Of a DNA stretch of 64,000 nucleotides, positions 1 to 64,000 are shown one piece after another. The position numbers were made by a program, and so were the translations under genes. This stretch comes from Gemmatimonadaceae bacterium (GTDB lineage Bacteria > Gemmatimonadota > Gemmatimonadetes > Gemmatimonadales > Gemmatimonadaceae): positions 1 to 64,000 of the forward strand of contig JAICWO010000007.1 of the NCBI GenBank assembly GCA_025934775.1. The letters are read 5' to 3'. How positions within the stretch are numbered: position 1 is the first letter of the stretch; each line of letters begins with the position of its first letter. The notes beneath the pieces are model-generated. The model ran no database searches. It saw only the letters and a list, made by a program, of their open reading frames with translations, and was not told the DNA's origin.

Positions 1-134
1 GCCCCAAGATGAATTCTCCCGGGTGTTCAACACCCCTGAAGGGCCGTCGGAGACGACGACGTCGATAGGCCGCCCGTGGACGCGGAGCAATCCGTTCCAA
101 GCGCAGCGGTCCTAATCGCCCGTGCGGCTTGACT
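1..134 (+). rRNA. rrl: 23S ribosomal RNA, 3' end (partial)
   Basis: The first 134 bases align by eye with the 3' end of bacterial 23S rRNA: a stretch like CCCCAAGATGAATTCTCCC, then GACGACGACGTCGATAGGCC, then a CCTAATCGCCCGTGCGGCTTG end that corresponds to the E. coli terminus. The 5' part lies outside the window. The exact 3' processing point is estimated from where similarity to the E. coli end stops. A 5S gene follows about 145 bases downstream, giving the usual 23S-5S order. Confidence 0.93.
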
Positions 135-236
135 ACTCCCAAGTGGCTTCCATTTGGTTAGTCAGCAACACTGCAAGCAGAGCAGCACGATCTTTACTGC
201 AGTTCGTCATGAACCGATCTACCACAATTTCCGTTG

Positions 237-263
237 TCGCTCACTCGCTCCGCGAGTGAGCGA
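237..263 (+). other. Perfect 12-bp hairpin in the 23S-5S spacer
   Basis: TCGCTCACTCGC at 237-248 is followed by a three-base loop and its exact reverse complement at 252-263. It lies 14 bases upstream of the 5S gene and would fold in the rRNA precursor. No U-run follows, so it is unlikely to be a terminator. An RNase III-type processing stem for separating 23S from 5S is a plausible role but is inferred. Confidence 0.7.
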
Positions 264-277
264 ACCTTGTTTGAAAT

Positions 278-396
278 CGCTGGCGACTAGAGCGTAGGGG
301 CCACACTCGTTCCCATTCCGAACACGATCGTTAAGCCCTACAGCGCCGATGGTACTCCGGTCGCGAGACCGCGGGAGAGTAGGCCGTCGCCGGCAC
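278..396 (+). rRNA. rrf: 5S ribosomal RNA
   Basis: The terminal stem is visible: GCTGGCGAC at 279-287 pairs with GTCGCCGGC at 386-394. The interior has the conserved 5S features CCATTCCGAACACG and the GCGCCGATGGTACT loop, and GGGAGAGTAGG near the 3' end. Length is about 118 bases, normal for 5S rRNA. It follows 23S on the same strand and is closed by a terminator hairpin. Confidence 0.95.
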
Positions 397-404
397 CTCA
401 TTCG

Positions 405-440
405 AACGCCCCAGCCATGCCGGCTGGGGTGTTCGTGTTT
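405..440 (+). terminator. Rho-independent terminator of the rRNA operon
   Basis: The stem AACGCCCCAGCC (405-416) pairs with GGCTGGGGTGTT (422-433), including one G-T pair, around a five-base loop, followed by a short T-rich tail. It sits between the 5S gene and era and most likely ends the rRNA transcript. Confidence 0.8.
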
Positions 441-458
441 CATACCTAGATTTCCCGA

Positions 459-1343
459 ATGCCACGCGCTGGAATCGTCACCGTCGCCGGAAAGCCGAAC
501 GCCGGAAAATCCACGCTGCTCAACCGCATCGTCGGTGAGAAGCTGAGCATCGTCAGTCCCAAACCACAGTCCACGCGCGACCGCGTCGTCGGCATCCGCA
601 CCGCGGATGACGTGCAGATGATCGTCCTCGACACGCCTGGACTCCTCAATCCTCGGTACCCGCTCCAAGCGGCGATGCGCGGCACCGCGCTCACCGCGCT
701 CATGGACGCCGACGTCGTGCTCTATGTGGTGGATGCATCGGAAGACCGCGCGCCGGCGCCGCTCGACGAAGTCGCACAGCTCGAGCAGCCGCTGCGCGCG
801 CCCGTCGTGCTCGCGCTCAACAAGCTCGACGCGCTGCACGAGGCCGATCGCCGCGCGCTCCACGAGCGCTATCCCGATGCGGCGCTGATCTCCGCCGCGA
901 ATGGACGCGGCGTCGACGAGCTCCTCGCGCGGCTGGCCGGCATGCTTCCCGAATCACCGTTCCTCTATCCCGACGACGAGATCAGCACGCAGACGGTGCG
1001 CTTCTTCACCGCCGAGCTGATTCGCGAGACCGCGCTCGAGCAGCTCGAGGACGAGGTCCCGTACAGCATCGCGTGCGAGATCGAGGAGTTTCGGGAATCC
1101 GGGTCGCCTGTGTACATTCGAGCGGTGCTGCACGTGGAGCGGGACAGCCAGAAGAGAATACTCATCGGCGCCGGCGGCCGGCGCGTGCGCGCGATCGGCC
1201 AGGCCGCGCGGCGAAAGATCGAAGCCCTCGTGGGCGCCGCCGTTTACCTCGACCTGTGGGTGAAAGTCCTACCGAACTGGCGGCGAAATGCCGCAGCGCT
1301 CAACCGACTCGGCTACACGCTCCCGGAGGATCGATCGAGATGA
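459..1343 (+). CDS. era: GTPase Era
   Basis: Era is an essential GTPase that binds the 3' end of 16S rRNA and assists 30S subunit maturation. The 294-residue product has normal family length. Walker A GKPNAGKS lies at 11-18, the switch motif STRDR at 38-42, DTPG at 58-61 and NKLD at 121-124. A C-terminal KH domain follows, with its GxxG loop in IGAGGRRVRAIG around 236-247. The ATG lies 19 bases after the rRNA terminator tail. The stop overlaps the next start by 4 bases (ATGA). Being directly downstream of rRNA suits its ribosomal role. Confidence 0.97.
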   Translation: MPRAGIVTVAGKPNAGKSTLLNRIVGEKLSIVSPKPQSTRDRVVGIRTADDVQMIVLDTPGLLNPRYPLQAAMRGTALTALMDADVVLYVVDASEDRAPAPLDEVAQLEQPLRAPVVLALNKLDALHEADRRALHERYPDAALISAANGRGVDELLARLAGMLPESPFLYPDDEISTQTVRFFTAELIRETALEQLEDEVPYSIACEIEEFRESGSPVYIRAVLHVERDSQKRILIGAGGRRVRAIGQAARRKIEALVGAAVYLDLWVKVLPNWRRNAAALNRLGYTLPEDRSR

Positions 1344-1507
1344 CCGTGTCTCCACAGCTCCTCGCGATTCTGGTCTGCCCCAAGTGCAAGGGCGAGCTCG
1401 AGTATCGCGAGTCGGAGTCGTCGCTCGTGTGCCACGCGTGCCGGCTTCGATACGAGATTCGTGATGGGATTCCCATTATGCTGATCGATGAGGCCAAGCC
1501 GCTCTAA
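1340..1507 (+). CDS. Trm112/YcaR-like small zinc-ribbon protein
   Basis: This 55-residue protein has the Trm112/UPF0434 pattern: an LLAILVCPKCKGEL opening, a second CHAC pair, and a C-terminal YEIRDGIPIMLIDEA. CPKC and CHAC could bind one zinc. Eukaryotic and archaeal Trm112 activates methyltransferases; the bacterial role is not established. The start is fixed by a 4-base overlap with era, and the gene overlaps the next one by 20 bases. It is too short for many gene callers but is well supported by the motif. Confidence 0.9.
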   Translation: MTVSPQLLAILVCPKCKGELEYRESESSLVCHACRLRYEIRDGIPIMLIDEAKPL

Positions 1508-2480
1508 GGCGATTCGTTGGGCGGTGGTCGCGACCGCGCTGCTCCTGGCGCGGCGCTCGGCATTCGCGCAATCGGGGCCACCGGTGGAAGGGGCGCCGGA
1601 GCTCATTCTTCCAATCGGCGCTCGTGCCATCGGCATGGGCGAGGCCGCGGTCGCCTCGGCGATTGGCGCCGATGCGCTCTGGTGGAACCCGGCCCTGATC
1701 GCGCGTGGGCCGCGCGAGGTGGCGCTTGCCGCGTCGAGCAACAACCCCGCGCTCGATACCGACATCGGCGCGAGCGTGATCGTGCCAGTGCCGCGCGTCG
1801 GCGCGTTTGCCGTCTTGCTTCGCTACCAAAACCAGGGCGAGCAGGAGGCGGCTTCCTCGGAGGGCGGTCCGACACAGACTGGCACGTTCCTCGTCACGTC
1901 GACGCTCGCGGCCCTGACCTTCGCGGCTCCGTTTGGAAACCGCATCGCGATCGGCACGACATATAAGTTCTTGAATGCCGATCACGCGAGCTGCACCGGC
2001 CAGTGCGGCCAAACCGGGGCGCAGCCGCAGACGACCGCGCTCGATTTCGGCGGGCAGTACATCGTGCGAAAGGACACGTCGATCGTGCTGGGCGCCGTAT
2101 TGCGGAATGCCGGACTGCGCCTGCAGGTGAACGACGCGCCGCAAGCCGACCCCGTGCCGACGCGCTTCGAGGCGGGCGTGCTCGTGACGCCCAGGATCTC
2201 GCAGCTCCCGCCGGAAGCGCGTCTCCACGTCGCGGCGGACGTCATCACGCGTGTGAACACGAGCGGCGGTCCGGGATACCGGCTCGGCGCGGAAGCGTCG
2301 TGGCGCGAACGATTTTACCTGCGCGGGGGCTACCTCGTGTACGGCCCTGACGGAGCGAGCGGCCCATCATTCGGCGTCGGCTTTTCCACCGGCAAACTGC
2401 AGATCGACTTCGCGCAAACGTCGAACAACGCGGGCTCGGGCTCGCCGCCAAGCTATCTCACGTTGCGGTATCTGTTCTGA
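1488..2480 (+). CDS. PorV/PorQ-family outer-membrane beta-barrel protein
   Basis: The 330-residue product begins with a signal peptide (hydrophobic stretch 11-20, likely cleavage after SAFA near residue 27). Then comes the PorV/PorQ/UPF0164 signature: a GARAIGMGEAAVA stretch, ADALWWNPALIA, and alternating beta strands up to the terminal YLTLRYLF. A final phenylalanine is typical of outer-membrane barrels. In Bacteroidota, PorV belongs to the type IX secretion system, but no other component of that system is seen here, so the function is open. It overlaps the zinc-ribbon gene by 20 bases and the next gene by 1 base. Confidence 0.75.
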   Translation: MRPSRSKAIRWAVVATALLLARRSAFAQSGPPVEGAPELILPIGARAIGMGEAAVASAIGADALWWNPALIARGPREVALAASSNNPALDTDIGASVIVPVPRVGAFAVLLRYQNQGEQEAASSEGGPTQTGTFLVTSTLAALTFAAPFGNRIAIGTTYKFLNADHASCTGQCGQTGAQPQTTALDFGGQYIVRKDTSIVLGAVLRNAGLRLQVNDAPQADPVPTRFEAGVLVTPRISQLPPEARLHVAADVITRVNTSGGPGYRLGAEASWRERFYLRGGYLVYGPDGASGPSFGVGFSTGKLQIDFAQTSNNAGSGSPPSYLTLRYLF

Positions 2481-3271
2481 TGCGTGTTTGGCTCGCGCTA
2501 GCGCTGACGGGTCTCATGGGTACATCGGCCGAAGCGCAAAGCACGGCGGGGCTGCGCGCCGGCGTCGCGGCACCGGCTGTTCGCGACGCCGAGCAGAACG
2601 GAGACTGTTTGGTGGCGAACGAGCCGTTCGGATTCCACATCTCCGGGAGAGTGCTCCCGTACGCGCCGCTGGCGTCGGCTGTGCTCCCGGGCGCGGGCCA
2701 GGCCATGCTCGGCAACAATCGCGGGATCGCATACGCCGCCGTCGAGCTGCTCACGTGGGTGCAGTACTTCCAGGACCGGCGAGATCAGGCGACGCAGGAG
2801 CGGGCATTCAAGGACATCGCCGCGCACGTGGCGCGGGCGCACTTCTCGAGCAATCCGCCTGATGGGCCCTGGGCGTATTACGAACAGATGCGCGACTTTG
2901 CCGAAAGCGGCGTGTACAGCAAGAGCACGGCTGGCGTCATTCCCGAGACCGATCTGTCGACGTACAACGGCTTCGAGTGGGACGTGCTCAAGCGCGCGCA
3001 CCCGGACTCGCTCGAGGCGCTCGCGCTATACGAGCAGATCGCGATTCATCCCGACTTTCAGTGGTCGTGGCGCAACGCCGGGCTGCAGTGGGACTTGTTC
3101 AAGCGCACGACCGGACTTCGGAATGACGCGAACCGCCGGCGGAATCGCGACCTGGAGATCGTGCTGGCGAATCACTTTCTCAGCATGATCGACGCGTTCA
3201 CGACTTTTCGGCTGCGCGCGGAGCCCACCGCCGACGGAGGCGCTTCGTTGGGCGTAAATTTCCACTGGTGA
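2480..3271 (+). CDS. Secreted/envelope protein resembling DUF5683
   Basis: The 263-residue product has a signal peptide with cleavage expected after AEA at 17-19. A PLASAVLPGAGQAMLGN segment near 62-78, with a following hydrophobic helix, resembles the PxxPGxGQ motif of DUF5683-type membrane proteins. The rest is polar and tryptophan-rich with no recognised domain. It is translationally coupled to the PorV-like gene through TGATG, suggesting a shared envelope role. Family assignment rests on one motif and is tentative. Confidence 0.6.
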   Translation: MRVWLALALTGLMGTSAEAQSTAGLRAGVAAPAVRDAEQNGDCLVANEPFGFHISGRVLPYAPLASAVLPGAGQAMLGNNRGIAYAAVELLTWVQYFQDRRDQATQERAFKDIAAHVARAHFSSNPPDGPWAYYEQMRDFAESGVYSKSTAGVIPETDLSTYNGFEWDVLKRAHPDSLEALALYEQIAIHPDFQWSWRNAGLQWDLFKRTTGLRNDANRRRNRDLEIVLANHFLSMIDAFTTFRLRAEPTADGGASLGVNFHW

Positions 3272-3321
3272 TCGACATCACATTCGCGCCCGGAGTCGCC
3301 AACATGCGGTCCCATCGTGGT

Positions 3322-3350
3322 TTGACTTCATTTCGGGCCATCCGTATCTT
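3322..3350 (+). promoter_or_regulatory. Sigma-70-type promoter for the GGDEF gene
   Basis: TTGACT (3322-3327) and TATCTT (3345-3350) are separated by exactly 17 bases. Transcription would start near 3357, about 22 bases before the GTG start at 3379. The site lies in a 107-base intergenic gap, one of the few breaks in this dense run of genes. Confidence 0.65.
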
Positions 3351-3378
3351 GCCGCGATACCGCTGAGCCCCGTCGAGA

Positions 3379-4374
3379 GTGGCTACAACTAGCGCGATCA
3401 TCTTTTCGCCGGACGACGTCGCTCCCCCTGACGTCGTGCAACGATGGCTGGCGTCGCTCGGCGTCCCGGTCGTTGCCGTGCGCGATCAGGAAACGCTCAT
3501 GAACATGGCGCTCCGCAGCCGGCCGCGCGTGGTCTTCTTCGACGGGCGGAGCTGCGCCGACCAGATTCATGCGGCGCTGCGTCGGCTCAAGAGCGATTCA
3601 TACACGGGTGTCGTTCCGGCTGCGGTCCTCTCGGCGGACGACGCGGCGTCGTTCGACGAAGGTTTTCGCGCCGGCGCCGACGAAGTGGTGCGCGCCCGAC
3701 AGGACGACAGCGAAGTCAGGATCCGGCTCGACGCGCTCCTCCGGCGGTCGGACCGCGATCTCTACGTGCATCCCTCCACGCGTCTGCCGGGCGCGGTGGA
3801 GATCGAGGCGGAGATCTCGCGGCGGCTCGCACTGGACGTGCTCTTCGCCACGTGCTACGCCGACCTGGATCACTTCAAGGAATTCAACGACCGATACTCG
3901 TATTACGAGGGCGATCGCGTCATTCGCATACTGGCGCAGATCCTCCACGACGTGGTGAAAGGCATGGCGCACGACGAGGGCTTCGTGGGCCACATCGGCG
4001 GCGATGATTTCATTTTCATCATTCCGATGGACGACGTGAGCGAAATATGCGGCGAGATCGTGTCGATCTTCGACACGCTGATCCCATATCAGTACTCCGA
4101 GCAGGATCGCCGCGCCGGCTACTTTTTTGGAAAGGATCGCCGCGGCCAGCTTCACCGAGTACCATTGATGACCGTGTCGATCGGGGTCGTGACCAATGAG
4201 CGCCGGCATTTCACACATGCCGCGCAGGTCAGCGCGCTCGCCACTGAAATGAAGAGCTATGCGAAGACGCTGCCTGGATCGGTGTTCTCGATTGACCGGC
4301 GCACGGATGCGCCGATCGAGGAAGCGGTCGCCGCGTCGCCGCGGAGTTCCGCGACCGTGAGGGAGAGCCAGTGA
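3379..4374 (+). CDS. Response-regulator-like protein with a divergent GGDEF domain (GGDDF)
   Basis: The 331-residue product has an N-terminal REC-like fold: acidic pair DD at 12-13, possible phospho-acceptor D55 in VVFFDG, S/T-type position in VLSA. The usual conserved lysine appears to be missing (GADEVVRAR). From about 135 a GGDEF-type domain follows, with TRLPGA, DLDHFKEFND at 162-171 and GHIGGDDF at 204-211. Diguanylate cyclases normally have GG(D/E)EF, preceded by arginine in RYGGDEF. Here the glutamate is aspartate, the arginine is histidine, and no RxxD inhibitory site is evident. It may be a weak cyclase or a c-di-GMP/GTP sensor. The GTG start follows a good promoter. Confidence 0.82.
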   Translation: MATTSAIIFSPDDVAPPDVVQRWLASLGVPVVAVRDQETLMNMALRSRPRVVFFDGRSCADQIHAALRRLKSDSYTGVVPAAVLSADDAASFDEGFRAGADEVVRARQDDSEVRIRLDALLRRSDRDLYVHPSTRLPGAVEIEAEISRRLALDVLFATCYADLDHFKEFNDRYSYYEGDRVIRILAQILHDVVKGMAHDEGFVGHIGGDDFIFIIPMDDVSEICGEIVSIFDTLIPYQYSEQDRRAGYFFGKDRRGQLHRVPLMTVSIGVVTNERRHFTHAAQVSALATEMKSYAKTLPGSVFSIDRRTDAPIEEAVAASPRSSATVRESQ

Positions 4375-5327
4375 ACGTTTCTTGTCCGGAGTGTCGTTCG
4401 GTGTTCCGCGTCGACCCTGTAAAGGTGCCGGCGACGGGCGTGCGAGCGCGCTGCTCGGTGTGCGGCGGTGTGATGACTGTCGGCGCCGGAAGCTCGATCG
4501 AAGAGGAATTCGCGCCCGTGGGGTCGTCGGCGCCGGTTGCGGCGCATGCGGCAGCGGCGCCCGCGCCGCCCCCGCCGTCTGTTGTACTTGCGGCACCCGC
4601 GGTACCGCCTCCGGCGTCCGCACCAAGCCGACCCGCGCCAAGCGTAGCACCGGGCATCGCACCGAGCATCGCGCCAACTATCGCGCAGAGCGTCGCGCCG
4701 GCGAATGCGCCGAGTGCGGCGCCGACTCCCGCGCGCGCCGCGACACCGCCGGCGCGCCCGGTCATGTTCCCTCCGCGGCCCGCAGCCACGCCTTCGGCAC
4801 CAATCGCACGTCCAGCAGGGTCGACGCCCGGCATCGCCAGGCCGGCGCAAACTCCTCCGCGTTCGGGCGCGATGGGAACGCGTCCAACGGCGCCCCCGAT
4901 GCCGGCGATACCGCCGCGTCCAGCGGTACCGCCGCCGATGGCGCGCCCAACTCCGGCCGCACCGCCGCCTCCGCCGCGCCCATCGCTGCAGATGCCGACG
5001 CCCGCGGCGCCGGCGCAGCGTCCGTCGGTTTCCGCGGCCGCGAGCGGCGCGCCGATGCGTACGCCGATCAACCCATTTCTCGCGAACGATCCCAACGCCA
5101 AGGCGCGGCGCCTCGCGCGCGCGCTCATCTCCGATCTCGTCACGTACTTTCCGCAGCGACGGGACGAAGGTCTGCGCGACGGCACGCTCCGCGAGCTCTT
5201 TCGCGAAGAGATCAAGAAGAGCTACGAGGAGTATGTCGATCAGATCGGGAAGGAGTTCGCCGAGTCGACGACCCATTTCCAGGAAGCGCTCAACGACATC
5301 CTCGCCGGCGGCCAGCCGCTCTTCTAG
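4371..5327 (+). CDS. MJ0042-type zinc-ribbon protein with long Pro/Ala linker
   Basis: Residues 1-35 form an MJ0042-family zinc ribbon, with CPEC at 5-8 and CSVC at 28-31. A very long proline/alanine-rich, repeat-like linker runs from roughly 50 to 225. A conserved-looking helical domain of about 80 residues closes the protein (NPFLANDPNAKARRLARALI, then charged helices). Such proteins occur in Myxococcota and related phyla, often with unknown function. The GTG start overlaps the preceding stop (GTGA), so it is coupled to the GGDEF gene. The low-complexity part explains the very GC-rich sequence and many spurious overlapping frames. Confidence 0.78.
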   Translation: MNVSCPECRSVFRVDPVKVPATGVRARCSVCGGVMTVGAGSSIEEEFAPVGSSAPVAAHAAAAPAPPPPSVVLAAPAVPPPASAPSRPAPSVAPGIAPSIAPTIAQSVAPANAPSAAPTPARAATPPARPVMFPPRPAATPSAPIARPAGSTPGIARPAQTPPRSGAMGTRPTAPPMPAIPPRPAVPPPMARPTPAAPPPPPRPSLQMPTPAAPAQRPSVSAAASGAPMRTPINPFLANDPNAKARRLARALISDLVTYFPQRRDEGLRDGTLRELFREEIKKSYEEYVDQIGKEFAESTTHFQEALNDILAGGQPLF

Positions 5328-5405
5328 AGCGCGCCCGCGCCGCGCGTCGGGGTACACGATCTCGGCTTCGCGCGCTATGTTAGACAAGCGTCGAGAGGTT
5401 CAACC

Positions 5406-5439
5406 ACGAGCCGTCCGCCCATGCCGCGGGACGGCTCGT
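5406..5439 (+). other. 11-bp hairpin upstream of prfB
   Basis: ACGAGCCGTCC (5406-5416) and GGACGGCTCGT (5429-5439) form a perfect stem with a 12-base loop. It ends 18 bases before the prfB ATG, just upstream of the GGAGAGG ribosome-binding site. There is no U-run, so termination is unlikely. It could be a leader structure that affects prfB translation or stabilises the mRNA. Confidence 0.6.
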
Positions 5440-5457
5440 CTCATACCGGAGAGGCAC

Positions 5458-6574
5458 ATGGCAGAGAGCGAGCGCGCGCGACAGCTCAGGCAATACGCCG
5501 AGCGGCTTGCGGAGCTGCGGAGGTATCTTTGACCTGGATGCCAAGCGCGACACACTGAGGCGGCTCGAGGAACGCATGTCGGCGCCGGGCTTCTGGAACG
5601 ATCAGCAGTCGGCGCAGAACGTCGTGCAGGAAGTGAAGACCGTGCGCTCGTGGGTCGAGCCGTTCGACGCCATCAACGGGCGCGTGGAGAGCTCGCGCGA
5701 GCTCGAGGAGATGCTCGCCGCCGAACCCGATGACGATCTCTCCGCCGAGATCGATCGCGAGGTCGAGACGCTCGGCCGCGATCTCGAAGCGTTCCGGCTT
5801 CGTTCGCTGCTCGCCGGCCCTGACGATTTCCGCGACGCGCAGCTCGAGATCAGCGCCGGCGCCGGCGGCACCGAAGCACAGGACTGGGCAGCGATGCTCA
5901 TGCGCATGTACACGCGGTGGGCAGAGCGGAAGGGCTACACCGTCGACATTCTCGATCTGAGCGACGGCGAAGAAGCGGGCATCAAGGGCGCCGTGCTCGA
6001 GATCAAGGGGATGTACGCGTACGGCTTCCTGAAGGCGGAAACGGGCGTGCATCGGCTCGTACGCATCTCGCCGTTCGATGCGCAGGCGCGCAGACACACG
6101 AGCTTCGCGTCGGTGTTCGTCTATCCCGTCGTGGACGAGGAGATCAACATCGACATCCGCGACGAAGACATCAAAATGGACGTCTTCCGCGCGTCGGGTG
6201 CGGGGGGCCAGCACGTCAACAAGACGAGCTCCGCGGTGCGACTGACGCACATTCCAACGGGCATTGTCGTCGCGTCGCAGCAGGAGCGCTCGCAGTACAA
6301 GAACCGCGGCGTCGCGATGAAGATGCTGAAGAACCGGCTCTATCAACTCGAGGCGGAGAAGCAAGCCAAGAAGAAGGCCGAGCTCGACGCAACCAAGAGT
6401 GACGTGAGCTTCGGCAACCAGATCCGCAGCTACGTGTTCCAGCCGTACACCATGGTGAACGACCATCGAACGGAGCTCAAGATTCCCGACGTACAGCGCG
6501 TGATGGACGGCGACATCGATCCGTTCATCGAGGCGTACCTCAAGAACGGCACGGCCGGGAGTGTCGCGGCGTGA
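5458..6574 (+). CDS. prfB: Peptide chain release factor 2 (programmed +1 frameshift)
   Basis: RF2 recognises UGA/UAA and releases the peptide. The reading frame is split: ATG 5458 to an in-frame TGA at 5530-5532, then continuing +1 from GAC at 5531 to 6574. The joined product has 24+347 residues, normal RF2 length. The catalytic loop SGAGGQHVNKTSSAVRL and the stop-reading RISPFDAQARRHTS (SPF tripeptide) are present. A GGAGAGG ribosome-binding site precedes the ATG. The gene ends in a 4-base overlap with lysS, as often seen for prfB-lysS. Confidence 0.96.
5521..5533 (+). promoter_or_regulatory. prfB +1 programmed frameshift site
   Basis: The sequence AGG TAT CTT TGA C matches the known RF2 autoregulatory slippery site: a Shine-Dalgarno-like CGGAGG immediately upstream, CTT in the P site, and UGA followed by C. 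Low RF2 lets the ribosome pause at UGA and slip to GAC. The SD-like element is shorter than E. coli AGGGGG, but its position is the same. Confidence 0.93.
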
Positions 6575-8094
6575 GCGACGACCTGAACTTCGTTCAGCGC
6601 GCGCGACGCGAGAAGCTCGACGCGCTCGCCGCGCGCGGCATCCAGCCGTTCGCGTACAGCTTCGATCGCACGCATACTCTCGCCGAGGCGCACGGCCTCC
6701 AGCCCGAGGGTCAGAGCGAGGAAGGGCACGTGGTGCGCGTCGCCGGCCGCATCGTCGCCTGGCGTGCGCACGGCAAGACGACCTTCGCGCACATTGCGGA
6801 CGACACCGGCAAGCTGCAGCTCTATTTCAAGAAGGATCTTCTTGGCGATCAGGCATACGCCGATCTCGATCTCTATGACATCGGCGACGTGATCGGCGTC
6901 GCGGGACCGTTGTTCCGCACGCGGACGGGCGAAGTGACGGTGCGGGCCGTCGAGTCGCACATGCTCGCGAAATCGCTCCGTCCGCTGCCGTTCGGCAAGG
7001 AAGAAACGGTGGACGGCGTGACGGTCCGGCATTCAGGATTCTCTGATCCCGAGCAGCGGTACCGCCAGCGCTACGCGGATCTCGCCGTGCATCCCGAAGT
7101 GCGCGCGCTCTTCCGCGCGCGCTCCACCATGACGACGGAGATTCGCCGCGGTCTCGAGGATCTCGGGTATCTCGAGGTTGAGACGCCGGTGCTCCAGCCG
7201 CAATACGGCGGCGCGCTCGCGCGTCCGTTCATGACGCATCACAACGCGCTCGACATGCCGTTGTTCCTGCGCATCGCCGATGAGCTGTACCTCAAGCGAC
7301 TGATCGTCGGCGGGTTCGACCGCGTGTACGAGATCGGGCACGACTTCCGGAACGAGGGGATCGACCGGACGCACAATCCCGAGTTCACGATGCTCGAATT
7401 CTATGAGGCGTACGCGGATTACACCGTCATGATGGAGCGTGTGGAGTCGCTCGTCGTGCGCGCCGCCCACGCGGTGCGGAGCGTCTGGTCGCCGCCCACC
7501 GCGCACGGCGCGGTAGAACACGGGACCGACGGCGTCCCCGACTTCACGCCGCCCTTCCCGCGAATTCAGTGGGTGCCGTCGCTGAACGCGGCGCTCGGCG
7601 CGGATTCCATGGCGCTCGATGACGCGGCGTTGCGCGAGCGCGCGAAGCGGATCGGCGTCGAGAAGGTGGAGACGCTGAGCCGGCCCAAGCTGCTCGACGA
7701 AATGTTTCAGGCGCTCGTCGAGTCCACGCTCGAGACGCCGACGTTCGTCGTCGACTATCCGGTCGAGCTGTCGCCGCTCGCCAAGCCGAAGCGCGGCAAT
7801 CCCGCGCTGACGGAGCGCTTCGAGCTCTTCGCGCGCGGGCGCGAGCTGGCGAACGCGTTCAGCGAATTGAACGATCCGATCGACCAGCGCCGCCGCTTCG
7901 AGGGACAGGCGCGGCTTCGCGCCGCCGGCGACGAAGAAGCGTCGGGTGTAGATGAAGATTATCTGCGCGCGATGGAGTATGGCATGCCGCCGATGGGCGG
8001 GGTGGGGATCGGCCTGGACCGGCTGTTCATGTACCTCACGAACACGGCAAATATTCGCGATGTGATACTATTTCCCACGCTGCGGCCGGAGTGA
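6571..8094 (+). CDS. lysS: Lysyl-tRNA synthetase (class II)
   Basis: The enzyme charges tRNA-Lys. The product has 507 residues. An N-terminal OB-fold anticodon-binding domain spans about 50-150. The class II core follows, with motif 2 in [20 protein letters not shown] and motif 3 in [15 protein letters not shown] near the C-terminus. A segment around 315-340 ([19 protein letters not shown]) looks like a small insertion compared with the usual fold. The GTG start overlaps the prfB stop (GTGA), giving a prfB-lysS pair. Confidence 0.97.
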
Positions 8095-8101
8095 GCGGGC
8101 G

Positions 8102-9358
8102 ATGAGACGCCTCGAGCTGGCGATCGCCTGGCGGTATCTCCGCAGCCGCCGCGGATCGAAGCTGCTCTCGTTGATCAGCACGATCGCGATCAGCGGCGTC
8201 GTCGTCGCGGTGAGTGCGCTCATCGTGATCACCGGGGTGATGGACGGCCTGCAGAACGACCTGCGCGAGAAGCTGCTCATCGGCAGTCCGGACATCCGGA
8301 TCCAGACGTACGGCGAAGACATGGTCATGGACAACTGGCGTGCGACGCTGGCCCGGGTGCGCCGGGTCAACGGCGTCGTCGCGGCGGCGCCCTTCGTCTA
8401 CACCCAGGCGCTCGTCCAGCCGCTGCGGCATCAGTACGAAGAAGGCGTGTACGTGTACGGGATCCTGCCGGACGGCCCGACGACACCACACACGACGTCG
8501 ATTCGAAGCCGCGTCACCGCGGGCGACTTCTCGTTCGCGACGCTCGACGGCACGCGCCACGGCGCGGTGCTCGGCTCGAAGCTCGCCGACCGGCTCAACG
8601 TGACGCCGGGCGTGGACTCGATCACGCTGCTCACGATCGATCCGTCGAAGATGGACCCCGCTACCGGCATACCGAAGGCGCATACCGAACGGTTCGAGGT
8701 CACCGGGATCTTCGACACCGGGATGTACGAGTACGACAACAGCTACGTGATCGTCTCGCTCGCGGCTGCGCAGGACCTGGCGCAGCTCGGCGACGCGGTC
8801 ACGGGTCTCGAGGTACGCACGCCGACCCGGTTCGACGCGCCGGACGTCGGAAAGATTCTTCAGGACACGCTCGGCATGCCGTTTCGAGTCATCGATTGGC
8901 ATCAGCAGAACAGTCAGCTCTTCTCGGCGCTCAAACTCGAGAAGCTCGGCATGACGGTGATCCTGCTGCTCATCGTGCTCGTCGCGGCGTTCAACATCAT
9001 CAGCACGTTGATCATGGTGGTGACGGACAAGACGAAGGAGATTGGCATCCTGCGAGCAATGGGAATGCCGGCGAAATCCATCCGCCGAGTGTTCTTCGTG
9101 CAGGGCGTGGTGATCGGTATCGTGGGCACCGGCTTCGGTCTGCTGCTGGGGCTCGCGGTCGGCACGCTGATCGGCAAGGAGAAGCTGATCGCGCTGGATC
9201 CGTCCGTATATTTCATTGACCACCTGCCGATCTCACTGCAGCCGATGAGCGTGGGGTTCATCGTGCTGGCGAGTCTGGCCGTGGCCGCGGTGGCGACGAT
9301 CTACCCCGCGTTGCAAGCGGCGAAGTTGTATCCCGTAGAGGCGATTCGACACGAATGA
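8102..9358 (+). CDS. Lipoprotein-releasing ABC transporter permease (LolC/LolE/LolF type)
   Basis: The 418-residue permease starts with the LolC-type LAIAWRYLRSRRGSK segment and one transmembrane helix (about 22-45). A large periplasmic domain with MacB-like features follows, then three C-terminal helices (about 278-305, 332-356, 380-405). KTKEIGILRAMGM before the third helix is characteristic of FtsX/LolC permeases. It releases lipoproteins from the inner membrane to the LolA carrier. Only one permease is present, so it may act as a homodimer or with a distant partner. Its stop overlaps lolD by 4 bases. Confidence 0.92.
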   Translation: MRRLELAIAWRYLRSRRGSKLLSLISTIAISGVVVAVSALIVITGVMDGLQNDLREKLLIGSPDIRIQTYGEDMVMDNWRATLARVRRVNGVVAAAPFVYTQALVQPLRHQYEEGVYVYGILPDGPTTPHTTSIRSRVTAGDFSFATLDGTRHGAVLGSKLADRLNVTPGVDSITLLTIDPSKMDPATGIPKAHTERFEVTGIFDTGMYEYDNSYVIVSLAAAQDLAQLGDAVTGLEVRTPTRFDAPDVGKILQDTLGMPFRVIDWHQQNSQLFSALKLEKLGMTVILLLIVLVAAFNIISTLIMVVTDKTKEIGILRAMGMPAKSIRRVFFVQGVVIGIVGTGFGLLLGLAVGTLIGKEKLIALDPSVYFIDHLPISLQPMSVGFIVLASLAVAAVATIYPALQAAKLYPVEAIRHE

Positions 9359-10053
9359 TCGTGCTGGAGACGGTGGACCTGGCCAAGGTGTACCGCGGCG
9401 GGGATGGTGGTGAGATCACCGTACTCGACGGGATCAACTTGCGGGTCAATCGCGGCGAGATGGTCGCAATCGTCGGAGCGAGCGGCGCGGGCAAGAGCAC
9501 GCTCCTCCATTTGCTCGGCGCGCTCGACCGGCCGACCCGCGGCGCGGTGCGCATCGCCGACGAGGCACTCGACGGCCTCAGTGATGAGGAGGTTTCCGCG
9601 CTGCGGAACCGCTCCGTGGGTTTCGTGTTTCAATTTCATCACCTGCTGCGCGAGTTCACCGCGCTGGAGAACGTGATGATGCCGCTGCGGATCGCGGGGT
9701 GGGATGACCGGCGCGCGCGCGCCCGAGCGGCGGAACTGCTCGACCGGGTTGGTCTGGGTGCGCGGACGGGACACAAGCCGAGCGAGCTCTCGGGAGGCGA
9801 GCAGCAGCGAACCGCGGTCGCGCGGGCGCTGGCGATCGACCCCGCGGTGCTGTTGGCCGACGAACCGTCGGGCAATCTGGACCACGCGAACAGCGAGCGG
9901 CTGCACGATCTCTTCGTCGCGCTGTCGCGCGATCTCGAGACGGCCATGGTGATCGCGACCCACAACCGGTCACTGGCCGCGCGGGCCGATCGAACGATGT
10001 TGTTGGAGGAGGGCCGTCTCACCGAGACGGGTGTGCGCGAGGTCGTACCCTGA
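9355..10053 (+). CDS. lolD: Lipoprotein-releasing ABC transporter ATPase LolD
   Basis: The 232-residue ATPase energises lipoprotein release. It shows Walker A GASGAGKST at 41-49, Q-loop FQFHHLL near 93, signature LSGGEQQR at 145-152 and Walker B VLLADEPSGNLD from 165. The VVARALA-type region and SGNLD are typical of the MacB/LolD subgroup. It overlaps the permease gene by 4 bases and shares 1 base with mcsA (TGATG), so the exporter and the protein-quality-control genes below are probably cotranscribed. Confidence 0.94.
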   Translation: MIVLETVDLAKVYRGGDGGEITVLDGINLRVNRGEMVAIVGASGAGKSTLLHLLGALDRPTRGAVRIADEALDGLSDEEVSALRNRSVGFVFQFHHLLREFTALENVMMPLRIAGWDDRRARARAAELLDRVGLGARTGHKPSELSGGEQQRTAVARALAIDPAVLLADEPSGNLDHANSERLHDLFVALSRDLETAMVIATHNRSLAARADRTMLLEEGRLTETGVREVVP

Positions 10054-10538
10054 TGTTGTGTGATAGCTGCCGAGAGCGCGACGCCGTCGTGCATCTCACG
10101 ACGATCGAGAACAATGCGGTGCACCAGCTTCATCTCTGTGAGCGGTGCGCGGCGGAGCGCGGTGTGGAGACGACCGTCGCGGCGCCCAAGCATCCGCTCG
10201 GCGAATTCTTGCAGGCGGTGCACGAGCAGGTCGCGAGCGGGGCGAACGACGCGGTTCGCTGCAGCTTCTGCAATAGCACCATGGCCGACTTCCGCGCCAC
10301 CGGGCGGTGGGGATGCGCTCGCTGCTACACGAACTTCGAGGCCGGCATTCGCGAGCTGCTTCGTCGCGTGCACGGCAATTCGCGCCACACGGGCCGTGTG
10401 TACCACCCGCCGATGACCGAGACGATGGAACGCGCCGCGGTGCTTGGCGAGTTGAAGGATCGTTTGCGGCGCGCGATCGAGAGCGAGCAGTTCGAGCTCG
10501 CGGCGGATCTGCGCGACCGGATCCGGGTGCTCGAATGA
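10053..10538 (+). CDS. mcsA: McsA, activator of the protein arginine kinase
   Basis: The 161-residue product has two CxxC zinc modules: CDSC with CERC (about 4-33), and CSFC with CARC (about 70-92). A C-terminal UVR motif follows (AIESEQFELAADLRDRIR). This is the architecture of McsA, which activates McsB in Bacillus and Staphylococcus. Its start is coupled to lolD, and its stop overlaps mcsB by 4 bases. Finding McsA in a diderm, LPS-making genome is unusual compared with its classic Firmicutes setting. Confidence 0.9.
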   Translation: MLCDSCRERDAVVHLTTIENNAVHQLHLCERCAAERGVETTVAAPKHPLGEFLQAVHEQVASGANDAVRCSFCNSTMADFRATGRWGCARCYTNFEAGIRELLRRVHGNSRHTGRVYHPPMTETMERAAVLGELKDRLRRAIESEQFELAADLRDRIRVLE

Positions 10539-11620
10539 CGGTCGATCTCTCGTTGCTCCCGGACGGCGGCGTCGGCTGGCTCGACGCGTCGGGGCAGTAT
10601 GCGGACATCGTGCTGTCCACGCGCATTCGGCTGGCGCGGAACGTGGACGGCTACGCATTCACCGCGCGGGCACGCGATGGCGAGCGGCTCCGCGTGTTGG
10701 CGCAGGTGCGCGAAGCGGTGACGGGCGTGCCCGGGTTGCATGACGCCGTGCTCTATCGGCTCGACGAGCTGCCGCCGACGGCGCGCGCGCTGCTGCACGA
10801 ACGCCACCTCGTGAGCAAGGAGCTCGCTGGTCTCGACGGCCAGCATCCGCTGCGGAGCGGCGCCGCCGTGTTCCTCGCGGATGGTCTGGGTGTGATGGTC
10901 AATGAGGAAGATCACCTTCGGCTCCAGGCGCTGCGCTCGGGGTTCGCGCTGCAGGAGGCGTTCGCGGCGGTCGACAAGCTCGATCGCGAATTGGGCGCGC
11001 GGGTGCCGTATTCGTATCACAACGAGTTTGGCTTCTTGACCGCGTGTCCGACGAATGTGGGCACAGGGATGCGCGGGTCGGTGCTGATTCACCTGCCGGG
11101 GCTCGTGTTGACAAAAGAGATCGGCAAGGTGCTGGCGAGCCTTCAGCAAATGGGCCTCACGTACCGAGGCTTATATGGCGAGGGCAGTGAGGTCGTCGGG
11201 AATTTCTTTCAGATCTCGAACCAGACGACGTTGGGACGATCCGAAGAGGATTTGCTCGACCAACTGTTACGGGTGGTGGGCCACGTCGTCGAGCGGGAAG
11301 CGGAAGCGCGTCGTGTATTATTGCGCGACGCGGGCTATATTATCGAGGACAAGCTGTGGCGCGCATACGGCACGCTCAGATACGCTCGCAGCCTCACGTT
11401 CGACGAGGCGATGAACTATTTGAGCGGCGTGCGCCTGGCGGTCGGATTGAAACTGATTTCCAGCCTGAGTGTATATACCCTCAACAAGCTCCTGATTTTT
11501 TCGCAGGCCGCGCACCTGGCGTATGCCGAAGGCCGGGCTCTGACGGAAAGCGAAACCAACCTGGCGCGCGCACGGTATGTGCGTAAAGCGCTGGAAGAGG
11601 AAGCGGGCTCGGTCGGCTGA
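10535..11620 (+). CDS. mcsB: Protein arginine kinase McsB
   Basis: McsB phosphorylates arginines on proteins and marks them for ClpC-dependent degradation. The 361-residue product keeps guanido-kinase features: nucleotide-binding STRIRLARN at 28-36, catalytic glutamates in NEEDHLRL at 123-130, and the reactive cysteine in CPTNVGTG at 171-178. The C-terminal SQAAHLAYAEGRAL segment is typical of McsB. The position of the RDxxRA motif, known to bind phosphoarginine allosterically, reads TNLARA here (341-346). ATG 10535 is chosen because of the ATGA overlap; a longer frame upstream runs through mcsA. Confidence 0.92.
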   Translation: MTVDLSLLPDGGVGWLDASGQYADIVLSTRIRLARNVDGYAFTARARDGERLRVLAQVREAVTGVPGLHDAVLYRLDELPPTARALLHERHLVSKELAGLDGQHPLRSGAAVFLADGLGVMVNEEDHLRLQALRSGFALQEAFAAVDKLDRELGARVPYSYHNEFGFLTACPTNVGTGMRGSVLIHLPGLVLTKEIGKVLASLQQMGLTYRGLYGEGSEVVGNFFQISNQTTLGRSEEDLLDQLLRVVGHVVEREAEARRVLLRDAGYIIEDKLWRAYGTLRYARSLTFDEAMNYLSGVRLAVGLKLISSLSVYTLNKLLIFSQAAHLAYAEGRALTESETNLARARYVRKALEEEAGSVG

Positions 11621-11650
11621 TACGCTAGATCACCCGGATGTGAGGGAATC

Positions 11651-14143
11651 ATGAACGGCTACAACTTCACCGAGCGGGTGAGGAAGGTCCTCGCGATGGC
11701 GCGCGAGGAGGCCGCACGACTGCATCACGAATACGTGGGCACGGAGCACATCCTGCTCGGGCTCATTCGTGAGGGTGAGGGCGTTGCGGCGACGGTTCTT
11801 CAGAACCTGAGCGTCGAGCTGGATGACATCCAGCAGAAGATCGAGGAGACGGTGAAGAAGGGGAAAGCCGGTCAGACCACCGGTCCCGATCTCCCGTATA
11901 CCTCTCGCGCCAAGAAAGTGCTCGAGCTCGCCATGAGCGAAGCCCGCGAGCTCAACCACAGCTATGTCGGCACTGAACACCTCCTGCTTGGTCTCCTCCG
12001 CGAAGAAAAGGGGATTGCGGCGCAGGTGTTGACAGACGCGGGCGTCAATCTAGACGCCGCCCGCGCCGAAACACTGCGCATCCTCGGCACGGAGATGCCA
12101 CAGGGTGGTGCTCAGGGCCAACAGGCAGGTGCGCCGCAGGCGCAGACGCCGCCCAAGGGCGAGAAGAAGTCCAAGACGCCGGCGCTCGATCATTTCTGCC
12201 GCGACTTGACGCAGCTCGCCGCGGAAGGCCAGCTCGATCCGACCATCGGACGCGCGAAGGAAATTCAACGCGTGATGGAAGTCCTCACGCGGCGCAAGAA
12301 GAACAATCCGGTGCTCATCGGCGAGCCGGGCGTGGGCAAGACGGCCATCGTCGAGGGGCTCGCGCAGCTCATCGCCAACGGCGAGTGCCCGGAGTCGCTC
12401 CGCGACCACCGTGTGCTTTCGCTCGACATGGCGGCGGTGATCGCCGGCACCAAGTACCGCGGTCAGTTCGAGGAGCGGCTCAAGGCCGTGATGAACGAGA
12501 TCGCGCAGAACAAGCAGATCATCCTGTTCATCGACGAGCTGCACACGCTCGTCGGCGCGGGTGCGGCTGAAGGTGCCATCGACGCGTCGAACATGCTCAA
12601 GCCGGCGCTCGCGCGCGGCGAGCTGCAGTGCGTCGGTGCATCCACGCTCAACGAGTATCGCAAGTACATCGAGAAGGACGGCGCGCTCGAGCGCCGCTTC
12701 CAGACCGTGATCGTGGATCCACCGTCCGTCGACGAGACGGTCGAGATCCTCAAGGGTCTGCGGAAGAAGTACGAGGATCACCACAAGGTCACGATCCCCG
12801 ATACGACGCTCGTCTCGGCCTCCAAGCTCTCGGAGCGGTACATCACCGACCGGTTCCTTCCCGACAAAGCGATCGACGTGATCGACGAAGCGGGTGCGCG
12901 CGCGCGGCTCGCCGCGCAGGCGCCGCCGCCGGAAGTCGCGGAGCTCAAGACCGATCTCGAGAAAGTGAACGGCGAGAAGGAAGCGGCCGTTCGCGATCAG
13001 AACTTCGAGAAGGCCGCCGCGCTCCGCGACAAGGAGCGAGAGATCCAGGCCAACATCAAGCAGAAGCAGGCCGAGTGGGAAGCGCGGCGCCAGTCGCACC
13101 GTCCGGTGCTGGGCGAAGAGGAGATCGCGTTCATCGTCAGCCGGTGGACGGGCATTCCGGTGACGCGCCTGCAGGAAGCCGAGACCTCGCGGCTGCTGCG
13201 GATGGAGGACGAGCTTCACAAAACTGTGATCGGCCAGGACGAGGCGATCGCCGCGATCTCGAAAGCGATTCGGCGGAGCCGCGCGGGGCTCAAGGATCCG
13301 CGCCGGCCGATTGGCTCGTTCGTCTTCTCCGGCCCGACGGGCGTGGGCAAGACGGAGCTGGCGCGCGCGCTCGCGAAGTTCCTGTTCGCGGACGAATCGG
13401 CGCTGATCCGCGTCGACATGAGCGAGTACATGGAGAAGTTCTCCGTGTCGCGCTTGATCGGCGCGCCGCCGGGCTACGTGGGCTACGAGGACTCCGGCAC
13501 GCTGACCAAGGCCGTGCGCCGGAAACCCTACTCCGTGATCCTCCTCGACGAGATCGAGAAGGCGCATCCGGACGTGTTCAACATCCTGCTGCAGGTGCTG
13601 GATGAAGGTCACCTGACCGACAACTACGGCCGCGTGATCGACTTCAAGAACACGGTGGTGATCATGACGTCGAACGTTGGCGCGCGTGATCTCATGAAGA
13701 CCAAGTCACTCGGCTTCACGAGCGGCGACGAGAAACAGAATTGGGAGCGGCGCGCCGACAAGGTGCGGGACGAGCTCAAGAACGTATTCAATCCCGAGTT
13801 CCTGAACCGGCTCGACGACACGATCGTGTTCCATCCGCTCAACCGCGAGCACATCTCGCGCATCGTCGACGTGCTGCTCAAGGACGTGCGGAAGCGCCTG
13901 TCGGAGGAGGAGCTCACGCTCAAGCTGTCCGATGCCGCGACCGACTTCCTGGTGAAGCACGGCTACGACGAGCAGTACGGCGCGCGTCCGCTCAAGCGGT
14001 CGATCCAGAAGTTCATCGAGGATCCGCTCTCCGAGAAGATCCTGATGGGCGAGTTCAGCCGCGGCGACGAGATCGAAGTGGACGTCGCCCAGGCCGGCGA
14101 GCACCTCGAGTTCCGCGTCCTGACGAGCAGCACCAAGGCGTAA
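11651..14143 (+). CDS. clpC: ATP-dependent Clp protease ATPase subunit ClpC
   Basis: ClpC unfolds substrates for ClpP. The 830-residue product has two N-terminal repeats with GTEH at residues 30-33 and 107-110. E32 and E109 correspond to the glutamates of Bacillus ClpC that dock phosphoarginine. Walker A motifs are GEPGVGKT (about 223-230) and GPTGVGKT (about 561-568). A coiled-coil M-domain with a UVR-like [13 protein letters not shown] lies between the ATPase modules. The start has a good GAGGGA ribosome-binding site 30 bases after mcsB, and a strong terminator follows. clpP is not in the window. Confidence 0.96.
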
Positions 14144-14156
14144 AGCAGTCGTTAAG

Positions 14157-14205
14157 AAGGCGGTCGGCAGGTCCCAGTAGGGACCTCGCCGACCGCCTTT
14201 TGTGT
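14157..14205 (+). terminator. Rho-independent terminator after clpC
   Basis: AAGGCGGTCGGC (14157-14168) pairs with GCCGACCGCCTT (14188-14199), with an inner GGTCCC/GGGACC stem and an AGTA loop. A TTTT run follows. It closes the lol-mcsA-mcsB-clpC transcript only 20 bases before the bamA start. Confidence 0.88.
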
Positions 14206-14210
14206 ATATT
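14204..14210 (+). promoter_or_regulatory. Possible -10 element of bamA
   Basis: TATATT (14205-14210) ends 8 bases before the bamA ATG. If used as a -10, transcription would start next to the ATG, giving a leaderless or near-leaderless mRNA. No clear -35 is seen because the upstream bases belong to the terminator stem. The assignment is tentative. Confidence 0.35.
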
Positions 14211-14218
14211 TCCGGACT

Positions 14219-16654
14219 ATGCGACAGACGCGTTTCGTGCTCGCAGCCTTTGGGCTCGCGATGGCGGCGACCACCGCGCACGCCCAGCAAGAGGCCAACA
14301 TCGGCCCGTGCGCCACGCCCGATAGCGTGGCATTCCGTGGTCTTCCGCCGGACGCCGCGCAACGCGGCCTCACCGACGACGTCCTGAGGGCCGACGTCGG
14401 GATCACGCCCAAGACGGCGATCAACCAACGGACGCTGATCCGCGCGATTCGCGATCTGTACGCGACCAATCAATTCGAGTCGAACATTCGGACGAGCTGC
14501 GAGCTGGTCAGCGGCAAATCCGTCCTCATTTTCAACGTGCAAGTCCGCCCGGTCCTGAGCGACATCAAAGTGACGGGCGCCGACCGCGTGTCACCGAGCC
14601 AGGTGAAGGACCGGGTCGACCTCCTGATCGGCAAGCCCATCGATCCCGCGCAGGTCGCGAAAGACGTGGCGCGCATCGATTCGTTGTATCAGGCCGAAGG
14701 CTACTACCTTGCCAAGATCACCGTCGACACGGTGAAGGATCCGATCAACAAGCAAGCGACGACGCTCGAGTTCCACGTCGACGAAGGGCGGCGGCTCGCG
14801 ATCTCGGGCGTCGAGATCGTGGGCAACAAGGCGCTCTCGGCGAAGGAGATCGTCCACGCGATCGCGACGAAGCCCGAGGGGTTCTTCTGGTGGCGCAACG
14901 GCGAGTTCGATCAGGACAAGTACAACGAGGATCTGTCGAAGACGATCCCCGAGCTGTACGCCTCGCACGGCTTCATCGACATGCAAGTCGTGAAGGACAC
15001 GTTGATCATCGACCGCACGAAGGGCAAAGCGCTCGTGCGTCTCACGGTGAACGAAGGGCCGCAGTATCGCATCGGCGACTTCGAGGTCAACGGCGCGAAG
15101 CATTTCTCCAATGAACAGATCTCGAAGTTCTATCCGTTCGGCGAGCACCAGACGAGCGTCACTGAAGCGGTGAAGGGGTTGATCGGGCGCGGCACGGGCA
15201 ACAGCGACGTCTTCAACGAGAGCGCATGGAACGACGCGACCGGCAAAGTTTCTGACGCATACGCCAACGACGGCTACATTCGCGCCTCGGTCAACCCGAT
15301 CGTGGATCGTCGGCGCGTCGGGCCCGATTCGGTGCCGACGGTGGATCTGCGCTGGGAGATCGACGAGCAGACGCCGGCGATCGTGAACCGTGTCGACATC
15401 GTCGGCAACGACGTCACGGACGAGACGTGCATCCGCGACCAGCTCACGATCCTGCCGGGCGAGGTGTTCAATCGCGATCTGCTCATTCAGAGCTATCGCA
15501 ACATTGCGAACCTGGGCTTCTTCGATCAGGACATGCCGCCCCCGACGACCAACCCGGCGAACGATCAGGGCGACATCGACCTCATTTTCCACGTGAAGGA
15601 AAAGCGCACCGGCAACGTCAACTTTGGCGCGTCGGTGGGCCAGGGCACGGGTGTGGGCGGGTTCATCGGCTTCGATCAGCCCAACCTGTTCGGCGAGTGC
15701 AAGAAGGGCTCGTTCCAGTGGCAGTTCGGGCAGTACATCCACGATCTGAGCCTCAGCTACACCGATCCGCGCATCAAGCAGTCGAACGTGTCGGGAACGG
15801 TGACGGCGTACAACCAGTCATCGCGGTTCATCATTCGCGACATCGGGCAATCCAAGACGAGCGGCGGTCAGCTCCAATTCGGCTTCCCGGTTCGTGATTC
15901 ACGCTGGACGCGATTCTACGTGAGCTACGGCGGCGAGCGCGTCAGCTACGGCGGTGACGGTCTCGTCTCGACGATCAACTGCAACGGCTGCTTCCGCTCG
16001 ACGCTCGGGTTCACGCTCGACCACGACACCAGGCAGGGCATTCCATTCCCGTACGCCGGCGTGCACGAGGATGTGAGCTTGCAGATGAACGGCGGCCCGC
16101 TCGGCGGCAGCGCGTCGTTCCAACGGCTCACGACCGAGATGCGCGGGTATACGCCGCTCGCGACGTTTGGCTCCGGGCCGCAGCCGATGGTGCTGCTGGC
16201 GGGACTCAGCCTTCGTGCCGGCGCGTTGTTCGGCGATCCCGGACCGTTCTTCGTTTCGCAGGCATTCTCGCTCGGCGGCGTGCAGTACGGCGAGCCGCTC
16301 CGCGGGTATGAGGAGTTCTCGATCACGCCGCGCGGCTACATCCCGAACGCCGATCAATTCCAGGCGCAGCGGAGCTCGTTCGGCAACTCGTTCTTCACGA
16401 GCACGGTGGAGATGGGCCTTCGCGTGAGCCAGCAGTTGTATCTGGACGGCTTCTACGACGCGGGCAACCTGTACGAGCGGCCGCAGGACTTCGATCCCAC
16501 CAGGTTGTTCCGTGGTGCCGGATTCGGCGCGGCGCTCGTCACTCCTCTCGGTCCGCTCGGCGTCGATCTCGGTTACGGGTTCGATCGGGTCGACCAGTTC
16601 GGCCACAAGGACCCCAAGTGGCAGGTTCATTTCAAGTTCGGTCAGATCTTCTAA
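14219..16654 (+). CDS. bamA: Outer membrane protein assembly factor BamA
   Basis: BamA folds and inserts beta-barrel proteins into the outer membrane. The 811-residue product has a signal peptide ending at AHAQ near 22, a series of POTRA domains to about residue 450, and an Omp85 barrel ending in FKFGQIF. POTRA hallmarks such as LYQAEGYYLAKITV and LYASHGFIDMQV are visible. The barrel shows the late GPLGVDLGYGFDR segment expected for Omp85 proteins. Skp follows immediately, then the lipid A genes, an order shared with many Gram-negatives (bamA-skp-lpxD-fabZ-lpxA-lpxB). Confidence 0.96.
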   Translation: MRQTRFVLAAFGLAMAATTAHAQQEANIGPCATPDSVAFRGLPPDAAQRGLTDDVLRADVGITPKTAINQRTLIRAIRDLYATNQFESNIRTSCELVSGKSVLIFNVQVRPVLSDIKVTGADRVSPSQVKDRVDLLIGKPIDPAQVAKDVARIDSLYQAEGYYLAKITVDTVKDPINKQATTLEFHVDEGRRLAISGVEIVGNKALSAKEIVHAIATKPEGFFWWRNGEFDQDKYNEDLSKTIPELYASHGFIDMQVVKDTLIIDRTKGKALVRLTVNEGPQYRIGDFEVNGAKHFSNEQISKFYPFGEHQTSVTEAVKGLIGRGTGNSDVFNESAWNDATGKVSDAYANDGYIRASVNPIVDRRRVGPDSVPTVDLRWEIDEQTPAIVNRVDIVGNDVTDETCIRDQLTILPGEVFNRDLLIQSYRNIANLGFFDQDMPPPTTNPANDQGDIDLIFHVKEKRTGNVNFGASVGQGTGVGGFIGFDQPNLFGECKKGSFQWQFGQYIHDLSLSYTDPRIKQSNVSGTVTAYNQSSRFIIRDIGQSKTSGGQLQFGFPVRDSRWTRFYVSYGGERVSYGGDGLVSTINCNGCFRSTLGFTLDHDTRQGIPFPYAGVHEDVSLQMNGGPLGGSASFQRLTTEMRGYTPLATFGSGPQPMVLLAGLSLRAGALFGDPGPFFVSQAFSLGGVQYGEPLRGYEEFSITPRGYIPNADQFQAQRSSFGNSFFTSTVEMGLRVSQQLYLDGFYDAGNLYERPQDFDPTRLFRGAGFGAALVTPLGPLGVDLGYGFDRVDQFGHKDPKWQVHFKFGQIF

Positions 16655-16666
16655 TTCGGAGTATTC

Positions 16667-17281
16667 ATGCGTTCCATCGTTCGAGCGGCGGGCGCCGCGC
16701 TTGGTCTCGTTCTCGCCGCGGGTGTCGCGCAGGCGCAGTCGGGCGGGCTCAAGATCGCCTATGTCAACACTGAAGCGCTGATGGCGGCGGCCCCCGGCCG
16801 CGCTCAGGCGGACTCGCTGCTCAACCGCGAGGGCGAGGGCTTCCGCGCGCAGCTGCAGAAGCTGCAGGACTCGCTCAACACGGCGATGAGCAATTACCAG
16901 AAGAAGGAGCCGACGATGACGGCGGCGCAGAAGGATGCGGCGCAGAAGTCGATCAGCACGCTGGAAAACGATCTTCAATCAAAAAATACTCAATTCCAGC
17001 AGCAGTTTCAGCAGCGGACGAACGAGGTGATGGCGCCGATCACCGAGTCCGTACGCAAGGTGTTGGACGACATTCGCGCCGAGGATGGCTACGCCGTCAT
17101 TTTCGCCAATGACCCGGGTGGCTCGGCCATCGTCGCGGCGGACAAGAACCTCGACATTACCGACCGCGTGGTCGCGCGGCTGCGCACCGTGTCGGCGACC
17201 AGACCCGCCGCGGCAACGACGCCAGGCAAGCCCGGCACACCCGCGGGCGTGACCACGCCGAAGAAGCCGCCGACGCGGTGA
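16667..17281 (+). CDS. skp: Periplasmic chaperone OmpH/Skp
   Basis: Skp carries unfolded outer-membrane proteins through the periplasm. The 204-residue product has a signal peptide cleaved near AQAQS (about 24), an OmpH start [17 protein letters not shown], and a long charged coiled-coil region (about 55-135). It ends in an extended Pro/Thr/Lys-rich tail ([20 protein letters not shown]), longer than in E. coli Skp. The stop overlaps lpxD (GTGA), so translation of the chaperone and the lipid A genes is coupled. Confidence 0.92.
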
Positions 17282-18357
17282 TCGACGGCTCGACACGCGA
17301 GCACGAAGGCGGCGGTGGGGGCGAGATCGCTCTCACCGCCGCGCGCATTGCGGAGACCGTCTCCGGCCGGTTGATCGGCGATGGCGCGATCGCCGTCTCC
17401 GGGGTCGCGCCGCTCGACCGCGCCACGCCGCAGGATGTCAGCTTTTTTGGCGCCGCGAAATACGCCTCTGCGTACCGCGCATCGCGCGCCGGCATCGTGC
17501 TCGTCGCGCCGGAGCTCGCCGAGACGGCCAGCGACGTGCCGGCGCGGATCATCGTCGCCAAGCCGCAGGAGGCGATGCTCGCGCTGCTGCCGGCGTTCCA
17601 CCGCGCGCCGAGCGCCGAGCCGGGGGTGCATCCCACGGCGATCGTGGGGCGCGGAGCACGGCTCGCGTCGAGCATCTCCATCGGCCCGTATGCCGTCCTG
17701 GGCGAGAACGTCGTCGTTGGCGAGCGCACGGTCATCGGCGCGCACGTCGTCGTAGGCGATCGCGTCGAGATTGGCGCCGGCTGCCAGGTGTACCCGTCGG
17801 CCACGCTGTACTCCGGCGCGCGGCTGGGCGATCGCGTGATCGTGCACTCGGGCGCGCGGATCGGCTCCGACGGCTTTGGCTACGTGCAGCCGGCGGCGGA
17901 CGGGTCGCATTTAAAGATTCCTCATGTGGGCCGCTGCATCCTCGAGGATGACGTCGAGATCGGCGCCAACACCACGATCGATCGCGGGAGCATCGATGAT
18001 ACGGTGATCGGCGCCGGCACCAAGATCGACAATCTCGTGCAGATCGCGCACAACGTCCGGATCGGGAAGCGGTGCCTCATCATGGCGCAGGCGGGGATCG
18101 CGGGCTCCGTGCGGGTGGAGGACGGCGCCATGCTGCTGGGGCAGGTGGGCGTGTCTGGGCACCACACGATCGGCGCCGGGGCGCGGCTCGCTGCACAAGC
18201 GGGCGTTTTTGGCGATATTCCAGCCGGTGAAACGTGGTCCGGCTATCCCGCGCGTCCGCACAAGGAAGCGTTGCGGGCCCAGGCCGCGCTCTTCAAGCTC
18301 CCCAGTCTGCTCCGTCGCATCGAGCGTCTGCTCGACAGTAAACCAGAACAGGAATGA
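17278..18357 (+). CDS. lpxD: UDP-3-O-acylglucosamine N-acyltransferase LpxD
   Basis: LpxD adds the N-linked acyl chain in the third step of lipid A synthesis. The 359-residue product has an N-terminal uridine-binding domain ([16 protein letters not shown]) and a left-handed beta helix of hexapeptide repeats (about 110-310). It contains GSDGFGYV and the catalytic-histidine area [13 protein letters not shown]. The C-terminal helices match the family. The GTG start overlaps skp, and the stop overlaps lpxC-fabZ by 4 bases. Confidence 0.96.
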
Positions 18358-19622
18358 GCCGTCGCACCATCGGCCGCCAGGTGTCGCTCGAGGGAATCGG
18401 GTTGCACCTGGGCGCCGCATGCCGTTTGACCTTTCTCCCCGCGCCGAGCGGCACGGGGATCGTCTTCCGTCGCTCCGACTTGCCCGAGAGCCCGGCGATC
18501 CCGGCGCTCGCCGCGCGCGCCGTGCTCACGGAGCGCCGGACGCAGTTGGGGAGCGACCCGGTGTCGGTGCACACCGTGGAGCACGTGCTCGCGGCGGTGG
18601 CCGGTGCGGGCATCGATGACGTCGAGATCGCGCTCGACGCCGCGGAGCCGCCGATCATGGATGGCAGCGCGGCGCCGTTCCTCCGCGCACTCGGCGAGGC
18701 CGGGGTCGTCGAACAACCGGGCGATGCGGCATACCTCACGCTGCGGCGTCCCGTGCGCCTCACTGACGGCGAATCGACCTACGAGGCATGTCCGGCGCCC
18801 GATCTCGAGCTGAACGTCACGATCGACTTTCCGCATCCGGCGATCGGGCGGCAGCACGGATGCTATCGGATCACACGCGACGGATTCGCGCGCGACCTCG
18901 CCGCCGCGCGGACGTTCGGCTTCGTCCACGAGGTGGAGGCGCTCCGCGCGAAGGGGTTGATCCAGGGCGCGTCGCTGGAGAATGCCGTGGTGCTGGACGA
19001 CCAGGGCGTGATCAACGCGCCGCTCCGGTGGCGCGACGAGTTCGTGCGCCACAAGGCGCTCGACTGTGTGGGAGATCTCGCGCTCGCTGGCGCGCGCGTG
19101 CGCGCGCGCGTGACGGCGGTCAAGCCGAGCCACCGCGGGACCGTGCTGTTCGTGCGGGCGTTGAACGAAGCCATCGCCAAGGAGACCACCGTGCTCGATA
19201 TCGACGAGATCATGAAGATCTTGCCACACCGCTACCCGTTTCTGCTCGTGGACCGGATCCTCGAGATCGAGGACGGCAAGCGGATCGTGGGGCTGAAGAA
19301 CGTGACGATCAACGAGCCGTTCTTTCAGGGGCATTTCCCGGGGCATCCGATCATGCCGGGCGTGCTGGTGATCGAGGCGATGGCCCAGGTCGGCGGCATG
19401 CTGCTGATGGGAGCCGTACCAAATCCCGAATCAAAAGTTGTATATTTCACTTCGCTCAACAATGTGAAGTGGCGCCGCCCGGTGAAGCCGGGCGACCAGC
19501 TCCGGTTCGAGCTCGAGCTGCTCCAGGTGCGCGGGACGATGTGCAAGATGTCGGGCGTCGCGAGGGTGGACGGCGAGGTCGTCGCCGAGGCCGAGATGGG
19601 CGCCATGGTGCGCGATCGATGA
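18354..19622 (+). CDS. lpxC-fabZ: Bifunctional LpxC deacetylase / FabZ dehydratase fusion
   Basis: Two enzymes are fused in 422 residues. LpxC (about 1-275) is the zinc deacetylase committing UDP-acyl-GlcNAc to lipid [13 protein letters not shown] starts at 73, and [14 protein letters not shown] at 233 carries further metal and catalytic residues. FabZ (about 283-422) is the 3-hydroxyacyl-ACP dehydratase: [12 protein letters not shown] starts near 290 and [11 protein letters not shown] near 328. There is no stop between them. Such a fusion is known in Bacteroidota and related phyla. It links the two enzymes that compete for 3-hydroxyacyl-ACP flow. Confidence 0.95.
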
Positions 19623-20395
19623 GCGCCGTCATCCACCCGTCGGCCATCGTCCACGCGTCCGCGCAGATCGGCGACGACGTCGAGATCGGCCCGTTCGCGA
19701 TCGTCGGCGAGGACTGCGTCGTCGGCGACGGCTCGGTGATCGCCGCGCGCGCCACGCTCGAGCGCTACGTGACGATCGGCCGCGACGTCAAGATCGGCGT
19801 CGGCTCCGTGCTCGGCGGCGACCCGCAGGATCTCAAGTTCAAGGGCGAACGGACGACGGTCGAGATCGGCGACGGCACGACGATCCGCGAGTACAGTACG
19901 ATCAACCGCGGCACGTCGCAGTCGTTTCACACGACCGTGGGCAAGAATTGTTTCCTCATGTCGTACGTCCACCTGGCGCACGACTGTCACATCGGCGACG
20001 GCGTGATCATCTCGAACGGAACGCAGCTCGCCGGGCACGTCACGATCGACGAGAAGGCGATCCTGAGCGGGCTGGTCGCGGTGCACCAATTCGCGACCAT
20101 CGGCCGCTACTGCTTCATCGGCGGCTGCTCGCGGGTGGCCAAGGACGTGCCGCCGTACGTGAAGGCGGTCGGCAATCCGATCAAACTGTACGGCCTCAAC
20201 TCCGTTGGGCTCGAGCGCAACGGCTTTCCGGACGACGTGCGCCGCGAGTTGAAGCGCGCGTACAAGCTGTTCTTCAAGTCGGAGCTCAATCTCTCCCAGG
20301 CGCGCGAGCGAGCGCTCGCCGAGCTGCAGCCGTTCTCCGAAATTCAGGAATTCCTCGCGTTCTTCGACCGCAGCGATCGCGGCTCGGTGGTCTGA
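19619..20395 (+). CDS. lpxA: UDP-N-acetylglucosamine acyltransferase LpxA
   Basis: LpxA performs the first lipid A step, O-acylation of UDP-GlcNAc. The 258-residue product is a left-handed beta-helix protein starting [17 protein letters not shown]. It has GGDPQDLKFKGE, the catalytic-histidine region YVHLAHDCHIGDGVI, and the C-terminal GNPIKLYGLNSVGLER segment. ATG 19619 is set by its 4-base overlap with lpxC-fabZ; a longer frame upstream is a shadow. It abuts the oxidoreductase gene with no gap. Confidence 0.96.
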   Translation: MSAVIHPSAIVHASAQIGDDVEIGPFAIVGEDCVVGDGSVIAARATLERYVTIGRDVKIGVGSVLGGDPQDLKFKGERTTVEIGDGTTIREYSTINRGTSQSFHTTVGKNCFLMSYVHLAHDCHIGDGVIISNGTQLAGHVTIDEKAILSGLVAVHQFATIGRYCFIGGCSRVAKDVPPYVKAVGNPIKLYGLNSVGLERNGFPDDVRRELKRAYKLFFKSELNLSQARERALAELQPFSEIQEFLAFFDRSDRGSVV

Positions 20396-21406
20396 ATGAG
20401 CGTACGGATTGGCGTCGTCGGCGCGGGAGCGCTCGGGTATCACCACACGCGGATTCTGCGCGACGTGCCCGGCGCGGCGCTCGTCGGGTTTCACGACGCG
20501 AATCCCGAGCGCGCCGACAAGGTGAGCGCGGAGCTCGAGGTCTCGTCGTTCGCCTCGCTCGAGTCGCTGCTCGATTCCGTCGATGCGGTCAGCATCGCCG
20601 TGCCGACGCCCGCGCACCACCGCGTTGCCTCGCCCGCGCTCGAGCGCGGCCTGCACGTGCTGCTCGAGAAGCCGATCGCCGTCACGCTCGAGGAGGCCGA
20701 CGACCTGCTCGCGATCGCGAAGCGTACGGGCGCCGTGCTGCAGATTGGCCACGTGGAGCGGTTCAACCGCGCCGTGCGCGCCGCGCTGCCGTACGTGGAC
20801 CGTCCGCGATTCATCGAGAGCGACCGGCTCGCGCCATTCAATCCACGCGGCTCCGATGTGGCCGTCGTGCTCGATCTGATGATTCACGACATCGACCTCG
20901 TGCGGACGTTCGTCGGCGGGCGGATCGGCTCCGTTGCGGCGGTTGGCGTCCCGGTGCTCACGCCGTTCGTCGACATCGCGAACGCACGCATCGCGTTCGA
21001 GGCGGGCGCGGTCGCGAACATCACGGCGAGCCGCGTCTCGCGCGAACGCATGCGCAAGCTGCGCATCTTTCAACAGAGCGGCTATCTCTCGCTCGATCTC
21101 GGCGCGGGCACGGGCGAGTTCTACCGGTTGCAGAAGGATCTGGACATCGCCGCGTTCGTGCAGCAGGCGCAGGGTGCGCAGGCGCTCGAGTCGTTCGTCG
21201 AACGGATCGCGCTCGAGGCGCCGGAAGGCGAGCCGCTCCGGCTCGAGCTGGAGTCGTTCGTGCAGGCCGTCGCCGGCGAGATGCCGGTCACCGTCACGGG
21301 CGAGGACGGTCGGGAAGCGCTCGCGGTCGCGCTGACGATCGTGCACGACATCGACCGCTCGCTGACGCGAATGGCCGGACCGGCGCCGGCGGCCAGCGGT
21401 GCGTGA
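20396..21406 (+). CDS. Gfo/Idh/MocA-family oxidoreductase within the lipid A operon
   Basis: The 336-residue product has an N-terminal Rossmann fold (VGAGALGYHHTRIL at 8-21), the family motif LLEKPIAVTLEEAD, and a C-terminal Gfo/Idh/MocA domain (DLMIHDIDLVRTF). It lies exactly between lpxA and lpxB. In Acidithiobacillus ferrooxidans a related protein, GnnA, occupies this place and oxidises UDP-GlcNAc to make a 2,3-diamino sugar for lipid A, with aminotransferase GnnB. No gnnB is adjacent here, so a GnnA role is possible but unproven. The gene overlaps lpxB by 8 bases. Confidence 0.85.
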   Translation: MSVRIGVVGAGALGYHHTRILRDVPGAALVGFHDANPERADKVSAELEVSSFASLESLLDSVDAVSIAVPTPAHHRVASPALERGLHVLLEKPIAVTLEEADDLLAIAKRTGAVLQIGHVERFNRAVRAALPYVDRPRFIESDRLAPFNPRGSDVAVVLDLMIHDIDLVRTFVGGRIGSVAAVGVPVLTPFVDIANARIAFEAGAVANITASRVSRERMRKLRIFQQSGYLSLDLGAGTGEFYRLQKDLDIAAFVQQAQGAQALESFVERIALEAPEGEPLRLELESFVQAVAGEMPVTVTGEDGREALAVALTIVHDIDRSLTRMAGPAPAASGA

Positions 21407-22544
21407 CATCCTCATCGTCGCCGGCGAGGTGTCCGGCGACCTCCACGCCGCGGGTGTGGCGCACGAGCTCGCGCGCCGAGGCGCGCCCTATCGCCTGATC
21501 GGCATCGGCGGCGAGGAGATGCGCGGGGCGGGCGTCCAGCTCATCGAGCATGTCGAGAAGCTCGCGGTCATGGGCTTCGTCGAGGTGCTGAAGCACGTGC
21601 CCAAACATTGGTTGTTGCTCCGCGATCTGCAGCAGCGCATTCGAAGCGGCCGTGTCGCGCTCGTGATACTCATCGACTACCCGACGTTCAACATGAAGGT
21701 CGCTGAGGCGGCGACCGCGGCAGGTGTGCCGGTACTGTATTACATCACGCCGCAGGTCTGGGCGTGGGGATCCGACCGCTTGGAGCGTCTGGCGCGCACG
21801 GTCACGAGCGCGGCGGTGATTCTGCCGTTCGAGGAGAAGCTGCTGCGCGAGCATCACGTGAACGCCACGTTCGTGGGCCACCCGCTGCTCGATCGCCTCG
21901 CGCGGCTGCCCGACCGCGCCGAAGCCCGTTCGGCGCTGGGGTTTGCGCCCGACGACCGCGTGCTCGCGCTCTTTCCCGGCAGTCGGGAGCAGGAGATCGC
22001 GCGCCACCTGGACATTTTTGTCGCGGCCGCGCGAACGCTGCAGCGGCGCGATCCGTCGCTGAAGGTCGTCGTGAGCGTCGCGCCGCACGTGATTCTCGAC
22101 GAGGCGCGCTGCCCGTTTCCGATGGTCCACTCGGCGTCCTTCACCGTGTTTCGCGCCGCGGATGCCGCGCTGTGCAAGAGCGGCACGACCACGCTCGAAG
22201 CGGCCGTGGCCGGCTGCCCGCTCGTCGTGGCCTACCGCACGAGCCCGTTGACGTACGCCGCGGCGCGTCGGTTGGTAAAGATTCCTCATATCGGTTTGGT
22301 AAACGTCGTCGCCGGCCGCGAGATCGCACCGGAGCTCGTGCAGGACGCGCTCACCCCGCTCGCCGCGGCCGAACGACTCGAGCCGCTGCTCGATCCGTCC
22401 AGCGACACGCGGCGCGCGATGGTCGACGCTCTCGATGCCGTCCGCGCATCGCTGGGAACGCAGGGTGCCGCGTCGCGCGTGGCGGAGATGGCATTGACGC
22501 TCGCCGGGCGGAGCAGCGGGGCGGAGGACGCCGATGCCCGATGA
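21399..22544 (+). CDS. lpxB: Lipid-A-disaccharide synthase LpxB
   Basis: LpxB (GT19) joins UDP-2,3-diacylglucosamine and lipid X to form the tetraacyl disaccharide. The 381-residue product starts ILIVAGEVSGDLHAAGVA. It shows the family motifs YYITPQVWAWG, FPGSREQEI and CKSGTTTLEAA. GTG 21399 overlaps the oxidoreductase by 8 bases, and the 3' end overlaps the DUF374 gene by 11 bases. Its substrate lipid X must come from LpxH or LpxI, neither of which is in this window. Confidence 0.95.
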   Translation: MRDILIVAGEVSGDLHAAGVAHELARRGAPYRLIGIGGEEMRGAGVQLIEHVEKLAVMGFVEVLKHVPKHWLLLRDLQQRIRSGRVALVILIDYPTFNMKVAEAATAAGVPVLYYITPQVWAWGSDRLERLARTVTSAAVILPFEEKLLREHHVNATFVGHPLLDRLARLPDRAEARSALGFAPDDRVLALFPGSREQEIARHLDIFVAAARTLQRRDPSLKVVVSVAPHVILDEARCPFPMVHSASFTVFRAADAALCKSGTTTLEAAVAGCPLVVAYRTSPLTYAAARRLVKIPHIGLVNVVAGREIAPELVQDALTPLAAAERLEPLLDPSSDTRRAMVDALDAVRASLGTQGAASRVAEMALTLAGRSSGAEDADAR

Positions 22545-23178
22545 TCGGCGGGGGCAGCGGCGCATCGCGTGGGCCGCGCGACTCGGCGCGCTCTTCGTGC
22601 GCGCGATCGGCGCCACGTGGCGCTTTCACGTGACGCACGACGCGGAGGTGAAACGCCTCCGCGACGAAGGGCCGGTCATCTTCGCGTTGTGGCACGGTGA
22701 ACTGCTGCCGCTCCTCTACTATCATCGCGGGCAGGGCGTGGCCATTCTCGTGAGCGAGCATGCCGACGGCGAAATCATCGCGCGTATCGCGCAGCGGCTG
22801 GGATACTCCACGGTGCGCGGCTCGACGTCGCGCGGCGCGGCGCGCGCGCTCCTCGGTCTGGCGCGCGTGCTCGAGGATGGAGGCGATGTCGCGGTCACGC
22901 CCGACGGACCCCGCGGTCCGGCGAAGTCGTTCGCCGCGGGTGCGCTCGTTGTCGCGCATCGCTCCGGCGCGCCGGTGATCTGCGCGTCGGCGTCGGTGAG
23001 CCGAGCGTGGCGGCTCGGGAGTTGGGACCGGTTTCTCATCCCCAAGCCGTTCGCGCGCGTGCGCGTCGCGTACGCCGACCCGCTCCTCGTCGATGGCGCC
23101 ACGCCGCGCGACGCGGAAGCGTTCGTGGATCGCGCGAAAGCGTCGATGGCGGCCGCCGAGGAGCGCGCGCGTGGGTGA
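22534..23178 (+). CDS. DUF374 acyltransferase-like protein
   Basis: The 214-residue product is a DUF374/lysophospholipid-acyltransferase-like protein: FALWHGELLPLLYY near 50, the STSRGAARALLGL segment, and VTPDGPRGPAKSF near 126. The usual HX4(D/E) acyltransferase motif is not intact: the histidine in WHGELLP lacks the acidic residue five places on. Some DUF374 proteins (for example epsilonproteobacterial LpxJ) act as late lipid A acyltransferases. Placement between lpxB and lpxK supports a lipid A acylation role here, but this is inference. Confidence 0.82.
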   Translation: MPDDRRGQRRIAWAARLGALFVRAIGATWRFHVTHDAEVKRLRDEGPVIFALWHGELLPLLYYHRGQGVAILVSEHADGEIIARIAQRLGYSTVRGSTSRGAARALLGLARVLEDGGDVAVTPDGPRGPAKSFAAGALVVAHRSGAPVICASASVSRAWRLGSWDRFLIPKPFARVRVAYADPLLVDGATPRDAEAFVDRAKASMAAAEERARG

Positions 23179-24220
23179 GCGTCAGTTCGTCGAGAGCGTC
23201 TGGTACGGCGACGACCGGCTCTCCCGAACCCTGCGGGCGGCGCTTCGCCCGCTCGAGGGGATCTTTCGCGCGGCGGTTGGCACGCGCGGGATGTTGTACG
23301 ACACCGGCTGGCTGCGCACGTCGCCGACGGCGATTCCGGCGATCAGTATCGGGAACGTCACCGTGGGCGGCACCGGGAAGACCCCGATCGCCGCCTGGGT
23401 CGCGCGCGAGCTGGCGGCGCGCGGCGCGCGGCCGGCGATCGTGCTGCGCGGCTACGGCGACGACGAGCCGCTTGTTCATAGTTTGCTCAACCCTGCGGTT
23501 CCCGTCGTCACGGGCGCGGATCGCGTGCAGGCGATCGAGACCGCCGCGGCGCGTGGCGCGACCGTCGCCGTGCTCGATGACGCGTTTCAGCACCGCCGCG
23601 CGCGCCGAGCCGCGGACATCGTGCTCGTGAGCGCCGATCGCTGGCGCGGGGAGGCCCACCTGCTGCCCGCGGGGCCATTCCGCGAGCCGCTCGGCGCGCT
23701 CCGTCGCGCGACGATGATCATCGTCACCCGCAAAACGGCGAGCGACGCGGTCGTCGACGCGGTGCACGCCGCCATCGCGCGGGTGGCGCCCGGTGTGCCG
23801 CGCGTCGGCGTGCGCCTCGCGCTCGAGCAGCTCGTGCGCGCCGACGACGCGTCGCAGGTACGCCCGCTGTCGGCCCTCGCCGGCGCGTCGGTGGCGGCGG
23901 TGCTCTCGATCGCCGATCCCCGTTCGTTCGTACGACAATTGGAATCGACGGGCGCGCGCGTTCGTCCCGTGATCTTCCCGGATCATCATCACTTCAGCGC
24001 CGCTGACGTCAGTCGGGTGGTGCGCAGCCTGACGGCCGGCGAGTGGCCCGTGTGCACCCTGAAAGACGCGGTCAAGCTTGCGCCGGAATGGCCTCGCCTT
24101 GCTCCGCCATTGTGGTATGTTTCTCAGCAGGTGATGGTGGAGCGCGGAGTCGGCGGACTCGAGCGGCTGCTCGACGACGTCATGCGCATGCGCTCCGGAA
24201 CGCCTCCCACAGCCGGCTGA
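23171..24220 (+). CDS. lpxK: Tetraacyldisaccharide 4'-kinase LpxK
   Basis: LpxK phosphorylates the 4' position of the lipid A disaccharide at the inner membrane. The product has 349 residues. An LpxK-type P-loop lies in [14 protein letters not shown] (59-72), followed by the [10 protein letters not shown] motif and HHHFSAAD near the centre. GTG 23171, overlapping the DUF374 gene by 8 bases, is preferred. A longer frame upstream to 23093 would add Arg-rich sequence with no family similarity. It is the last gene of the lipid A block. Confidence 0.93.
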
Positions 24221-24242
24221 TGCCGGCCCGCATCGCTTCCCC

Positions 24243-25550
24243 ATGGCTACCGACCTCAGACTCCCCACCGATAGAATCGTACGCCCGGACAAGGATCGTT
24301 TTCTCGACGAAGAGAACCCGTTCGAAGCGATGATGTCGCGCTTTGATCGCGCCGCGGAACTACTCGACCTCGAGCCGGGACTGTACAAGGTGCTCCGGCA
24401 CCCCGAGAAGCAAATCACCGTGTCGATTCCGGTGATGATGGACAATGGCGAAGTCGAAGTGTTCATCGGCCACCGCGTGCTCTACAACACGTCGCGCGGA
24501 CCGGCCAAAGGCGGCATTCGATTCGACATGAACGTGTCGATCGAAGAAGTGAAAGCGCTCGCCGCGTGGATGACCTGGAAGTGCGCGGTGGTCAACCTGC
24601 CGTTCGGCGGCGCGAAAGGCGGCGTCGTCTGCGATCCGCTGAAGATGAGCGCGGGCGAGCTGGAGCGGCTCACGCGCCGCTACACCGCGGGAATCATCGC
24701 GACGCTCGGCCCCGACTCCGACGTGCCGGCGCCCGACGTCAACACGAACGAGCGCGTCATGGCCTGGGTGATGGACACCTACTCGATGCGCATGGGCCAC
24801 ACCGTCACCGCGGTCGTCACGGGCAAGCCGATCGAGATGGGCGGCTCGCTCGGCCGGCGCGAAGCGACGGGCCGCGGATGCATGATCGTGACGAAGGAAG
24901 CGCTCAAGCACCTGGGCATGTCGACGCAGGGCACCACCGTCGCCGTGCAGGGCTTCGGGAACGTCGGCTCGGTCGCGGCGCAGCTGCTGTCGCGCGAGGG
25001 ATGCAAGATCGTGGCGATCAGCGATCGCACCGGCGGCTACTACAACAAGAACGGCGTCGACATCGACGCGGCCATCAAACACGTCCAGCGCGTGCGCTCG
25101 CTCGAGGGCTTCACCGGCGGTGATCAGATCTCGAATGAGGAATTACTCGAGTCGCCGGTCGACGTGCTCCTGCCCGCGGCGCTCGAGAACGTGATCACGA
25201 GCAAGAACGCGGGAAAGATCAAGGCCAAGATGATCTGCGAGGGCGCCAACGGTCCGACGAGCGCCGGCGCGGATTCCATCCTCGACGAGAAGGGGATCTT
25301 CGTGGTTCCCGACATCCTCGCGAACGCGGGCGGCGTGACCGTCTCGTACTTCGAGTGGGTCCAGGACCGCGGCGGCTACTTCTGGACCGAAGAGACGGTC
25401 AACAACCGCCTGACCGAGATCATGTGCAACAGCTTCGCGGCGGTGCTCCAGCTCGCGAAGCAGCACAAGGTGAACATGCGCACCGCGGCGTACATGCTGT
25501 CGATCAGCCGCGTCGCGACGGTGCATCGGCTGCGCGGCATCTACGCGTAG
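24243..25550 (+). CDS. gdhA: Glutamate dehydrogenase
   Basis: This enzyme interconverts glutamate and 2-oxoglutarate with ammonium. The 435-residue product has the catalytic-lysine region [25 protein letters not shown], the catalytic aspartate in PAPDVNT, and the Rossmann motif [11 protein letters not shown]. It ends with a hydrophobic [13 protein letters not shown] tail typical of GdhA/RocG enzymes. Short gaps (22 and 18 bases) on either side suggest readthrough from lpxK to rlmH. NAD or NADP preference cannot be read by eye. Confidence 0.96.
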
Positions 25551-25568
25551 CACCGGCGCCGCCGACCG

Positions 25569-26033
25569 ATGCGCTTCGCGGTTGGCGTCGTCGGAAAGCC
25601 GCGTGATGTGCACCTTGGCGGCGCGATTCGCGAGTACGAGTTGCGGGCCATGCGATATTGGCCCCTGGAGGTTCACGAGGTCCGCGACGAACCAGGACGA
25701 TCGGGTTCCGCGGACCTCGTCCGTCAACGCGAAGGAGAACGGCTGCTTACAGTCATTCCATCAGGAGCGCAGGTCTGTGCATGCGATGTAAATGGCCGGG
25801 CGATGACGTCGGAGCAGTTCGCCCGCTGGCTGCAGGAGCTGAGGGAGCGGGCGCGCGATGTCGCCTTCGTGATCGGCGGCGCGTTCGGACTGGCCGATGC
25901 CGTGCGCGCGCGCGCGACATCCGTGCTGTCGCTGGCCCCGTGGACCTTGCCCCACGAGCTCGCGCGGCTGGTGCTGGCGGAGCAGCTGTATCGCGCGGGC
26001 ACCATCATCCGCGGCGAGCCGTACCACAAATAG
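25569..26033 (+). CDS. rlmH: 23S rRNA (pseudouridine1915-N3)-methyltransferase RlmH
   Basis: RlmH methylates pseudouridine 1915 in helix 69 of 23S rRNA, at the subunit interface. The 154-residue SPOUT enzyme ends with the diagnostic FVIGGAFGL and then LSLAPWTLPHELARLVLAEQ, YRAGTIIRGEPYHK. Length is normal. It has a 28-base gap to bshC. The start codon ATG 25569 follows gdhA by 18 bases. Confidence 0.94.
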   Translation: MRFAVGVVGKPRDVHLGGAIREYELRAMRYWPLEVHEVRDEPGRSGSADLVRQREGERLLTVIPSGAQVCACDVNGRAMTSEQFARWLQELRERARDVAFVIGGAFGLADAVRARATSVLSLAPWTLPHELARLVLAEQLYRAGTIIRGEPYHK

Positions 26034-26061
26034 CCGGTTCGGGAGCAGCGAGGGCCGCCGC

Positions 26062-27645
26062 GTGACCGGACCCGCGATCCTCACCGAGCCTCTAGGTGGA
26101 TCCGCACTGTCGCGCGCGGCGCGCGCGGGTGCGCTGCCGCAATGGTATCCCGACGTGCCGCGCGACGCGCGGAGCTGGGAACGTCACGCGCAGGACGTCC
26201 GTGCCTCCGTGCGCGGCGATTGGCTCGAGCAGCTCATGCCGGCGTTCCAGCCGAACGGTGCGGCGCGCGAGCGCCTGACCCGCGCCGGGGCGGGCAGTGG
26301 TCTCGTGATCACGACCGGCCAGCAGCCTGGATTGTTCGGCGGCCCGCTCATGACGTTCGTGAAGGCGCTCACCGCACGCGCGCTCGCCGACGAGCTCGAG
26401 TCGCTGATCGGCATTCCGGTGGCGCCCGTGTTCTGGGCCGCGACCGACGACGCCGACTTCGACGAAGCGTCCGTGGTCTCCGTCTCCGTCGACGGCGGCG
26501 CACTGGAGCTGCGCCTCGAGCGTCGCGCGCCGGCCGGCACACCCATGTCGCGCGTCGTCCTCGATCACGATCTCGATCCCCTCGTCGCGCGCCTGCGCGA
26601 GGCGTGCGGCTCGGCGGCGCATCACCCGTTCGTCGAGCTTGCGCAGCACGCATATCGCGACGGTGCGACCGTCGGCAGCGCGTACGTCGAGACGCTGCGC
26701 GGCGTACTCGAGCCGCTTGGCATCGCGGTGCTCGACGTCTCGCATCCCTGCGTCGAGGATGCGTCGTCGGAATTGCTGCGCCGAGCCGCGCGCCGCGCGG
26801 AGCACGTCGCAAACGCGATATCGGAGCGGAGCGCCGAGATCCGCGGCGCGGGTTTCGATCCGCAGGTCGAAGAGGTCGCGGGCCTGTCGATCGTGTTCCT
26901 CAATCAGAACGGCACGAAACGGCGGCTCTCGCTCAAAGAGGCCAGTCGACTCGGCGCGCTCGGCGCCGGAGAGTTTCTTTCGTCGACCGTGCTGCTGCGA
27001 CCGGTGCTCGAGCGTTCGCTGCTGCCGACGGCGGCGTACGTGGGCGGTCCGGGCGAAGTCGCGTACTTCGCACAGGTAAGCGCGGTCGCCGACGCGATCG
27101 GCGCACCGCGCCCGCTCGTCGTGCCCCGTTGGTCGACGACGATCATCGAGCCGCGCGTTCAGCGCCTGCTCGACGCGCTGCGTGTCGACCCCGGGTCGCT
27201 CGCCGACGTGCACGCGGTCGAGGGCAGACTCGCCCGGGAGCGTCTCTCGCCGGAAGCCGCGGCCGCGCTGAGCGCTCTTCGCGCCGCGACGGGCACGGAG
27301 ATCGCCAACCTGCGCCGCGTGGCGAACGATCTGCTTCCACAGCCCGTATTCGACGGCGCACAGCGTTCGATCGAACATCGACTCGACCGGCTCGAGCGCC
27401 GTTTGCTCGCGAGCGTCAAGCGACGCGAGACCGAGATCATGCGCCAGCTCTCGACGGCGCGCGGCGCGCTCTATCCGCATGGCACGCGACAGGAGCGCAA
27501 GCTCGCGTTCATTCCGTTTCTCGCTCGCTACGGCACACCGCTCGTGGACGAGATGCTGGACGCGGCGCGTGCGCATGCGCGCGAGGTGATCGGACGTGGG
27601 GCGGCGATGCCGGCCTCCGCGCGGTCGGCGCCGGCCGCGGTATGA
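26062..27645 (+). CDS. bshC: Putative cysteine ligase BshC (bacillithiol biosynthesis)
   Basis: BshC is thought to join cysteine to GlcN-malate to form bacillithiol. The 527-residue product has the family hallmarks: TTGQQPGLFGGPLMTFVKA near 84-102, PVFWAATDDADFDE, LLPTAAYVGGPGEVAYFAQ and the C-terminal YPHGTRQERKLAFIPFLARY. GTG 26062 is chosen because earlier codons of the frame lie inside rlmH. bshA and bshB are not in the window. Bacillithiol is best known in Firmicutes, Deinococcus and some Bacteroidota/Chlorobi, so this gene is informative. It overlaps murJ by 4 bases. Confidence 0.9.
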   Translation: MTGPAILTEPLGGSALSRAARAGALPQWYPDVPRDARSWERHAQDVRASVRGDWLEQLMPAFQPNGAARERLTRAGAGSGLVITTGQQPGLFGGPLMTFVKALTARALADELESLIGIPVAPVFWAATDDADFDEASVVSVSVDGGALELRLERRAPAGTPMSRVVLDHDLDPLVARLREACGSAAHHPFVELAQHAYRDGATVGSAYVETLRGVLEPLGIAVLDVSHPCVEDASSELLRRAARRAEHVANAISERSAEIRGAGFDPQVEEVAGLSIVFLNQNGTKRRLSLKEASRLGALGAGEFLSSTVLLRPVLERSLLPTAAYVGGPGEVAYFAQVSAVADAIGAPRPLVVPRWSTTIIEPRVQRLLDALRVDPGSLADVHAVEGRLARERLSPEAAAALSALRAATGTEIANLRRVANDLLPQPVFDGAQRSIEHRLDRLERRLLASVKRRETEIMRQLSTARGALYPHGTRQERKLAFIPFLARYGTPLVDEMLDAARAHAREVIGRGAAMPASARSAPAAV

Positions 27646-29273
27646 GCGCGGTCGCAGCACCGGGCGACTCGGAGACAAGTCCGGCGAGCCCACCACCGCC
27701 GCGACGAAGCGGCGCCGTGCTCATTGCGGCGGGCATCTTCCTCTCGAAGATTCTCGGGCTCGTCCGCACGCACTTTCTGACCGGCGCGCTCGGCCAATCA
27801 ATTGCTGCCGACGCGTGGGTGTACTCGACGCGCATTCCCAATATGCTGAACAACCTGTTCGGCGAGGGATCGCTCTCGGCGTCGTTCATTCCGGTTTACG
27901 CCGGGCTCGTGCGCGACGGCGACGACGTCGAGGCGGGCCGCACGGCGGGCGCGGTGGCGGCCGCGCTCGCGCTCATCGTCGCGGTGGGGGTGGCGCTCGG
28001 CGTCGCGTTCGCAGCTCCCATCACGACGGTGATCGCGAGCGGGCTCAACACACCCGACAAAGAGGCGACGCGCGCGCTCACGATCGAGCTCACGCGGATT
28101 CTCTTTCCCGCGGGCGGCCTGTTCGTCATGTCCGCCTGGTGCCTCGGCATTCTCAACAGCCACCGCCGGTTCTTCATGTCGTACGCGGTGCCGGCGATCT
28201 GGAACGTCGTGATCATCGCCGCGCTGCTCATGTATCGCCACGATCCGAATCTGGATCAGATCGTCGAGCGCGTGTCCTGGGCTTATGTGCTCGGCGCCGC
28301 GCTGATGTTCCTCGTCCAGCTTCCGCGCGTGCTCGGCCTCGTCAAGCGTCTTCACCTCACACTCGACTTTTCGCACGGCCCGACGCAGGTGGTCCTGCGC
28401 AACGCGATTCCGGCGTTCATCGGGCGCGGAGTGAATCAGATCAGCGGATTCATCGATCTCTGGATCGCGAGCTATCTCCCCAACACACTGGCGGGGCTGC
28501 TCGGCTATTCACAGAACTTGTATATGCTGCCCGTGAGCTTGTTCGGCATGTCGATCTCAGCGGCGGAGCTCGCGGAGATGTCCCATGTGAGCGGGGCAGC
28601 GGGCGAGGAGGCGTACGCGGCCACGCTGCGGGCGCGCCTCGATGCCGGCCTCCGGCGGATCGCGTTCCTCGTGGTCCCGTCGGCGATGGCGTTCTTTGCG
28701 ATCGGCGGCGTGATCGTCGCGCTGATCTTTCAAAACGGCCGCTTTGGCCGCGCACAGAGCGAGCTGACGTGGAGCATCGTTGCCGGGTCCGGCGTGGGCC
28801 TTCTCGCGGCGACTATGGGACGACTCTACTCGTCGACGTACTACGTGCTGCGCGATACACGCACGCCGCTCGTGTTCGCCGCTATCCGCGTGGCGCTGAC
28901 GGGTGTGCTCGGCTGGATTCTGGCCGTGTGGTTTCCGCGCTGGTTCAGCTACGACCCCAAGTGGGGCGCGGCCGGGCTCACCGCATCCGCCGGTATGGCG
29001 GCGTGGGTCGAGTTCACGCTCCTGCGGCGCACGCTGAACAAGCGCATTGGACGCACCGGCGTGCCGCAGTCGCTCGTGGCGCTGCTCTGGTTGTCCGCGG
29101 GCGTTTCGGCGGCAGCCGCGTGGGGCGCCAAGCTGCTGCTGCCAGGGACGCATCCCATCTACACCGGCGCCGCCGTCGTCGCCGTCTACGGGATCGTTTA
29201 CTTCGCGGTGACCGGAGCGTTCAAGGTTCCCGAATCCCGCCAGATGTTCGCGCAGGTGCGCCGCTTCATATAG
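27642..29273 (+). CDS. murJ: Lipid II flippase MurJ
   Basis: MurJ flips lipid II across the inner membrane for peptidoglycan synthesis. The 543-residue product is a polytopic MOP-superfamily protein with about 14 hydrophobic segments. The hallmark N-terminal ILGLVRTHFLTGALG and NLFGEGSLSASFIPVY are visible, as is GRGVNQISGFIDLW around 265-278. ATG 27642 overlaps bshC by 4 bases. The gene is followed by uvrC after 36 bases. Confidence 0.93.
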   Translation: MSAVAAPGDSETSPASPPPPRRSGAVLIAAGIFLSKILGLVRTHFLTGALGQSIAADAWVYSTRIPNMLNNLFGEGSLSASFIPVYAGLVRDGDDVEAGRTAGAVAAALALIVAVGVALGVAFAAPITTVIASGLNTPDKEATRALTIELTRILFPAGGLFVMSAWCLGILNSHRRFFMSYAVPAIWNVVIIAALLMYRHDPNLDQIVERVSWAYVLGAALMFLVQLPRVLGLVKRLHLTLDFSHGPTQVVLRNAIPAFIGRGVNQISGFIDLWIASYLPNTLAGLLGYSQNLYMLPVSLFGMSISAAELAEMSHVSGAAGEEAYAATLRARLDAGLRRIAFLVVPSAMAFFAIGGVIVALIFQNGRFGRAQSELTWSIVAGSGVGLLAATMGRLYSSTYYVLRDTRTPLVFAAIRVALTGVLGWILAVWFPRWFSYDPKWGAAGLTASAGMAAWVEFTLLRRTLNKRIGRTGVPQSLVALLWLSAGVSAAAAWGAKLLLPGTHPIYTGAAVVAVYGIVYFAVTGAFKVPESRQMFAQVRRFI

Positions 29274-29274
29274 C

Positions 29275-29309
29275 GAGGCAGGTGCGCCGCGGTGGGGTAT
29301 AATTCACCC
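29275..29309 (+). promoter_or_regulatory. Promoter giving a likely leaderless uvrC mRNA
   Basis: A perfect TATAAT (29298-29303) lies six bases before the uvrC ATG (29310). Transcription would start at or within a base of the ATG. A weak -35 (GAGGCA, 29275-29280) has a 17-base spacer. No Shine-Dalgarno sequence precedes the ATG. An in-frame GTG at 29292 would start upstream of the -10 box and is not favoured. Confidence 0.6.
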
Positions 29310-31220
29310 ATGGCAGTGCCCGAGTCCGTCCTCGAGAAAATTCCGCATCTTCCGGAGTCGCCCGGGGTCTATCTCTGGCGCGATCGGGACGGCACCGTCC
29401 TCTACGTGGGCAAGGCCAAACGGCTGCGCTCGCGAGTGCGCAGCTACGTCACGAGCGATCACGCGGAGAGCATCAAGACGCGCGCGCTGATGCTCCAGGT
29501 CGCCGCCCTCGAGACGATCGTCGTGCCGAGCGAAGCGCACGCGCTCATCCTCGAGGCCAATCTCATCAAGGAGTACCACCCGAAGTACAACATCGCGCTC
29601 CGCGACGACAAATCGTATCCGTACATCAAGGTCACGGTACAGGAGCCGTTTCCGCGCGTGTACGTGACGCGGCACCTCGTGAACGACGGCAGCCGATACT
29701 TTGGTCCATACACCGATGTCGGCGCCATGCGCCGCGCGCTCAATGTCGTGCGGCGAGTGTTCACCGTACGCTCGTGCAACTACGACCTGCCGGCCGTCGC
29801 GCCCGAACGCCCGTGCCTCGACTACTTCATCAAGCGCTGCAAAGCCCCGTGCGTGCTCGCGCAATCGGCTGACGAATACCGCCAGATGATCAACGAGGTG
29901 CTCGCGTTCCTCGACGGCCGGACGAACGAGGTGATCGGCCGCGTGCGCGACCGCATGGAGCTCGCCGCCGAGTCGCTCGACTTCGAGCGTGCCGCCGAGC
30001 TGCGCGATGCGTTGCTGCACCTCGAGCGCATGGAGGAGCCCACCGTCGTGCTCGAGGTGGAGGGCGGCGATCGGGACGTGCTCGGCTACGCGCGCGACGG
30101 CGACGATTCGGTCGTCGCATTGATGCGCATTCGCGGCGGCAAGCTGCTCGCGCGCGAGCATCACTATCTCGAGAATCTCGAGGAAGAGAGCGATGCCGCC
30201 GCGCTGCAAGCGTATCTCGTGAGCAAGTACCTGCCGCTCGAGGACCGCGCGAGCGAGGTCCTGATTCCGTTCGAGCCCGAAGAGCGCGAGCTCGTCGAAG
30301 CGTCGCTCGAGCGTACGAAGCTGCACGCGCCGCAGCGCGGCCCCAAGCGCGAGCTCGTCGACCTCGCGACCCAGAACGCGCGACACCTCCTGGAGGAGCT
30401 GCGCCTCACCGGCGAAGAAGCCGACGAGCGCGCCGGCGATCCGATCTACGAGCTCCAGCGCCAGCTCGGTCTGCAGAAGGTGCCGCGCTCGATCGTCTGT
30501 TTCGACATCTCGCATGCGCAGGGGACGGACACCGTCGCCTCGTGCGTCTGGTTTCAGAACGGCCGTCCGTGTCGCGCCGAATACCGCAAGTTCAAGGTGA
30601 AGAGCGTCGAGGGCATCGACGACTTCGCGTCGATGAACGAGGTGGTGGGACGCTATTTCGTGCGCCGCGTCGAGGAAGACCGACCGCTGCCGGACCTCGT
30701 GATGATCGACGGCGGCAAGGGCCAGCTCAACGCGGCGCACGCCGCGCTCGATGCCATGGGACTCGGCGCGCTGCCGATGATCAGCCTCGCCAAGCGCGAA
30801 GAGGAAATCTTCCTCCTCGGCCGGAGCGAGTCGATCCGGCTCTCGCGCCGCTCGCCGGCGCTCCGCGTGCTGCAGCAGGCGCGCGACGAGGCGCACCGAT
30901 TCGCCATCACCTTCCAACGCAAGCGCCGCACGGTGCGCACGGTCACCTCCGAGCTGCTCCGCATCCCGGGAATCGGCGAATCCAAGCGGCGGCAATTGCT
31001 CGAGAGCTTCGGCAGCTTGCAGGGCGTGCGCGATGCCTCGCTCGAGGCGATTGCCGCGCTTCCGGGCTTTGGCCGGAAGACCGCCGAGCGTATTCTGCAA
31101 GGGCTGCGCGCGACCGCCCCCACCGCAGCTCCGTCGTCCACCGCGTCCGAACCGGCCGAACCGGCGGGCGCACCCGCGGGATCTGAATCTTCCTCTGACT
31201 CTTCCACCGAACTCACGTGA
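29310..31220 (+). CDS. uvrC: Excinuclease ABC subunit C (UvrC)
   Basis: UvrC makes the dual incisions in nucleotide excision repair. From ATG 29310 the product has 636 residues. An N-terminal GIY-YIG nuclease (SPGVYLWRDRDGTVLYVGKA), a cysteine-containing segment (CNYDLPAV to CKAPC), a UVR motif (SLDFERAAELRDALLHLE), an RNase H-like endonuclease (CFDISHAQGTDTVAS, MIDGGKGQLNAA) and tandem HhH motifs (LRIPGIGESKRRQLLE) follow in order. A Pro/Ser-rich acidic tail ends the protein. It overlaps the next gene by 4 bases. Confidence 0.95.
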   Translation: MAVPESVLEKIPHLPESPGVYLWRDRDGTVLYVGKAKRLRSRVRSYVTSDHAESIKTRALMLQVAALETIVVPSEAHALILEANLIKEYHPKYNIALRDDKSYPYIKVTVQEPFPRVYVTRHLVNDGSRYFGPYTDVGAMRRALNVVRRVFTVRSCNYDLPAVAPERPCLDYFIKRCKAPCVLAQSADEYRQMINEVLAFLDGRTNEVIGRVRDRMELAAESLDFERAAELRDALLHLERMEEPTVVLEVEGGDRDVLGYARDGDDSVVALMRIRGGKLLAREHHYLENLEEESDAAALQAYLVSKYLPLEDRASEVLIPFEPEERELVEASLERTKLHAPQRGPKRELVDLATQNARHLLEELRLTGEEADERAGDPIYELQRQLGLQKVPRSIVCFDISHAQGTDTVASCVWFQNGRPCRAEYRKFKVKSVEGIDDFASMNEVVGRYFVRRVEEDRPLPDLVMIDGGKGQLNAAHAALDAMGLGALPMISLAKREEEIFLLGRSESIRLSRRSPALRVLQQARDEAHRFAITFQRKRRTVRTVTSELLRIPGIGESKRRQLLESFGSLQGVRDASLEAIAALPGFGRKTAERILQGLRATAPTAAPSSTASEPAEPAGAPAGSESSSDSSTELT

Positions 31221-32362
31221 GCACCTGGCATCTCGAATGCTCGGCGTGCGACGTCCGCGAAGCGGGCGATACGCGCGCCACGGTCTGCCCGAAATGCGGA
31301 CAGCCGTTTCTCGTCATTTATGATTCTCTAAAGGCATCGCGCGACGCGCTGACGCCGCGCTGGGACATGTGGCGCTACGCGCCGGTCCTGCCGCTCCGTG
31401 ACGGCGAGGCTCCCGTCTCGCTCGGCGAAGGGCTCACCCCGATGCACGAGCTGCCCACGCTCGCCAAGGAAGTCGGCGTCGCGCGCCTCTGGGTGAAGGA
31501 CGAAGGGCTGAATCCCACCGCGTCGTTCAAGGCGCGCGGCATGAGCGCCGCCGTCACGCGGGCACGCGGGCTCGGAGTGCCCGGTCTCGTCGTGCCCACC
31601 GCCGGCAATGCCGGCGCCGCGCTCACCGCGTACGGCGCCGCGGCTGGAATCCCGGTGCGCGTCTACGCGCCCGAGACGACGCCCAAGCCGATTCTCGATA
31701 CGATCCGCACCTTGGGCGCCGATCTCCAGCTCGTCGCGGGACACATTGGCGACGCCGGCAAGCAGGCCCGCGGCTTCTCGAACGAGTCCGGCTATTTCGA
31801 CGTCTCCACGCTGCGCGAGCCGTATCGCATCGAAGGGAAGAAGACGATGGGTTTGGAGCTCGCCGAGCAGCTCGGATGGAAATTGCCGACGCACATCATT
31901 TACCCGACGGGCGGCGGAACGGGCCTCATCGGCATGTGGAAAGTCTTCGGCGAAATGCGCGACTGGGGTTGGCTCCCGAAGGACGTGACGATGCCGCACA
32001 TGGTCGTCGCGCAAGCGTCTGGCTGCGCGCCGATCGTGCGCGCGTTCAAAGAGGGCAAGGATCACGCGACGCCGTGGGAGAATCCACAGACGCACGCGAG
32101 CGGTCTCCGCGTGCCGGGGCCTCTGGGCGACCGCCTCATCCTCCGCGCGCTTCGGGAGAGCAACGGCGATGCGCACGCGGTGAGCGAAGACACGATTCGC
32201 GCCGCGACGCTGCGTCTCTCGCGCTCGAGTGGCGTTGATGCCGCGCCCGAGGGTGGGTGCGCGCTCGCCGTCGTCGAGGAGCTCGTCGCCGCCGGCCGGA
32301 TCCCGAAGGATGCCGAGGTGCTCGTGTTCAACACGGGCAGCGGCGCATCATATCGCTTTTGA
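31217..32362 (+). CDS. thrC: Threonine synthase with N-terminal zinc ribbon
   Basis: The PLP enzyme converts O-phosphohomoserine to threonine. The 381-residue product starts with a zinc-ribbon-like CSAC...CPKC (8-27). The PLP core has the lysine in TASFKARGM, then TAGNAGAALTAYGAAAG and the phosphate-binding YPTGGGTGLIGMW. This architecture fits the threonine-synthase group often found in archaea and Deinococcus-like bacteria. Cysteate synthase is a less likely relative. The start (GTG) overlaps uvrC by 4 bases. Confidence 0.88.
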   Translation: MSTWHLECSACDVREAGDTRATVCPKCGQPFLVIYDSLKASRDALTPRWDMWRYAPVLPLRDGEAPVSLGEGLTPMHELPTLAKEVGVARLWVKDEGLNPTASFKARGMSAAVTRARGLGVPGLVVPTAGNAGAALTAYGAAAGIPVRVYAPETTPKPILDTIRTLGADLQLVAGHIGDAGKQARGFSNESGYFDVSTLREPYRIEGKKTMGLELAEQLGWKLPTHIIYPTGGGTGLIGMWKVFGEMRDWGWLPKDVTMPHMVVAQASGCAPIVRAFKEGKDHATPWENPQTHASGLRVPGPLGDRLILRALRESNGDAHAVSEDTIRAATLRLSRSSGVDAAPEGGCALAVVEELVAAGRIPKDAEVLVFNTGSGASYRF

Positions 32363-32390
32363 TCGCGTCTGATCGCGTCTGATCGAAGCT
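32361..32390 (+). repeat. Three tandem 10-bp units between thrC and larC
   Basis: GATCGCGTCT occurs twice in a row, followed by the variant GATCGAAGCT. The array fills the whole 29-base gap and begins at the thrC stop codon. Each unit repeats a TGA across its junction. It may simply be a local duplication. Confidence 0.8.
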
Positions 32391-32391
32391 G

Positions 32392-33567
32392 ATGCGCATC
32401 GCGATTCTCGATCCGTTCAGCGGCATCGCCGGCGACATGACGCTCGGCGCGATGCTCGACGTCGGTCTCGATCCCGAGTGGCTCCGGGCATTGCCCGGAG
32501 TCCTCGGACTCGAGAACGTCGGCGTCCAGATTCGCGAAGTGATTCGCGGCGAGATCGTGTGTCGCAAAGTCGACTTCGAGATTCCGCCGCAACCGCACGG
32601 TCGGCACATCCGCGAGATTCGACAACTCGTGACGCAGAGCGGTGCACCACCCCGAGTGCGCGAGTTGGCCGATCGCGCCTTCACTGCGATCGCGACGGCC
32701 GAGGGTGCGATTCATGGCATGTCGCCGGACGAGGTGCATTTGCACGAAGTCGGCGCGGTCGACGCGATTCTCGACGTCGTCGGCGTGATCTGGGGACTCG
32801 AGCAGCTCGGCGTCGAGCGCGTGTACTGCGGCGCGATCGCGCTCGGCGACGGCACCGTTCGCGCCGCACACGGCATCTTGCCGGTGCCTGCGCCAGCCAC
32901 GCTCAAGCTGCTGGAAGGCCATCCCGTACGCCCGGGCCCGGACGGCTCCGGCGAGCTGGTGACGCCGACCGGCGCCGCGCTCGTTCGCACGTTGTCGGCC
33001 GGACCGCCGCCGACCGAGTACACGCCGGTGAAGAGCGGCTTCGGCGCCGGGACCAAGGACTTCGTCGGCCGCGCCAACGCGCTGCGCCTCGTGCTGGCCG
33101 AATTGTCCGAGTCAGCCGTGCACGAGGCTCTTGTCGAATTGGTGTGCGACATCGACGACATGCCCGCGGAGCATCTCGCATATGCAACCGATCGGTTGCG
33201 TATCGCGGGCGCGCTCGACGTCGTGTCGATCGCGACGACCATGAAGCGTGGCCGGCAGGGCACGCGCGTGGAGCTGTTGGTTCGTCCCGCGGACGCCGCG
33301 CGTCTCGAGGCGCTGCTGCTGACGGAAACGTCGACGATCGGTGTACGCCGTCGCGTCGTCTCGCGTCGCGCGCTCGAGCGCGAGTTGGTGCGATTTCGTG
33401 TCGCAGGTCACGAAATCTCGGCCAAGGTCGTTCGCCTTCCGAATGGGCAGCGTCGCGCAAAGCCCGAGCTTGCCGATGTGGAACGCGTCGCACTGGCGAC
33501 AGGACGGCCTCTGCAGGATATTTCCCGGTTGGCCGCCATGGAAGCGGAACGCTGTCTCGAACGGTAG
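32392..33567 (+). CDS. larC: Nickel insertion protein LarC (pyridinium nickel chelatase)
   Basis: LarC inserts nickel into the pincer cofactor of lactate racemase LarA and its relatives. The 391-residue product begins ILDPFSGIAGDMTLGAMLD. It contains the HLHEVGAVDAILDVVG motif, GELVTPTGAALVRT and GFGAGTKDF, then the C-terminal metal-binding half (ELVCDIDDMPAEHLAYATDR). In Lactobacillus the gene is split by a programmed frameshift; here it is one continuous frame. larA, larB and larE are not nearby. Confidence 0.92.
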   Translation: MRIAILDPFSGIAGDMTLGAMLDVGLDPEWLRALPGVLGLENVGVQIREVIRGEIVCRKVDFEIPPQPHGRHIREIRQLVTQSGAPPRVRELADRAFTAIATAEGAIHGMSPDEVHLHEVGAVDAILDVVGVIWGLEQLGVERVYCGAIALGDGTVRAAHGILPVPAPATLKLLEGHPVRPGPDGSGELVTPTGAALVRTLSAGPPPTEYTPVKSGFGAGTKDFVGRANALRLVLAELSESAVHEALVELVCDIDDMPAEHLAYATDRLRIAGALDVVSIATTMKRGRQGTRVELLVRPADAARLEALLLTETSTIGVRRRVVSRRALERELVRFRVAGHEISAKVVRLPNGQRRAKPELADVERVALATGRPLQDISRLAAMEAERCLER

Positions 33568-33575
33568 TGTACCGA

Positions 33576-33595
33576 ACCTGGGCGAGTGCCCAGGT
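33576..33595 (+). other. 8-bp hairpin after larC
   Basis: ACCTGGGC (33576-33583) and GCCCAGGT (33588-33595) enclose a GAGT loop. It starts 9 bases after the larC stop and lies 29 bases before the next ATG. There is no T-run, so it could attenuate readthrough or act as a leader element for the TPR gene. Confidence 0.5.
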
Positions 33596-33624
33596 AGTTC
33601 GAGTGGACATTCAGGAGATCAACG

Positions 33625-35244
33625 ATGCCCGTTCTGGGGGGAAGGGTACTGCCGGCGCTGATGCTGGTCGCGATGACCGCGACCGCGGGTGCGCAGCAGA
33701 AAGCGTGTGAGATTGATGAGGGTTCGCCGAACCAGGTCGCGCGCGCGAAGCTGGACATCGGACTATCACAGAGCTCTCAAAAGCCGGAAGAAGTGGCGGC
33801 CAAGCTGAAGGACGCGATCAAGCTCCTCGGCGAAGGCGACATGAGCAAGAATCCGACTGGGCGCGCGTTCGTCCTCGGCGAGACGCTCGTGAGCTGGCTC
33901 GGCCAGCCCGGAATCACCAATGGCATGAGCACCCGCGGTGCGTTGGGCTTCCAGGACAACCCGACTGCGCCGTACGACCTCATCGCCGGAATCGATTCGA
34001 CATTCAAGATCGTGGAAACCGCGATGCCGGAGTGCGTCTCGCAGACGCAGGCGTGGCGGCAGCACTCGCAGGCGTGGGTCGATCTCGTGAACAGCGCGAT
34101 CCAGCTGGCGAATGCGGGCAAGACCGACTCCGCGGCCGTGATCGCGAAGCGCGCGCTGCAACTGTCGCCGTACGCCCCGTACGGCTACATGGTGCTCGCG
34201 CAGGGCGCCGCGCAGAACAACAAGGCGAAGGAAGCGATCGCCTACTACAAGCAGGCGATCGATGCCGCGTCGCGCGACACCGCGCAGGCGGATACGAAGC
34301 GCCAGTTGCTCAATCAGCTCGGCAACCTGGCGACTGAAGCCGCCGAGAACGACTCGGTCAAGGCGGACAAGCAGATGTACATCGCCGAAGCCAAGTCGGC
34401 GTTCGACGCGCTCGCGAAGGACCCCGGGACGAAGTTCGCCGACCTCGCACGCGCTGGTCAGGCGAAGGTCGCGCAGGCCAGCGGCGATACGGCCGCCATC
34501 AAGGCCTCGTACCAGGACGCGCTGGCCAACCCGAGCGGCTTCTCGTACAACGCGCTCATGCAGGCGGCCGTGGCCGCGGCGAGAGCGAATCAGAACAACG
34601 ACGCCATCAAGTTGTTCGAGGCGGCCAAGGCGCAGAATCCGTATCACCGCGACGTGCTCTACAACCTCGCGCGGCTCTACCTGCTCGACAGCGCCTACGC
34701 CAAAGGCATTCCGATGGCGAAAGAGCTGATCGCGGTCGACCCGTCGAACCCCGACAACTACCAGCTCCTCGCGATCGCCTACGCCAGTGTGAAAAAGACG
34801 TACGACGCGAAGGAAAAGGTCCTCGACGATTCGTCGAAGGCGCTCGGCAAGACGGCGAACACGTCCAAGTCGCCGAAGGTCGTGCGCGCCGCGGTCGACG
34901 CGGCCGCGAAGCTGGCTGCGCCAATGAAGGCCTACGGCGATTCGTCGCGCACGGCGGTCGACTCCGCCCTGAAGTACAACGATCTGATGACGAAGCTGCC
35001 CGCTCGCGTTTCGTTCAGCGAGTTCACGCCCGGCGATGCCAAGGCGACGGTGGCGGGCAGCGTCCTCAACCAGACCGACGCGCAGAAGACGTTCACGCTC
35101 CACATCCAGTTCTTGGACAAGACCGGGAACGTCGTTGCGACGCAGGATGTCAGCGTCGGGCCGGTGGCACCGCACGACTCGGGGAACTTCAAGATCGATG
35201 GGACGGGCGCCGGGATCGTGGCGTTCAAATACTCGGTCAACTAA
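33625..35244 (+). CDS. Exported tetratricopeptide-repeat protein
   Basis: The 539-residue product has a signal peptide (cleavage near AGAQQ, about 24). TPR-like helical repeats fill 150-420, for example AVIAKRALQLSPYAPYGYMVLA and AIKLFEAAKAQNPYHRDVLYNLARLYL. A C-terminal beta-sandwich-like domain (about 445-539) may resemble FxLYD/DUF3426-type sandwiches. The AGGAG ribosome-binding site precedes the ATG. The gene has a terminator of its own and a hairpin upstream, so it is probably monocistronic. Function unknown; a periplasmic scaffold is plausible. Confidence 0.82.
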   Translation: MPVLGGRVLPALMLVAMTATAGAQQKACEIDEGSPNQVARAKLDIGLSQSSQKPEEVAAKLKDAIKLLGEGDMSKNPTGRAFVLGETLVSWLGQPGITNGMSTRGALGFQDNPTAPYDLIAGIDSTFKIVETAMPECVSQTQAWRQHSQAWVDLVNSAIQLANAGKTDSAAVIAKRALQLSPYAPYGYMVLAQGAAQNNKAKEAIAYYKQAIDAASRDTAQADTKRQLLNQLGNLATEAAENDSVKADKQMYIAEAKSAFDALAKDPGTKFADLARAGQAKVAQASGDTAAIKASYQDALANPSGFSYNALMQAAVAAARANQNNDAIKLFEAAKAQNPYHRDVLYNLARLYLLDSAYAKGIPMAKELIAVDPSNPDNYQLLAIAYASVKKTYDAKEKVLDDSSKALGKTANTSKSPKVVRAAVDAAAKLAAPMKAYGDSSRTAVDSALKYNDLMTKLPARVSFSEFTPGDAKATVAGSVLNQTDAQKTFTLHIQFLDKTGNVVATQDVSVGPVAPHDSGNFKIDGTGAGIVAFKYSVN

Positions 35245-35270
35245 GGATTTAGGAGTTCCGGACGAAGTGA

Positions 35271-35301
35271 ATGCCCGCTCGAAAGAGCGGGCATTTTCTT
35301 T
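35271..35301 (+). terminator. Rho-independent terminator after the TPR gene
   Basis: ATGCCCGCTC (35271-35280), a GAAA tetraloop, and GAGCGGGCAT (35285-35294) form a 10-bp stem followed by TTTCTTT. This is a textbook terminator, 27 bases after the stop codon. Confidence 0.93.
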
Positions 35302-35443
35302 GGTCGCGACCGTGCCGCCATACGTTGGTCGCAGAGCACAAGTCAGTCATTTAGCTTGATTTCGGCCCCGTGAGCTCCTAGATTGCATGAGCTATCGCCG
35401 AATCTGCGGCGAGCACGATTCGAGTCGATTGGGGGGAGACCCG

Positions 35444-36769
35444 GTGTCTGGTCTTCCCCCGTTGCAATGGTGGCGAATGGTCCGGGTCAAGAGCGTACGG
35501 GAAGCGAGCATCGCGCAGGAGTTGGGCATCGAGCCCGGGACCGAGCTGCTCTCGGTCAACGGCCGCGAGCTCGTCGACTTTCTCGATTGGGAATTCCTGA
35601 CGGCCGATGACGAGCTGGTGATCGAAGCCAAGCTCCCGGACGGCGAAGCGATCGTGTACGAGATCGAACGGCCGGAAGGCGAGAGCATGGGCCTCGAGCT
35701 CGAGGCACCCACGGTGCGCCGCTGCGCGAACCGCTGCGAGTTCTGCTTCATCGAAGGGCTGCCGAAAGGCCTGCGCAAGAATCTCTACGTGCGCGACGAT
35801 GATTACCGCCTGTCGTTCACGTACGGCAACTTCGCGACGCTCTCCAACGTGAAGGAGCGCGACATCCAGCGGATTCTCGAGTACCGGCTCTCGCCGCTCT
35901 ACATCTCGGTGCACGCCACGCCGTGGGAAGCACGCAAGGTCCTGCTCAACAACCCGCGTGTGCCGAACATCATGGAGCAGCTCACGCGGCTCGCCGACGG
36001 CGGGATCCAGTTCCACGGCCAGATGGTCGTGGTGCCGGGTCTCAACGACGGCGAGGTGCTCGAGCAGTCGCTCGCCGATCTGTATTCGTTCGGCGACGCG
36101 TGCCTTTCCGTGGCAGTCGTGCCGGTCGGCCTCACCCAGTTCTCGCATTTATACACTGGAAAATCCATGGATCGCGACTCCGCGCGCGCCCTGCTGGGCG
36201 CCGTCGAGCACTGGGAAGAGCGCGCGCGCCGCGAACGCGGCGACGCGTGGGTGTATGGATCGGACGAGCTCTATCTCCTCGCCGAACGGTCGCTGCCGGA
36301 CGCCGAGTTCTACGGCGAGTTCCCGCAGATCGAGAACGGCGTCGGCGCGGTCGCGTCGCTGCGCCAGCGTGTGCGCGACGGCCTCGAGTCGCTGCCGCGC
36401 CTGGACGGCAAGCACATCGCGGTCGTCACCGGGATGTCCATGTCGAGCCTGATGCCTGATCTGCTCGAGCAGCTCGCTCAAGCAACGGGTGGGCACTTCA
36501 CGATGATCGTCGCTGAGAATTCGTTGTTCGGTCCGACGACGACGACCGCCGGCCTGCTCGTCGGCGCGGACATCCGCCGCGTCCTTGCCGAACGCACCGA
36601 TTTCGACCTCGCGTTGATTCCCGCGGAATCGATCAACGACAACGGCGTGTTCCTCGACGACGTCGAGTTCATCGCGTTGCGCGAAGAGCTGCCGATCCCG
36701 GTGTATCCGTCGTACGACTTCATCGACGCACTGGTGCACGAAGGCGAGCCGCAGGAGGCCGCGGCGTGA
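35444..36769 (+). CDS. Radical-SAM protein with DUF512 and PDZ-like domain
   Basis: The product has about 441 residues from GTG 35444. A PDZ-like N-terminus (IEPGTELLSVNGRELVDFLD) precedes a radical SAM core with a Cx3Cx2C cluster motif in CANRCEFCF. The DUF512 C-terminus follows (SFGDACLSVAVVPVGLTQ, FYGEFPQIENG). GTG 35444 is preferred because GGGGGGAG stands five bases upstream; ATG 35387 and ATG 35477 are alternatives. DUF512-der-plsY-gpsA is a gene order also known in Firmicutes. The substrate of this family is unknown to me. It overlaps der by 4 bases. Confidence 0.85.
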   Translation: MSGLPPLQWWRMVRVKSVREASIAQELGIEPGTELLSVNGRELVDFLDWEFLTADDELVIEAKLPDGEAIVYEIERPEGESMGLELEAPTVRRCANRCEFCFIEGLPKGLRKNLYVRDDDYRLSFTYGNFATLSNVKERDIQRILEYRLSPLYISVHATPWEARKVLLNNPRVPNIMEQLTRLADGGIQFHGQMVVVPGLNDGEVLEQSLADLYSFGDACLSVAVVPVGLTQFSHLYTGKSMDRDSARALLGAVEHWEERARRERGDAWVYGSDELYLLAERSLPDAEFYGEFPQIENGVGAVASLRQRVRDGLESLPRLDGKHIAVVTGMSMSSLMPDLLEQLAQATGGHFTMIVAENSLFGPTTTTAGLLVGADIRRVLAERTDFDLALIPAESINDNGVFLDDVEFIALREELPIPVYPSYDFIDALVHEGEPQEAAA

Positions 36770-38079
36770 GCGGCGTACCCGTCGTCGCGCTCATCGGGCG
36801 CCCGAACGTTGGCAAGTCGGCGCTCTTCAACCGCATCATTGGCGACGATAGCGCGATCGTCTCCGAGGAAGCCGGCACTACGCGCGATCGACACTTCGCC
36901 GAGACCGATTGGGCGGGGCACACCTTCTGGCTCGTCGACACGGGCGGCGTCGCCGACGACCCGCGCGCGCCCATGGACGTGGAGATCCGGAAACAGGTCG
37001 ATCAAGCGATCGGCGAAGCGGATCTCCTCCTCTTCGTCGTCGATGCGCGCGTTGGTCTCCACTCGAGCGATTATCACGTCGCGGAGTTGCTCCGCAATTC
37101 GGGCAAGCCGTGGATGCTCGTCGCCAACAAGGTCGACGATCCGCGCGCCACGGACTTCTACGAGTTCTACTCGCTGGGCGTCGAACAGGTCTTTCCGGTA
37201 TCGGCCATCAACGGCAAGGGCTCGGGCGATCTGCTCGACGCAGTCGTCGCGTCGCTGCCGGACGTGCAGCCGGACGCCGAACAGACGCTCAGGGTCGCGG
37301 TGATCGGCAAGCCCAACGTCGGCAAATCGTCGATCGTCAACCGGCTGCTTGGCGAGGAACGTCTCGTCGTCTCCGACGTCCCCGGTACCACCCGTGACGC
37401 GATCGATACGCCGATGCGCTATCACGGGCGGCCGTTCGTGTTCGTCGATACCGCGGGCCTGCGCCGCCAGAGCAAGATCGACGAAGGCATCGAGTTCTAC
37501 TCGTCGCTGCGTACGCGCCGTGCGATCGAGCGCGCTGATATCTGCGTCCTCGTCGTCGACGCGACCGAAGGACAGATTCAGAATCAGGATCTCAAGATCG
37601 CGAATCTCGCCTGGGAATCGGGGCGCGGCCTGATCGTCGTCGTCAACAAGTGGGATCTGGCCGAGAAGGATGACAAGGCGACGGCGAAGTATCAGAAAGA
37701 GGCCGCCGAGAAGGCGCCGTTTCTCGGCTTCGTGCCGTTCGTCTTTACGTCCGCCCTGACCGGCCAACGTGTCTCGCGCATTCTCGATCTGATTCTCGAG
37801 GTCGAACAGGAGCGCGGCAAGCGCGTCGCGACCGCGGAGGTCAACGCGAAACTGCACGAGCTGCTCGCGCGCCGCCAACCACCACAGGCCGCTGGTCGCG
37901 AGATCAAGCTCAATTACGCGACGCAGGTCGAGACGCATCCGCCGACGATCGTCGTCTTCGGCAACGCGCCGGATCTCGTGGAAGAGCATTACGTGCGATA
38001 CCTGCACAACGGCTTTCGCTCGTACTGGGGCTTTACGGGGAATCCGCTTCGCATCATCCTCCGCCGCAAAGCGAGTTGA
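36766..38079 (+). CDS. der: Ribosome-assembly GTPase Der (EngA)
   Basis: Der carries two GTPase domains and assists 50S assembly. The 437-residue product shows two full motif sets: GRPNVGKS, DTGG and NKVD, then GKPNVGKS, DTAG and NKWD. The KH-like C-terminal domain ends with FRSYWGFTGNPLRIILRRK, as in typical Der proteins. The GTG start overlaps the radical-SAM gene (GTGA), and the stop shares one base with plsY. Confidence 0.97.
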   Translation: MSGVPVVALIGRPNVGKSALFNRIIGDDSAIVSEEAGTTRDRHFAETDWAGHTFWLVDTGGVADDPRAPMDVEIRKQVDQAIGEADLLLFVVDARVGLHSSDYHVAELLRNSGKPWMLVANKVDDPRATDFYEFYSLGVEQVFPVSAINGKGSGDLLDAVVASLPDVQPDAEQTLRVAVIGKPNVGKSSIVNRLLGEERLVVSDVPGTTRDAIDTPMRYHGRPFVFVDTAGLRRQSKIDEGIEFYSSLRTRRAIERADICVLVVDATEGQIQNQDLKIANLAWESGRGLIVVVNKWDLAEKDDKATAKYQKEAAEKAPFLGFVPFVFTSALTGQRVSRILDLILEVEQERGKRVATAEVNAKLHELLARRQPPQAAGREIKLNYATQVETHPPTIVVFGNAPDLVEEHYVRYLHNGFRSYWGFTGNPLRIILRRKAS

Positions 38080-38780
38080 TGCTCCCGCTCGTCGCCGCCC
38101 TTGTCGCGTCGTATCTGCTCGGGTCCATTCCCGCGGCATACATCGCCGGCAAATCCAAGGGCGTCGACTTGCGCAAACACGGATCCGGCAATCTCGGCGC
38201 GACGAACGTCATTCGCGTGCTCGGCGCCAAGATCGGGCTCGCCGTGTTCGCGTTCGACATGGCCAAGGGCGCGATTCCAGTCGCGGTGTTCTCGCGGTAC
38301 GTGCCGGACGCGATCGCTCCGTTCGGCGATCCGACGATCACGGCCATTCTCTGCGGCGTCGCCGCGATCATCGGCCACGTCCGGCCCGTCTACTTGAAAT
38401 TCGGAAAGGGCGGGAAGGGTGTCGCGACCGCGGCTGGCGTGTTCGTCGCGCTGGCGCCGGTTCAGACATTACTCACGCTCATCATCTTCGCCGTCGTGCT
38501 GCTCTCGAGCGGCTTCGTCTCGCTCGGGTCGCTGACGAGCGCGACGATGCTGCCGGTGCTGCTCGCGATCACCGTCGGCGCGCGGTCGCCCGTGTTCGTC
38601 ATCGCGCTCTTGGTGGCGATCTTCGTGTTCTGGACGCATCGCGCGAACATCGGCCGGCTTCGCCGCGGTGAGGAACATCGGTTCGGAAAGAAGGGCGTGC
38701 CGGCCAAGCGTCCGGCCGCGACGCTCGCGATCACGCTCGTGATCGTGCTCGCGGTGCTGATCGCCGCGAGGTTCGCCTGA
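38079..38780 (+). CDS. plsY: Acyl-phosphate glycerol-3-phosphate acyltransferase PlsY
   Basis: PlsY makes lysophosphatidate from acyl-phosphate and glycerol 3-phosphate at the inner membrane. The product has 233 residues and several helices. The three family motifs are visible: GSIPAAY..., HGSGNLGATNV and KFGKGGKGVAT. ATG 38079 shares a base with the der stop (TGATG); a TTG three bases earlier is less likely. Its substrate glycerol 3-phosphate is made by the next gene, gpsA. Confidence 0.95.
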   Translation: MLPLVAALVASYLLGSIPAAYIAGKSKGVDLRKHGSGNLGATNVIRVLGAKIGLAVFAFDMAKGAIPVAVFSRYVPDAIAPFGDPTITAILCGVAAIIGHVRPVYLKFGKGGKGVATAAGVFVALAPVQTLLTLIIFAVVLLSSGFVSLGSLTSATMLPVLLAITVGARSPVFVIALLVAIFVFWTHRANIGRLRRGEEHRFGKKGVPAKRPAATLAITLVIVLAVLIAARFA

Positions 38781-39775
38781 TGCGTTGCGCGGTCGTCGGC
38801 GCGGGCGCGTGGGGCACCGCGCTCGCGAGTCTCCTGTCGAGCAACGGCCACGAAACGTCGATCTGGGCCCTCGAGCCGGACGTCGTCCGCTCGATCAACG
38901 AGCTGCACGAGAATTCGCGTTTTCTCAAGGGCTTCGCCCTCGCGAGCTCGCTCTGCGCCGCGAATGATCTCGCGCGCGTGGTCGAGGGCGCAGCGCTCGT
39001 GGTCTATGCGACGCCCTCGCACCACCTGCGACGAATCGCGGCTGAGACGAAGCCTCGGCTCACCGGCAACGCCACGGTCGTCATCGCGACGAAAGGAATA
39101 GAGCAGGGGCGTCTCGCGCTCATGAGCGAGGTCGCCGCGGTGGAGCTTCCGGGGTGCCCCGTCGTGGCGCTCTCAGGGCCGAGCTTCGCCGCGGAAGTCG
39201 CCGCGGGTCAGCCGACCGCGATCGTCGCGGCCTCGGCCGACGAACGGGCCGCCATCGCGGTGCAGAGCGCGTTCAGCAGCTCGAGATTCCGCGTCTACAC
39301 GCACGACGACGTCATTGGCGTGGAGCTTGGCGGCGCGCTCAAGAACGTCATGGCCGTCGCCACCGGGATGGTCGAGGGCGCCGGACTCGGCTTCAACTCG
39401 CGCGCGGCGCTGATCACGCGCGGGCTCCATGAGATGACGCGGCTGGGCGTCGCGCTGGGCGCGCACAGCGCCACCTTCGCCGGGCTTGCCGGGCTCGGCG
39501 ATCTCGTGCTGACGTGCACCGGCGCGTTGAGCCGCAATCGTGCGCTCGGGATCGAGATCGGGCAGGGCGCCACGCTCGACGAGGCGCTCGCCGGCAAGGA
39601 GACCGTCGCCGAGGGCGTGCTGACCACCGCGAGCGCGCGCGAGCTCGCCCGCGTACACGACGTATCGATGCCTATCGCCGACACCGTGTTCCGAATTCTT
39701 TTCGAGGGCCAGGCGGCGCGTGACGCCGTTCCCGAGCTCATGGCCCGCGAGCTTCGATCGGAGCAAGACCTGTGA
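38780..39775 (+). CDS. gpsA: Glycerol-3-phosphate dehydrogenase [NAD(P)+]
   Basis: GpsA reduces dihydroxyacetone phosphate to glycerol 3-phosphate, the phospholipid backbone. The 331-residue product has an N-terminal GAGAWGTALA nucleotide-binding site, ATKGIEQ, the SGPSFAAEVA motif, the catalytic-lysine region GVELGGALKNVMAVATG and NSRAALITRGLHEM. It is coupled to plsY (TGATG) and overlaps the merR gene by 4 bases. Confidence 0.96.
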   Translation: MRCAVVGAGAWGTALASLLSSNGHETSIWALEPDVVRSINELHENSRFLKGFALASSLCAANDLARVVEGAALVVYATPSHHLRRIAAETKPRLTGNATVVIATKGIEQGRLALMSEVAAVELPGCPVVALSGPSFAAEVAAGQPTAIVAASADERAAIAVQSAFSSSRFRVYTHDDVIGVELGGALKNVMAVATGMVEGAGLGFNSRAALITRGLHEMTRLGVALGAHSATFAGLAGLGDLVLTCTGALSRNRALGIEIGQGATLDEALAGKETVAEGVLTTASARELARVHDVSMPIADTVFRILFEGQAARDAVPELMARELRSEQDL

Positions 39776-40143
39776 GTCCTACAACGTCCGAACCCATTCA
39801 GGAATTCTTCTCGATCGGAGAGGTCTGCGATCTCACCGGGCTCAAGCCGCACGTGTTGCGGTACTGGGAGAGCCAGTTTCGATTCCTGAGTCCGGCCAAG
39901 AATCGATCGGGAAACCGCGTCTATCAGCGGCGCGAGGTCGAGCTGATCATGCTCGTGAAGCACCTCTTGTACGATGAGAAGTACACGATCGAAGGCGCAC
40001 GCCAGAAAGTGGATGAGCACCGCAAGGGCGGCGATCTCAAGGTCGTGGCACGCGGCGCGCTCACGGTGCAGGCGCTCGAGTCGCTGGAGTCGGATCTCAA
40101 AGATCTGATCGTGGCGCTCGGCTCGACCGTTCTCGCCGACTGA
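39772..40143 (+). CDS. MerR-family transcriptional regulator
   Basis: The 123-residue product has a MerR winged-helix domain: FFSIGEVCDLTGLKPHVLRYWE, then NRVYQRREVELIMLVKHLL. A short coiled C-terminus without metal-binding cysteines follows. Such small MerR proteins often follow plsY-gpsA or an integration-host-like gene in other bacteria. The target is unknown; being in the glycerolipid operon, it may respond to lipid status, but nothing in the sequence shows an operator. Confidence 0.88.
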   Translation: MSPTTSEPIQEFFSIGEVCDLTGLKPHVLRYWESQFRFLSPAKNRSGNRVYQRREVELIMLVKHLLYDEKYTIEGARQKVDEHRKGGDLKVVARGALTVQALESLESDLKDLIVALGSTVLAD

Positions 40144-40148
40144 CTCCG

Positions 40149-40910
40149 ATGCGCCTTCTCCTCACCAACGACGATGGAATTCTCGCGCAGGGCATAGAGT
40201 GTCTATGCCTTGCCGCGGAGCCGCTCGGTGACGTCACGATCGTCGCGCCCGATCGCGAGCAGAGCGCGACGAGCCACTCGCTGACGCTCCACCATCCGCT
40301 GCGGCCGATCCAGCGCGGCGAGCGGCGCTGGCAAGTCGACGGCACGCCGACGGATTGCGTGATGCTCGCGATCGAAACGTTGATGCCGGAGCGCCCGGAT
40401 TTCGTGCTGAGCGGCATCAACCATGGTCAGAACATGGGCGAGGACGTGCTGTATTCCGGCACTGTCGCGGCCGCCATGGAGGGCCTGGCCCTCGGCGTTC
40501 CGTCGATCGCCGTGTCGTTTGCCGGCGGCGATCTGAGAACCGACGTGAGCCAGTTGAAGCAGCAGGTGAAGGTGCTCACGCCGCTGCTCGCCCATCTCAC
40601 GTCGCTTCCCAACTTCCCGGCGGACACGCTGCTCAACGTCAATCTTCCGCCCGTTCCGGCGAACGACGTGAAAGGCGTGCGCCTCACGCGCCTGGGCCGC
40701 CGCGTCTACTCGACATCCGTCGCGCCGATGCGCGATCCGTGGGGACGGCAGATCTACTGGATCGGCGGCGGTGAGATCACGTGGAGCGGGGAGCCGGATT
40801 CCGATTTCCGCGCGATCGACGAAGGGTACATCTCGGTCACGCCGCTGCACCTCGACTTGACGCACTTCGACGTACTTCGCGGAGCGAGCTCGTGGTGGCG
40901 CGACCTGTAG
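40149..40910 (+). CDS. surE: 5'/3'-nucleotidase SurE
   Basis: SurE is a metal-dependent phosphatase acting on nucleoside monophosphates, often under stress or stationary phase. The 253-residue product starts MRLLLTNDDGILAQGI with the metal-binding DD pair. It has PDREQSATSHSLT, the SGINHGQNMGEDVLYSGTVAAA motif and a C-terminal dimerisation region. As in many genomes it is followed by pcm, here overlapping it by 19 bases. Confidence 0.95.
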   Translation: MRLLLTNDDGILAQGIECLCLAAEPLGDVTIVAPDREQSATSHSLTLHHPLRPIQRGERRWQVDGTPTDCVMLAIETLMPERPDFVLSGINHGQNMGEDVLYSGTVAAAMEGLALGVPSIAVSFAGGDLRTDVSQLKQQVKVLTPLLAHLTSLPNFPADTLLNVNLPPVPANDVKGVRLTRLGRRVYSTSVAPMRDPWGRQIYWIGGGEITWSGEPDSDFRAIDEGYISVTPLHLDLTHFDVLRGASSWWRDL

Positions 40911-41563
40911 ACACGGAGCTCCGCGGCGCGCGGCAGCGCCTCGTCGAGACGCTGCGCGAGAAGGGCATTCGCGATCTCGCCGTGCTCCGCGCGTTCGAGC
41001 TCACGCCGCGCCACGCCTTCGTGCCCACGGGCATTCGCCACCGTGCCTACGAGGACTCGGCGCTTCCGATCGGCAACGGCCAGACGATCTCTCAGCCCTG
41101 GGTGCACGCGCGCTATCTCGAGCTGCTGCAGCTCGCGGGCAAGGAGCGCGTACTCGAGATCGGGACCGGATCGGGCTATCAGACGGTGCTGCTGTCACAC
41201 CTCGTCGCGCAGGTCTTTTCGATCGAGCGAATTCCCGCGCTCGTTCAGCTAGCGCGCGAGAACATTCAGCGCGCCGGCGCGAACAACGTCTCGCTGCTGA
41301 TGGGCGATGGAACCATCGGCTGGCGCGAGTACGCGCCCTACAACGCGATTCTCGTCAGCGCCGGTGCTCCGTCGATTCCGCAGCCGTTGCTCGAGCAGCT
41401 CGCCGAAGGCGGCCGTCTGCTCGTCCCGGTCGGCGATCGCGACGAGCAGAAGCTCGTCATCGCGACGCGCACCAATGGTCAGATCGTGATGCGCGAGGAA
41501 GCACCCATGCGATTCGTGCCGCTGATCGGATCGCACGGATGGGGCAAGCAGCCCGGGTCGTGA
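40892..41563 (+). CDS. pcm: Protein-L-isoaspartate O-methyltransferase
   Basis: Pcm repairs isomerised aspartyl residues using S-adenosylmethionine. The 223-residue product has the PRHAFVPTGIRHRAYEDSALPIG region, GQTISQPWV, SAM-binding motif I LEIGTGSGYQTVLLS and the DNAILVSAGAPSIPQPLLEQ-type segment near the C-terminus. GTG 40892, overlapping surE by 19 bases, is favoured. A second GTG three bases later is possible. It is coupled with the acylphosphatase gene by TGATG. Confidence 0.93.
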   Translation: MVARPVDTELRGARQRLVETLREKGIRDLAVLRAFELTPRHAFVPTGIRHRAYEDSALPIGNGQTISQPWVHARYLELLQLAGKERVLEIGTGSGYQTVLLSHLVAQVFSIERIPALVQLARENIQRAGANNVSLLMGDGTIGWREYAPYNAILVSAGAPSIPQPLLEQLAEGGRLLVPVGDRDEQKLVIATRTNGQIVMREEAPMRFVPLIGSHGWGKQPGS

Positions 41564-41832
41564 TGCACTTGCACGTTCGCGTTCGCGGCCGGGTGCAGGG
41601 AGTCGGATTTCGCTGGTTCGTTCGCGAAGCTGCACGCGGACTCGGCCTGTCTGGCTGGGTGCGCAACGATCCCGACGGTTCGGTCGAAGTCGCCGCCGAG
41701 GGGCCTGACGACGCGATTCGCGCACTCCGCGAGCGATTGCTCGAGGGGCCGCCCGGCGCGTCAGTCGCAGGTCTCCAGGAGCTCGAGCAGTCCACGATCG
41801 AGCTCGAGCAACCTTTCACGATTCTGAGGTAA
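41563..41832 (+). CDS. acyP: Acylphosphatase
   Basis: The 89-residue product is a normal-length acylphosphatase, hydrolysing carboxyl phosphates. The catalytic region HVRVRGRVQGVGFRWFVREA contains the active-site arginine, and GWVRNDPDGSVEVAAEG contains the active-site asparagine. ATG 41563 shares a base with the pcm stop; a frame reaching back to 41539 is not needed. Confidence 0.93.
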   Translation: MHLHVRVRGRVQGVGFRWFVREAARGLGLSGWVRNDPDGSVEVAAEGPDDAIRALRERLLEGPPGASVAGLQELEQSTIELEQPFTILR

Positions 41833-41838
41833 TGGAGC

Positions 41839-42384
41839 ATGCCGCTCGCACCGACGGACCTCGATCTTGCGCAGCGCCTCAGCCGGCTCATTCGTGACGT
41901 GCCCGACTATCCCAAGCCGGGGATCCTCTTCAAGGACATCACTCCGCTGCTCGGCGACGCGGCCGCGTTCGCGGCCGCGACCGATGACATGGCGCGGCCG
42001 TTCGAAGCCTCCGCCGTTACTCACGTGGTGGCCATCGAGAGCCGCGGCTTCATTCTCGGCGGCCCGATCGCGCAGCGGCTCGGGGCAGGGTTCGTCCCCG
42101 TGCGAAAGCCGGGGAAGCTGCCGAGCGCGACGCGCCGCGAGGAGTACGCGTTGGAGTACGGCTCGGACGCGCTCGAGATCCACGCCGATGCCTGCGACAG
42201 CGGCGCGCGGGTACTCATCGTGGACGACGTGCTCGCGACCGGCGGCACCGCGGATGCTACGCGGCGGCTGGTGAACGCTCTTGGCGCCACCGTCGTCGGG
42301 CTTTCGTTCCTGATCACGCTCTCGTTTCTCCCGGGGCGCGAGCGCGTCGCGGGAACGCCAATTCATTCCACCATCACATTTTGA
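41839..42384 (+). CDS. apt: Adenine phosphoribosyltransferase
   Basis: Apt salvages adenine to AMP using PRPP. The 181-residue product has PKPGILFKDITPLL, the ESRGFILGGPIA motif, RKPGKLPS and the PRPP-binding VLIVDDVLATGGTADA. The ATG is six bases after the acylphosphatase stop. The gene closes the surE-pcm-acyP-apt group, all with nucleotide or damage-repair themes. Confidence 0.96.
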   Translation: MPLAPTDLDLAQRLSRLIRDVPDYPKPGILFKDITPLLGDAAAFAAATDDMARPFEASAVTHVVAIESRGFILGGPIAQRLGAGFVPVRKPGKLPSATRREEYALEYGSDALEIHADACDSGARVLIVDDVLATGGTADATRRLVNALGATVVGLSFLITLSFLPGRERVAGTPIHSTITF

Positions 42385-42403
42385 CCCGGGTGAACTGGTC
42401 GCG

Positions 42404-42432
42404 TTGATCCGCGAGAAACGTTATCTTAGTTG
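42404..42432 (+). promoter_or_regulatory. Possible promoter for tRNA-Arg
   Basis: TTGATC (42404-42409) and TAGTTG (42427-42432) are 17 bases apart, placing the start about 15 bases before the tRNA. The -10 lacks the usual final T. The only other candidate is a 16-base-spaced TTAGTT. Weak evidence. Confidence 0.3.
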
Positions 42433-42453
42433 ACTGTACCCGGACGGTCGGAC

Positions 42454-42527
42454 GCCCCTGTAGCTCAGATGGATAGAGCAGCGGTTTCCTAAACCGTTGG
42501 TCGGAGGTTCGAATCCTCTCAGGGGCA
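42454..42527 (+). tRNA. tRNA-Arg (anticodon CCT)
   Basis: A full cloverleaf folds by eye: acceptor GCCCCTG with CAGGGGC, D-arm GCTC/GAGC, anticodon stem GCGGT/ACCGT with loop TTCCTAA (anticodon CCT, reading AGG), and a T-arm GGAGG TTCGAAT CCTCT. Discriminator base is A. CCA is not encoded, so it is added after transcription. It sits between apt and the TPR gene on the same strand. Confidence 0.96.
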
Positions 42528-42565
42528 CTGGGGCACTTCCGCTCGCTCTTTACCACGATCGATCC

Positions 42566-43234
42566 ATGACAAGCATTCGCACCGACATCGATTCCGCGGC
42601 CGCGGAACGCGCGCAGACTTTTCTGGACTGGACCAAGATCAACGCCAAGGCTCTCGCCACGGGAGCGGTGATCGTCCTGGTCGCGGCCGCCGGGTACTGG
42701 TTCTACCTCAGGCAGCAGGAGATCAAGTCCGCGAACGCCGAGAAGTCGCTCCTGAGCGCGAAGCAGTCGATCGCCGCGGGGAACCAAGCGCTCGCCCAGA
42801 GCGACTTGCAGAAGGTCTTCTCCCAGTACGGCTCGACGACCGCGGGAGTCGAGGCGGCGATGCTCCTCGCCCAGATGGACTATGACGCCGCCAAGTACCA
42901 GGACGGCATCTCGCTGCTCCAGAAGGCAGCCGGCAGCAGCGGCGCGTCGCGCAACCAGACCGCCATCCTGAGCCTCGAAGGCGACGGCTACATGCAGATG
43001 AGCAAGGCCGGCCAGGCCGCCAAAGCGTATCAGGATGCCGCCACCGCCGCGCTTGGTGACATCGAGCGGTCGTACGAACAGGCCAAAGCCGCGCGGGCGT
43101 ACGCCACGAGCGGCGATACCGCGAGCGCCCGGAAGATCTGGGCAGCGCTCTCGGACGATCCGAAGGCTGCCACTGTGGCCGCGGAAGCCAAAGTGAGACT
43201 CGGTGAGCTGACGGCGGCACCCGCGAAGAAGTAG
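42566..43234 (+). CDS. Membrane-anchored TPR-like protein (YfgM-like)
   Basis: The 222-residue product has one transmembrane helix near 30-48 (ALATGAVIVLVAAAGYWFYL). The rest is a periplasmic helical region of TPR-like repeats (SALSSEKSLLSAKQS-type and DYDAAKYQDGISLLQKAAG). This resembles YfgM/AncA proteins that work with periplasmic chaperones. ATG 42566 is chosen because the frame upstream runs through the tRNA. It is the last plus-strand gene before the dif region and has its own terminator. Confidence 0.82.
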   Translation: MTSIRTDIDSAAAERAQTFLDWTKINAKALATGAVIVLVAAAGYWFYLRQQEIKSANAEKSLLSAKQSIAAGNQALAQSDLQKVFSQYGSTTAGVEAAMLLAQMDYDAAKYQDGISLLQKAAGSSGASRNQTAILSLEGDGYMQMSKAGQAAKAYQDAATAALGDIERSYEQAKAARAYATSGDTASARKIWAALSDDPKAATVAAEAKVRLGELTAAPAKK

Positions 43235-43259
43235 CACCGAAACCCGGCTCGGCTGGTTC

Positions 43260-43294
43260 AACAGGCTCGGCGCTCGCGCGCCGAGCCTGTTTTT
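43260..43294 (+). terminator. Rho-independent terminator of the last plus-strand gene
   Basis: ACAGGCTCGGCGC (43261-43273) and GCGCCGAGCCTGT (43278-43290) form a 13-bp perfect stem around TCGC, followed by TTTT. It lies 26 bases after the TPR gene stop and marks the end of the plus-strand arm. Confidence 0.93.
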
Positions 43295-43420
43295 GCCTTG
43301 TGCTGACGTGCGAGGCACGCGCATTTGAGGCGCCAAAACGGCCATAGCATCAGATGTGTGCAGTACAGAGGCACAAAGACGACAGCATCAATTGGCGCCT
43401 TGATGGCGTGGATTCCACAT

Positions 43421-43448
43421 AGTTCGTATAAGATGTATTATGTAAACT
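43421..43448 (+). other. dif: dif-like XerC/XerD recombination site
   Basis: The 28-bp site has the XerC/XerD layout. The left arm AGTTCGTATAA (43421-43431) agrees with the E. coli XerC arm at 8 of 11 positions. The central hexamer is GATGTA (43432-43437). The right arm TTATGTAAACT (43438-43448) agrees with E. coli at 9 of 11, and as I recall equals the Bacillus subtilis right arm. The arms are partial inverted repeats of each other. The site sits in the only large gap, exactly where plus-strand genes end and minus-strand genes begin. It most likely resolves chromosome dimers at the replication terminus. No xerC/xerD gene is in the window. Confidence 0.85.
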
Positions 43449-43463
43449 GCATCCGGGGAAATC

Positions 43464-43488
43464 CTGTGGAGAACTTCGTTCTCCACAG
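43464..43488. other. Perfect 11-bp inverted repeat next to dif
   Basis: CTGTGGAGAAC (43464-43474) and GTTCTCCACAG (43478-43488) flank TTC. The repeat starts 16 bases after the dif-like site. Read on the minus strand it lies about 52 bases beyond the dapF stop and is followed by GATTT, so it may be a weak dapF terminator. A protein-binding palindrome associated with dif is the alternative. Confidence 0.7.
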
Positions 43489-43540
43489 CCGCCATAAATT
43501 GCTCTTGGTTCATCAAGCCGCTGAAATTCAACAGCTTGCG

Positions 43541-44368
43541 CTATATCTCCGAAAGTAGTCCTTGAAAGACCACTCGCCCCTCGCCGGCCAAGCTGGGTAG
43601 CCACGCGGCGCCAGATCGCTCGAGGCGAACGCGAAGGATGCGGCCGGACTTCGTTTCGAGCGCAACCGGCCCGGTCGCGTCGCCCCACGCCGTCAGCAGT
43701 ATCGCCGTGGCAACGGAGCCGCTGCCGCACGCGAGGGTTTCCGCCTCGACGCCGCGCTCGTACGTCCGGATGCGCCACCGGCCGTGGGCGCTGCTCTGGG
43801 AGACAAAGTTTGCGTTGGCGCCGTGCGTCAAACTGGCGTGGTGCCGGAGCGGTCGGCCGCGTCCGGCGACATCAACGGTCGAGACGTCGTCGCATTGGAT
43901 CACGAGGTGCGGAACCCCGACGAGCGCGAATCCGATACGCCGCTCGCCCACCTGCGTGCTGATCGCGGCGGCCGCCGCCGAGACGTCGGTGACTTCCGGC
44001 AGATCAATCTCAGGCAAACCGTCGGGGCCGATCCGCGCCTTGACCACGCCCGAGTCGGTCTCGATCGTGACGTCGTGGTCAGACGCGATGCCCAGCTCCG
44101 CAACCAGGCGTGTCGTGCACAGCGTGGCGTTGCCGCAGAAGTCGGCGCGGCCGCCGTCCGCGTTCAGGTAGACGAGCTTGATCGTCGCTCGGTTCGACGG
44201 CTCCAGGAACACGACACCGTCTGCCCCAACACCGGTGCCGCGGGCGCATATCCGCTGCACGACCTCCGCCTCGGCGAGCCGCCCGGCGGGCTCATGGCGG
44301 GCGTCGACCATGACGAAGTCGTTCCCCGACCCGCTCATCTTGTAGAAGGATCGGCCGGCCCGAATCAC
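43541..44368 (-). CDS. dapF: Diaminopimelate epimerase
   Basis: DapF makes meso-diaminopimelate for peptidoglycan and lysine. The 275-residue product begins FYKMSGSGNDFVMVDA. It carries both catalytic cysteines, in DFCGNATLC and in ETLACGSGSVATA. The GTG start has a GAGGGA ribosome-binding site about 9 bases upstream. It is the last gene of the minus-strand arm, ending next to the dif region. Confidence 0.95.
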   Translation of the reverse strand: MIRAGRSFYKMSGSGNDFVMVDARHEPAGRLAEAEVVQRICARGTGVGADGVVFLEPSNRATIKLVYLNADGGRADFCGNATLCTTRLVAELGIASDHDVTIETDSGVVKARIGPDGLPEIDLPEVTDVSAAAAAISTQVGERRIGFALVGVPHLVIQCDDVSTVDVAGRGRPLRHHASLTHGANANFVSQSSAHGRWRIRTYERGVEAETLACGSGSVATAILLTAWGDATGPVALETKSGRILRVRLERSGAAWLPSLAGEGRVVFQGLLSEI

Positions 44369-44398
44369 GCTCTTTCCCTCAAATGTTGAGGTCAGTGT

Positions 44399-45172
44399 TC
44401 ACAGGCGGTTGGTCATGGCCCACCACCTCAAGCGCCAGACCACCCAGAAGGCCTCGCGCACGATGGCTTTTGACATCTTGCTCTGACCCTCGGTGCGGTC
44501 CACGAAGACGATCGGGATCTCGACGAGCCGAAAGCCCTTTTTCCATGCCCGAAAGTGCATCTCGATCTGAAAGGCGTAGCCGTTCGAAACAACCTTATTC
44601 AGATCAACGGCTTCGAGTACAGCAATGCGAAAGCACTTGAAGCCAGCGGTCGTGTCCCAGATCGGAAGCCTCGTCACGAACCGCGCGTACACGTTCGCCG
44701 TGTAGCTCAGCAGCAGCCGGCTGATGGGCCAGTTGACGATCGTGACCTTCCCCTGCCGGTAGCGCGAGCCGATGACGAGGTCTGCTCGCTCGATCGCGTG
44801 GAGGAAATCGGGCAGATGCGCTGGATCGTGTGAGAAGTCGGCGTCCATCTCGAACACGAGGTCGTACGCCCGCTCGAGCGCCCACTGGAAGCCCGCCACG
44901 TACGCGGTCCCCAGCCCCATCTTCCTTGGGCGACGAAGGATGTGAACGCGCGAGCTCTCGGCGATGATGCCTTCGACGATGTCGCCGGTGCCGTCAGGTG
45001 AGCCGTCGTCGACGACGAGGATCTCGAGTCGAGGATCCTTGCTCAGGACGGCGTCGATGAGCCGCGCGATGTTCTCGCGCTCGTTGTAGGTGGGCACGAT
45101 AACGAGAGCGCGCTCGTTGCCGGGCGCGCCCTCTGAATCACCGCTGCTTGCCTGCCGTACAGGGATGGCCAT
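44399..45172 (-). CDS. Dolichol-phosphate mannose synthase-like glycosyltransferase (GT2)
   Basis: The 257-residue protein is a GT2 enzyme of the polyprenol-monophosphomannose synthase (Dpm1) group, which makes polyprenol-phosphate sugars. It shows VIVPTYNERENI, EILVVDDGSPDGTGDI, FEMDADFSHDPAHLP and GSRYRQGKV. A DPM1-like end (FVDRTEGQSKMSKAIVREA) follows, with no transmembrane tail. It may supply a lipid-linked sugar to the GT-C-like protein upstream in this arm. Confidence 0.9.
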   Translation of the reverse strand: MAIPVRQASSGDSEGAPGNERALVIVPTYNERENIARLIDAVLSKDPRLEILVVDDGSPDGTGDIVEGIIAESSRVHILRRPRKMGLGTAYVAGFQWALERAYDLVFEMDADFSHDPAHLPDFLHAIERADLVIGSRYRQGKVTIVNWPISRLLLSYTANVYARFVTRLPIWDTTAGFKCFRIAVLEAVDLNKVVSNGYAFQIEMHFRAWKKGFRLVEIPIVFVDRTEGQSKMSKAIVREAFWVVWRLRWWAMTNRL

Positions 45173-45229
45173 TCCCGTCGCGCGTTACACCCCGCCTCCG
45201 CCGCCATCCCGTAGTGGTCCGCTCACGGG

Positions 45230-47116
45230 TCAGTGCACGAAGATGAGGTTGTTGTTCACCTTATCGACGACAACGACGTAGTCGCCGAGCGGCGTGAACG
45301 CGAGCTGACCCGGGCTCACACCCACCGGCAATGTAATACGGCTCTTCACCAAAGTAGTCTGGAACGTCGAGCCGATCGCGGGGGCGTCGAACAGCGAGCC
45401 GTCGCCCTGGCTCGCCCAGAGCGCCTGCATGTCGGGGGCGATCGCGATACCCGTGACGGGCTGCGGGAACGTCACCGTGCCGCTCAGGCCACCCGACGCG
45501 ATCGCGGTCATCGTGACAGAGAGTCCGCCATTGCTGGTGAACACCGTCTTGCCATCGCTCGACACGTCGAAGTCGCTGATGCTGCCGAGCGCGATCTGCT
45601 TGAGCACCGCGCCCGTACGTGCGTCGACGCGGTAGATGAACCCCTCGATCGTCGCGACGAAGAGCGACGTGTCGCCGACGACCTTCATCTTGAACACGGT
45701 CCCGCCGAGCGCGGAGCGCGTGAGCACGGTGCGGCTGGGCGCATCGATCATGAGCAAGTTGAAATCATTGAGCGCGACGTACAGCCGCGTGCCGGTCGAG
45801 TTCATCGCGGCCTTGTACGGCGCCGTGTTCAGCGACATCGAATCGACGATGGCGAGCGACGCGCCATTCACGAAATAGACCTTCGAGTTCCCTGCCGGTG
45901 CCGCGATCACCGAGCCGTCGGCGCTCGCCGCCACGTCCACCGGCGATTGCGGCAGCGCGATGATCCCGCGCGGCAGCGTCGCCGGAACGTCGCTCACGCC
46001 CACACCGCCGCCGGGGTTCAGGAGCCCGAGGAGCGCCGTGTGTCCAACGACGGTGAGCGATGTGATCGATTTTCCGATCGTGTCCGCCGGGAGCACCGTC
46101 GGTCCCGAGGCCGCGGGATGTCCGCTCACGCTGACGGTCTGCTTCGCGGTGAGCGTGCCCGTGGTTGCGGTGATCGTCGCGGTCCCGGCACCGACGGCGG
46201 TGATCGTGCCACTCGTGCTCACCGCGGCGACGGTCGCGTCGCTGGTCGAGAACGCGATCGCGGCGTTGGAGATGGCGTTGTTGTTGGCGTCGGTGACTTT
46301 CGTCGCAAGATGGAACGTGTCACCGATGGCCAACTGCGGCGCCGTGTTGGTGAACACGATCTGCGCGGCCGGGCCGGCGACGGCTGTGGCCGTGAACGTC
46401 AGGGGTGCGAGGTTCCCCGCCGTCACGGTCAGCGTGTTGGTCCCCGCGGCGGCGCCGAGCTTCCAACCGCCGACGGTCGCGACTCCGGCGCTGTTCGTGT
46501 TGACAAGTCCTCCGGTCACCGCGCCGCCGCCGTTCGCGACGATGAACGTCACGAGCGTGCCGGACACCGGATTCCCGAATTGGTCCGTGACCTTCACCGA
46601 CGGCGCGACTGAGACCGAGCCGCCGGCAACGGTCGTCTGATTGTCGCCCGCGACCTTGGCCACGGTCGCCGCGGCGCCGGAAGCCGCGACGGCGGTGAAC
46701 GTCACCGCCGGGAGCGAGGCAACGGTCGCCGTCGCCGTTTGCACGCCGGCGGCTGAGCCCAGGATCCAGTTGCTCGAGGCTTGGCCGGACGCGTTGGTGC
46801 GGACGGTGAGATTGCCAACGGAGCCGCCGCCCGAGGCCACCGCGAACGTGACCAGAATCGTATCGAGCGGATCGCCGGCCTTGTTCTTCACGGTGACCGT
46901 GAGCGGCGTGGCGAGCGGCGCGCCCGCGGCGCCGCGCAGCGTGTCCGTGCTCGAGGCCGTGATGCTCGCCGGCGTGACGTCTTTGGGGGGCGGATTGTTG
47001 CCGCCGCCGCCAGTGTTGCTCGGCTCCGTCGAGCCGCCGCATGCGGCGGCAAAGGCGAAGGCGGCGAAAGAAGCGGTGACGACGAGGCGCGCGGGGCGCC
47101 GACTACGCGGTCGCAT
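45230..47116 (-). CDS. Lipoprotein with Ig-like domains and a beta-propeller
   Basis: The 628-residue product has a lipoprotein signal with lipobox AAACGGS around residue 25-28. A Gly/Pro-rich linker (PSNTGGGGNNPPPK) follows, then about three Big-type Ig-like modules (about 50-330), for example DQFGNPVSGTLVTFIVANGGG and VTDANNNAISNAAIAFSTSD. The rest (about 350-628) has YncE/propeller-like repeats (VDVAASADGSVIAAPAGNSKVYFVNGAS cut here into blades). It is likely a surface or periplasm-facing adhesin-like protein. It overlaps the YfhO-like gene by 14 bases. Confidence 0.82.
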   Translation of the reverse strand: MRPRSRRPARLVVTASFAAFAFAAACGGSTEPSNTGGGGNNPPPKDVTPASITASSTDTLRGAAGAPLATPLTVTVKNKAGDPLDTILVTFAVASGGGSVGNLTVRTNASGQASSNWILGSAAGVQTATATVASLPAVTFTAVAASGAAATVAKVAGDNQTTVAGGSVSVAPSVKVTDQFGNPVSGTLVTFIVANGGGAVTGGLVNTNSAGVATVGGWKLGAAAGTNTLTVTAGNLAPLTFTATAVAGPAAQIVFTNTAPQLAIGDTFHLATKVTDANNNAISNAAIAFSTSDATVAAVSTSGTITAVGAGTATITATTGTLTAKQTVSVSGHPAASGPTVLPADTIGKSITSLTVVGHTALLGLLNPGGGVGVSDVPATLPRGIIALPQSPVDVAASADGSVIAAPAGNSKVYFVNGASLAIVDSMSLNTAPYKAAMNSTGTRLYVALNDFNLLMIDAPSRTVLTRSALGGTVFKMKVVGDTSLFVATIEGFIYRVDARTGAVLKQIALGSISDFDVSSDGKTVFTSNGGLSVTMTAIASGGLSGTVTFPQPVTGIAIAPDMQALWASQGDGSLFDAPAIGSTFQTTLVKSRITLPVGVSPGQLAFTPLGDYVVVVDKVNNNLIFVH

Positions 47117-49643
47117 GTGCGTATCCTATTCTGCGGTCAGCGATGATACCAATCACCAAACACGCGACCGCGAGCAGGAGCGCGATCCACGTGACGACCT
47201 TGCCTTTTTCGTACGCGGCGTCGTCGAAGCGGAGCTGCACCGCTCGCGCACCCTGGGGCAACGCGACGCCAATCAAATTGTAATTCATCAATCCTACTGG
47301 CGCACCCTTGCCGTCGACAGTGGCGTGCCAGCCGGGATAATAATTCTCGGACACGACGAGCGCCTGTCCCGCGGCGGTTGGCTGGCTCAGCGATACGTCG
47401 ATCGCGCCGGGAGCGTACGAGGTGACGTTTGCCGTGATCGGCGTCGGCGCGGGGAGCGCCTGGAGCGACGCGGCCGGAATGTTCGCCGCCGACGTATCCG
47501 CGACGGCGACGGTGGCCGGATCGAACGACGGATCGAGCACCGCGCCAAGCGCGCGATCCTGCGGCGCCTTGATGATTGCCGACGCGACCCAGGCGGGGGG
47601 ATTGGGCTCCGGAAGCTTGTACGCGTAGACCATCGATCCGGCGGCGTCCTTCACGGGTCCAGCGAGCCTGGTGAACGGCGGCGCCTTCAACTGAGTCGAC
47701 AAGCGGTACATGTCCGTGTCGCCGAGGACCGTGTACCAGTAGCGCACGTTTTCGTGGCGCCAGAATTGAGGCGTGTAGCGGACCGGGATCGAATCGGGCG
47801 CGGTGAGCGCGGTGAGACGATCGTACATGCCCAACTCGTTGCCGTGATATCCGGTGTCGAGTCGCAAACCGAAGATCATCAGCTTGTCGCCGGAGAACGC
47901 GCGGTCCGAACGGCCGAGCTCCAGCGCCATGCGATCGCCGCCAAGGGTGGGGTTCTGCACGCGAGCGGGGCCGTCCTTCGCGATGTCGGCTTTGATGGCG
48001 TCGATCGCGGCGTCGGTCGTGAAGAGCTGCGCGGCGCGGGGCGAGAAGATCCAGTACAGGTGCTCGATGCTCCAGAGATCGACGACGAGGAGCACGGCGA
48101 GCGCGATGGCCGCGACGCGGAGCTTGATGCGATCCATCGCGAGCGCCAAGAGGACGCCGGCGCCGAGGAGCACGAAGAGGAACGAGCGCCAGACGCCGAA
48201 AATGGCGTCCGGTGCGTTCGCTTGCGCCTTCGGTGCGAACATGCCGACGATCTGCGCGTGCGCGTCCGGCGGATAGCCGTTCATCGACATCAAGTGGTTT
48301 GCGCCGGCATCGATCGCCGCGGTCGAGAGACCGGTATACCCGCCGACCGACATCAAGATCGCGAAGACGCCGGCCGCCGCGATCCAGGAGAGCGCGTATT
48401 TCGGGGAGAGCTGCCCGGTGAGCATGCGCTCCACACCGATCGCGGTCAACACCGTCACCGAGAGCGACGTCACGTAGATCATCGTGCTCGGCGCGCGCAG
48501 GTACTTCGTCATTGGCACGATGGCCATGACGACGTGGTAAAATGGCGTGAACCCGCCCAGCGCCCAGATCAGCGAGACGAGGCCGGTGATCCACCAGAAG
48601 CGGCGAAATGATGCGCGCGGACTCTTCCCGAACGCCGCGCCGCCGAGAAGCAGCACGATGACTCCGAAATAGTCACTGTGCAGATGGATTCCATTCTGGC
48701 CCCAGTAGCTGTCGAGAATGCCCGAGAACTGCGGCCAGTACCAGTTTAGAATCTCCTCAATCGGATACGAGTAGCTCGTCGCGTCCGCCCAACTGTGCCC
48801 CGCCGCCCGCGGCGACCAGGGTTTGTATTCGATCAGCGACGGCCAGTACTGCACCGCGCCGATCAAACAGCCCAGCACCACGCACCCGAGCGCGAGCGCG
48901 AGACGGCGGATGGCGACGTCGGTCGGCAGCTTGCCCGTACCCGGATGAGTCGCGAACGCCACGTACAGCGCGAAGCATCCGGAGAGAATGAGGAAATACT
49001 CAAACAGCTGCGGGTGCGGCGAGAGGAACGCGAGTCCGACGACGATCGCCAGCGTGCCCCACGCCCAGCGGCGGCCGTCGCGCACGCAGCGCGTGACGAG
49101 CAACAGCCCGAGCGGCGTGAGCGTCTCCACGAACAGCTTGCCGTCGTGTCCCGGCGACGCGAGGCCGGCCACGGCCCCGCCCATCATGTACGCGAGCCCG
49201 CCGATCAGCGACGGCCAGAATCCAAAACGCCACGCACGGAGGAACAGGTACGTGAACAATCCGGCGAGGAAGAGATGAATCACGAACTCCCACGTCATCG
49301 CCATGTCCGTGGGCATGATCATCCGGAGCAGGAACGTCGGATAGAAGATGTCGCCATGCATGGCGGCGATGTACGGCAGGCCGCCCTGCAGGAACGGATT
49401 CCACTGGGGGAATCCGTGCCCGCTCTTGAGCGTTTGCGCGGCGAATTCGCGGAAGGCGTAGCCCGCGAGATACTGATCGCTGCGCGCGTTGATCAGGAAC
49501 TTCCCGGCCAGCGCGGGATAGCCGAGCAGCAGCGAGGAGACGACGTACACGAGCGCCGCCCACCAGCCGGCGTAGCGCGGCGCCTGATCATCGAGTGGGA
49601 GCGTCGCCGCGGCGCGGCTGGGCACGTCCTTAGGTCGAGCCAT
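47103..49643 (-). CDS. YfhO-family multi-spanning membrane protein
   Basis: The 846-residue product has about 12 or more hydrophobic segments. The N-terminal half shows GT-C/YfhO features: RSDQYLAGYAFREFAA, then FPQWNPFLQGGLPYIAAMHGDIFYPT cut by helices. A soluble C-terminal part carries VVSENYYPGWHATVDGKG, the typical YfhO C-terminal stretch. YfhO proteins in Gram-positives glycosylate lipoteichoic acid; here the acceptor is unknown. It lies next to a UPF0104 protein and two glycosyltransferases, suggesting a surface-glycan role. Confidence 0.85.
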   Translation of the reverse strand: MARPKDVPSRAAATLPLDDQAPRYAGWWAALVYVVSSLLLGYPALAGKFLINARSDQYLAGYAFREFAAQTLKSGHGFPQWNPFLQGGLPYIAAMHGDIFYPTFLLRMIMPTDMAMTWEFVIHLFLAGLFTYLFLRAWRFGFWPSLIGGLAYMMGGAVAGLASPGHDGKLFVETLTPLGLLLVTRCVRDGRRWAWGTLAIVVGLAFLSPHPQLFEYFLILSGCFALYVAFATHPGTGKLPTDVAIRRLALALGCVVLGCLIGAVQYWPSLIEYKPWSPRAAGHSWADATSYSYPIEEILNWYWPQFSGILDSYWGQNGIHLHSDYFGVIVLLLGGAAFGKSPRASFRRFWWITGLVSLIWALGGFTPFYHVVMAIVPMTKYLRAPSTMIYVTSLSVTVLTAIGVERMLTGQLSPKYALSWIAAAGVFAILMSVGGYTGLSTAAIDAGANHLMSMNGYPPDAHAQIVGMFAPKAQANAPDAIFGVWRSFLFVLLGAGVLLALAMDRIKLRVAAIALAVLLVVDLWSIEHLYWIFSPRAAQLFTTDAAIDAIKADIAKDGPARVQNPTLGGDRMALELGRSDRAFSGDKLMIFGLRLDTGYHGNELGMYDRLTALTAPDSIPVRYTPQFWRHENVRYWYTVLGDTDMYRLSTQLKAPPFTRLAGPVKDAAGSMVYAYKLPEPNPPAWVASAIIKAPQDRALGAVLDPSFDPATVAVADTSAANIPAASLQALPAPTPITANVTSYAPGAIDVSLSQPTAAGQALVVSENYYPGWHATVDGKGAPVGLMNYNLIGVALPQGARAVQLRFDDAAYEKGKVVTWIALLLAVACLVIGIIADRRIGYAHATA

Positions 49644-50577
49644 CGCGGTGGGGTCTCTCCTGACGTCGCCGCAGCGCCGCCGAGTGAGCGAGAAAGAGGA
49701 AACCGGGAACGAGATCGAGCACGGTCATGATCACCCGCGAGACGGTGGCCACGAACCCTGCCTCCACCGCCGTGATGCTCGGCACCAGCACGGGAAGCAC
49801 GCCGACCAACGCGAGCTCGCGCGCGCCGAGACCGCCCGGCATGACGAGCACAAGATAACCCACGACGTACGCGGCCGCGAAAGCCGCGGTGTAGTCGATC
49901 AGGTTCCCGTCATGCGTGCCGAGCAGCCCCACCGCGAGCAGCTGCAGCGCGCCGCCGTACCCGACCCACGCGACGAGGTTCCCCGCCGCGGAATCGAGGA
50001 GCGCGCGTGGAGGCAAGCGATCGACGTGCAGCGTTCGCCCGGTGATCCGGCCGGCGAGCCCCACGATGCGCGGCAGCGTTCGAGGAAGCGCCGCCAGCGC
50101 AACGACGAACGCGACGCCGAGCACCGCCGCGAGTGTTTCATAATACGGATTCACTCGCCGGAGCGCGCTCGCGCCGACGAGCAGCGCGATGCCGATTCCG
50201 GTGGCGAGGTTGACCAGCACGTTGAGCACCGCGGCGCCGCTCGCGGCGACGCCGGTGAGCCGGTCGCTGCGCGCCATGACGCCGATCGCGCCAAGCTGCG
50301 CCACGCCGCCGGGGATGTACTTCGCCAGATTCGACGCGAACCAGACGCGCGCCGCGTCGCCGAAGCCGATCTCGCTGCCCCAGCGGCGAATGATCGCGCG
50401 CCAGGTCTGGATGAGCACGAGGTAGGTCGCGAGCACCGCCGCGGTCGACGCGGCGATGAGCCCCCATCCCGGATGCGCGCCCTGCCAGTGCGCGCGGAGA
50501 TCGGTCCACTGCCGCTGAACCGATGCGAGAATGAAATAGAGAACGACGGCGGCCAGCACGAACTGGCCCGCCAGCAC
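49630..50577 (-). CDS. UPF0104/AglD-like integral membrane protein (lysylphosphatidylglycerol-synthase TM family)
   Basis: The 315-residue product has eight or so hydrophobic helices and the family pattern WFASNLAKYIPGGVAQLGAIGVM and PGGLGARELALVGVLP. Related proteins (AglD and the TM part of MprF) act as lipid or glycolipid flippases. GTG 50577 is the first start after the glycosyltransferase stop at 50585. A longer frame to 50820 enters that gene and gives a non-family Arg/Pro-rich N-terminus. It overlaps the YfhO-like gene by 14 bases. Confidence 0.8.
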   Translation of the reverse strand: MLAGQFVLAAVVLYFILASVQRQWTDLRAHWQGAHPGWGLIAASTAAVLATYLVLIQTWRAIIRRWGSEIGFGDAARVWFASNLAKYIPGGVAQLGAIGVMARSDRLTGVAASGAAVLNVLVNLATGIGIALLVGASALRRVNPYYETLAAVLGVAFVVALAALPRTLPRIVGLAGRITGRTLHVDRLPPRALLDSAAGNLVAWVGYGGALQLLAVGLLGTHDGNLIDYTAAFAAAYVVGYLVLVMPGGLGARELALVGVLPVLVPSITAVEAGFVATVSRVIMTVLDLVPGFLFLAHSAALRRRQERPHRDGST

Positions 50578-50584
50578 CCACGGT

Positions 50585-51754
50585 CTACGTTGGCGAGGCG
50601 GCGATGGCGGCGCGGTAGATGTCGGCGTAGCGTCGGGCAACCGACTCGGGGGCGAAGGTGGCGAGAGCGTGCATGCGTCCGGCGGCCCCCAGCGACGCCC
50701 CGCGATCGTCACGCGCGAGGAGCGACACGAGTGCCGCCGCCAGGGCCCCGGCGTCGACTTCAGGCACGAGGATCCCGGTGCGGTCGTGCTGTACGATATC
50801 CGGCAAGCCGCCCGATTCAAACGCCACGACCGGCGTCTCGCAGAGCTGCGCCTCTACGGCAACCAGTCCAAGCCCCTCGTTCACCGACGGCACGACGAGC
50901 GCCGCCGCCCGCCGATAGTACGCCGCGAGCGCCTGCTGCGGCAGCGCACCATGCCAGGACACGCGATCGCCGATGTCGAGCGCGCGCGCGAGCTCCTGCA
51001 GCGTCTCGCGGTCCTCACCGTCGCCAACGACGTCGAGCTCGATCGAGCGATCGGGAATCCGGCTCAACGCGTGTAGCAGCACCTCGATCCCCTTCTGCCG
51101 ATTGAGTCGCCCGACGAACAACAGACGCTTGTGCTCGCGCGACCCGCCGGGCGAGAACAGCTCGACGGCCACCGGCATTGGCGCGACGGTCGGCGACGGC
51201 GCGGAGACGATCTGCTGCGCCTCGGCGGCGAGCCAGCGAGAGACGGCGGTCACGGCTGCCGAGTGCTGCATCACGTGGCGAAAGCCCGGACGCGCGAAGG
51301 CCACCGCGCGCGCGAGACGAACGTCGGTGCCGTGCAGCGTCGTCACCAACGGCTTGTTCGCCATTCGGCTGAGCCACGTGCCGACGAGGCCATTCGGGAA
51401 CCACCAGTGCGCGTGCACGACGTCGGGCTGAAAGGAGCGGCGCGCGTGGACCGAGGCGCGGAACTCGGCGCCGAGGAAGCCGAGCATCGTCACCTTGGCG
51501 CCCCACGAGGCGCTCACCTGCTCCGACATCGTGCCGGTATAGGCGAGGGTCTCGAAGCGCCGCGGCGCGTAGTGGAACCGGTCGACGGCGATGCCATCGA
51601 GCGCCTCACGTCCCACGAGATCCGGCGCCGACGGCGCCACGACGCTCGTCTCGATGCCTTCGCCGCGGAGGGCGGTGGCGAGACGGAGGACGAACGAGCC
51701 AGCGGCGTCGCCGGAGTGACGCGGGAACGAGTGCGTCAGAAAGAGGACTTTCAT
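50585..51754 (-). CDS. Glycosyltransferase family 4
   Basis: The 389-residue product has the GT-B fold of GT4 enzymes: an N-terminal FLTHSFPRHSGDAAGSF (substrate-binding), PDVVHAHWWFPN, the hinge LLFVGRLNRQKGIEVLLHAL, and the nucleotide-sugar EX7E-type region SVNEGLGLVAVEAQLCE. The donor sugar cannot be read. It is followed closely by the UPF0104 gene (7 bases) and preceded by the GT2 gene (3 bases), a probable glycan operon. Confidence 0.9.
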   Translation of the reverse strand: MKVLFLTHSFPRHSGDAAGSFVLRLATALRGEGIETSVVAPSAPDLVGREALDGIAVDRFHYAPRRFETLAYTGTMSEQVSASWGAKVTMLGFLGAEFRASVHARRSFQPDVVHAHWWFPNGLVGTWLSRMANKPLVTTLHGTDVRLARAVAFARPGFRHVMQHSAAVTAVSRWLAAEAQQIVSAPSPTVAPMPVAVELFSPGGSREHKRLLFVGRLNRQKGIEVLLHALSRIPDRSIELDVVGDGEDRETLQELARALDIGDRVSWHGALPQQALAAYYRRAAALVVPSVNEGLGLVAVEAQLCETPVVAFESGGLPDIVQHDRTGILVPEVDAGALAAALVSLLARDDRGASLGAAGRMHALATFAPESVARRYADIYRAAIAASPT

Positions 51755-51757
51755 GCG

Positions 51758-52765
51758 TTAGCGTTCTTTGATCCGCTCGGCGGCCGCTTCATCGAGCTGG
51801 CGCCGGATCTCGCGAAGCTGCGCGCGCTGTCCGGCGATCTGCTCGCCGATGAGCCCCGTCGAGAAGAAGATGCTGCCGAGAATGAGGCAGGTCTGAATTA
51901 GTGTCCAGATGGGACGAATTCCGTAGCCCACGGCGAAGTACACGCCGAGCGCGACGATGCCGGCGAGCGCGCCGAGGGCGAACAGGCCGGCGCCCAGCAT
52001 CCCGAAGAGCAGCAGCGGCTTTTGCCCGAAGCGGAGCTCGAACCAGACGGCGAGCATGTCGAGCACGCCGACCGGGATGCGCGACAGCCCGAACTTCGAC
52101 CGGCCCGCGTGCCGCGGATACAGCGGCACCGGGATCTCGGTGACCGTGAATCCTTCCGCGGCGGCGATCACGATCATGTACCGGTGCCAGTCCGGCCGCA
52201 CGGGGAGCGCGTCCATGATCTCGCGGCGGTAGGCCTTTACAGAATTCAAATCCTTGACCGGCACGTGAAACAGCGTGCGGCTCAGGCGATTGTAGATGCC
52301 CGACACGAACGCCTTCTCGTACTTTCCTTCCTTGAACCCCGTGACCATGTCCGATTCGCCGGCGAGGATCGGTCCCGCGAGGCGCGGAATGTCCTCCGGC
52401 TTGAACTGCAGATCGGCGGGGTAGAACACGAGCACGTCGCCGCGCGCGTTGAGATACCCCGTGCGCAGCGCGTCGGCGATGCCGCGCTTGGCGCGGTGAC
52501 GCGCGAGCCGCAGGAAGGCGTAGCGTTGCGCGAGATCCTGGAGCACTGCCCACGTGCCGTCGACGCTGCCGTCGTCGACGACGACGACCTCGTACCGGTG
52601 CGGCTGATCCGCGAACGCCGCCGCCGCCTGTTCCATGAACAGCGGCAGATTCTCCGCCTCGTCCTTGGCGGGGACGAGCACGGAGACATCGACCGCGGTC
52701 GCGGCGTCGCGCTTTGGAATATGTGTGTACTGGCCGGACACGGAGCCGCCGGTCATGTGGGTCAT
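51758..52765 (-). CDS. Glycosyltransferase family 2 with C-terminal membrane anchor
   Basis: The 335-residue product is a GT2 enzyme: VSVLVPAKDEAENLPLF, YEVVVVDDGSVDGTWAVL and VFYPADLQFKPEDI. Two C-terminal transmembrane helices (about 245-310) and a charged tail (QLDEAAAERIKER) follow, as in undecaprenyl-phosphate glycosyltransferases (ArnC/GtrB-like). ATG 52765 overlaps rpoN by 4 bases. A much longer open frame to 53599 runs through rpoN and is rejected. Confidence 0.88.
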   Translation of the reverse strand: MTHMTGGSVSGQYTHIPKRDAATAVDVSVLVPAKDEAENLPLFMEQAAAAFADQPHRYEVVVVDDGSVDGTWAVLQDLAQRYAFLRLARHRAKRGIADALRTGYLNARGDVLVFYPADLQFKPEDIPRLAGPILAGESDMVTGFKEGKYEKAFVSGIYNRLSRTLFHVPVKDLNSVKAYRREIMDALPVRPDWHRYMIVIAAAEGFTVTEIPVPLYPRHAGRSKFGLSRIPVGVLDMLAVWFELRFGQKPLLLFGMLGAGLFALGALAGIVALGVYFAVGYGIRPIWTLIQTCLILGSIFFSTGLIGEQIAGQRAQLREIRRQLDEAAAERIKER

Positions 52766-54231
52766 ACTCGCTTGCGCATGCGGGCGGAGAGTACGCCGAG
52801 CTGATCGCGGTACTTGGCCACGGTGCGGCGCGCGATCTGGACTCCGCTCTCCTTGAGGATGTTCACAATGGCCTGATCCGTGAGCGGATGCTTCGCGTCT
52901 TCTTCCGCGACGAGCTTCTCGATCTGCGCTTTGATGCCGCGCGCCGAGACGTCTTCGCCCTGGGTGGTGGAGAGGCCGGAGGAGAAGAAGAACTTGAGCG
53001 GAAGCACGCCCCGCGGCGTTTGCACGAACTTCTCGTTCGTCACGCGGCTGACCGTGGACTCGTGCATGTTGATCACCTCGGCCACTTCCCGCAGCGTGAG
53101 CGGCTTCAAGTGCTGCACGCCCTTCTCGAAGAAGTCGCGCTGCCGGTCGACGATGTAGTTCATGACCTTGAGCATCGTCTGCCGGCGCTGCTCGATCGCC
53201 TGGATCATCCAGTTGGCCGAGTTGAGCTTGGAGGAGATGAACTCCTTGTTCTCGCCCTCGAACTTCTTCTTGTCGCGCGCGATCTCCTGGTACGCGCGGC
53301 TCAGCTTGAGCCGCGGCAGGTTCGCGTCGTTCAGGAAGACGTGATACTTCCCGTCGATCTTCTCGACGATGAGGTCCGGGATGATGTAGTTGTCGCTCGC
53401 GTCCGAATACATCAGCCCCGGCTTGGGGTCGAGCTTCTTGATCTCGTCGGCGGCCTTCTGCACGTCGGCCGGGCTGATGCCGAACCGCTTCGAGATCTCG
53501 CTCCAGCGGTGGTTGATCAACTCGTCGAAGCAGTCGCGGACGAGGCGGAACGGCACCGACTGCTCGAGTCCAGCCTCGCGGAGCTGGAGCATGAGGCACT
53601 CGCGAAGATCGCGCGCGCCGACGCCCGGCGGATCGAGGTTCTGGATGATCGTGAGCATCTCGTCGACTTCCTGGCGCGTGTAGAGCGGCAGGTCGTCGAT
53701 GTCGCGATCCACGGCTTCGGCGGCGCGAATGACTTCGTCGTTCACACCGGAGAGAATTTGTTCGACGGGACAGGCGAGGTAGCCGTCCTCGTTGATGTTC
53801 CCGATGTACTCATCGGCGAGGAACTGCTGGCGCGGCGTGAGATCGAGCAGCGTGATCTGGTCCATCAGGTGGTCGGACAGATTGCGGCTGTCGACCGTGA
53901 CGGGCTCGTAGTACTCGCGCTCTTCGTGCTCCTCGCGGCGGCCGCCGGCGTCGAACCCGTCGAGGAGGATCTCCTCCCAGTCGATCTCGTCGTTCGAGCT
54001 CTTCTCTTCCTCCGCGGGCGCTTCGGCCTCGGTGGCGGTCTCCTCCTCGGTCTCTTCCTCCTCCTCGTCGGGCTCCACCATGTCGAGGAAGGGATTGTTC
54101 AGCAGTTCCTGCTTCAGGTGCTGCTGGAGATCCAGAAGCGGCATGTAGAGCAGGTCCATCGCCTGATACAGGCGTGGATTGATTTTGAGCTCCTGCTTCA
54201 GCTGCGTGTTCTGGGAGAGTCCAGCTTTCAT
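52762..54231 (-). CDS. rpoN: RNA polymerase sigma-54 factor RpoN
   Basis: Sigma-54 recognises -24/-12 promoters that need an AAA+ activator. The 489-residue product has an N-terminal Gln/Leu-rich region I (QNTQLKQELKINPRLYQAMDLLYMPLLDLQQHLKQEL seen in parts), a highly acidic linker, the core-binding region, the HTH (LTLREVAEVINMHESTVSRVTN) and the RpoN box ARRTVAKYRDQLG near the C-terminus. It overlaps lptB by 4 bases, an order (lptB-rpoN) common in proteobacteria. hpf and ptsN, which often follow, are absent. Confidence 0.95.
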   Translation of the reverse strand: MKAGLSQNTQLKQELKINPRLYQAMDLLYMPLLDLQQHLKQELLNNPFLDMVEPDEEEEETEEETATEAEAPAEEEKSSNDEIDWEEILLDGFDAGGRREEHEEREYYEPVTVDSRNLSDHLMDQITLLDLTPRQQFLADEYIGNINEDGYLACPVEQILSGVNDEVIRAAEAVDRDIDDLPLYTRQEVDEMLTIIQNLDPPGVGARDLRECLMLQLREAGLEQSVPFRLVRDCFDELINHRWSEISKRFGISPADVQKAADEIKKLDPKPGLMYSDASDNYIIPDLIVEKIDGKYHVFLNDANLPRLKLSRAYQEIARDKKKFEGENKEFISSKLNSANWMIQAIEQRRQTMLKVMNYIVDRQRDFFEKGVQHLKPLTLREVAEVINMHESTVSRVTNEKFVQTPRGVLPLKFFFSSGLSTTQGEDVSARGIKAQIEKLVAEEDAKHPLTDQAIVNILKESGVQIARRTVAKYRDQLGVLSARMRKRV

Positions 54232-55466
54232 GACGGATGTCGTTCCCCTTCATCGGCCGCGGCGAATCGAGCGCGCAGGCGCGCCGTCAACGTGGGGCCG
54301 AGATAGATGTCCGCAACGGTGTCGTCGAACACGAGATCCCGGACGGTGCCAGACACCTTCACCTGGCCGTCGAACATGATGTACGCGCGATCCACGATGT
54401 CCAGGGTCTGCTCCACGTTGTGGTCGCTGATCAGCACGCCGATGTTCCGGTGACGCAAGTCCGACACGATGGTTTGAATGTCATGGACCGCGATGGGATC
54501 GACTCCCGCGAACGGCTCGTCCAACATCATGAACTTTGGCTGGGTCACCAACGCGCGCGTGATCTCGAGACGCCGACGCTCGCCGCCGGAGAGCGCGAAT
54601 GCCTTGCTGTTCCGAAGGTGCTTGATACTCAGCTCGTCCAGCAGCGTCTCCAACCGGGCTCGCCGTTCGCTCGACGACAGATCCAGCGTTTCGAGGATCG
54701 CCAGGATGTTGTCTTCGACCGAGAGCTTGCGGAAGACGGACGGCTCCTGAGAGAGGTACCCGATGCCCCGCCGCGCCCGCTTGTACATCGGCATCGACGT
54801 TATGTCGTCGCCGTCCATCACGATCTTGCCGGCCTGCGGTTCGATGAGTCCGACGATCATGTAAAACGTCGTCGTCTTCCCGGCGCCATTCGGCCCCAAC
54901 AGTCCGACAATCTCTCCCTGTTGCAATCGAAGGGCCACGTCGTTCACGACGCGGCGCCGGCGGTACGTCTTGACCAATCCATGGGCCTCGAGGACGCTGC
55001 CGCCGCTGGTCGGTGCGGGCGCAACTCCAGTCGGCGCGCTGGCTTCGGCGACCGGGCGCGGATGCTCGCCGGTGTCGCGAAACGCGCTCGCGACCGCGTC
55101 ACGTGTGCTGCTGATGTCCGCCCAGATCCGTTCCGTGAACTGAACGGAGGCTCCAGCGCCGAGGGCTTCGTCCGAGAGCAGAATGACGCCCTCGGCGGCA
55201 AGGCGCGGGAGGACGGATCGCGCGAGGTGGTCGCGGACCTCGTCCAGGCTCAGCCGACCCGCTTCGCGCTCGGCATCCCGTCCGCTCGCGCGCACGGCGG
55301 CGAGGTAATCGTTCCGATAGGCGAGCACGGCCTGGTCGAAATCGGCGCGGCCGCTGCTGTCAGCGGTGCTGATCAACGCGTGGAGCGCGAGCGCGGTCGA
55401 TCGGTCGCCGTGCGCGAGTTGGTCGACCAGTACGCGGATGCGAGACGGTTCAGAGGGTCCGGTCAC
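54228..55466 (-). CDS. lptB: LPS export ATPase LptB with an unusual N-terminal extension
   Basis: LptB energises LPS extraction from the inner membrane. The ATPase part (about 157-412) has Walker A GPNGAGKT at 191-198, Q-loop YLSQEPSVFRKL, signature LSGGERRR at 292-299, Walker B MMLDEPFAGVDP and H-switch ISDHNV. The first 155 residues are extra: a helical, charged domain (about 10-130) and a Pro/Ala linker. Typical LptB is about 240 residues. GTG 55466 overlaps the lptA stop by 4 bases, and no other start lies between there and the ATPase. A longer frame upstream is rejected. Confidence 0.9.
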   Translation of the reverse strand: MTGPSEPSRIRVLVDQLAHGDRSTALALHALISTADSSGRADFDQAVLAYRNDYLAAVRASGRDAEREAGRLSLDEVRDHLARSVLPRLAAEGVILLSDEALGAGASVQFTERIWADISSTRDAVASAFRDTGEHPRPVAEASAPTGVAPAPTSGGSVLEAHGLVKTYRRRRVVNDVALRLQQGEIVGLLGPNGAGKTTTFYMIVGLIEPQAGKIVMDGDDITSMPMYKRARRGIGYLSQEPSVFRKLSVEDNILAILETLDLSSSERRARLETLLDELSIKHLRNSKAFALSGGERRRLEITRALVTQPKFMMLDEPFAGVDPIAVHDIQTIVSDLRHRNIGVLISDHNVEQTLDIVDRAYIMFDGQVKVSGTVRDLVFDDTVADIYLGPTLTARLRARFAAADEGERHPS

Positions 55467-56881
55467 GGACGTTTGGGTGGGAGAGGAACGCGCGACGGGA
55501 CGGCCGTCGTATTCGGCTTCTGACCCGCGGGCGTCTGTCCGGGCTTCTGCGCGCCCGGCTTCTTCGTCTGTGCGGCCTTTGCCTTTCGCGCCGTGCTGTC
55601 CGGCTTCGGCTCCACGTAGATGCCCTGCACCGAATCCCGCGCGTCGACGGTGGCCACTTTCTGCGCGCTGTCGAAGGCGATCGTGATGATGTGCGCGCTG
55701 ACCTGATTGATCGCCGGCAGATGCAGCGTCGTGTCGCTCGCGGGCATGTGAAACCACGCCGCCGCGTGGCCGTCGGCGACGAGCTGCTTGATGACCGGCG
55801 TGTGGGAGGTGTCCTTCGTGGCCGCGGTGTCGAAGTGGGCGGTGATCGTGTCGCCCGCGAGCCAGTTCAGCGTATCTGGTTTCACCAAGTGGAATTGTGT
55901 CGTGTCCGCCGGCTTGCCCTGCGCCAACGCGCCGCGCAGCGCGCGCACGAGGCGCACCTGCTGGTTGGGCATCGTGACGTCGAGCGAGTCCGCGGTCAGG
56001 TTCTGCGACGGCGACAATGCCTGCGCGCGGCTGATCCGCCCCCACGCGTACGCGTGATTCAGCACGTCATCCGTGACGCGGAGGTCGATCGTGTCGGCCT
56101 TGAGCGTCAGGGAATCGCTCACCGCCGTCGCATGCGCGCGCGCGATCACGCGCGTGAGCTTGCGATTGCTCGAGTACATGTCGATCAGGTCGCCGCGGAG
56201 CGTGAACTGCCGGTCCTTCTTCCCGGTCAATTGCGGATTGCGCATGAGACGCATCGTCTCGTGCGTCTGATCGATGAACGCGGAGTCCGCGGTCGCGGTG
56301 ATGTTGGGCCGCGTGATGATCACCTGCCCGGAGCCGTACACCAGACTGTCGCCGTCCATGAACACCGTCGTCGCGACCACGGTGATCGGCGGCGTCGGCT
56401 TGCCCTGCGAGTCGGGCTGCACGATGGTGATCGTCGGCCGCGCGAGCGCATGAACCTGGCGCCGCTCTCGACCCGGCCGTCCGGGAACCGGACGATCGTA
56501 CTCCGCCTGCGGTCCGACGAGCGTCGAGCCGCTCGGCAGCTTCGCGTGCACGTTGCCGGCGGCGACGATCCGGTCGTCCGTCAAGAAGTAATTCAGAAAA
56601 TCCGACGTCATGCTGAACCGCGGCTCGTCGTAGTGCACGTTGCCAACGACGTAATACCGATCCTTGTATATCTCGGCGCTGTCGCCGCGGAGGGTGATGT
56701 TGCGGGACGGGCACTTCACGAGCACACCGCCGCCCACGAAGCTGCGCCCGCCCATGAGCGTGTCCGCGGTCTGCCGAGTCGACGCGCTGCCGATCAACTC
56801 GCAGCGGGACTCCTGCGCGGCGAGCGCCAGCGGCGTCGCCACGATCGCGACCAGCGCGGTGAAGATCCCGCCGAGCTTCAT
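55463..56881 (-). CDS. lptA: LptA/OstA-like LPS-transport protein
   Basis: The 472-residue product has a signal peptide cleaved near ALAAQ (about 22). It contains several OstA-type beta-jellyroll repeats, such as ITLRGDSAEIYKDRYYVVGNVHYDEPRF, and RQFTLRGDLIDMYSSNRKLTRVIA. It ends in a Lys/Pro-rich tail (TPAGQKPNTTAVPSRVPLPP). E. coli LptA is about 185 residues, so this is a long, multi-repeat form. ATG 56881 overlaps lptC by 4 bases; a frame reaching 57406 through lptC is a shadow. Confidence 0.86.
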   Translation of the reverse strand: MKLGGIFTALVAIVATPLALAAQESRCELIGSASTRQTADTLMGGRSFVGGGVLVKCPSRNITLRGDSAEIYKDRYYVVGNVHYDEPRFSMTSDFLNYFLTDDRIVAAGNVHAKLPSGSTLVGPQAEYDRPVPGRPGRERRQVHALARPTITIVQPDSQGKPTPPITVVATTVFMDGDSLVYGSGQVIITRPNITATADSAFIDQTHETMRLMRNPQLTGKKDRQFTLRGDLIDMYSSNRKLTRVIARAHATAVSDSLTLKADTIDLRVTDDVLNHAYAWGRISRAQALSPSQNLTADSLDVTMPNQQVRLVRALRGALAQGKPADTTQFHLVKPDTLNWLAGDTITAHFDTAATKDTSHTPVIKQLVADGHAAAWFHMPASDTTLHLPAINQVSAHIITIAFDSAQKVATVDARDSVQGIYVEPKPDSTARKAKAAQTKKPGAQKPGQTPAGQKPNTTAVPSRVPLPPKRP

Positions 56882-57423
56882 CGATTTGGAATCGTGACGT
56901 TGGCCGAGCCGCCGCACTGGCGCAGACACTGGTAATGCGTGAAGCCGGGATCGGCGTTGAAGCCAACACCTGTCGCGGTGCGATCGCCGTTGCTCAGCGT
57001 GTACGTCGTGTCGCTCGAGATCTGGTTGAGCGGCTGATTGTAGATGACGTGTGGCGATCGAAGCGTCCGCCCGTCGACGAGGTTGATCACGACGTGACCC
57101 CAGCCCTCGAGCAGACGGCTGTTGACGTTGTAGACGCCATGGTCCGCCGTCATCGTGCCGTTCGGCGCGCCGTTGTCTTTGGTGAAGTTGAGCTTGACCC
57201 GGCGCAGGTCGAAGCGTGTCTGGTTGTCGAGCACGTACGTCGTATCGGCGAACAACTCGGCGCGTTGAATCCCGCTGTTCGTGAGCACCGTGCGGGTGTG
57301 GAACAGCACCTGGTCCGCGCTGTCGGCAATGCCCGGCTTGGCGGTCACGGGGGTCGTGGATTTTCCGCATGCGAGCGTGGCGATCGCCGCGGCTGCGGCG
57401 ACGCACAGGACGAGCTGGCGCAT
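56878..57423 (-). CDS. lptC: LptC-like LPS-export lipoprotein
   Basis: The 181-residue product has a lipoprotein-type signal with lipobox ATLACGK. An LptC-like jellyroll follows (LFADTTYVLDNQTRFDLRRVKLNFTKDNGA in parts, and MTADHGVYNVNSRLLEGWGHV). E. coli LptC is an inner-membrane single-pass protein; here the anchor appears to be a lipid. ATG 57423 shares a base with the kdsD stop; a TTG just before it is not needed. It sits in the expected position between kdsD and lptA. Confidence 0.86.
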   Translation of the reverse strand: MRQLVLCVAAAAAIATLACGKSTTPVTAKPGIADSADQVLFHTRTVLTNSGIQRAELFADTTYVLDNQTRFDLRRVKLNFTKDNGAPNGTMTADHGVYNVNSRLLEGWGHVVINLVDGRTLRSPHVIYNQPLNQISSDTTYTLSNGDRTATGVGFNADPGFTHYQCLRQCGGSANVTIPNR

Positions 57424-58391
57424 CAAATCACCCTCGCGCGCATGAGGTCGTGCAGGTGCACGACGCCTGAAAGGCGATCGTGGTCGTCGACGACCGGGAT
57501 CGCCATGATGCCGTGCTGCTCCATGCGGTAGGCGACCGCGCTCGCCAGCTCGCCGACACGGGCGATTTTCGGGGTGGTGGTCATGACGGTGCGAACTGGT
57601 ACCGGAAGAATGTCGCCGCCGCGCTCGATCATGCGGCTGAGATCGCCCGCCGTGAGCACGCCGGCCACCGAGCCGTCGCCGCCGACGACGACGGCGATGC
57701 CGCGGCGCCGGGCGATCATCACGATCGCTTCGCGCATCGAGTCGGAGTCTCGCAGGACAGGCAGGTCGGTTTGGAGCATGATTTCTTCGACGCGTACGAC
57801 GAGCTGACGGCCGAGTGCTCCGCCCGGATGCAGCCGAGCGAAATCCTCGCGATTGAATCCCTTCTCCTGCAGCAGCGCCACCGCCAGCGCGTCACCGATC
57901 ACCAGCGCGGCCGTCGTGCTGGTCGTGGGCGCCAGGTCGTGTGGGCACGCCTCCTCCCGGACGACCGCGTCGAGCGCGACGTCGCAGTTCCTCGCGAGCG
58001 CCGACTCCGTCCGGCCCGTCACGGCGATGCTTCGTACACCGAAGCCTTTCAAATGCGCCAAGAGGGCCAACAGCTCGTCGGACTCGCCGCTTTTCGAGAT
58101 CAGAATCGCCACGTCGTGCGGACCAACGATGCCCAGATCGCCGTGCACGCTGTCGACGGGATGCAGAAACGCCGCGGGCGTGCCCGTCGACGTGAGCGTG
58201 GCGGCGATCTTTCGCCCAATCAGTCCGGACTTCCCCACTCCGGCGACGATCACGCGCCCCGACGACTCGGCGATCAGCCGCACCGCACGCGCGAATTCGG
58301 CGCCGAGGCGCTCCTCGATCCCGTCGAGCGCTTCGCGTTCCATGCGAATCACGCGCTTGCCGCGTTCGATGATCTCCCGGTCGGCCATCAT
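57423..58391 (-). CDS. kdsD: Arabinose-5-phosphate isomerase KdsD
   Basis: KdsD converts ribulose 5-phosphate to arabinose 5-phosphate, the first Kdo precursor. The 322-residue product has an SIS domain (VAGVGKSGLIGRKIAATLTSTG, then SKSGESDELLALL). Two CBS domains follow (VMLQTDLPVLRD-type, GVLTAGDLSRMIE). ATG 58391 forms the ATGA overlap with kdsC; the frame upstream to 58448 is rejected. It is part of the kdsB-pyrG-kdsA-kdsC-kdsD run. Confidence 0.95.
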   Translation of the reverse strand: MMADREIIERGKRVIRMEREALDGIEERLGAEFARAVRLIAESSGRVIVAGVGKSGLIGRKIAATLTSTGTPAAFLHPVDSVHGDLGIVGPHDVAILISKSGESDELLALLAHLKGFGVRSIAVTGRTESALARNCDVALDAVVREEACPHDLAPTTSTTAALVIGDALAVALLQEKGFNREDFARLHPGGALGRQLVVRVEEIMLQTDLPVLRDSDSMREAIVMIARRRGIAVVVGGDGSVAGVLTAGDLSRMIERGGDILPVPVRTVMTTTPKIARVGELASAVAYRMEQHGIMAIPVVDDHDRLSGVVHLHDLMRARVI

Positions 58392-58948
58392 CGCGATCCC
58401 GCGGGGTCGGAGCGCTCGGCGACGTAGCCCTGCCAGGCGGCGTCCCATTGACCGCGCGCCTTGAGGAATTTCTCACAAAACTCGCGCACGGCGCCGCGGC
58501 CGCCTTCATGCTCGAGGTGAACGCGGCAGACGTGCCGCACCTCCGGCACCGCGTTGCCAACGGCCACGGGCAGGCCGACGATCCGGAGGAGCGCGAGGTC
58601 GGGAAAATCGTCGCCGACGAACGCGCACTCCGCCGGCGTGACGCCGTGCTTCGAGAGCATTCTGGTAAACGCGCCCATCTTGTAGCCGTCGGGATCCTGC
58701 GCGACATCGTCGACGCCGAGCTCCTGGCCGCGCAGGCGTACGCTCTCGGAGACGCGTCCGGTCACGATCGCCACGCGCAGTCCCGCGCGGCGCAGCATCG
58801 TGATGCCGAGTCCGTCCTGAATGTCGTAGCGCTTGAGCTCCAACCGTCGTCCATCGACGTCGCCCAGGTAAATGCCGCCGTCGGTGAGCACGCCGTCGAC
58901 ATCGAAGCCGACGAGCCGGATCGAACGCGCCAACGAGGGATCGATCAC
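58388..58948 (-). CDS. kdsC: 3-deoxy-manno-octulosonate-8-phosphatase KdsC
   Basis: KdsC removes the phosphate from Kdo-8-phosphate. The 186-residue HAD protein has the catalytic [10 protein letters not shown], the VTGRVSESV motif, and [10 protein letters not shown] for metal binding. These are classic KdsC features without a cap domain. It overlaps kdsD and kdsA by 4 bases each, so translation is coupled across the pathway. Confidence 0.95.
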
Positions 58949-59754
58949 CGTCGTACCAGGTGCCAGACCTCGACCGCGCGCTTCACCAGATCATCGAGCG
59001 TGTCGAGCGGCACCATGTTGGGCCCATCGCTCGGCGCATGATCGGGATCAGGATGCGTCTCCATGAACAGTCCGTCCGCGCCCGCGGCCACCGCGCCGAG
59101 CGCGAGGGGCGGAATGAACTCACGCGCGCCGCCGCTCGCACCGCCGGTGCCCTGCCCCGGGCGTTGGACGCTGTGCGTCGCATCGAAGATCACGGGCGCG
59201 TCGCATGCCTCGCGCATGCGCACGAAATCGCGCATGTCGACGACGAGATCGCCGTAGCCAAAGAAGGTTCCCCGCTCCGTGACCGCGACATCGTTCGCGG
59301 ATCTCGCGTCGCGCGATGCACGCACCTTGTGTACGGCGCCTCGCATCCCCTCGGGGTGCATCCACTGTCCTTTCTTGACGTTCACCGACGCGCCCGTGCG
59401 TCCAGCCGCTTCCAGGAGATCGGTTTGCCGGCAGAGAAACGCCGGGATCTGGAGCACGTCGGCCACCTGCGCGGCCGGCGCGCATTGATCGGGGAGATGC
59501 ACGTCCGTGAGAATCGGCAGCCCGGTCGCGGCGCGCACGCGCGCGAGCGCCGCGAGGCCATCGTCGAGGCCGGGGCCGCGATGCGCGCCGGGGTTGGAGC
59601 GGTTCGCCTTGTCGAAGCTCGCCTTGAAGATGATCCCGCCGGGGACCGATTCCGCCAATCGCGCGAGATGTTCTCCGACGCGGAGATTCAGCGCGTCATC
59701 CTCGAGCACGCACGGACCGGCGATGAGAAACAGCTTGTCGCGATGAAAGTGCAC
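58945..59754 (-). CDS. kdsA: 3-deoxy-8-phosphooctulonate synthase KdsA
   Basis: KdsA condenses arabinose 5-phosphate and PEP to Kdo-8-phosphate. The 269-residue product has [30 protein letters not shown] and the [14 protein letters not shown] segment with the C-terminal [10 protein letters not shown]. Length is normal. It lies eight bases after pyrG and overlaps kdsC by 4 bases. Confidence 0.96.
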
Positions 59755-59761
59755 GGGAGGG

Positions 59762-62184
<2,423 letters not shown>

Positions 62185-62279
62185 GCGCGGCGCTCGGGAG
62201 AGGTTCGGGGGGCGCACACGGCAGCAACAATCACGTGCTGCAATGTAGCCGCGAGCGGAGACCGGCGCAAACGCGCCGC

Positions 62280-63797
62280 TCAGCGTCCGATGGTGATCCC
62301 GATGTCGCCGTGCGCGTGCCTCGTGGCCGGCTCCATCAGCACCTCGCCGTAGATGAATCCGGCGGCGAGGCGAACGCCGACGAGCTGGGTCAGCGACGGG
62401 AATTGGTTGACCGTGACGCCCCCCAGAGCGGTCCGCAGCGCCAGCGTTGGCGGCCCGACGATCGGGACGCTCACCCGCGGCACCGGGATCTCGTACCGGG
62501 CGTCGACGAACAGGAGCTCGTTTCCGCCGTGTTCCAGCATCGGTTCGGTGGGCAGAGTGCCTGGTCCGCCGAGAAAGACCATACGCCGCTCCGGCGGTAT
62601 GCCATGGCTCGTCATCACCCCGTGCACGTCGAAGCGGAGACTCTGCGTGCCGAATGTCGGGAACGTGATGAAACCGTCAACGGTCGTTTGGGCGAACGCG
62701 CCGTGAGCGACGGCGCTGCATGCGATGCAATCGGGCGAGGATCGCCCCACCTCTTGATCGAGCGACGCGTGTGAGGCAATGCCCTGCGTCGACCAGTCGA
62801 GTTGCAGCCCGGCATGCGCGGAGTACAGATGCGCCGGCAGCACCTGGAAGTTCGGTCGCAGCATGTCGTTGCGACCGTGTCGGCCGATCAGCGACCAGGG
62901 ACCATCAGCCGCGGCGTACGCGGGCCGAACGCTCCCCGTGTGCTCGTGCGCGAACGCGACGTACGGCTTGAGGACCGCGGTCGCGCGATCGATTTTCCAA
63001 TCCATTGACGCGCGCTCGCGTGTGCCGCGGTAATAGTTCCGAGAATCCTCGCCGAGCAGGAGCGTCTCGAACGAATTGACGAGATCGGGCCAGATCCAAT
63101 CGTCGTTGCTGAACGTGCCGCGGCGCGCGCCGAGCCGCAGTGACGTGCGTGCGCCGAGTCGGTGCGTGGCGGTGAAGGATGGATCCCAGGCGCCGAGCTG
63201 CGAGCGGTACGTGATGCGGGCCTCGATCGATGTCGACCAGCGCGCCAATTGGACGTCGGGTCCGAGACCGAGAGAAATCCCGTTCGACCGATCGTACGTC
63301 GGAGTGCTGAATCCAACGCCGATCGGCTGCGCGACGGCGACGTCATCCGCGCGCAACGCGCGGTAGCTGAGTGCCACACCATCGGGCACGCGGGCCGCGT
63401 CGTATGTGAAATCTCGAAACTCCTCGGCGCCGCCGCCGATGCGCGCGAGCGATGATTCATACACGCCGCCGCCGATCGCGACCGCGCGGCCGGCGATGGA
63501 GCCGCCCGGATGCATGATGATGTTGCCGCCGATCGCGGTGACGTCGCCGTCCACGCGCCCTTCCACGACGACGTCGCGCGCGACGACGACCACGGACCGG
63601 GGATGCTCGCGCTCGCGCGTGAGCACCGCCGGCGTGGAGTCAGGTCCGACGACGTCGTGCGGTCCGGTCACTGCGCTCGCGACGATCCGCGCCGCAAGCG
63701 CCGGACCCGAATCGACGACGTGGATCGCGATCTGCGCGCGCGCTCCGAGCGCCCCGCTCGCCAGCAGCAGGGCTCCGAACACCGCCGCACGAATCAC
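62280..63797 (-). CDS. Predicted outer-membrane beta-barrel with N-terminal glycine-rich repeat region
   Basis: The 505-residue product has a signal peptide (cleavage near ARAQ, about 22). A segment of short glycine-containing strands (about 65-115, e.g. VVEGRVDGDVTAIGG) resembles bactofilin-like or beta-helix repeats. The remainder has many alternating hydrophobic strands consistent with a barrel, including aromatic-girdle patterns and the terminal GDIGITIGR. No named family is recognised. It overlaps the trpG/pabA fragment by 4 bases. Confidence 0.68.
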   Translation of the reverse strand: MIRAAVFGALLLASGALGARAQIAIHVVDSGPALAARIVASAVTGPHDVVGPDSTPAVLTREREHPRSVVVVARDVVVEGRVDGDVTAIGGNIIMHPGGSIAGRAVAIGGGVYESSLARIGGGAEEFRDFTYDAARVPDGVALSYRALRADDVAVAQPIGVGFSTPTYDRSNGISLGLGPDVQLARWSTSIEARITYRSQLGAWDPSFTATHRLGARTSLRLGARRGTFSNDDWIWPDLVNSFETLLLGEDSRNYYRGTRERASMDWKIDRATAVLKPYVAFAHEHTGSVRPAYAAADGPWSLIGRHGRNDMLRPNFQVLPAHLYSAHAGLQLDWSTQGIASHASLDQEVGRSSPDCIACSAVAHGAFAQTTVDGFITFPTFGTQSLRFDVHGVMTSHGIPPERRMVFLGGPGTLPTEPMLEHGGNELLFVDARYEIPVPRVSVPIVGPPTLALRTALGGVTVNQFPSLTQLVGVRLAAGFIYGEVLMEPATRHAHGDIGITIGR

Positions 63798-64000
63798 GGC
63801 GCAAGCTCCAGAAAATTCTGGAGAAGCACCTTCCCCTGCGGCGTCATCACAGATTCTGGATGAAACTGTACGCCGTACACCGGATGCTCGCGATGCTTGA
63901 CCGCATGCACTTCGTTGGGATCATCCTTGGCGACGGCGACGATCTCGAGCGACTCCGGAAGCGATGCGCGGTCGACGATCAGCGAGTGGTAGCGCATCAC
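63794..64000 (-). CDS. trpG: Anthranilate/aminodeoxychorismate synthase glutamine amidotransferase, C-terminal part
   Basis: The visible 68 residues are the C-terminal end of a TrpG/PabA-type amidotransferase: RYHSLIVDR and the catalytic histidine/glutamate motif VQFHPESVMTPQG. The 5' part lies beyond the right edge, so the nucleophile cysteine is not seen. TrpG and PabA cannot be told apart from this end. It is transcribed toward the barrel gene, with which it overlaps by 4 bases. Confidence 0.88.
   Translation of the reverse strand: MMRYHSLIVDRASLPESLEIVAVAKDDPNEVHAVKHREHPVYGVQFHPESVMTPQGKVLLQNFLELAP

Follow-up and report, generated by a model that had tools for sequence, protein, structure and literature searches.

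A -10 element next to the start codon predicts a leaderless uvrC mRNA in a Gemmatimonadaceae bacterium

The window (the whole stretch of DNA analyzed, 64,000 nucleotides from the start of contig JAICWO010000007.1, assembly GCA_025934775.1) carries on its forward strand an open reading frame of 636 amino acids (29310..31220) that we identified as uvrC from its Pfam domains (GIY-YIG, UVR, UvrC RNase H and HHH), with an ATG start codon at 29310-29312. Among named records, the nearest relatives of this UvrC come from Gemmatimonadaceae metagenome assemblies. The 5' neighbour of uvrC on the same strand is murJ (27717..29273, gene call and Pfam), leaving a gap of 36 bases between the two genes (29274..29309), and the uvrC stop codon overlaps by 4 bases a gene encoding a PALP-family PLP enzyme (31217..32362, forward strand, gene call and Pfam), which probably belongs to the uvrC transcription unit. 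The initial annotation had reported a TATAAT ending six bases before the uvrC ATG. This hexamer is indeed present at 29298..29303 on the forward strand, where it constitutes the -10 element of a predicted uvrC promoter, followed by the six-base spacer TCACCC (29304..29309) and directly preceded by GG (29296..29297, positions -14/-13), a pair of bases that also stands out in the family alignment described below. Scanning the murJ-uvrC gap for terminators and promoters yielded no terminator-like match and no full two-hexamer promoter-like match, and the promoter scan found no TTGACA-like -35 element at about 16-18 bases. A perfect 13-base direct repeat, with one copy in the 3' end of murJ (29252-29264) and the other in the gap (29278-29290), may represent a small duplication that set the length of the gap.

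The absence of a Shine-Dalgarno (SD) sequence before the ATG, also noted initially, holds with one qualification. By inspection, none of the 4-mers AGGA, GGAG and GAGG occurs at SD distance 5' of the uvrC ATG, and a mixture model gave uvrC an SD posterior of 0.002. The sequence GGTGGGG (29291-29297) is part of a stretch with moderate pairing to the anti-SD (-6.7 kcal/mol), which is stronger than the mean of the genome-wide class of -10-adjacent starts defined below (-1.76 kcal/mol), but it is badly spaced, ending 12 bases before the ATG. Since the 16S gene had no match in the assembly, the anti-SD used throughout is the class consensus available from PMC10783764 rather than that of the organism itself. 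Searching the genome assembly (4.88 Mb in 47 contigs) for TATAAT-N6-ATG returned 3 occurrences, against 1 for the backward control pattern; two of the 3 (uvrC and C35:79078) are located at called gene starts, and the third falls within the body of a called gene. The -10 element of sigma-70 promoters normally ends at position -7. Counted from there, A29310, the first base of the ATG, becomes position +1, and the base before it is a C. As no other purine occurs 4-8 bases past the -10 element, transcription should begin at the ATG, and we accordingly place the predicted start site at position 29310 on the forward strand.

A similar arrangement had been pointed out at bamA (14219..16654, forward strand, 811 amino acids, Pfam POTRA and Omp85), a protein with matches in all 61 of 61 genomes. 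We confirmed that a -10-like TATATT (14205..14210, forward strand) ends eight bases before the bamA ATG at 14219. The gap between the upstream Clp ATPase gene and bamA also contains a near-perfect hairpin of 47 bases (14155..14201, forward strand, -42.4 kcal/mol, z -9.1), which ends 3 bases before the -10-like hexamer. This hairpin, not flagged by a simple terminator scan, may terminate transcription of the Clp ATPase gene, in which case almost no room is left for a bamA leader.

To assess how widespread this arrangement is in the genome, we used gene calls from a codon-model caller that is blind to upstream motifs, covering 949 genes in a sample of 1.203 Mb. Genes separated from the preceding gene by 25 bases or more were defined as leading (n=616) and compared with operon-internal genes (n=313) and with 1620 internal in-frame ATGs as a control. 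TAnnnT was found 4-9 bases before the start of 65/616 leading genes, 8/313 operon-internal genes (p 7e-6) and 12/1620 internal ATGs (p 4e-26). Counts among leading genes were 12, 24, 15 and 7 at spacers of 5, 6, 7 and 8 bases respectively, with 0-9 at every other distance up to 39, so that the class peaks at the spacing that a leaderless start needs. At spacers of 5-8 bases we counted 56/616 leading genes, against a mean of 16.4 and a maximum of 28 in 300 shuffles. The mixture model assigned a posterior above 0.9 to 63/616 leading genes (7-10/616 in three shuffles and 2/1620 in the control), and ranked bamA 2nd and uvrC 4th among the 616. TAnnnT also occurs further upstream of leading genes (8-25 in each four-base window at spacers of 16 and above; 30/616 at spacers 30-35), which is not negligible, and only a part of the 65/616 is therefore excess. 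Since TAnnnT at such larger distances is also expected of ordinary promoters, we estimate the class at ~6-10% of leading genes. The initial suggestion that leaderless mRNAs may be common in this organism thus stands as a sequence signature, with "common" taken to mean this share. No -35 signal was detected in the class, with a mean of 2.66 matches against 2.55 in shuffles and a perfect TTGACA in 1/56. Upstream of C16:109376, C16:103011, C16:100245, C12:93862, C6:282600 and C35:111617 we observed CT-rich stretches resembling CACTCTC/CTCTCCA repeats, some of which mimic TAnnnT before an ATG and which may form an intergenic repeat family.

SD-like 4-mers showed the reverse distribution, being present before 142/616 leading genes, 116/313 operon-internal genes and 136/1620 control ATGs. 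Only 1/65 of the genes with a -10 motif also had an SD-like 4-mer, a figure to which steric overlap contributes, and mean pairing with the anti-SD was -1.76 kcal/mol in the -10 class against -3.22 kcal/mol in other leading genes. The SD share estimated by the mixture model was discarded: its SD component had drifted to a weak motif (1282/1620 controls scoring above 0.5), and exact 4-mer counts were used instead.

To follow the uvrC element among relatives, we collected 60 uvrC 5' ends, made up of 31 Gemmatimonadota loci and 29 loci marked as belonging to the same family, and dropped 6 duplicates, leaving 54 distinct ends. Several of the 31 Gemmatimonadota records are labelled by phylum only, and on the UvrC tree these group with the family. 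The same-family loci were taken from the best 30 of 43 family genomes, own included, and 20 genomes out of 78 were chosen outside the family. Loci L004, L005 and L011 (short contigs) and L001-L003 were left out of the comparison, and the short row L076 was omitted from the tree. With a search window of 3-9 bases and a start codon near the N-terminus, TAnnnT was found 5-8 bases 5' of the start in 38/54 family ends, against a mean of 2.6 and a maximum of 8 in 500 shuffles. TAnnnT being the search rule itself, fairer evidence comes from the positions that this rule leaves free. In the alignment of 39 family sequences with the motif, own included, the fifth base of the hexamer is A or T in 39/39, the third is T in 29/39, and each of the two bases 5' of the hexamer is G in 30/39. 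The position ranking next lies 14 bases 5' of the hexamer, a G/C column of 0.87 bits, and no T- or A-rich -35 element stands out 5' of the GG.

The motif is absent from 16/54 family relatives, including one clade of 8 that lacks it entirely, and it occurs in 1/20 of the phylum members chosen outside the family. In a quickly built UvrC tree, six changes are needed to account for the distribution of the motif, whereas shuffles require about 25. The simplest reading is that the motif was gained near the base of the family and lost several times; that the gain was single is not proven by the tree. The sister pair L036 and L037 has no adjacent -10 element at uvrC, and in L037 a TAATAT lies further upstream, with GGAGGA between it and the ATG, as though the gene had changed from leaderless to leadered. 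When a cruder rule was applied to named family loci, the motif was found in 12/28 uvrC starts against 4/86, a lower share than 38/54 because this rule takes starts from the longest ORF.

The excess at leading genes was also examined in other Gemmatimonadota genomes. In a second genome of the family (G024), the motif precedes 21/193 leading genes and 3/526 control positions, with a borderline difference between leading and operon-internal genes (p 0.048). In G018, a genome from the clade that lacks the uvrC motif, the corresponding counts are 5/114 and 3/287 (p 0.045). Random stretches from five relatives, once pooled, gave 39/626 leading against 8/325 internal genes (p 0.01). Small samples from other families gave 7/81 against 8/300 in f2 (p 0.02), with no significant excess in f5 (2/122) and f9 (4/116).

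Taken as a prediction, the leaderless uvrC mRNA proposed in the initial annotation is supported by the conservation of the element in the family, by the existence of a genome-wide class at the required spacing and by the bias of this class towards leading genes. We consider it likely that uvrC is expressed as a leaderless mRNA from its own housekeeping promoter, as one member of a class comprising ~6-10% of leading genes. The promoter would lie inside the 36-base gap after murJ and consist of a housekeeping (RpoD-type) -10 element, TATAAT, with GG just 5' of it and no recognisable -35 element. RNA polymerase would initiate at the A of the uvrC ATG, or within 1-2 bases of it, to produce an mRNA without a 5' leader, whose 5'-terminal AUG would be engaged directly by the ribosome (70S, or 30S with initiator tRNA) without SD contact. 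The same arrangement would serve the other members of the class. For uvrC, recognition of this element by the polymerase, the precise start site and the leaderless mode of translation are inferred from the sequence.

An AT-rich hexamer before a start codon might instead act in translation, as an unstructured or S1-binding site, and S1 binding is considered as an alternative for such biases in PMC5397173. If the hexamer acted in translation, first and later cistrons should carry it equally often, whereas in this genome its frequency in leading genes is four times that in operon-internal ones. This favours a promoter, and the five pooled relatives agree. The -10 letter preferences at a sharp spacing also speak against a role in translation. 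Counts from the 20 uvrC neighbourhoods outside the family run in the wrong direction for a promoter, with the motif before 12/132 operon-internal and 3/131 leading genes (p 0.03). However, nine of these 12 cases (L174, L175, L176, L178, L182, L183, L188, L189 and L190) look like one orthologous gene, encoding a small membrane protein of about 92-105 amino acids and lying ~2.6-2.8 kb 5' of uvrC in families f2, f3 and f5, so that the contrary result is mostly one locus counted repeatedly. The ATG of this gene is preceded at 5-7 bases by TAGnnT, in which the TAG mostly seems to serve as stop codon for the preceding gene. This resembles another conserved start of the leaderless type, set within a closely packed gene cluster, in which case a gene counted as "operon-internal" from its distance may still have a promoter of its own. 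These cases show that the -10-like motif is not confined to genes called leading. Altogether, we regard a purely translational role of the uvrC hexamer as very unlikely.

The remaining alternatives concern the origin of the transcript and the position of the start codon. Because 36 bases separate uvrC from the end of murJ, which has the same orientation, and no terminator was found in between, a leadered read-through mRNA could coexist with the leaderless one. That uvrC is mainly expressed in this way, as a leadered cistron of the murJ transcript with the -10 element as a minor or unused internal promoter, is unlikely in our view: the ATG has no well-spaced SD, and a hexamer kept at a fixed distance in 38/54 relatives, while the region 5' of it is mostly not kept, does not behave as an unused element. 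The TATAAT would fall within the coding region of a longer mRNA if uvrC started at an in-frame GTG 5' of it (29292..29294, forward strand), which is preceded by an SD-like AGGTG (29280..29284, forward strand) within a stretch scoring -10.0 kcal/mol to the anti-SD. We find this highly improbable, since the gene caller, blind to upstream motifs, picked 29310, and no in-frame start was found 5' of the -10 element in 27/38 motif-bearing relatives (in one of these 27, L030, the contig ends 40 bases upstream). A chance match is conceivable for a pattern as short as TAnnnT, which precedes 12/1620 internal ATGs at 4-9 bases, but the conservation in relatives and the genome-wide enrichment disfavour it so strongly that its probability is negligible.

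The leaderless mode is known in other phyla, and its predicted use in Gemmatimonadota would be an extension of this known mode. Actinobacterial leaderless transcripts resemble that predicted for uvrC, with a 5'-terminal start codon, an adjoining -10 element and a high-GC genome, and represent a higher proportion than in the present genome. Leaderless transcripts of Mycobacterium are mentioned in PMC9581028. A survey of 953 bacterial genomes reports leaderless genes in 207 of them and TANNNT as the bacterial signal (Zheng 2011, PMC3160421), and its main text gave no match for "Gemmatimonad". In Deinococcus, TANNNT about 6-7 bp upstream of the start has been tested by experiment, and leaderless genes make up about 30% of ORFs (PMC12340547). 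Deinococcus-Thermus and the present genome have in common TAnnnT ~6-7 bases before the start, its use as an alternative to SD, no need for a -35 element and a positional peak (PMC12340547; PMC3160421); they differ in phylum, in share (~30% of ORFs against ~6-10% of leading genes) and in the type of evidence, experimental there and sequence here. In C. jejuni, dRNA-seq revealed leaderless mRNAs with the pattern gnTAnaAT-N5-9-ATG, which GGTATAAT-N6-ATG of uvrC fits (PMC3847290). According to the same paper, the only gene predicted to be leaderless in every species of Epsilonproteobacteria that holds it is always located upstream of uvrC (PMC3847290). There, unlike here, the leaderless cistron precedes uvrC rather than being uvrC itself, and in C. 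jejuni starts were measured by dRNA-seq instead of predicted.

Our literature searches on leaderless mRNA, transcription starts and SD sequences in Gemmatimonadota showed no report of leaderless genes for this phylum, although the GeneMarkS-2 survey, which classed 5,007 genomes according to PMC9581028, may cover it. The prediction would extend the -10-adjacent leaderless mode to this poorly studied soil phylum. Gene finders expecting an SD may misplace starts in its genomes, and uvrC offers a conserved, named predicted promoter that is open to direct testing.

We also compared uvrC starts in other phyla, using rough gene calls and lineages grouped by record names. The motif was present at 16/49 uvrC starts, against 5.9 expected from shuffles, and at 17/48 against 22/196 neighbouring ORFs. 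The signal was strongest in one Neomarinimicrobiota-like group (6/6, with 0/22 in neighbouring leading ORFs), Pyrinomonadaceae (3/3, with 1/9) and Rubrobacter (2/2, with 0/8). After collapsing the data to 30 lineages outside the phylum, uvrC scored 8.3/30 against 14/122 pooled neighbouring ORFs (p 0.04, marginal), and averaging the neighbours by lineage as well gave 5.4/28. It is conceivable, though we hold it to be rather doubtful on these sequence comparisons, that uvrC became leaderless repeatedly and independently in distant phyla, such that nucleotide excision repair would still be made when normal initiation is impaired. The cases behind this idea also include the 38/54 motif-bearing starts in Gemmatimonadaceae and the Epsilonproteobacteria gene located upstream of uvrC (PMC3847290). 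If true, this would link DNA repair to translation working under stress. Our literature searches combining leaderless genes and uvrC returned nothing further on point beyond PMC3847290.

A possible bias of the -10 class towards DNA replication and repair was assessed from Pfam names. For this, 42 proteins were scanned out of the 50 best of 76 rows; the other eight comprised two that spanned stretch borders, one with a spacer of 11 and five unscanned ones. They were compared with 40 controls, i.e. four fifths of 50 proteins drawn from 491 motif-free leading genes of 100-1200 amino acids. Replication or repair proteins accounted for 6/42 members of the -10 class and 0/40 controls (p 0.026), namely UvrC, UvrD-like, DnaE, pol III delta, delta' and RadA-like proteins. 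The idea of such a bias came from the first 22 proteins scanned (5/22), the second 20 alone giving 1/20 (p 0.33), and the bias is not established. A second gene resembling the N-terminal part of UvrC (37% identity over residues 13-270) is located elsewhere in the assembly (G000:C6:149031-149843), and is possibly Cho-like.

Follow-up and report, generated by a model that had tools for sequence, protein, structure and literature searches.

The chromosomal dif site is usually regarded as a self-contained 28-bp unit controlled by FtsK, and, to our knowledge, no box of the kind described below is known at the dif of E. coli or B. subtilis. For the phylum Gemmatimonadota, the accessible part of Kono et al. 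2011 (PMC3025954) includes one Gemmatimonadetes genome with a predicted dif and reports that xerC usually lies near dif and xerD near the origin. Tomasch et al. 2024 (PMC11237797) described a conserved region of ~600 kb around ter in which nearly all genes lie on the leading strand, with rRNA clusters inside this strand-biased region, an orientation switch at the GC-skew change and, in five isolates, a strand-bias peak at the cumulative GC-skew extreme. Both a dif in the phylum (the 2011 prediction) and a strand-biased terminus domain (2024) are thus already known.

The window analyzed here, a stretch of 64,000 nucleotides from a Gemmatimonadaceae bacterium, belongs to contig C16 of a 47-contig assembly (4,876,897 bp, 99.29% complete). 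The initial annotation placed a 28-bp XerC/XerD-type site with the hexamer GATGTA in this window, and the site can be read directly from the sequence; its layout of two 11-bp arms and a 6-bp centre (11-6-11) matches dif (Table 1). An assembly-wide search allowing up to three mismatches returned it as the sole dif-like match, and a reversed-pattern control at the same threshold in the same assembly returned 0 matches. In the matching Gemmatimonadota relatives, dif was nearly always single-copy, with reversed-pattern controls near zero, and the XerD-side (right) arm was almost unchanged across 49 aligned relatives. The checks suggested with the initial annotation, for other copies in the genome and for the site in other members of the phylum, therefore came out in its favor: no second copy was found, and most matching relatives carry the same site once per genome. 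We consider it almost certain that the site represents the dif of a Gemmatimonadota chromosome, located at the replication terminus; the identification was right, but largely known already. The loci compared below belong to the families f1, f2, f4/f6 and f5 and, in five cases, to other phyla. The resulting dif catalogue also pinpoints the terminus in many Gemmatimonadota assemblies that are not closed.

Table 1. Features around the dif site (positions in the window).
Feature	Position	Strand	Evidence and remarks
23S rRNA 3' end and 5S rRNA	1..395 (23S 1-136; 5S 279-395)	+	rRNA operon aimed at dif, ~43 kb off; contig starts inside the operon
Conserved block: der, plsY-like acyltransferase, gpsA, merR-type regulator, surE, pcm, apt	36766..42384	+	
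tRNA-Arg (CCT)	42454..42528	+	
TPR_21-domain protein, last plus-strand gene before dif	42566..43234	+	Pfam PF09976, E 8e-11; kept beside dif in almost every f1 locus whose flank is long enough
Terminator-like hairpin AACAGGCTCGGCGC...GCGCCGAGCCTGTTTTT, closing the plus-strand unit	43260..43294	+	Read from sequence
dif	43421..43448	+	XerC-type arm AGTTCGTATAA 43421-43431, central hexamer GATGTA 43432-43437, XerD-type arm TTATGTAAACT 43438-43448
Degenerate upstream repeat GGGGAAATCC	43455..43464	+	Ten bases before the box; covers +8 to +15 of the information profile; GTGGATAAC or similar in many relatives; weak in the window itself
dif-proximal box TGTGGAGAA, DnaA-box-like	43465..43473	+	First base at +17 from the dif end
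Inverted second box TTCTCCACA	43479..43487	-	Forms an inverted repeat with 43465-43473
dapF, first minus-strand gene after dif	43541..44368	-	Pfam DAP_epimerase, E 3.5e-37; neighbour kept in f1 and f2
Family 2 glycosyltransferase, second gene after dif, conserved	44399..45172	-	

Anchoring the relatives on dif revealed conserved sequence past the XerD arm, which the initial annotation had overlooked. In the information profile of 49 distinct f1 loci, positions +8 to +25 are conserved and the rest stays at background, save for the outermost dif-adjacent bases and weak traces; a further motif suspected 55–75 bp after dif is unsupported by this f1 profile. The conserved element is a 9-bp box, TGTGGANAA or one mismatch off (chiefly TGTGGGAAA), whose first base lies at +16 or +17 from the dif end. 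At this position it is present in 63 of 72 f1, 33 of 33 f2 and 10 of 12 f4/f6 loci (106/117, four families). Control windows of 13 bp, set at greater distances to either side of dif in these loci, contained it in 0 of 994 cases for f1, 0 of 454 for f2 and 0 of 168 for f4/f6 (0/1,616). Since the loci are not phylogenetically independent, these counts do not translate into a probability, and the presence of the box in four families of one class is a stronger argument than the locus counts. A set of 84 loci, each 20 kb long, contains 23 box-type sequences, 13 of them within 90 bp of a dif, and in the 271.8-kb contig containing the window the dif-proximal box and its inverted copy are the only ones; the two lie in the inverted repeat 43464-43488, whose 11-bp arms match perfectly around a 3-nt loop (DNA fold z -3.7).

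Among the f1 loci, the variants at dif are TGTGGAGAA (25), TGTGGGAAA (18) and TGTGGACAA (7), the remainder being mixed. An upstream-repeat box with at most one mismatch precedes the main box by ten bases in 41 of the 72 loci, giving a 10-bp period. The XerD-side box is missing in all 34 f5 loci, which do have dif and DnaA; in 7 of these 34, an exact box stands in mirror orientation on the XerC side, 10–12 bp from dif. Several f5 genera show TTTTCCACA mirrored on that side (f5 dif loci L139-L143, L205, L206, L216, L217 and L219). With the XerD-side copy missing and a mirrored XerC-side copy in several genera, the box seems to have swapped sides in f5. The box is absent at +16/+17 from all five loci of other phyla that share these arms.

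The DnaA box consensus is TTWTNCACA, from which the window box TTCTCCACA differs at base 3. The flanks of dnaA (33 loci) contain 44 copies of TGTGGAWAA against 0.2 expected in shuffles, i.e., 1.52 per kb versus 0.0036 in control loci (~400-fold). The dif-type variants TGTGGASAA/TGTGGGAAA occur there 8 times against 0.46 expected, or 0.277 per kb versus 0.010 in control loci, a control figure that includes the dif boxes themselves (~27-fold). Because box-type sequences are enriched in the dnaA flanks, the dif box appears to be of the DnaA-box kind, with middle bases usually off the oriC form: in most dif boxes, base 7 is G or C, or the sequence is TGTGGGAAA, and TGTGGAWAA, the rule in dnaA flanks, is a minority at dif. 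Exactly one protein with the DNA-binding domain IV of DnaA was found in 19 of 20 genomes tested. This single domain-IV protein and the kind of box make DnaA the leading candidate binder, and we rate its binding to the dif box, judged from sequence, at slightly under an even chance.

Given that the dif boxes differ from those in the dnaA flanks, they could also be bound by another protein or be deliberately weak DnaA sites. As the binder, an accessory protein of the terminus or of Xer comes close to DnaA in likelihood. On this account, the box would be the target of an Xer accessory factor or a MatP- or Tus-like protein, and the likeness to DnaA boxes would be partly coincidental. The systematic difference at bases 6 and 7 from the dnaA-flank boxes is consistent with such a dedicated binder, as are the 10-bp period of the two repeats and the fixed distance of 16–17 bp from the XerD arm, which suggests contact with the recombination complex. 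However, the dif-type variants are enriched in the dnaA flanks too, and the f4/f6 boxes and those on the left side in f5 are mostly exactly TGTGGAAAA; both observations speak against a dedicated binder.

Three further candidates were rejected. A second domain-IV protein as the binder was dismissed, as none exists in 19 of 20 genomes, and the sequence and rarity of the box rule it out as a KOPS. The third was a DnaA paralog. G000:C25:84296-86212 (L367:796-2712, minus strand) encodes a protein of 638 aa in which two DnaA-type AAA+ domains stand in tandem and the DnaA DNA-binding domain is absent; similar tandem double matches are found in most f1 genomes, ~240–290 kb from dif in G043, G045, G001 and G044. 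The paralog was dismissed as a dedicated binder since it lacks domain IV and since the box is kept in genomes with a single DnaA-domain match (e.g., G175 and G042).

The segment after dif could instead be an RNA feature, a terminator of the dapF transcript, in place of a DNA-binding site: downstream of dapF in the window, the box can pair perfectly with its inverted copy as a hairpin. The inverted partner, however, occurs in only 9 of 72 f1 and 0 of 33 f2 loci, whereas the box is conserved at a constant distance from dif, which makes a terminator role improbable; among the f4/f6 loci, the partner is seen in 5 of 12. Moreover, the hairpin has no T-run on the dapF strand, and in f5 a copy sits on the other side of dif.

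Whole-chromosome skew was sampled in two relatives, G043 and G073. In the complete chromosome of G043 (4,636,964 bp), a genome of the same family, the cumulative GC-skew maximum over a contiguous 410 kb lies at 1,930,413, 128 bp from the start of dif at 1,930,285; dnaA is located at 449, with dif 41.6% of the circle away. In the 5,311,527-bp replicon of G073, dnaA (1,209,662) and dif (3,765,239) are nearly opposite, 48.1% of the circle apart. The skew in the contig containing the window is weak, ranging from +0.013 to +0.027 left of dif and mostly negative to the right (-0.0001 to -0.041), with an exception of +0.013 at 180–200 kb. Thus, the GC-skew change anticipated by the initial annotation is seen at dif in G043, but in the contig itself the cumulative maximum falls at 57.8 kb, 14.4 kb past dif. 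The single copy, the phylum-wide occurrence of the site, the skew change in a complete relative and the position roughly opposite dnaA agree with the replication-terminus pattern initially proposed. The single-contig f2 genome G309 is an outlier, its dif (572769) and dnaA (~2009057) being ~26% of the contig apart, which may reflect strongly unequal arms or a misassembly.

The KOPS-like octamer GGGNAGGG was counted on both sides of dif: 23 forward and 4 reverse on the left and 4 forward and 24 reverse on the right in G043, and 5 forward and 1 reverse on the left and 4 forward and 13 reverse on the right in contig C16. The octamers aim at dif from both flanks and switch strand there, with gene co-orientation as a partial confounder. 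Over three genomes, GGGCAGGG has 76 leading versus 10 lagging occurrences, ranking fourth among octamers by combined skew.

A simple codon-model caller placed 37 of 37 genes left of dif in the window on the plus strand, and 16 on the minus strand with one on the plus strand to the right. This lone plus call (57480-58427) sits over a minus-strand ORF (57423-58448) with SIS and CBS domains (E 2e-25) and is therefore read as a shadow ORF. The tRNA-Arg and the rRNA at the left end of the window are likewise on the plus strand, and the run of minus-strand genes, broken by just three more isolated plus calls, continues as far as contig position 154.8 kb. The convergence of all genes on dif without exception, as claimed initially, stands as a pattern, with counts (40 and 18 genes) slightly different from the 37 and 17 calls here; that dif occupies the only large gap is not quite accurate, since its gap measures 306 bp and the caller leaves other gaps above 300 bp. 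In G043, the plus-strand fraction of coding bases is 0.94–1.00 in three 20-kb blocks left of dif and 0.03–0.12 in five 20-kb blocks starting at dif, and mostly 0.45–0.65 in left-arm samples far from dif. The minus-strand gene at 55463-56929, close to genes for an ABC ATPase and the SIS/CBS protein, encodes 488 aa with no Pfam match and only a sub-threshold LptC match; it is possibly a divergent Lpt component.

The rRNA operon belongs to the same domain. The 16S gene lies 46.7–50.6 kb from dif, co-oriented toward it, in G001, G037, G043, G044, G045, G055 and G073, and ~46–49 kb from dif, also pointing to it, in G031 and G162. Such terminus-near rRNA, contrary to the usual origin-proximal placement, has already been published for the phylum (PMC11237797). 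The orientation domain described here shares the traits reported in that study (leading-strand genes around ter, a switch at ter and an rRNA operon within), so this part of the result is already known; that the switch is a published trait of the phylum could not be known to the initial annotation. A convergent operon boundary unrelated to termination would be compatible with the weak GC skew of the contig, but it is very improbable as the cause of the switch, which coincides with dif, with the KOPS polarity change and with the skew peak of G043, in line with PMC11237797, where strand bias peaks at the extreme of cumulative GC skew in five isolates.

The gene order TPR gene > dif < dapF < glycosyltransferase recurs in almost every f1 locus for which sufficient flank is available, and likewise in most f2 loci (TPR gene in 29 and dapF in 28 of 30). 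Both recombinases were identified by profile search in the same genome. XerD is encoded at 64427-65335 of contig C16, ~21 kb from dif (TIGR02225, 354.7 bits, cut-off 329.6), and a second Xer on contig C6, adjoining a trmFO-like gene, has XerC as its best match, slightly below the cut-off (TIGR02224, 330.5 bits, cut-off 335.15). A xer gene is located ~21–22 kb from dif in G043, G073 and G117 as well. The dif-near gene of this genome is thus a xerD, unlike the trend in Kono et al. 2011. An origin of the site in a mobile element, as an Xer attachment scar or a site of the pdif kind, is hardly credible: dif-like sites do occur in some phage contigs, but 0 of 57 such contigs carry the adjoining box, and the site here is single-copy, has the same neighbours (TPR gene, dapF) across f1 and f2, and marks the skew and KOPS switch.

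From the unique site, the switch in skew and gene strand, the KOPS polarity, the two xer genes and the box at its spacing, all read from sequence, we infer the following course of events. Replication forks would meet at dif, where FtsK, steered by the KOPS octamers from both sides, would recruit XerC and XerD; these would recombine two dif copies and turn chromosome dimers into monomers. Genes on both sides would run with replication because a domain that bears core genes and rRNA is kept at the terminus in this lineage. In most families, the box (TGTGGANAA or TGTGGGAAA) extends dif on the XerD side, often with a weaker copy ten bases earlier. Its most likely occupant would be DnaA, which would bring the initiator beside XerD; there it could assist or time dimer resolution, or the box could serve as a DnaA-titration site in the terminus. 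We hypothesize that in Gemmatimonadota DnaA binds next to the XerD arm and couples dimer resolution at the terminus to the initiation cycle; in full, this proposal is unlikely, with a probability of roughly 0.27. We know of no bacterium that ties the two poles of its replication cycle together in this way. A phylum-wide box that resembles a DnaA site and keeps a constant distance to the XerD arm implies that the chromosomal dif has an accessory protein, and a connection of initiation with dimer resolution would thereby become testable.

The terminus region of PMC11237797 resembles this locus in its co-oriented core genes around ter, its internal rRNA operons and the switch at the GC-skew change; that study mentions dif once, as a general ter proxy, and neither Xer nor DnaA. 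The accessible part of Kono et al. 2011 (PMC3025954) describes no flanking element such as the box. As no description of a dif-flanking box was found in the accessible parts of open-licence papers, which is weak evidence, the DnaA-like box at a fixed spacing from dif across most of the phylum may be regarded as a new element. The locus shares with the XerCD-FtsK dif of the Firmicutes and Proteobacteria type the 11-6-11 layout, the XerD arm, the single copy, the skew switch, the two Xer proteins and the KOPS polarity, and differs from it in the box past the XerD arm. Like E. coli datA and DARS1/2 and the DnaA-box clusters of B. subtilis, it has DnaA-box-like sequences away from oriC, but with only one or two candidate boxes, at a fixed distance from dif and mostly non-consensus at bases 6 and 7. 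The plasmid Xer sites cer and psi have long accessory DNA on the XerC side, bound by PepA, ArgR and ArcA. The locus described here likewise has accessory DNA adjoining the Xer core, but this candidate accessory DNA is short and lies on the XerD side.
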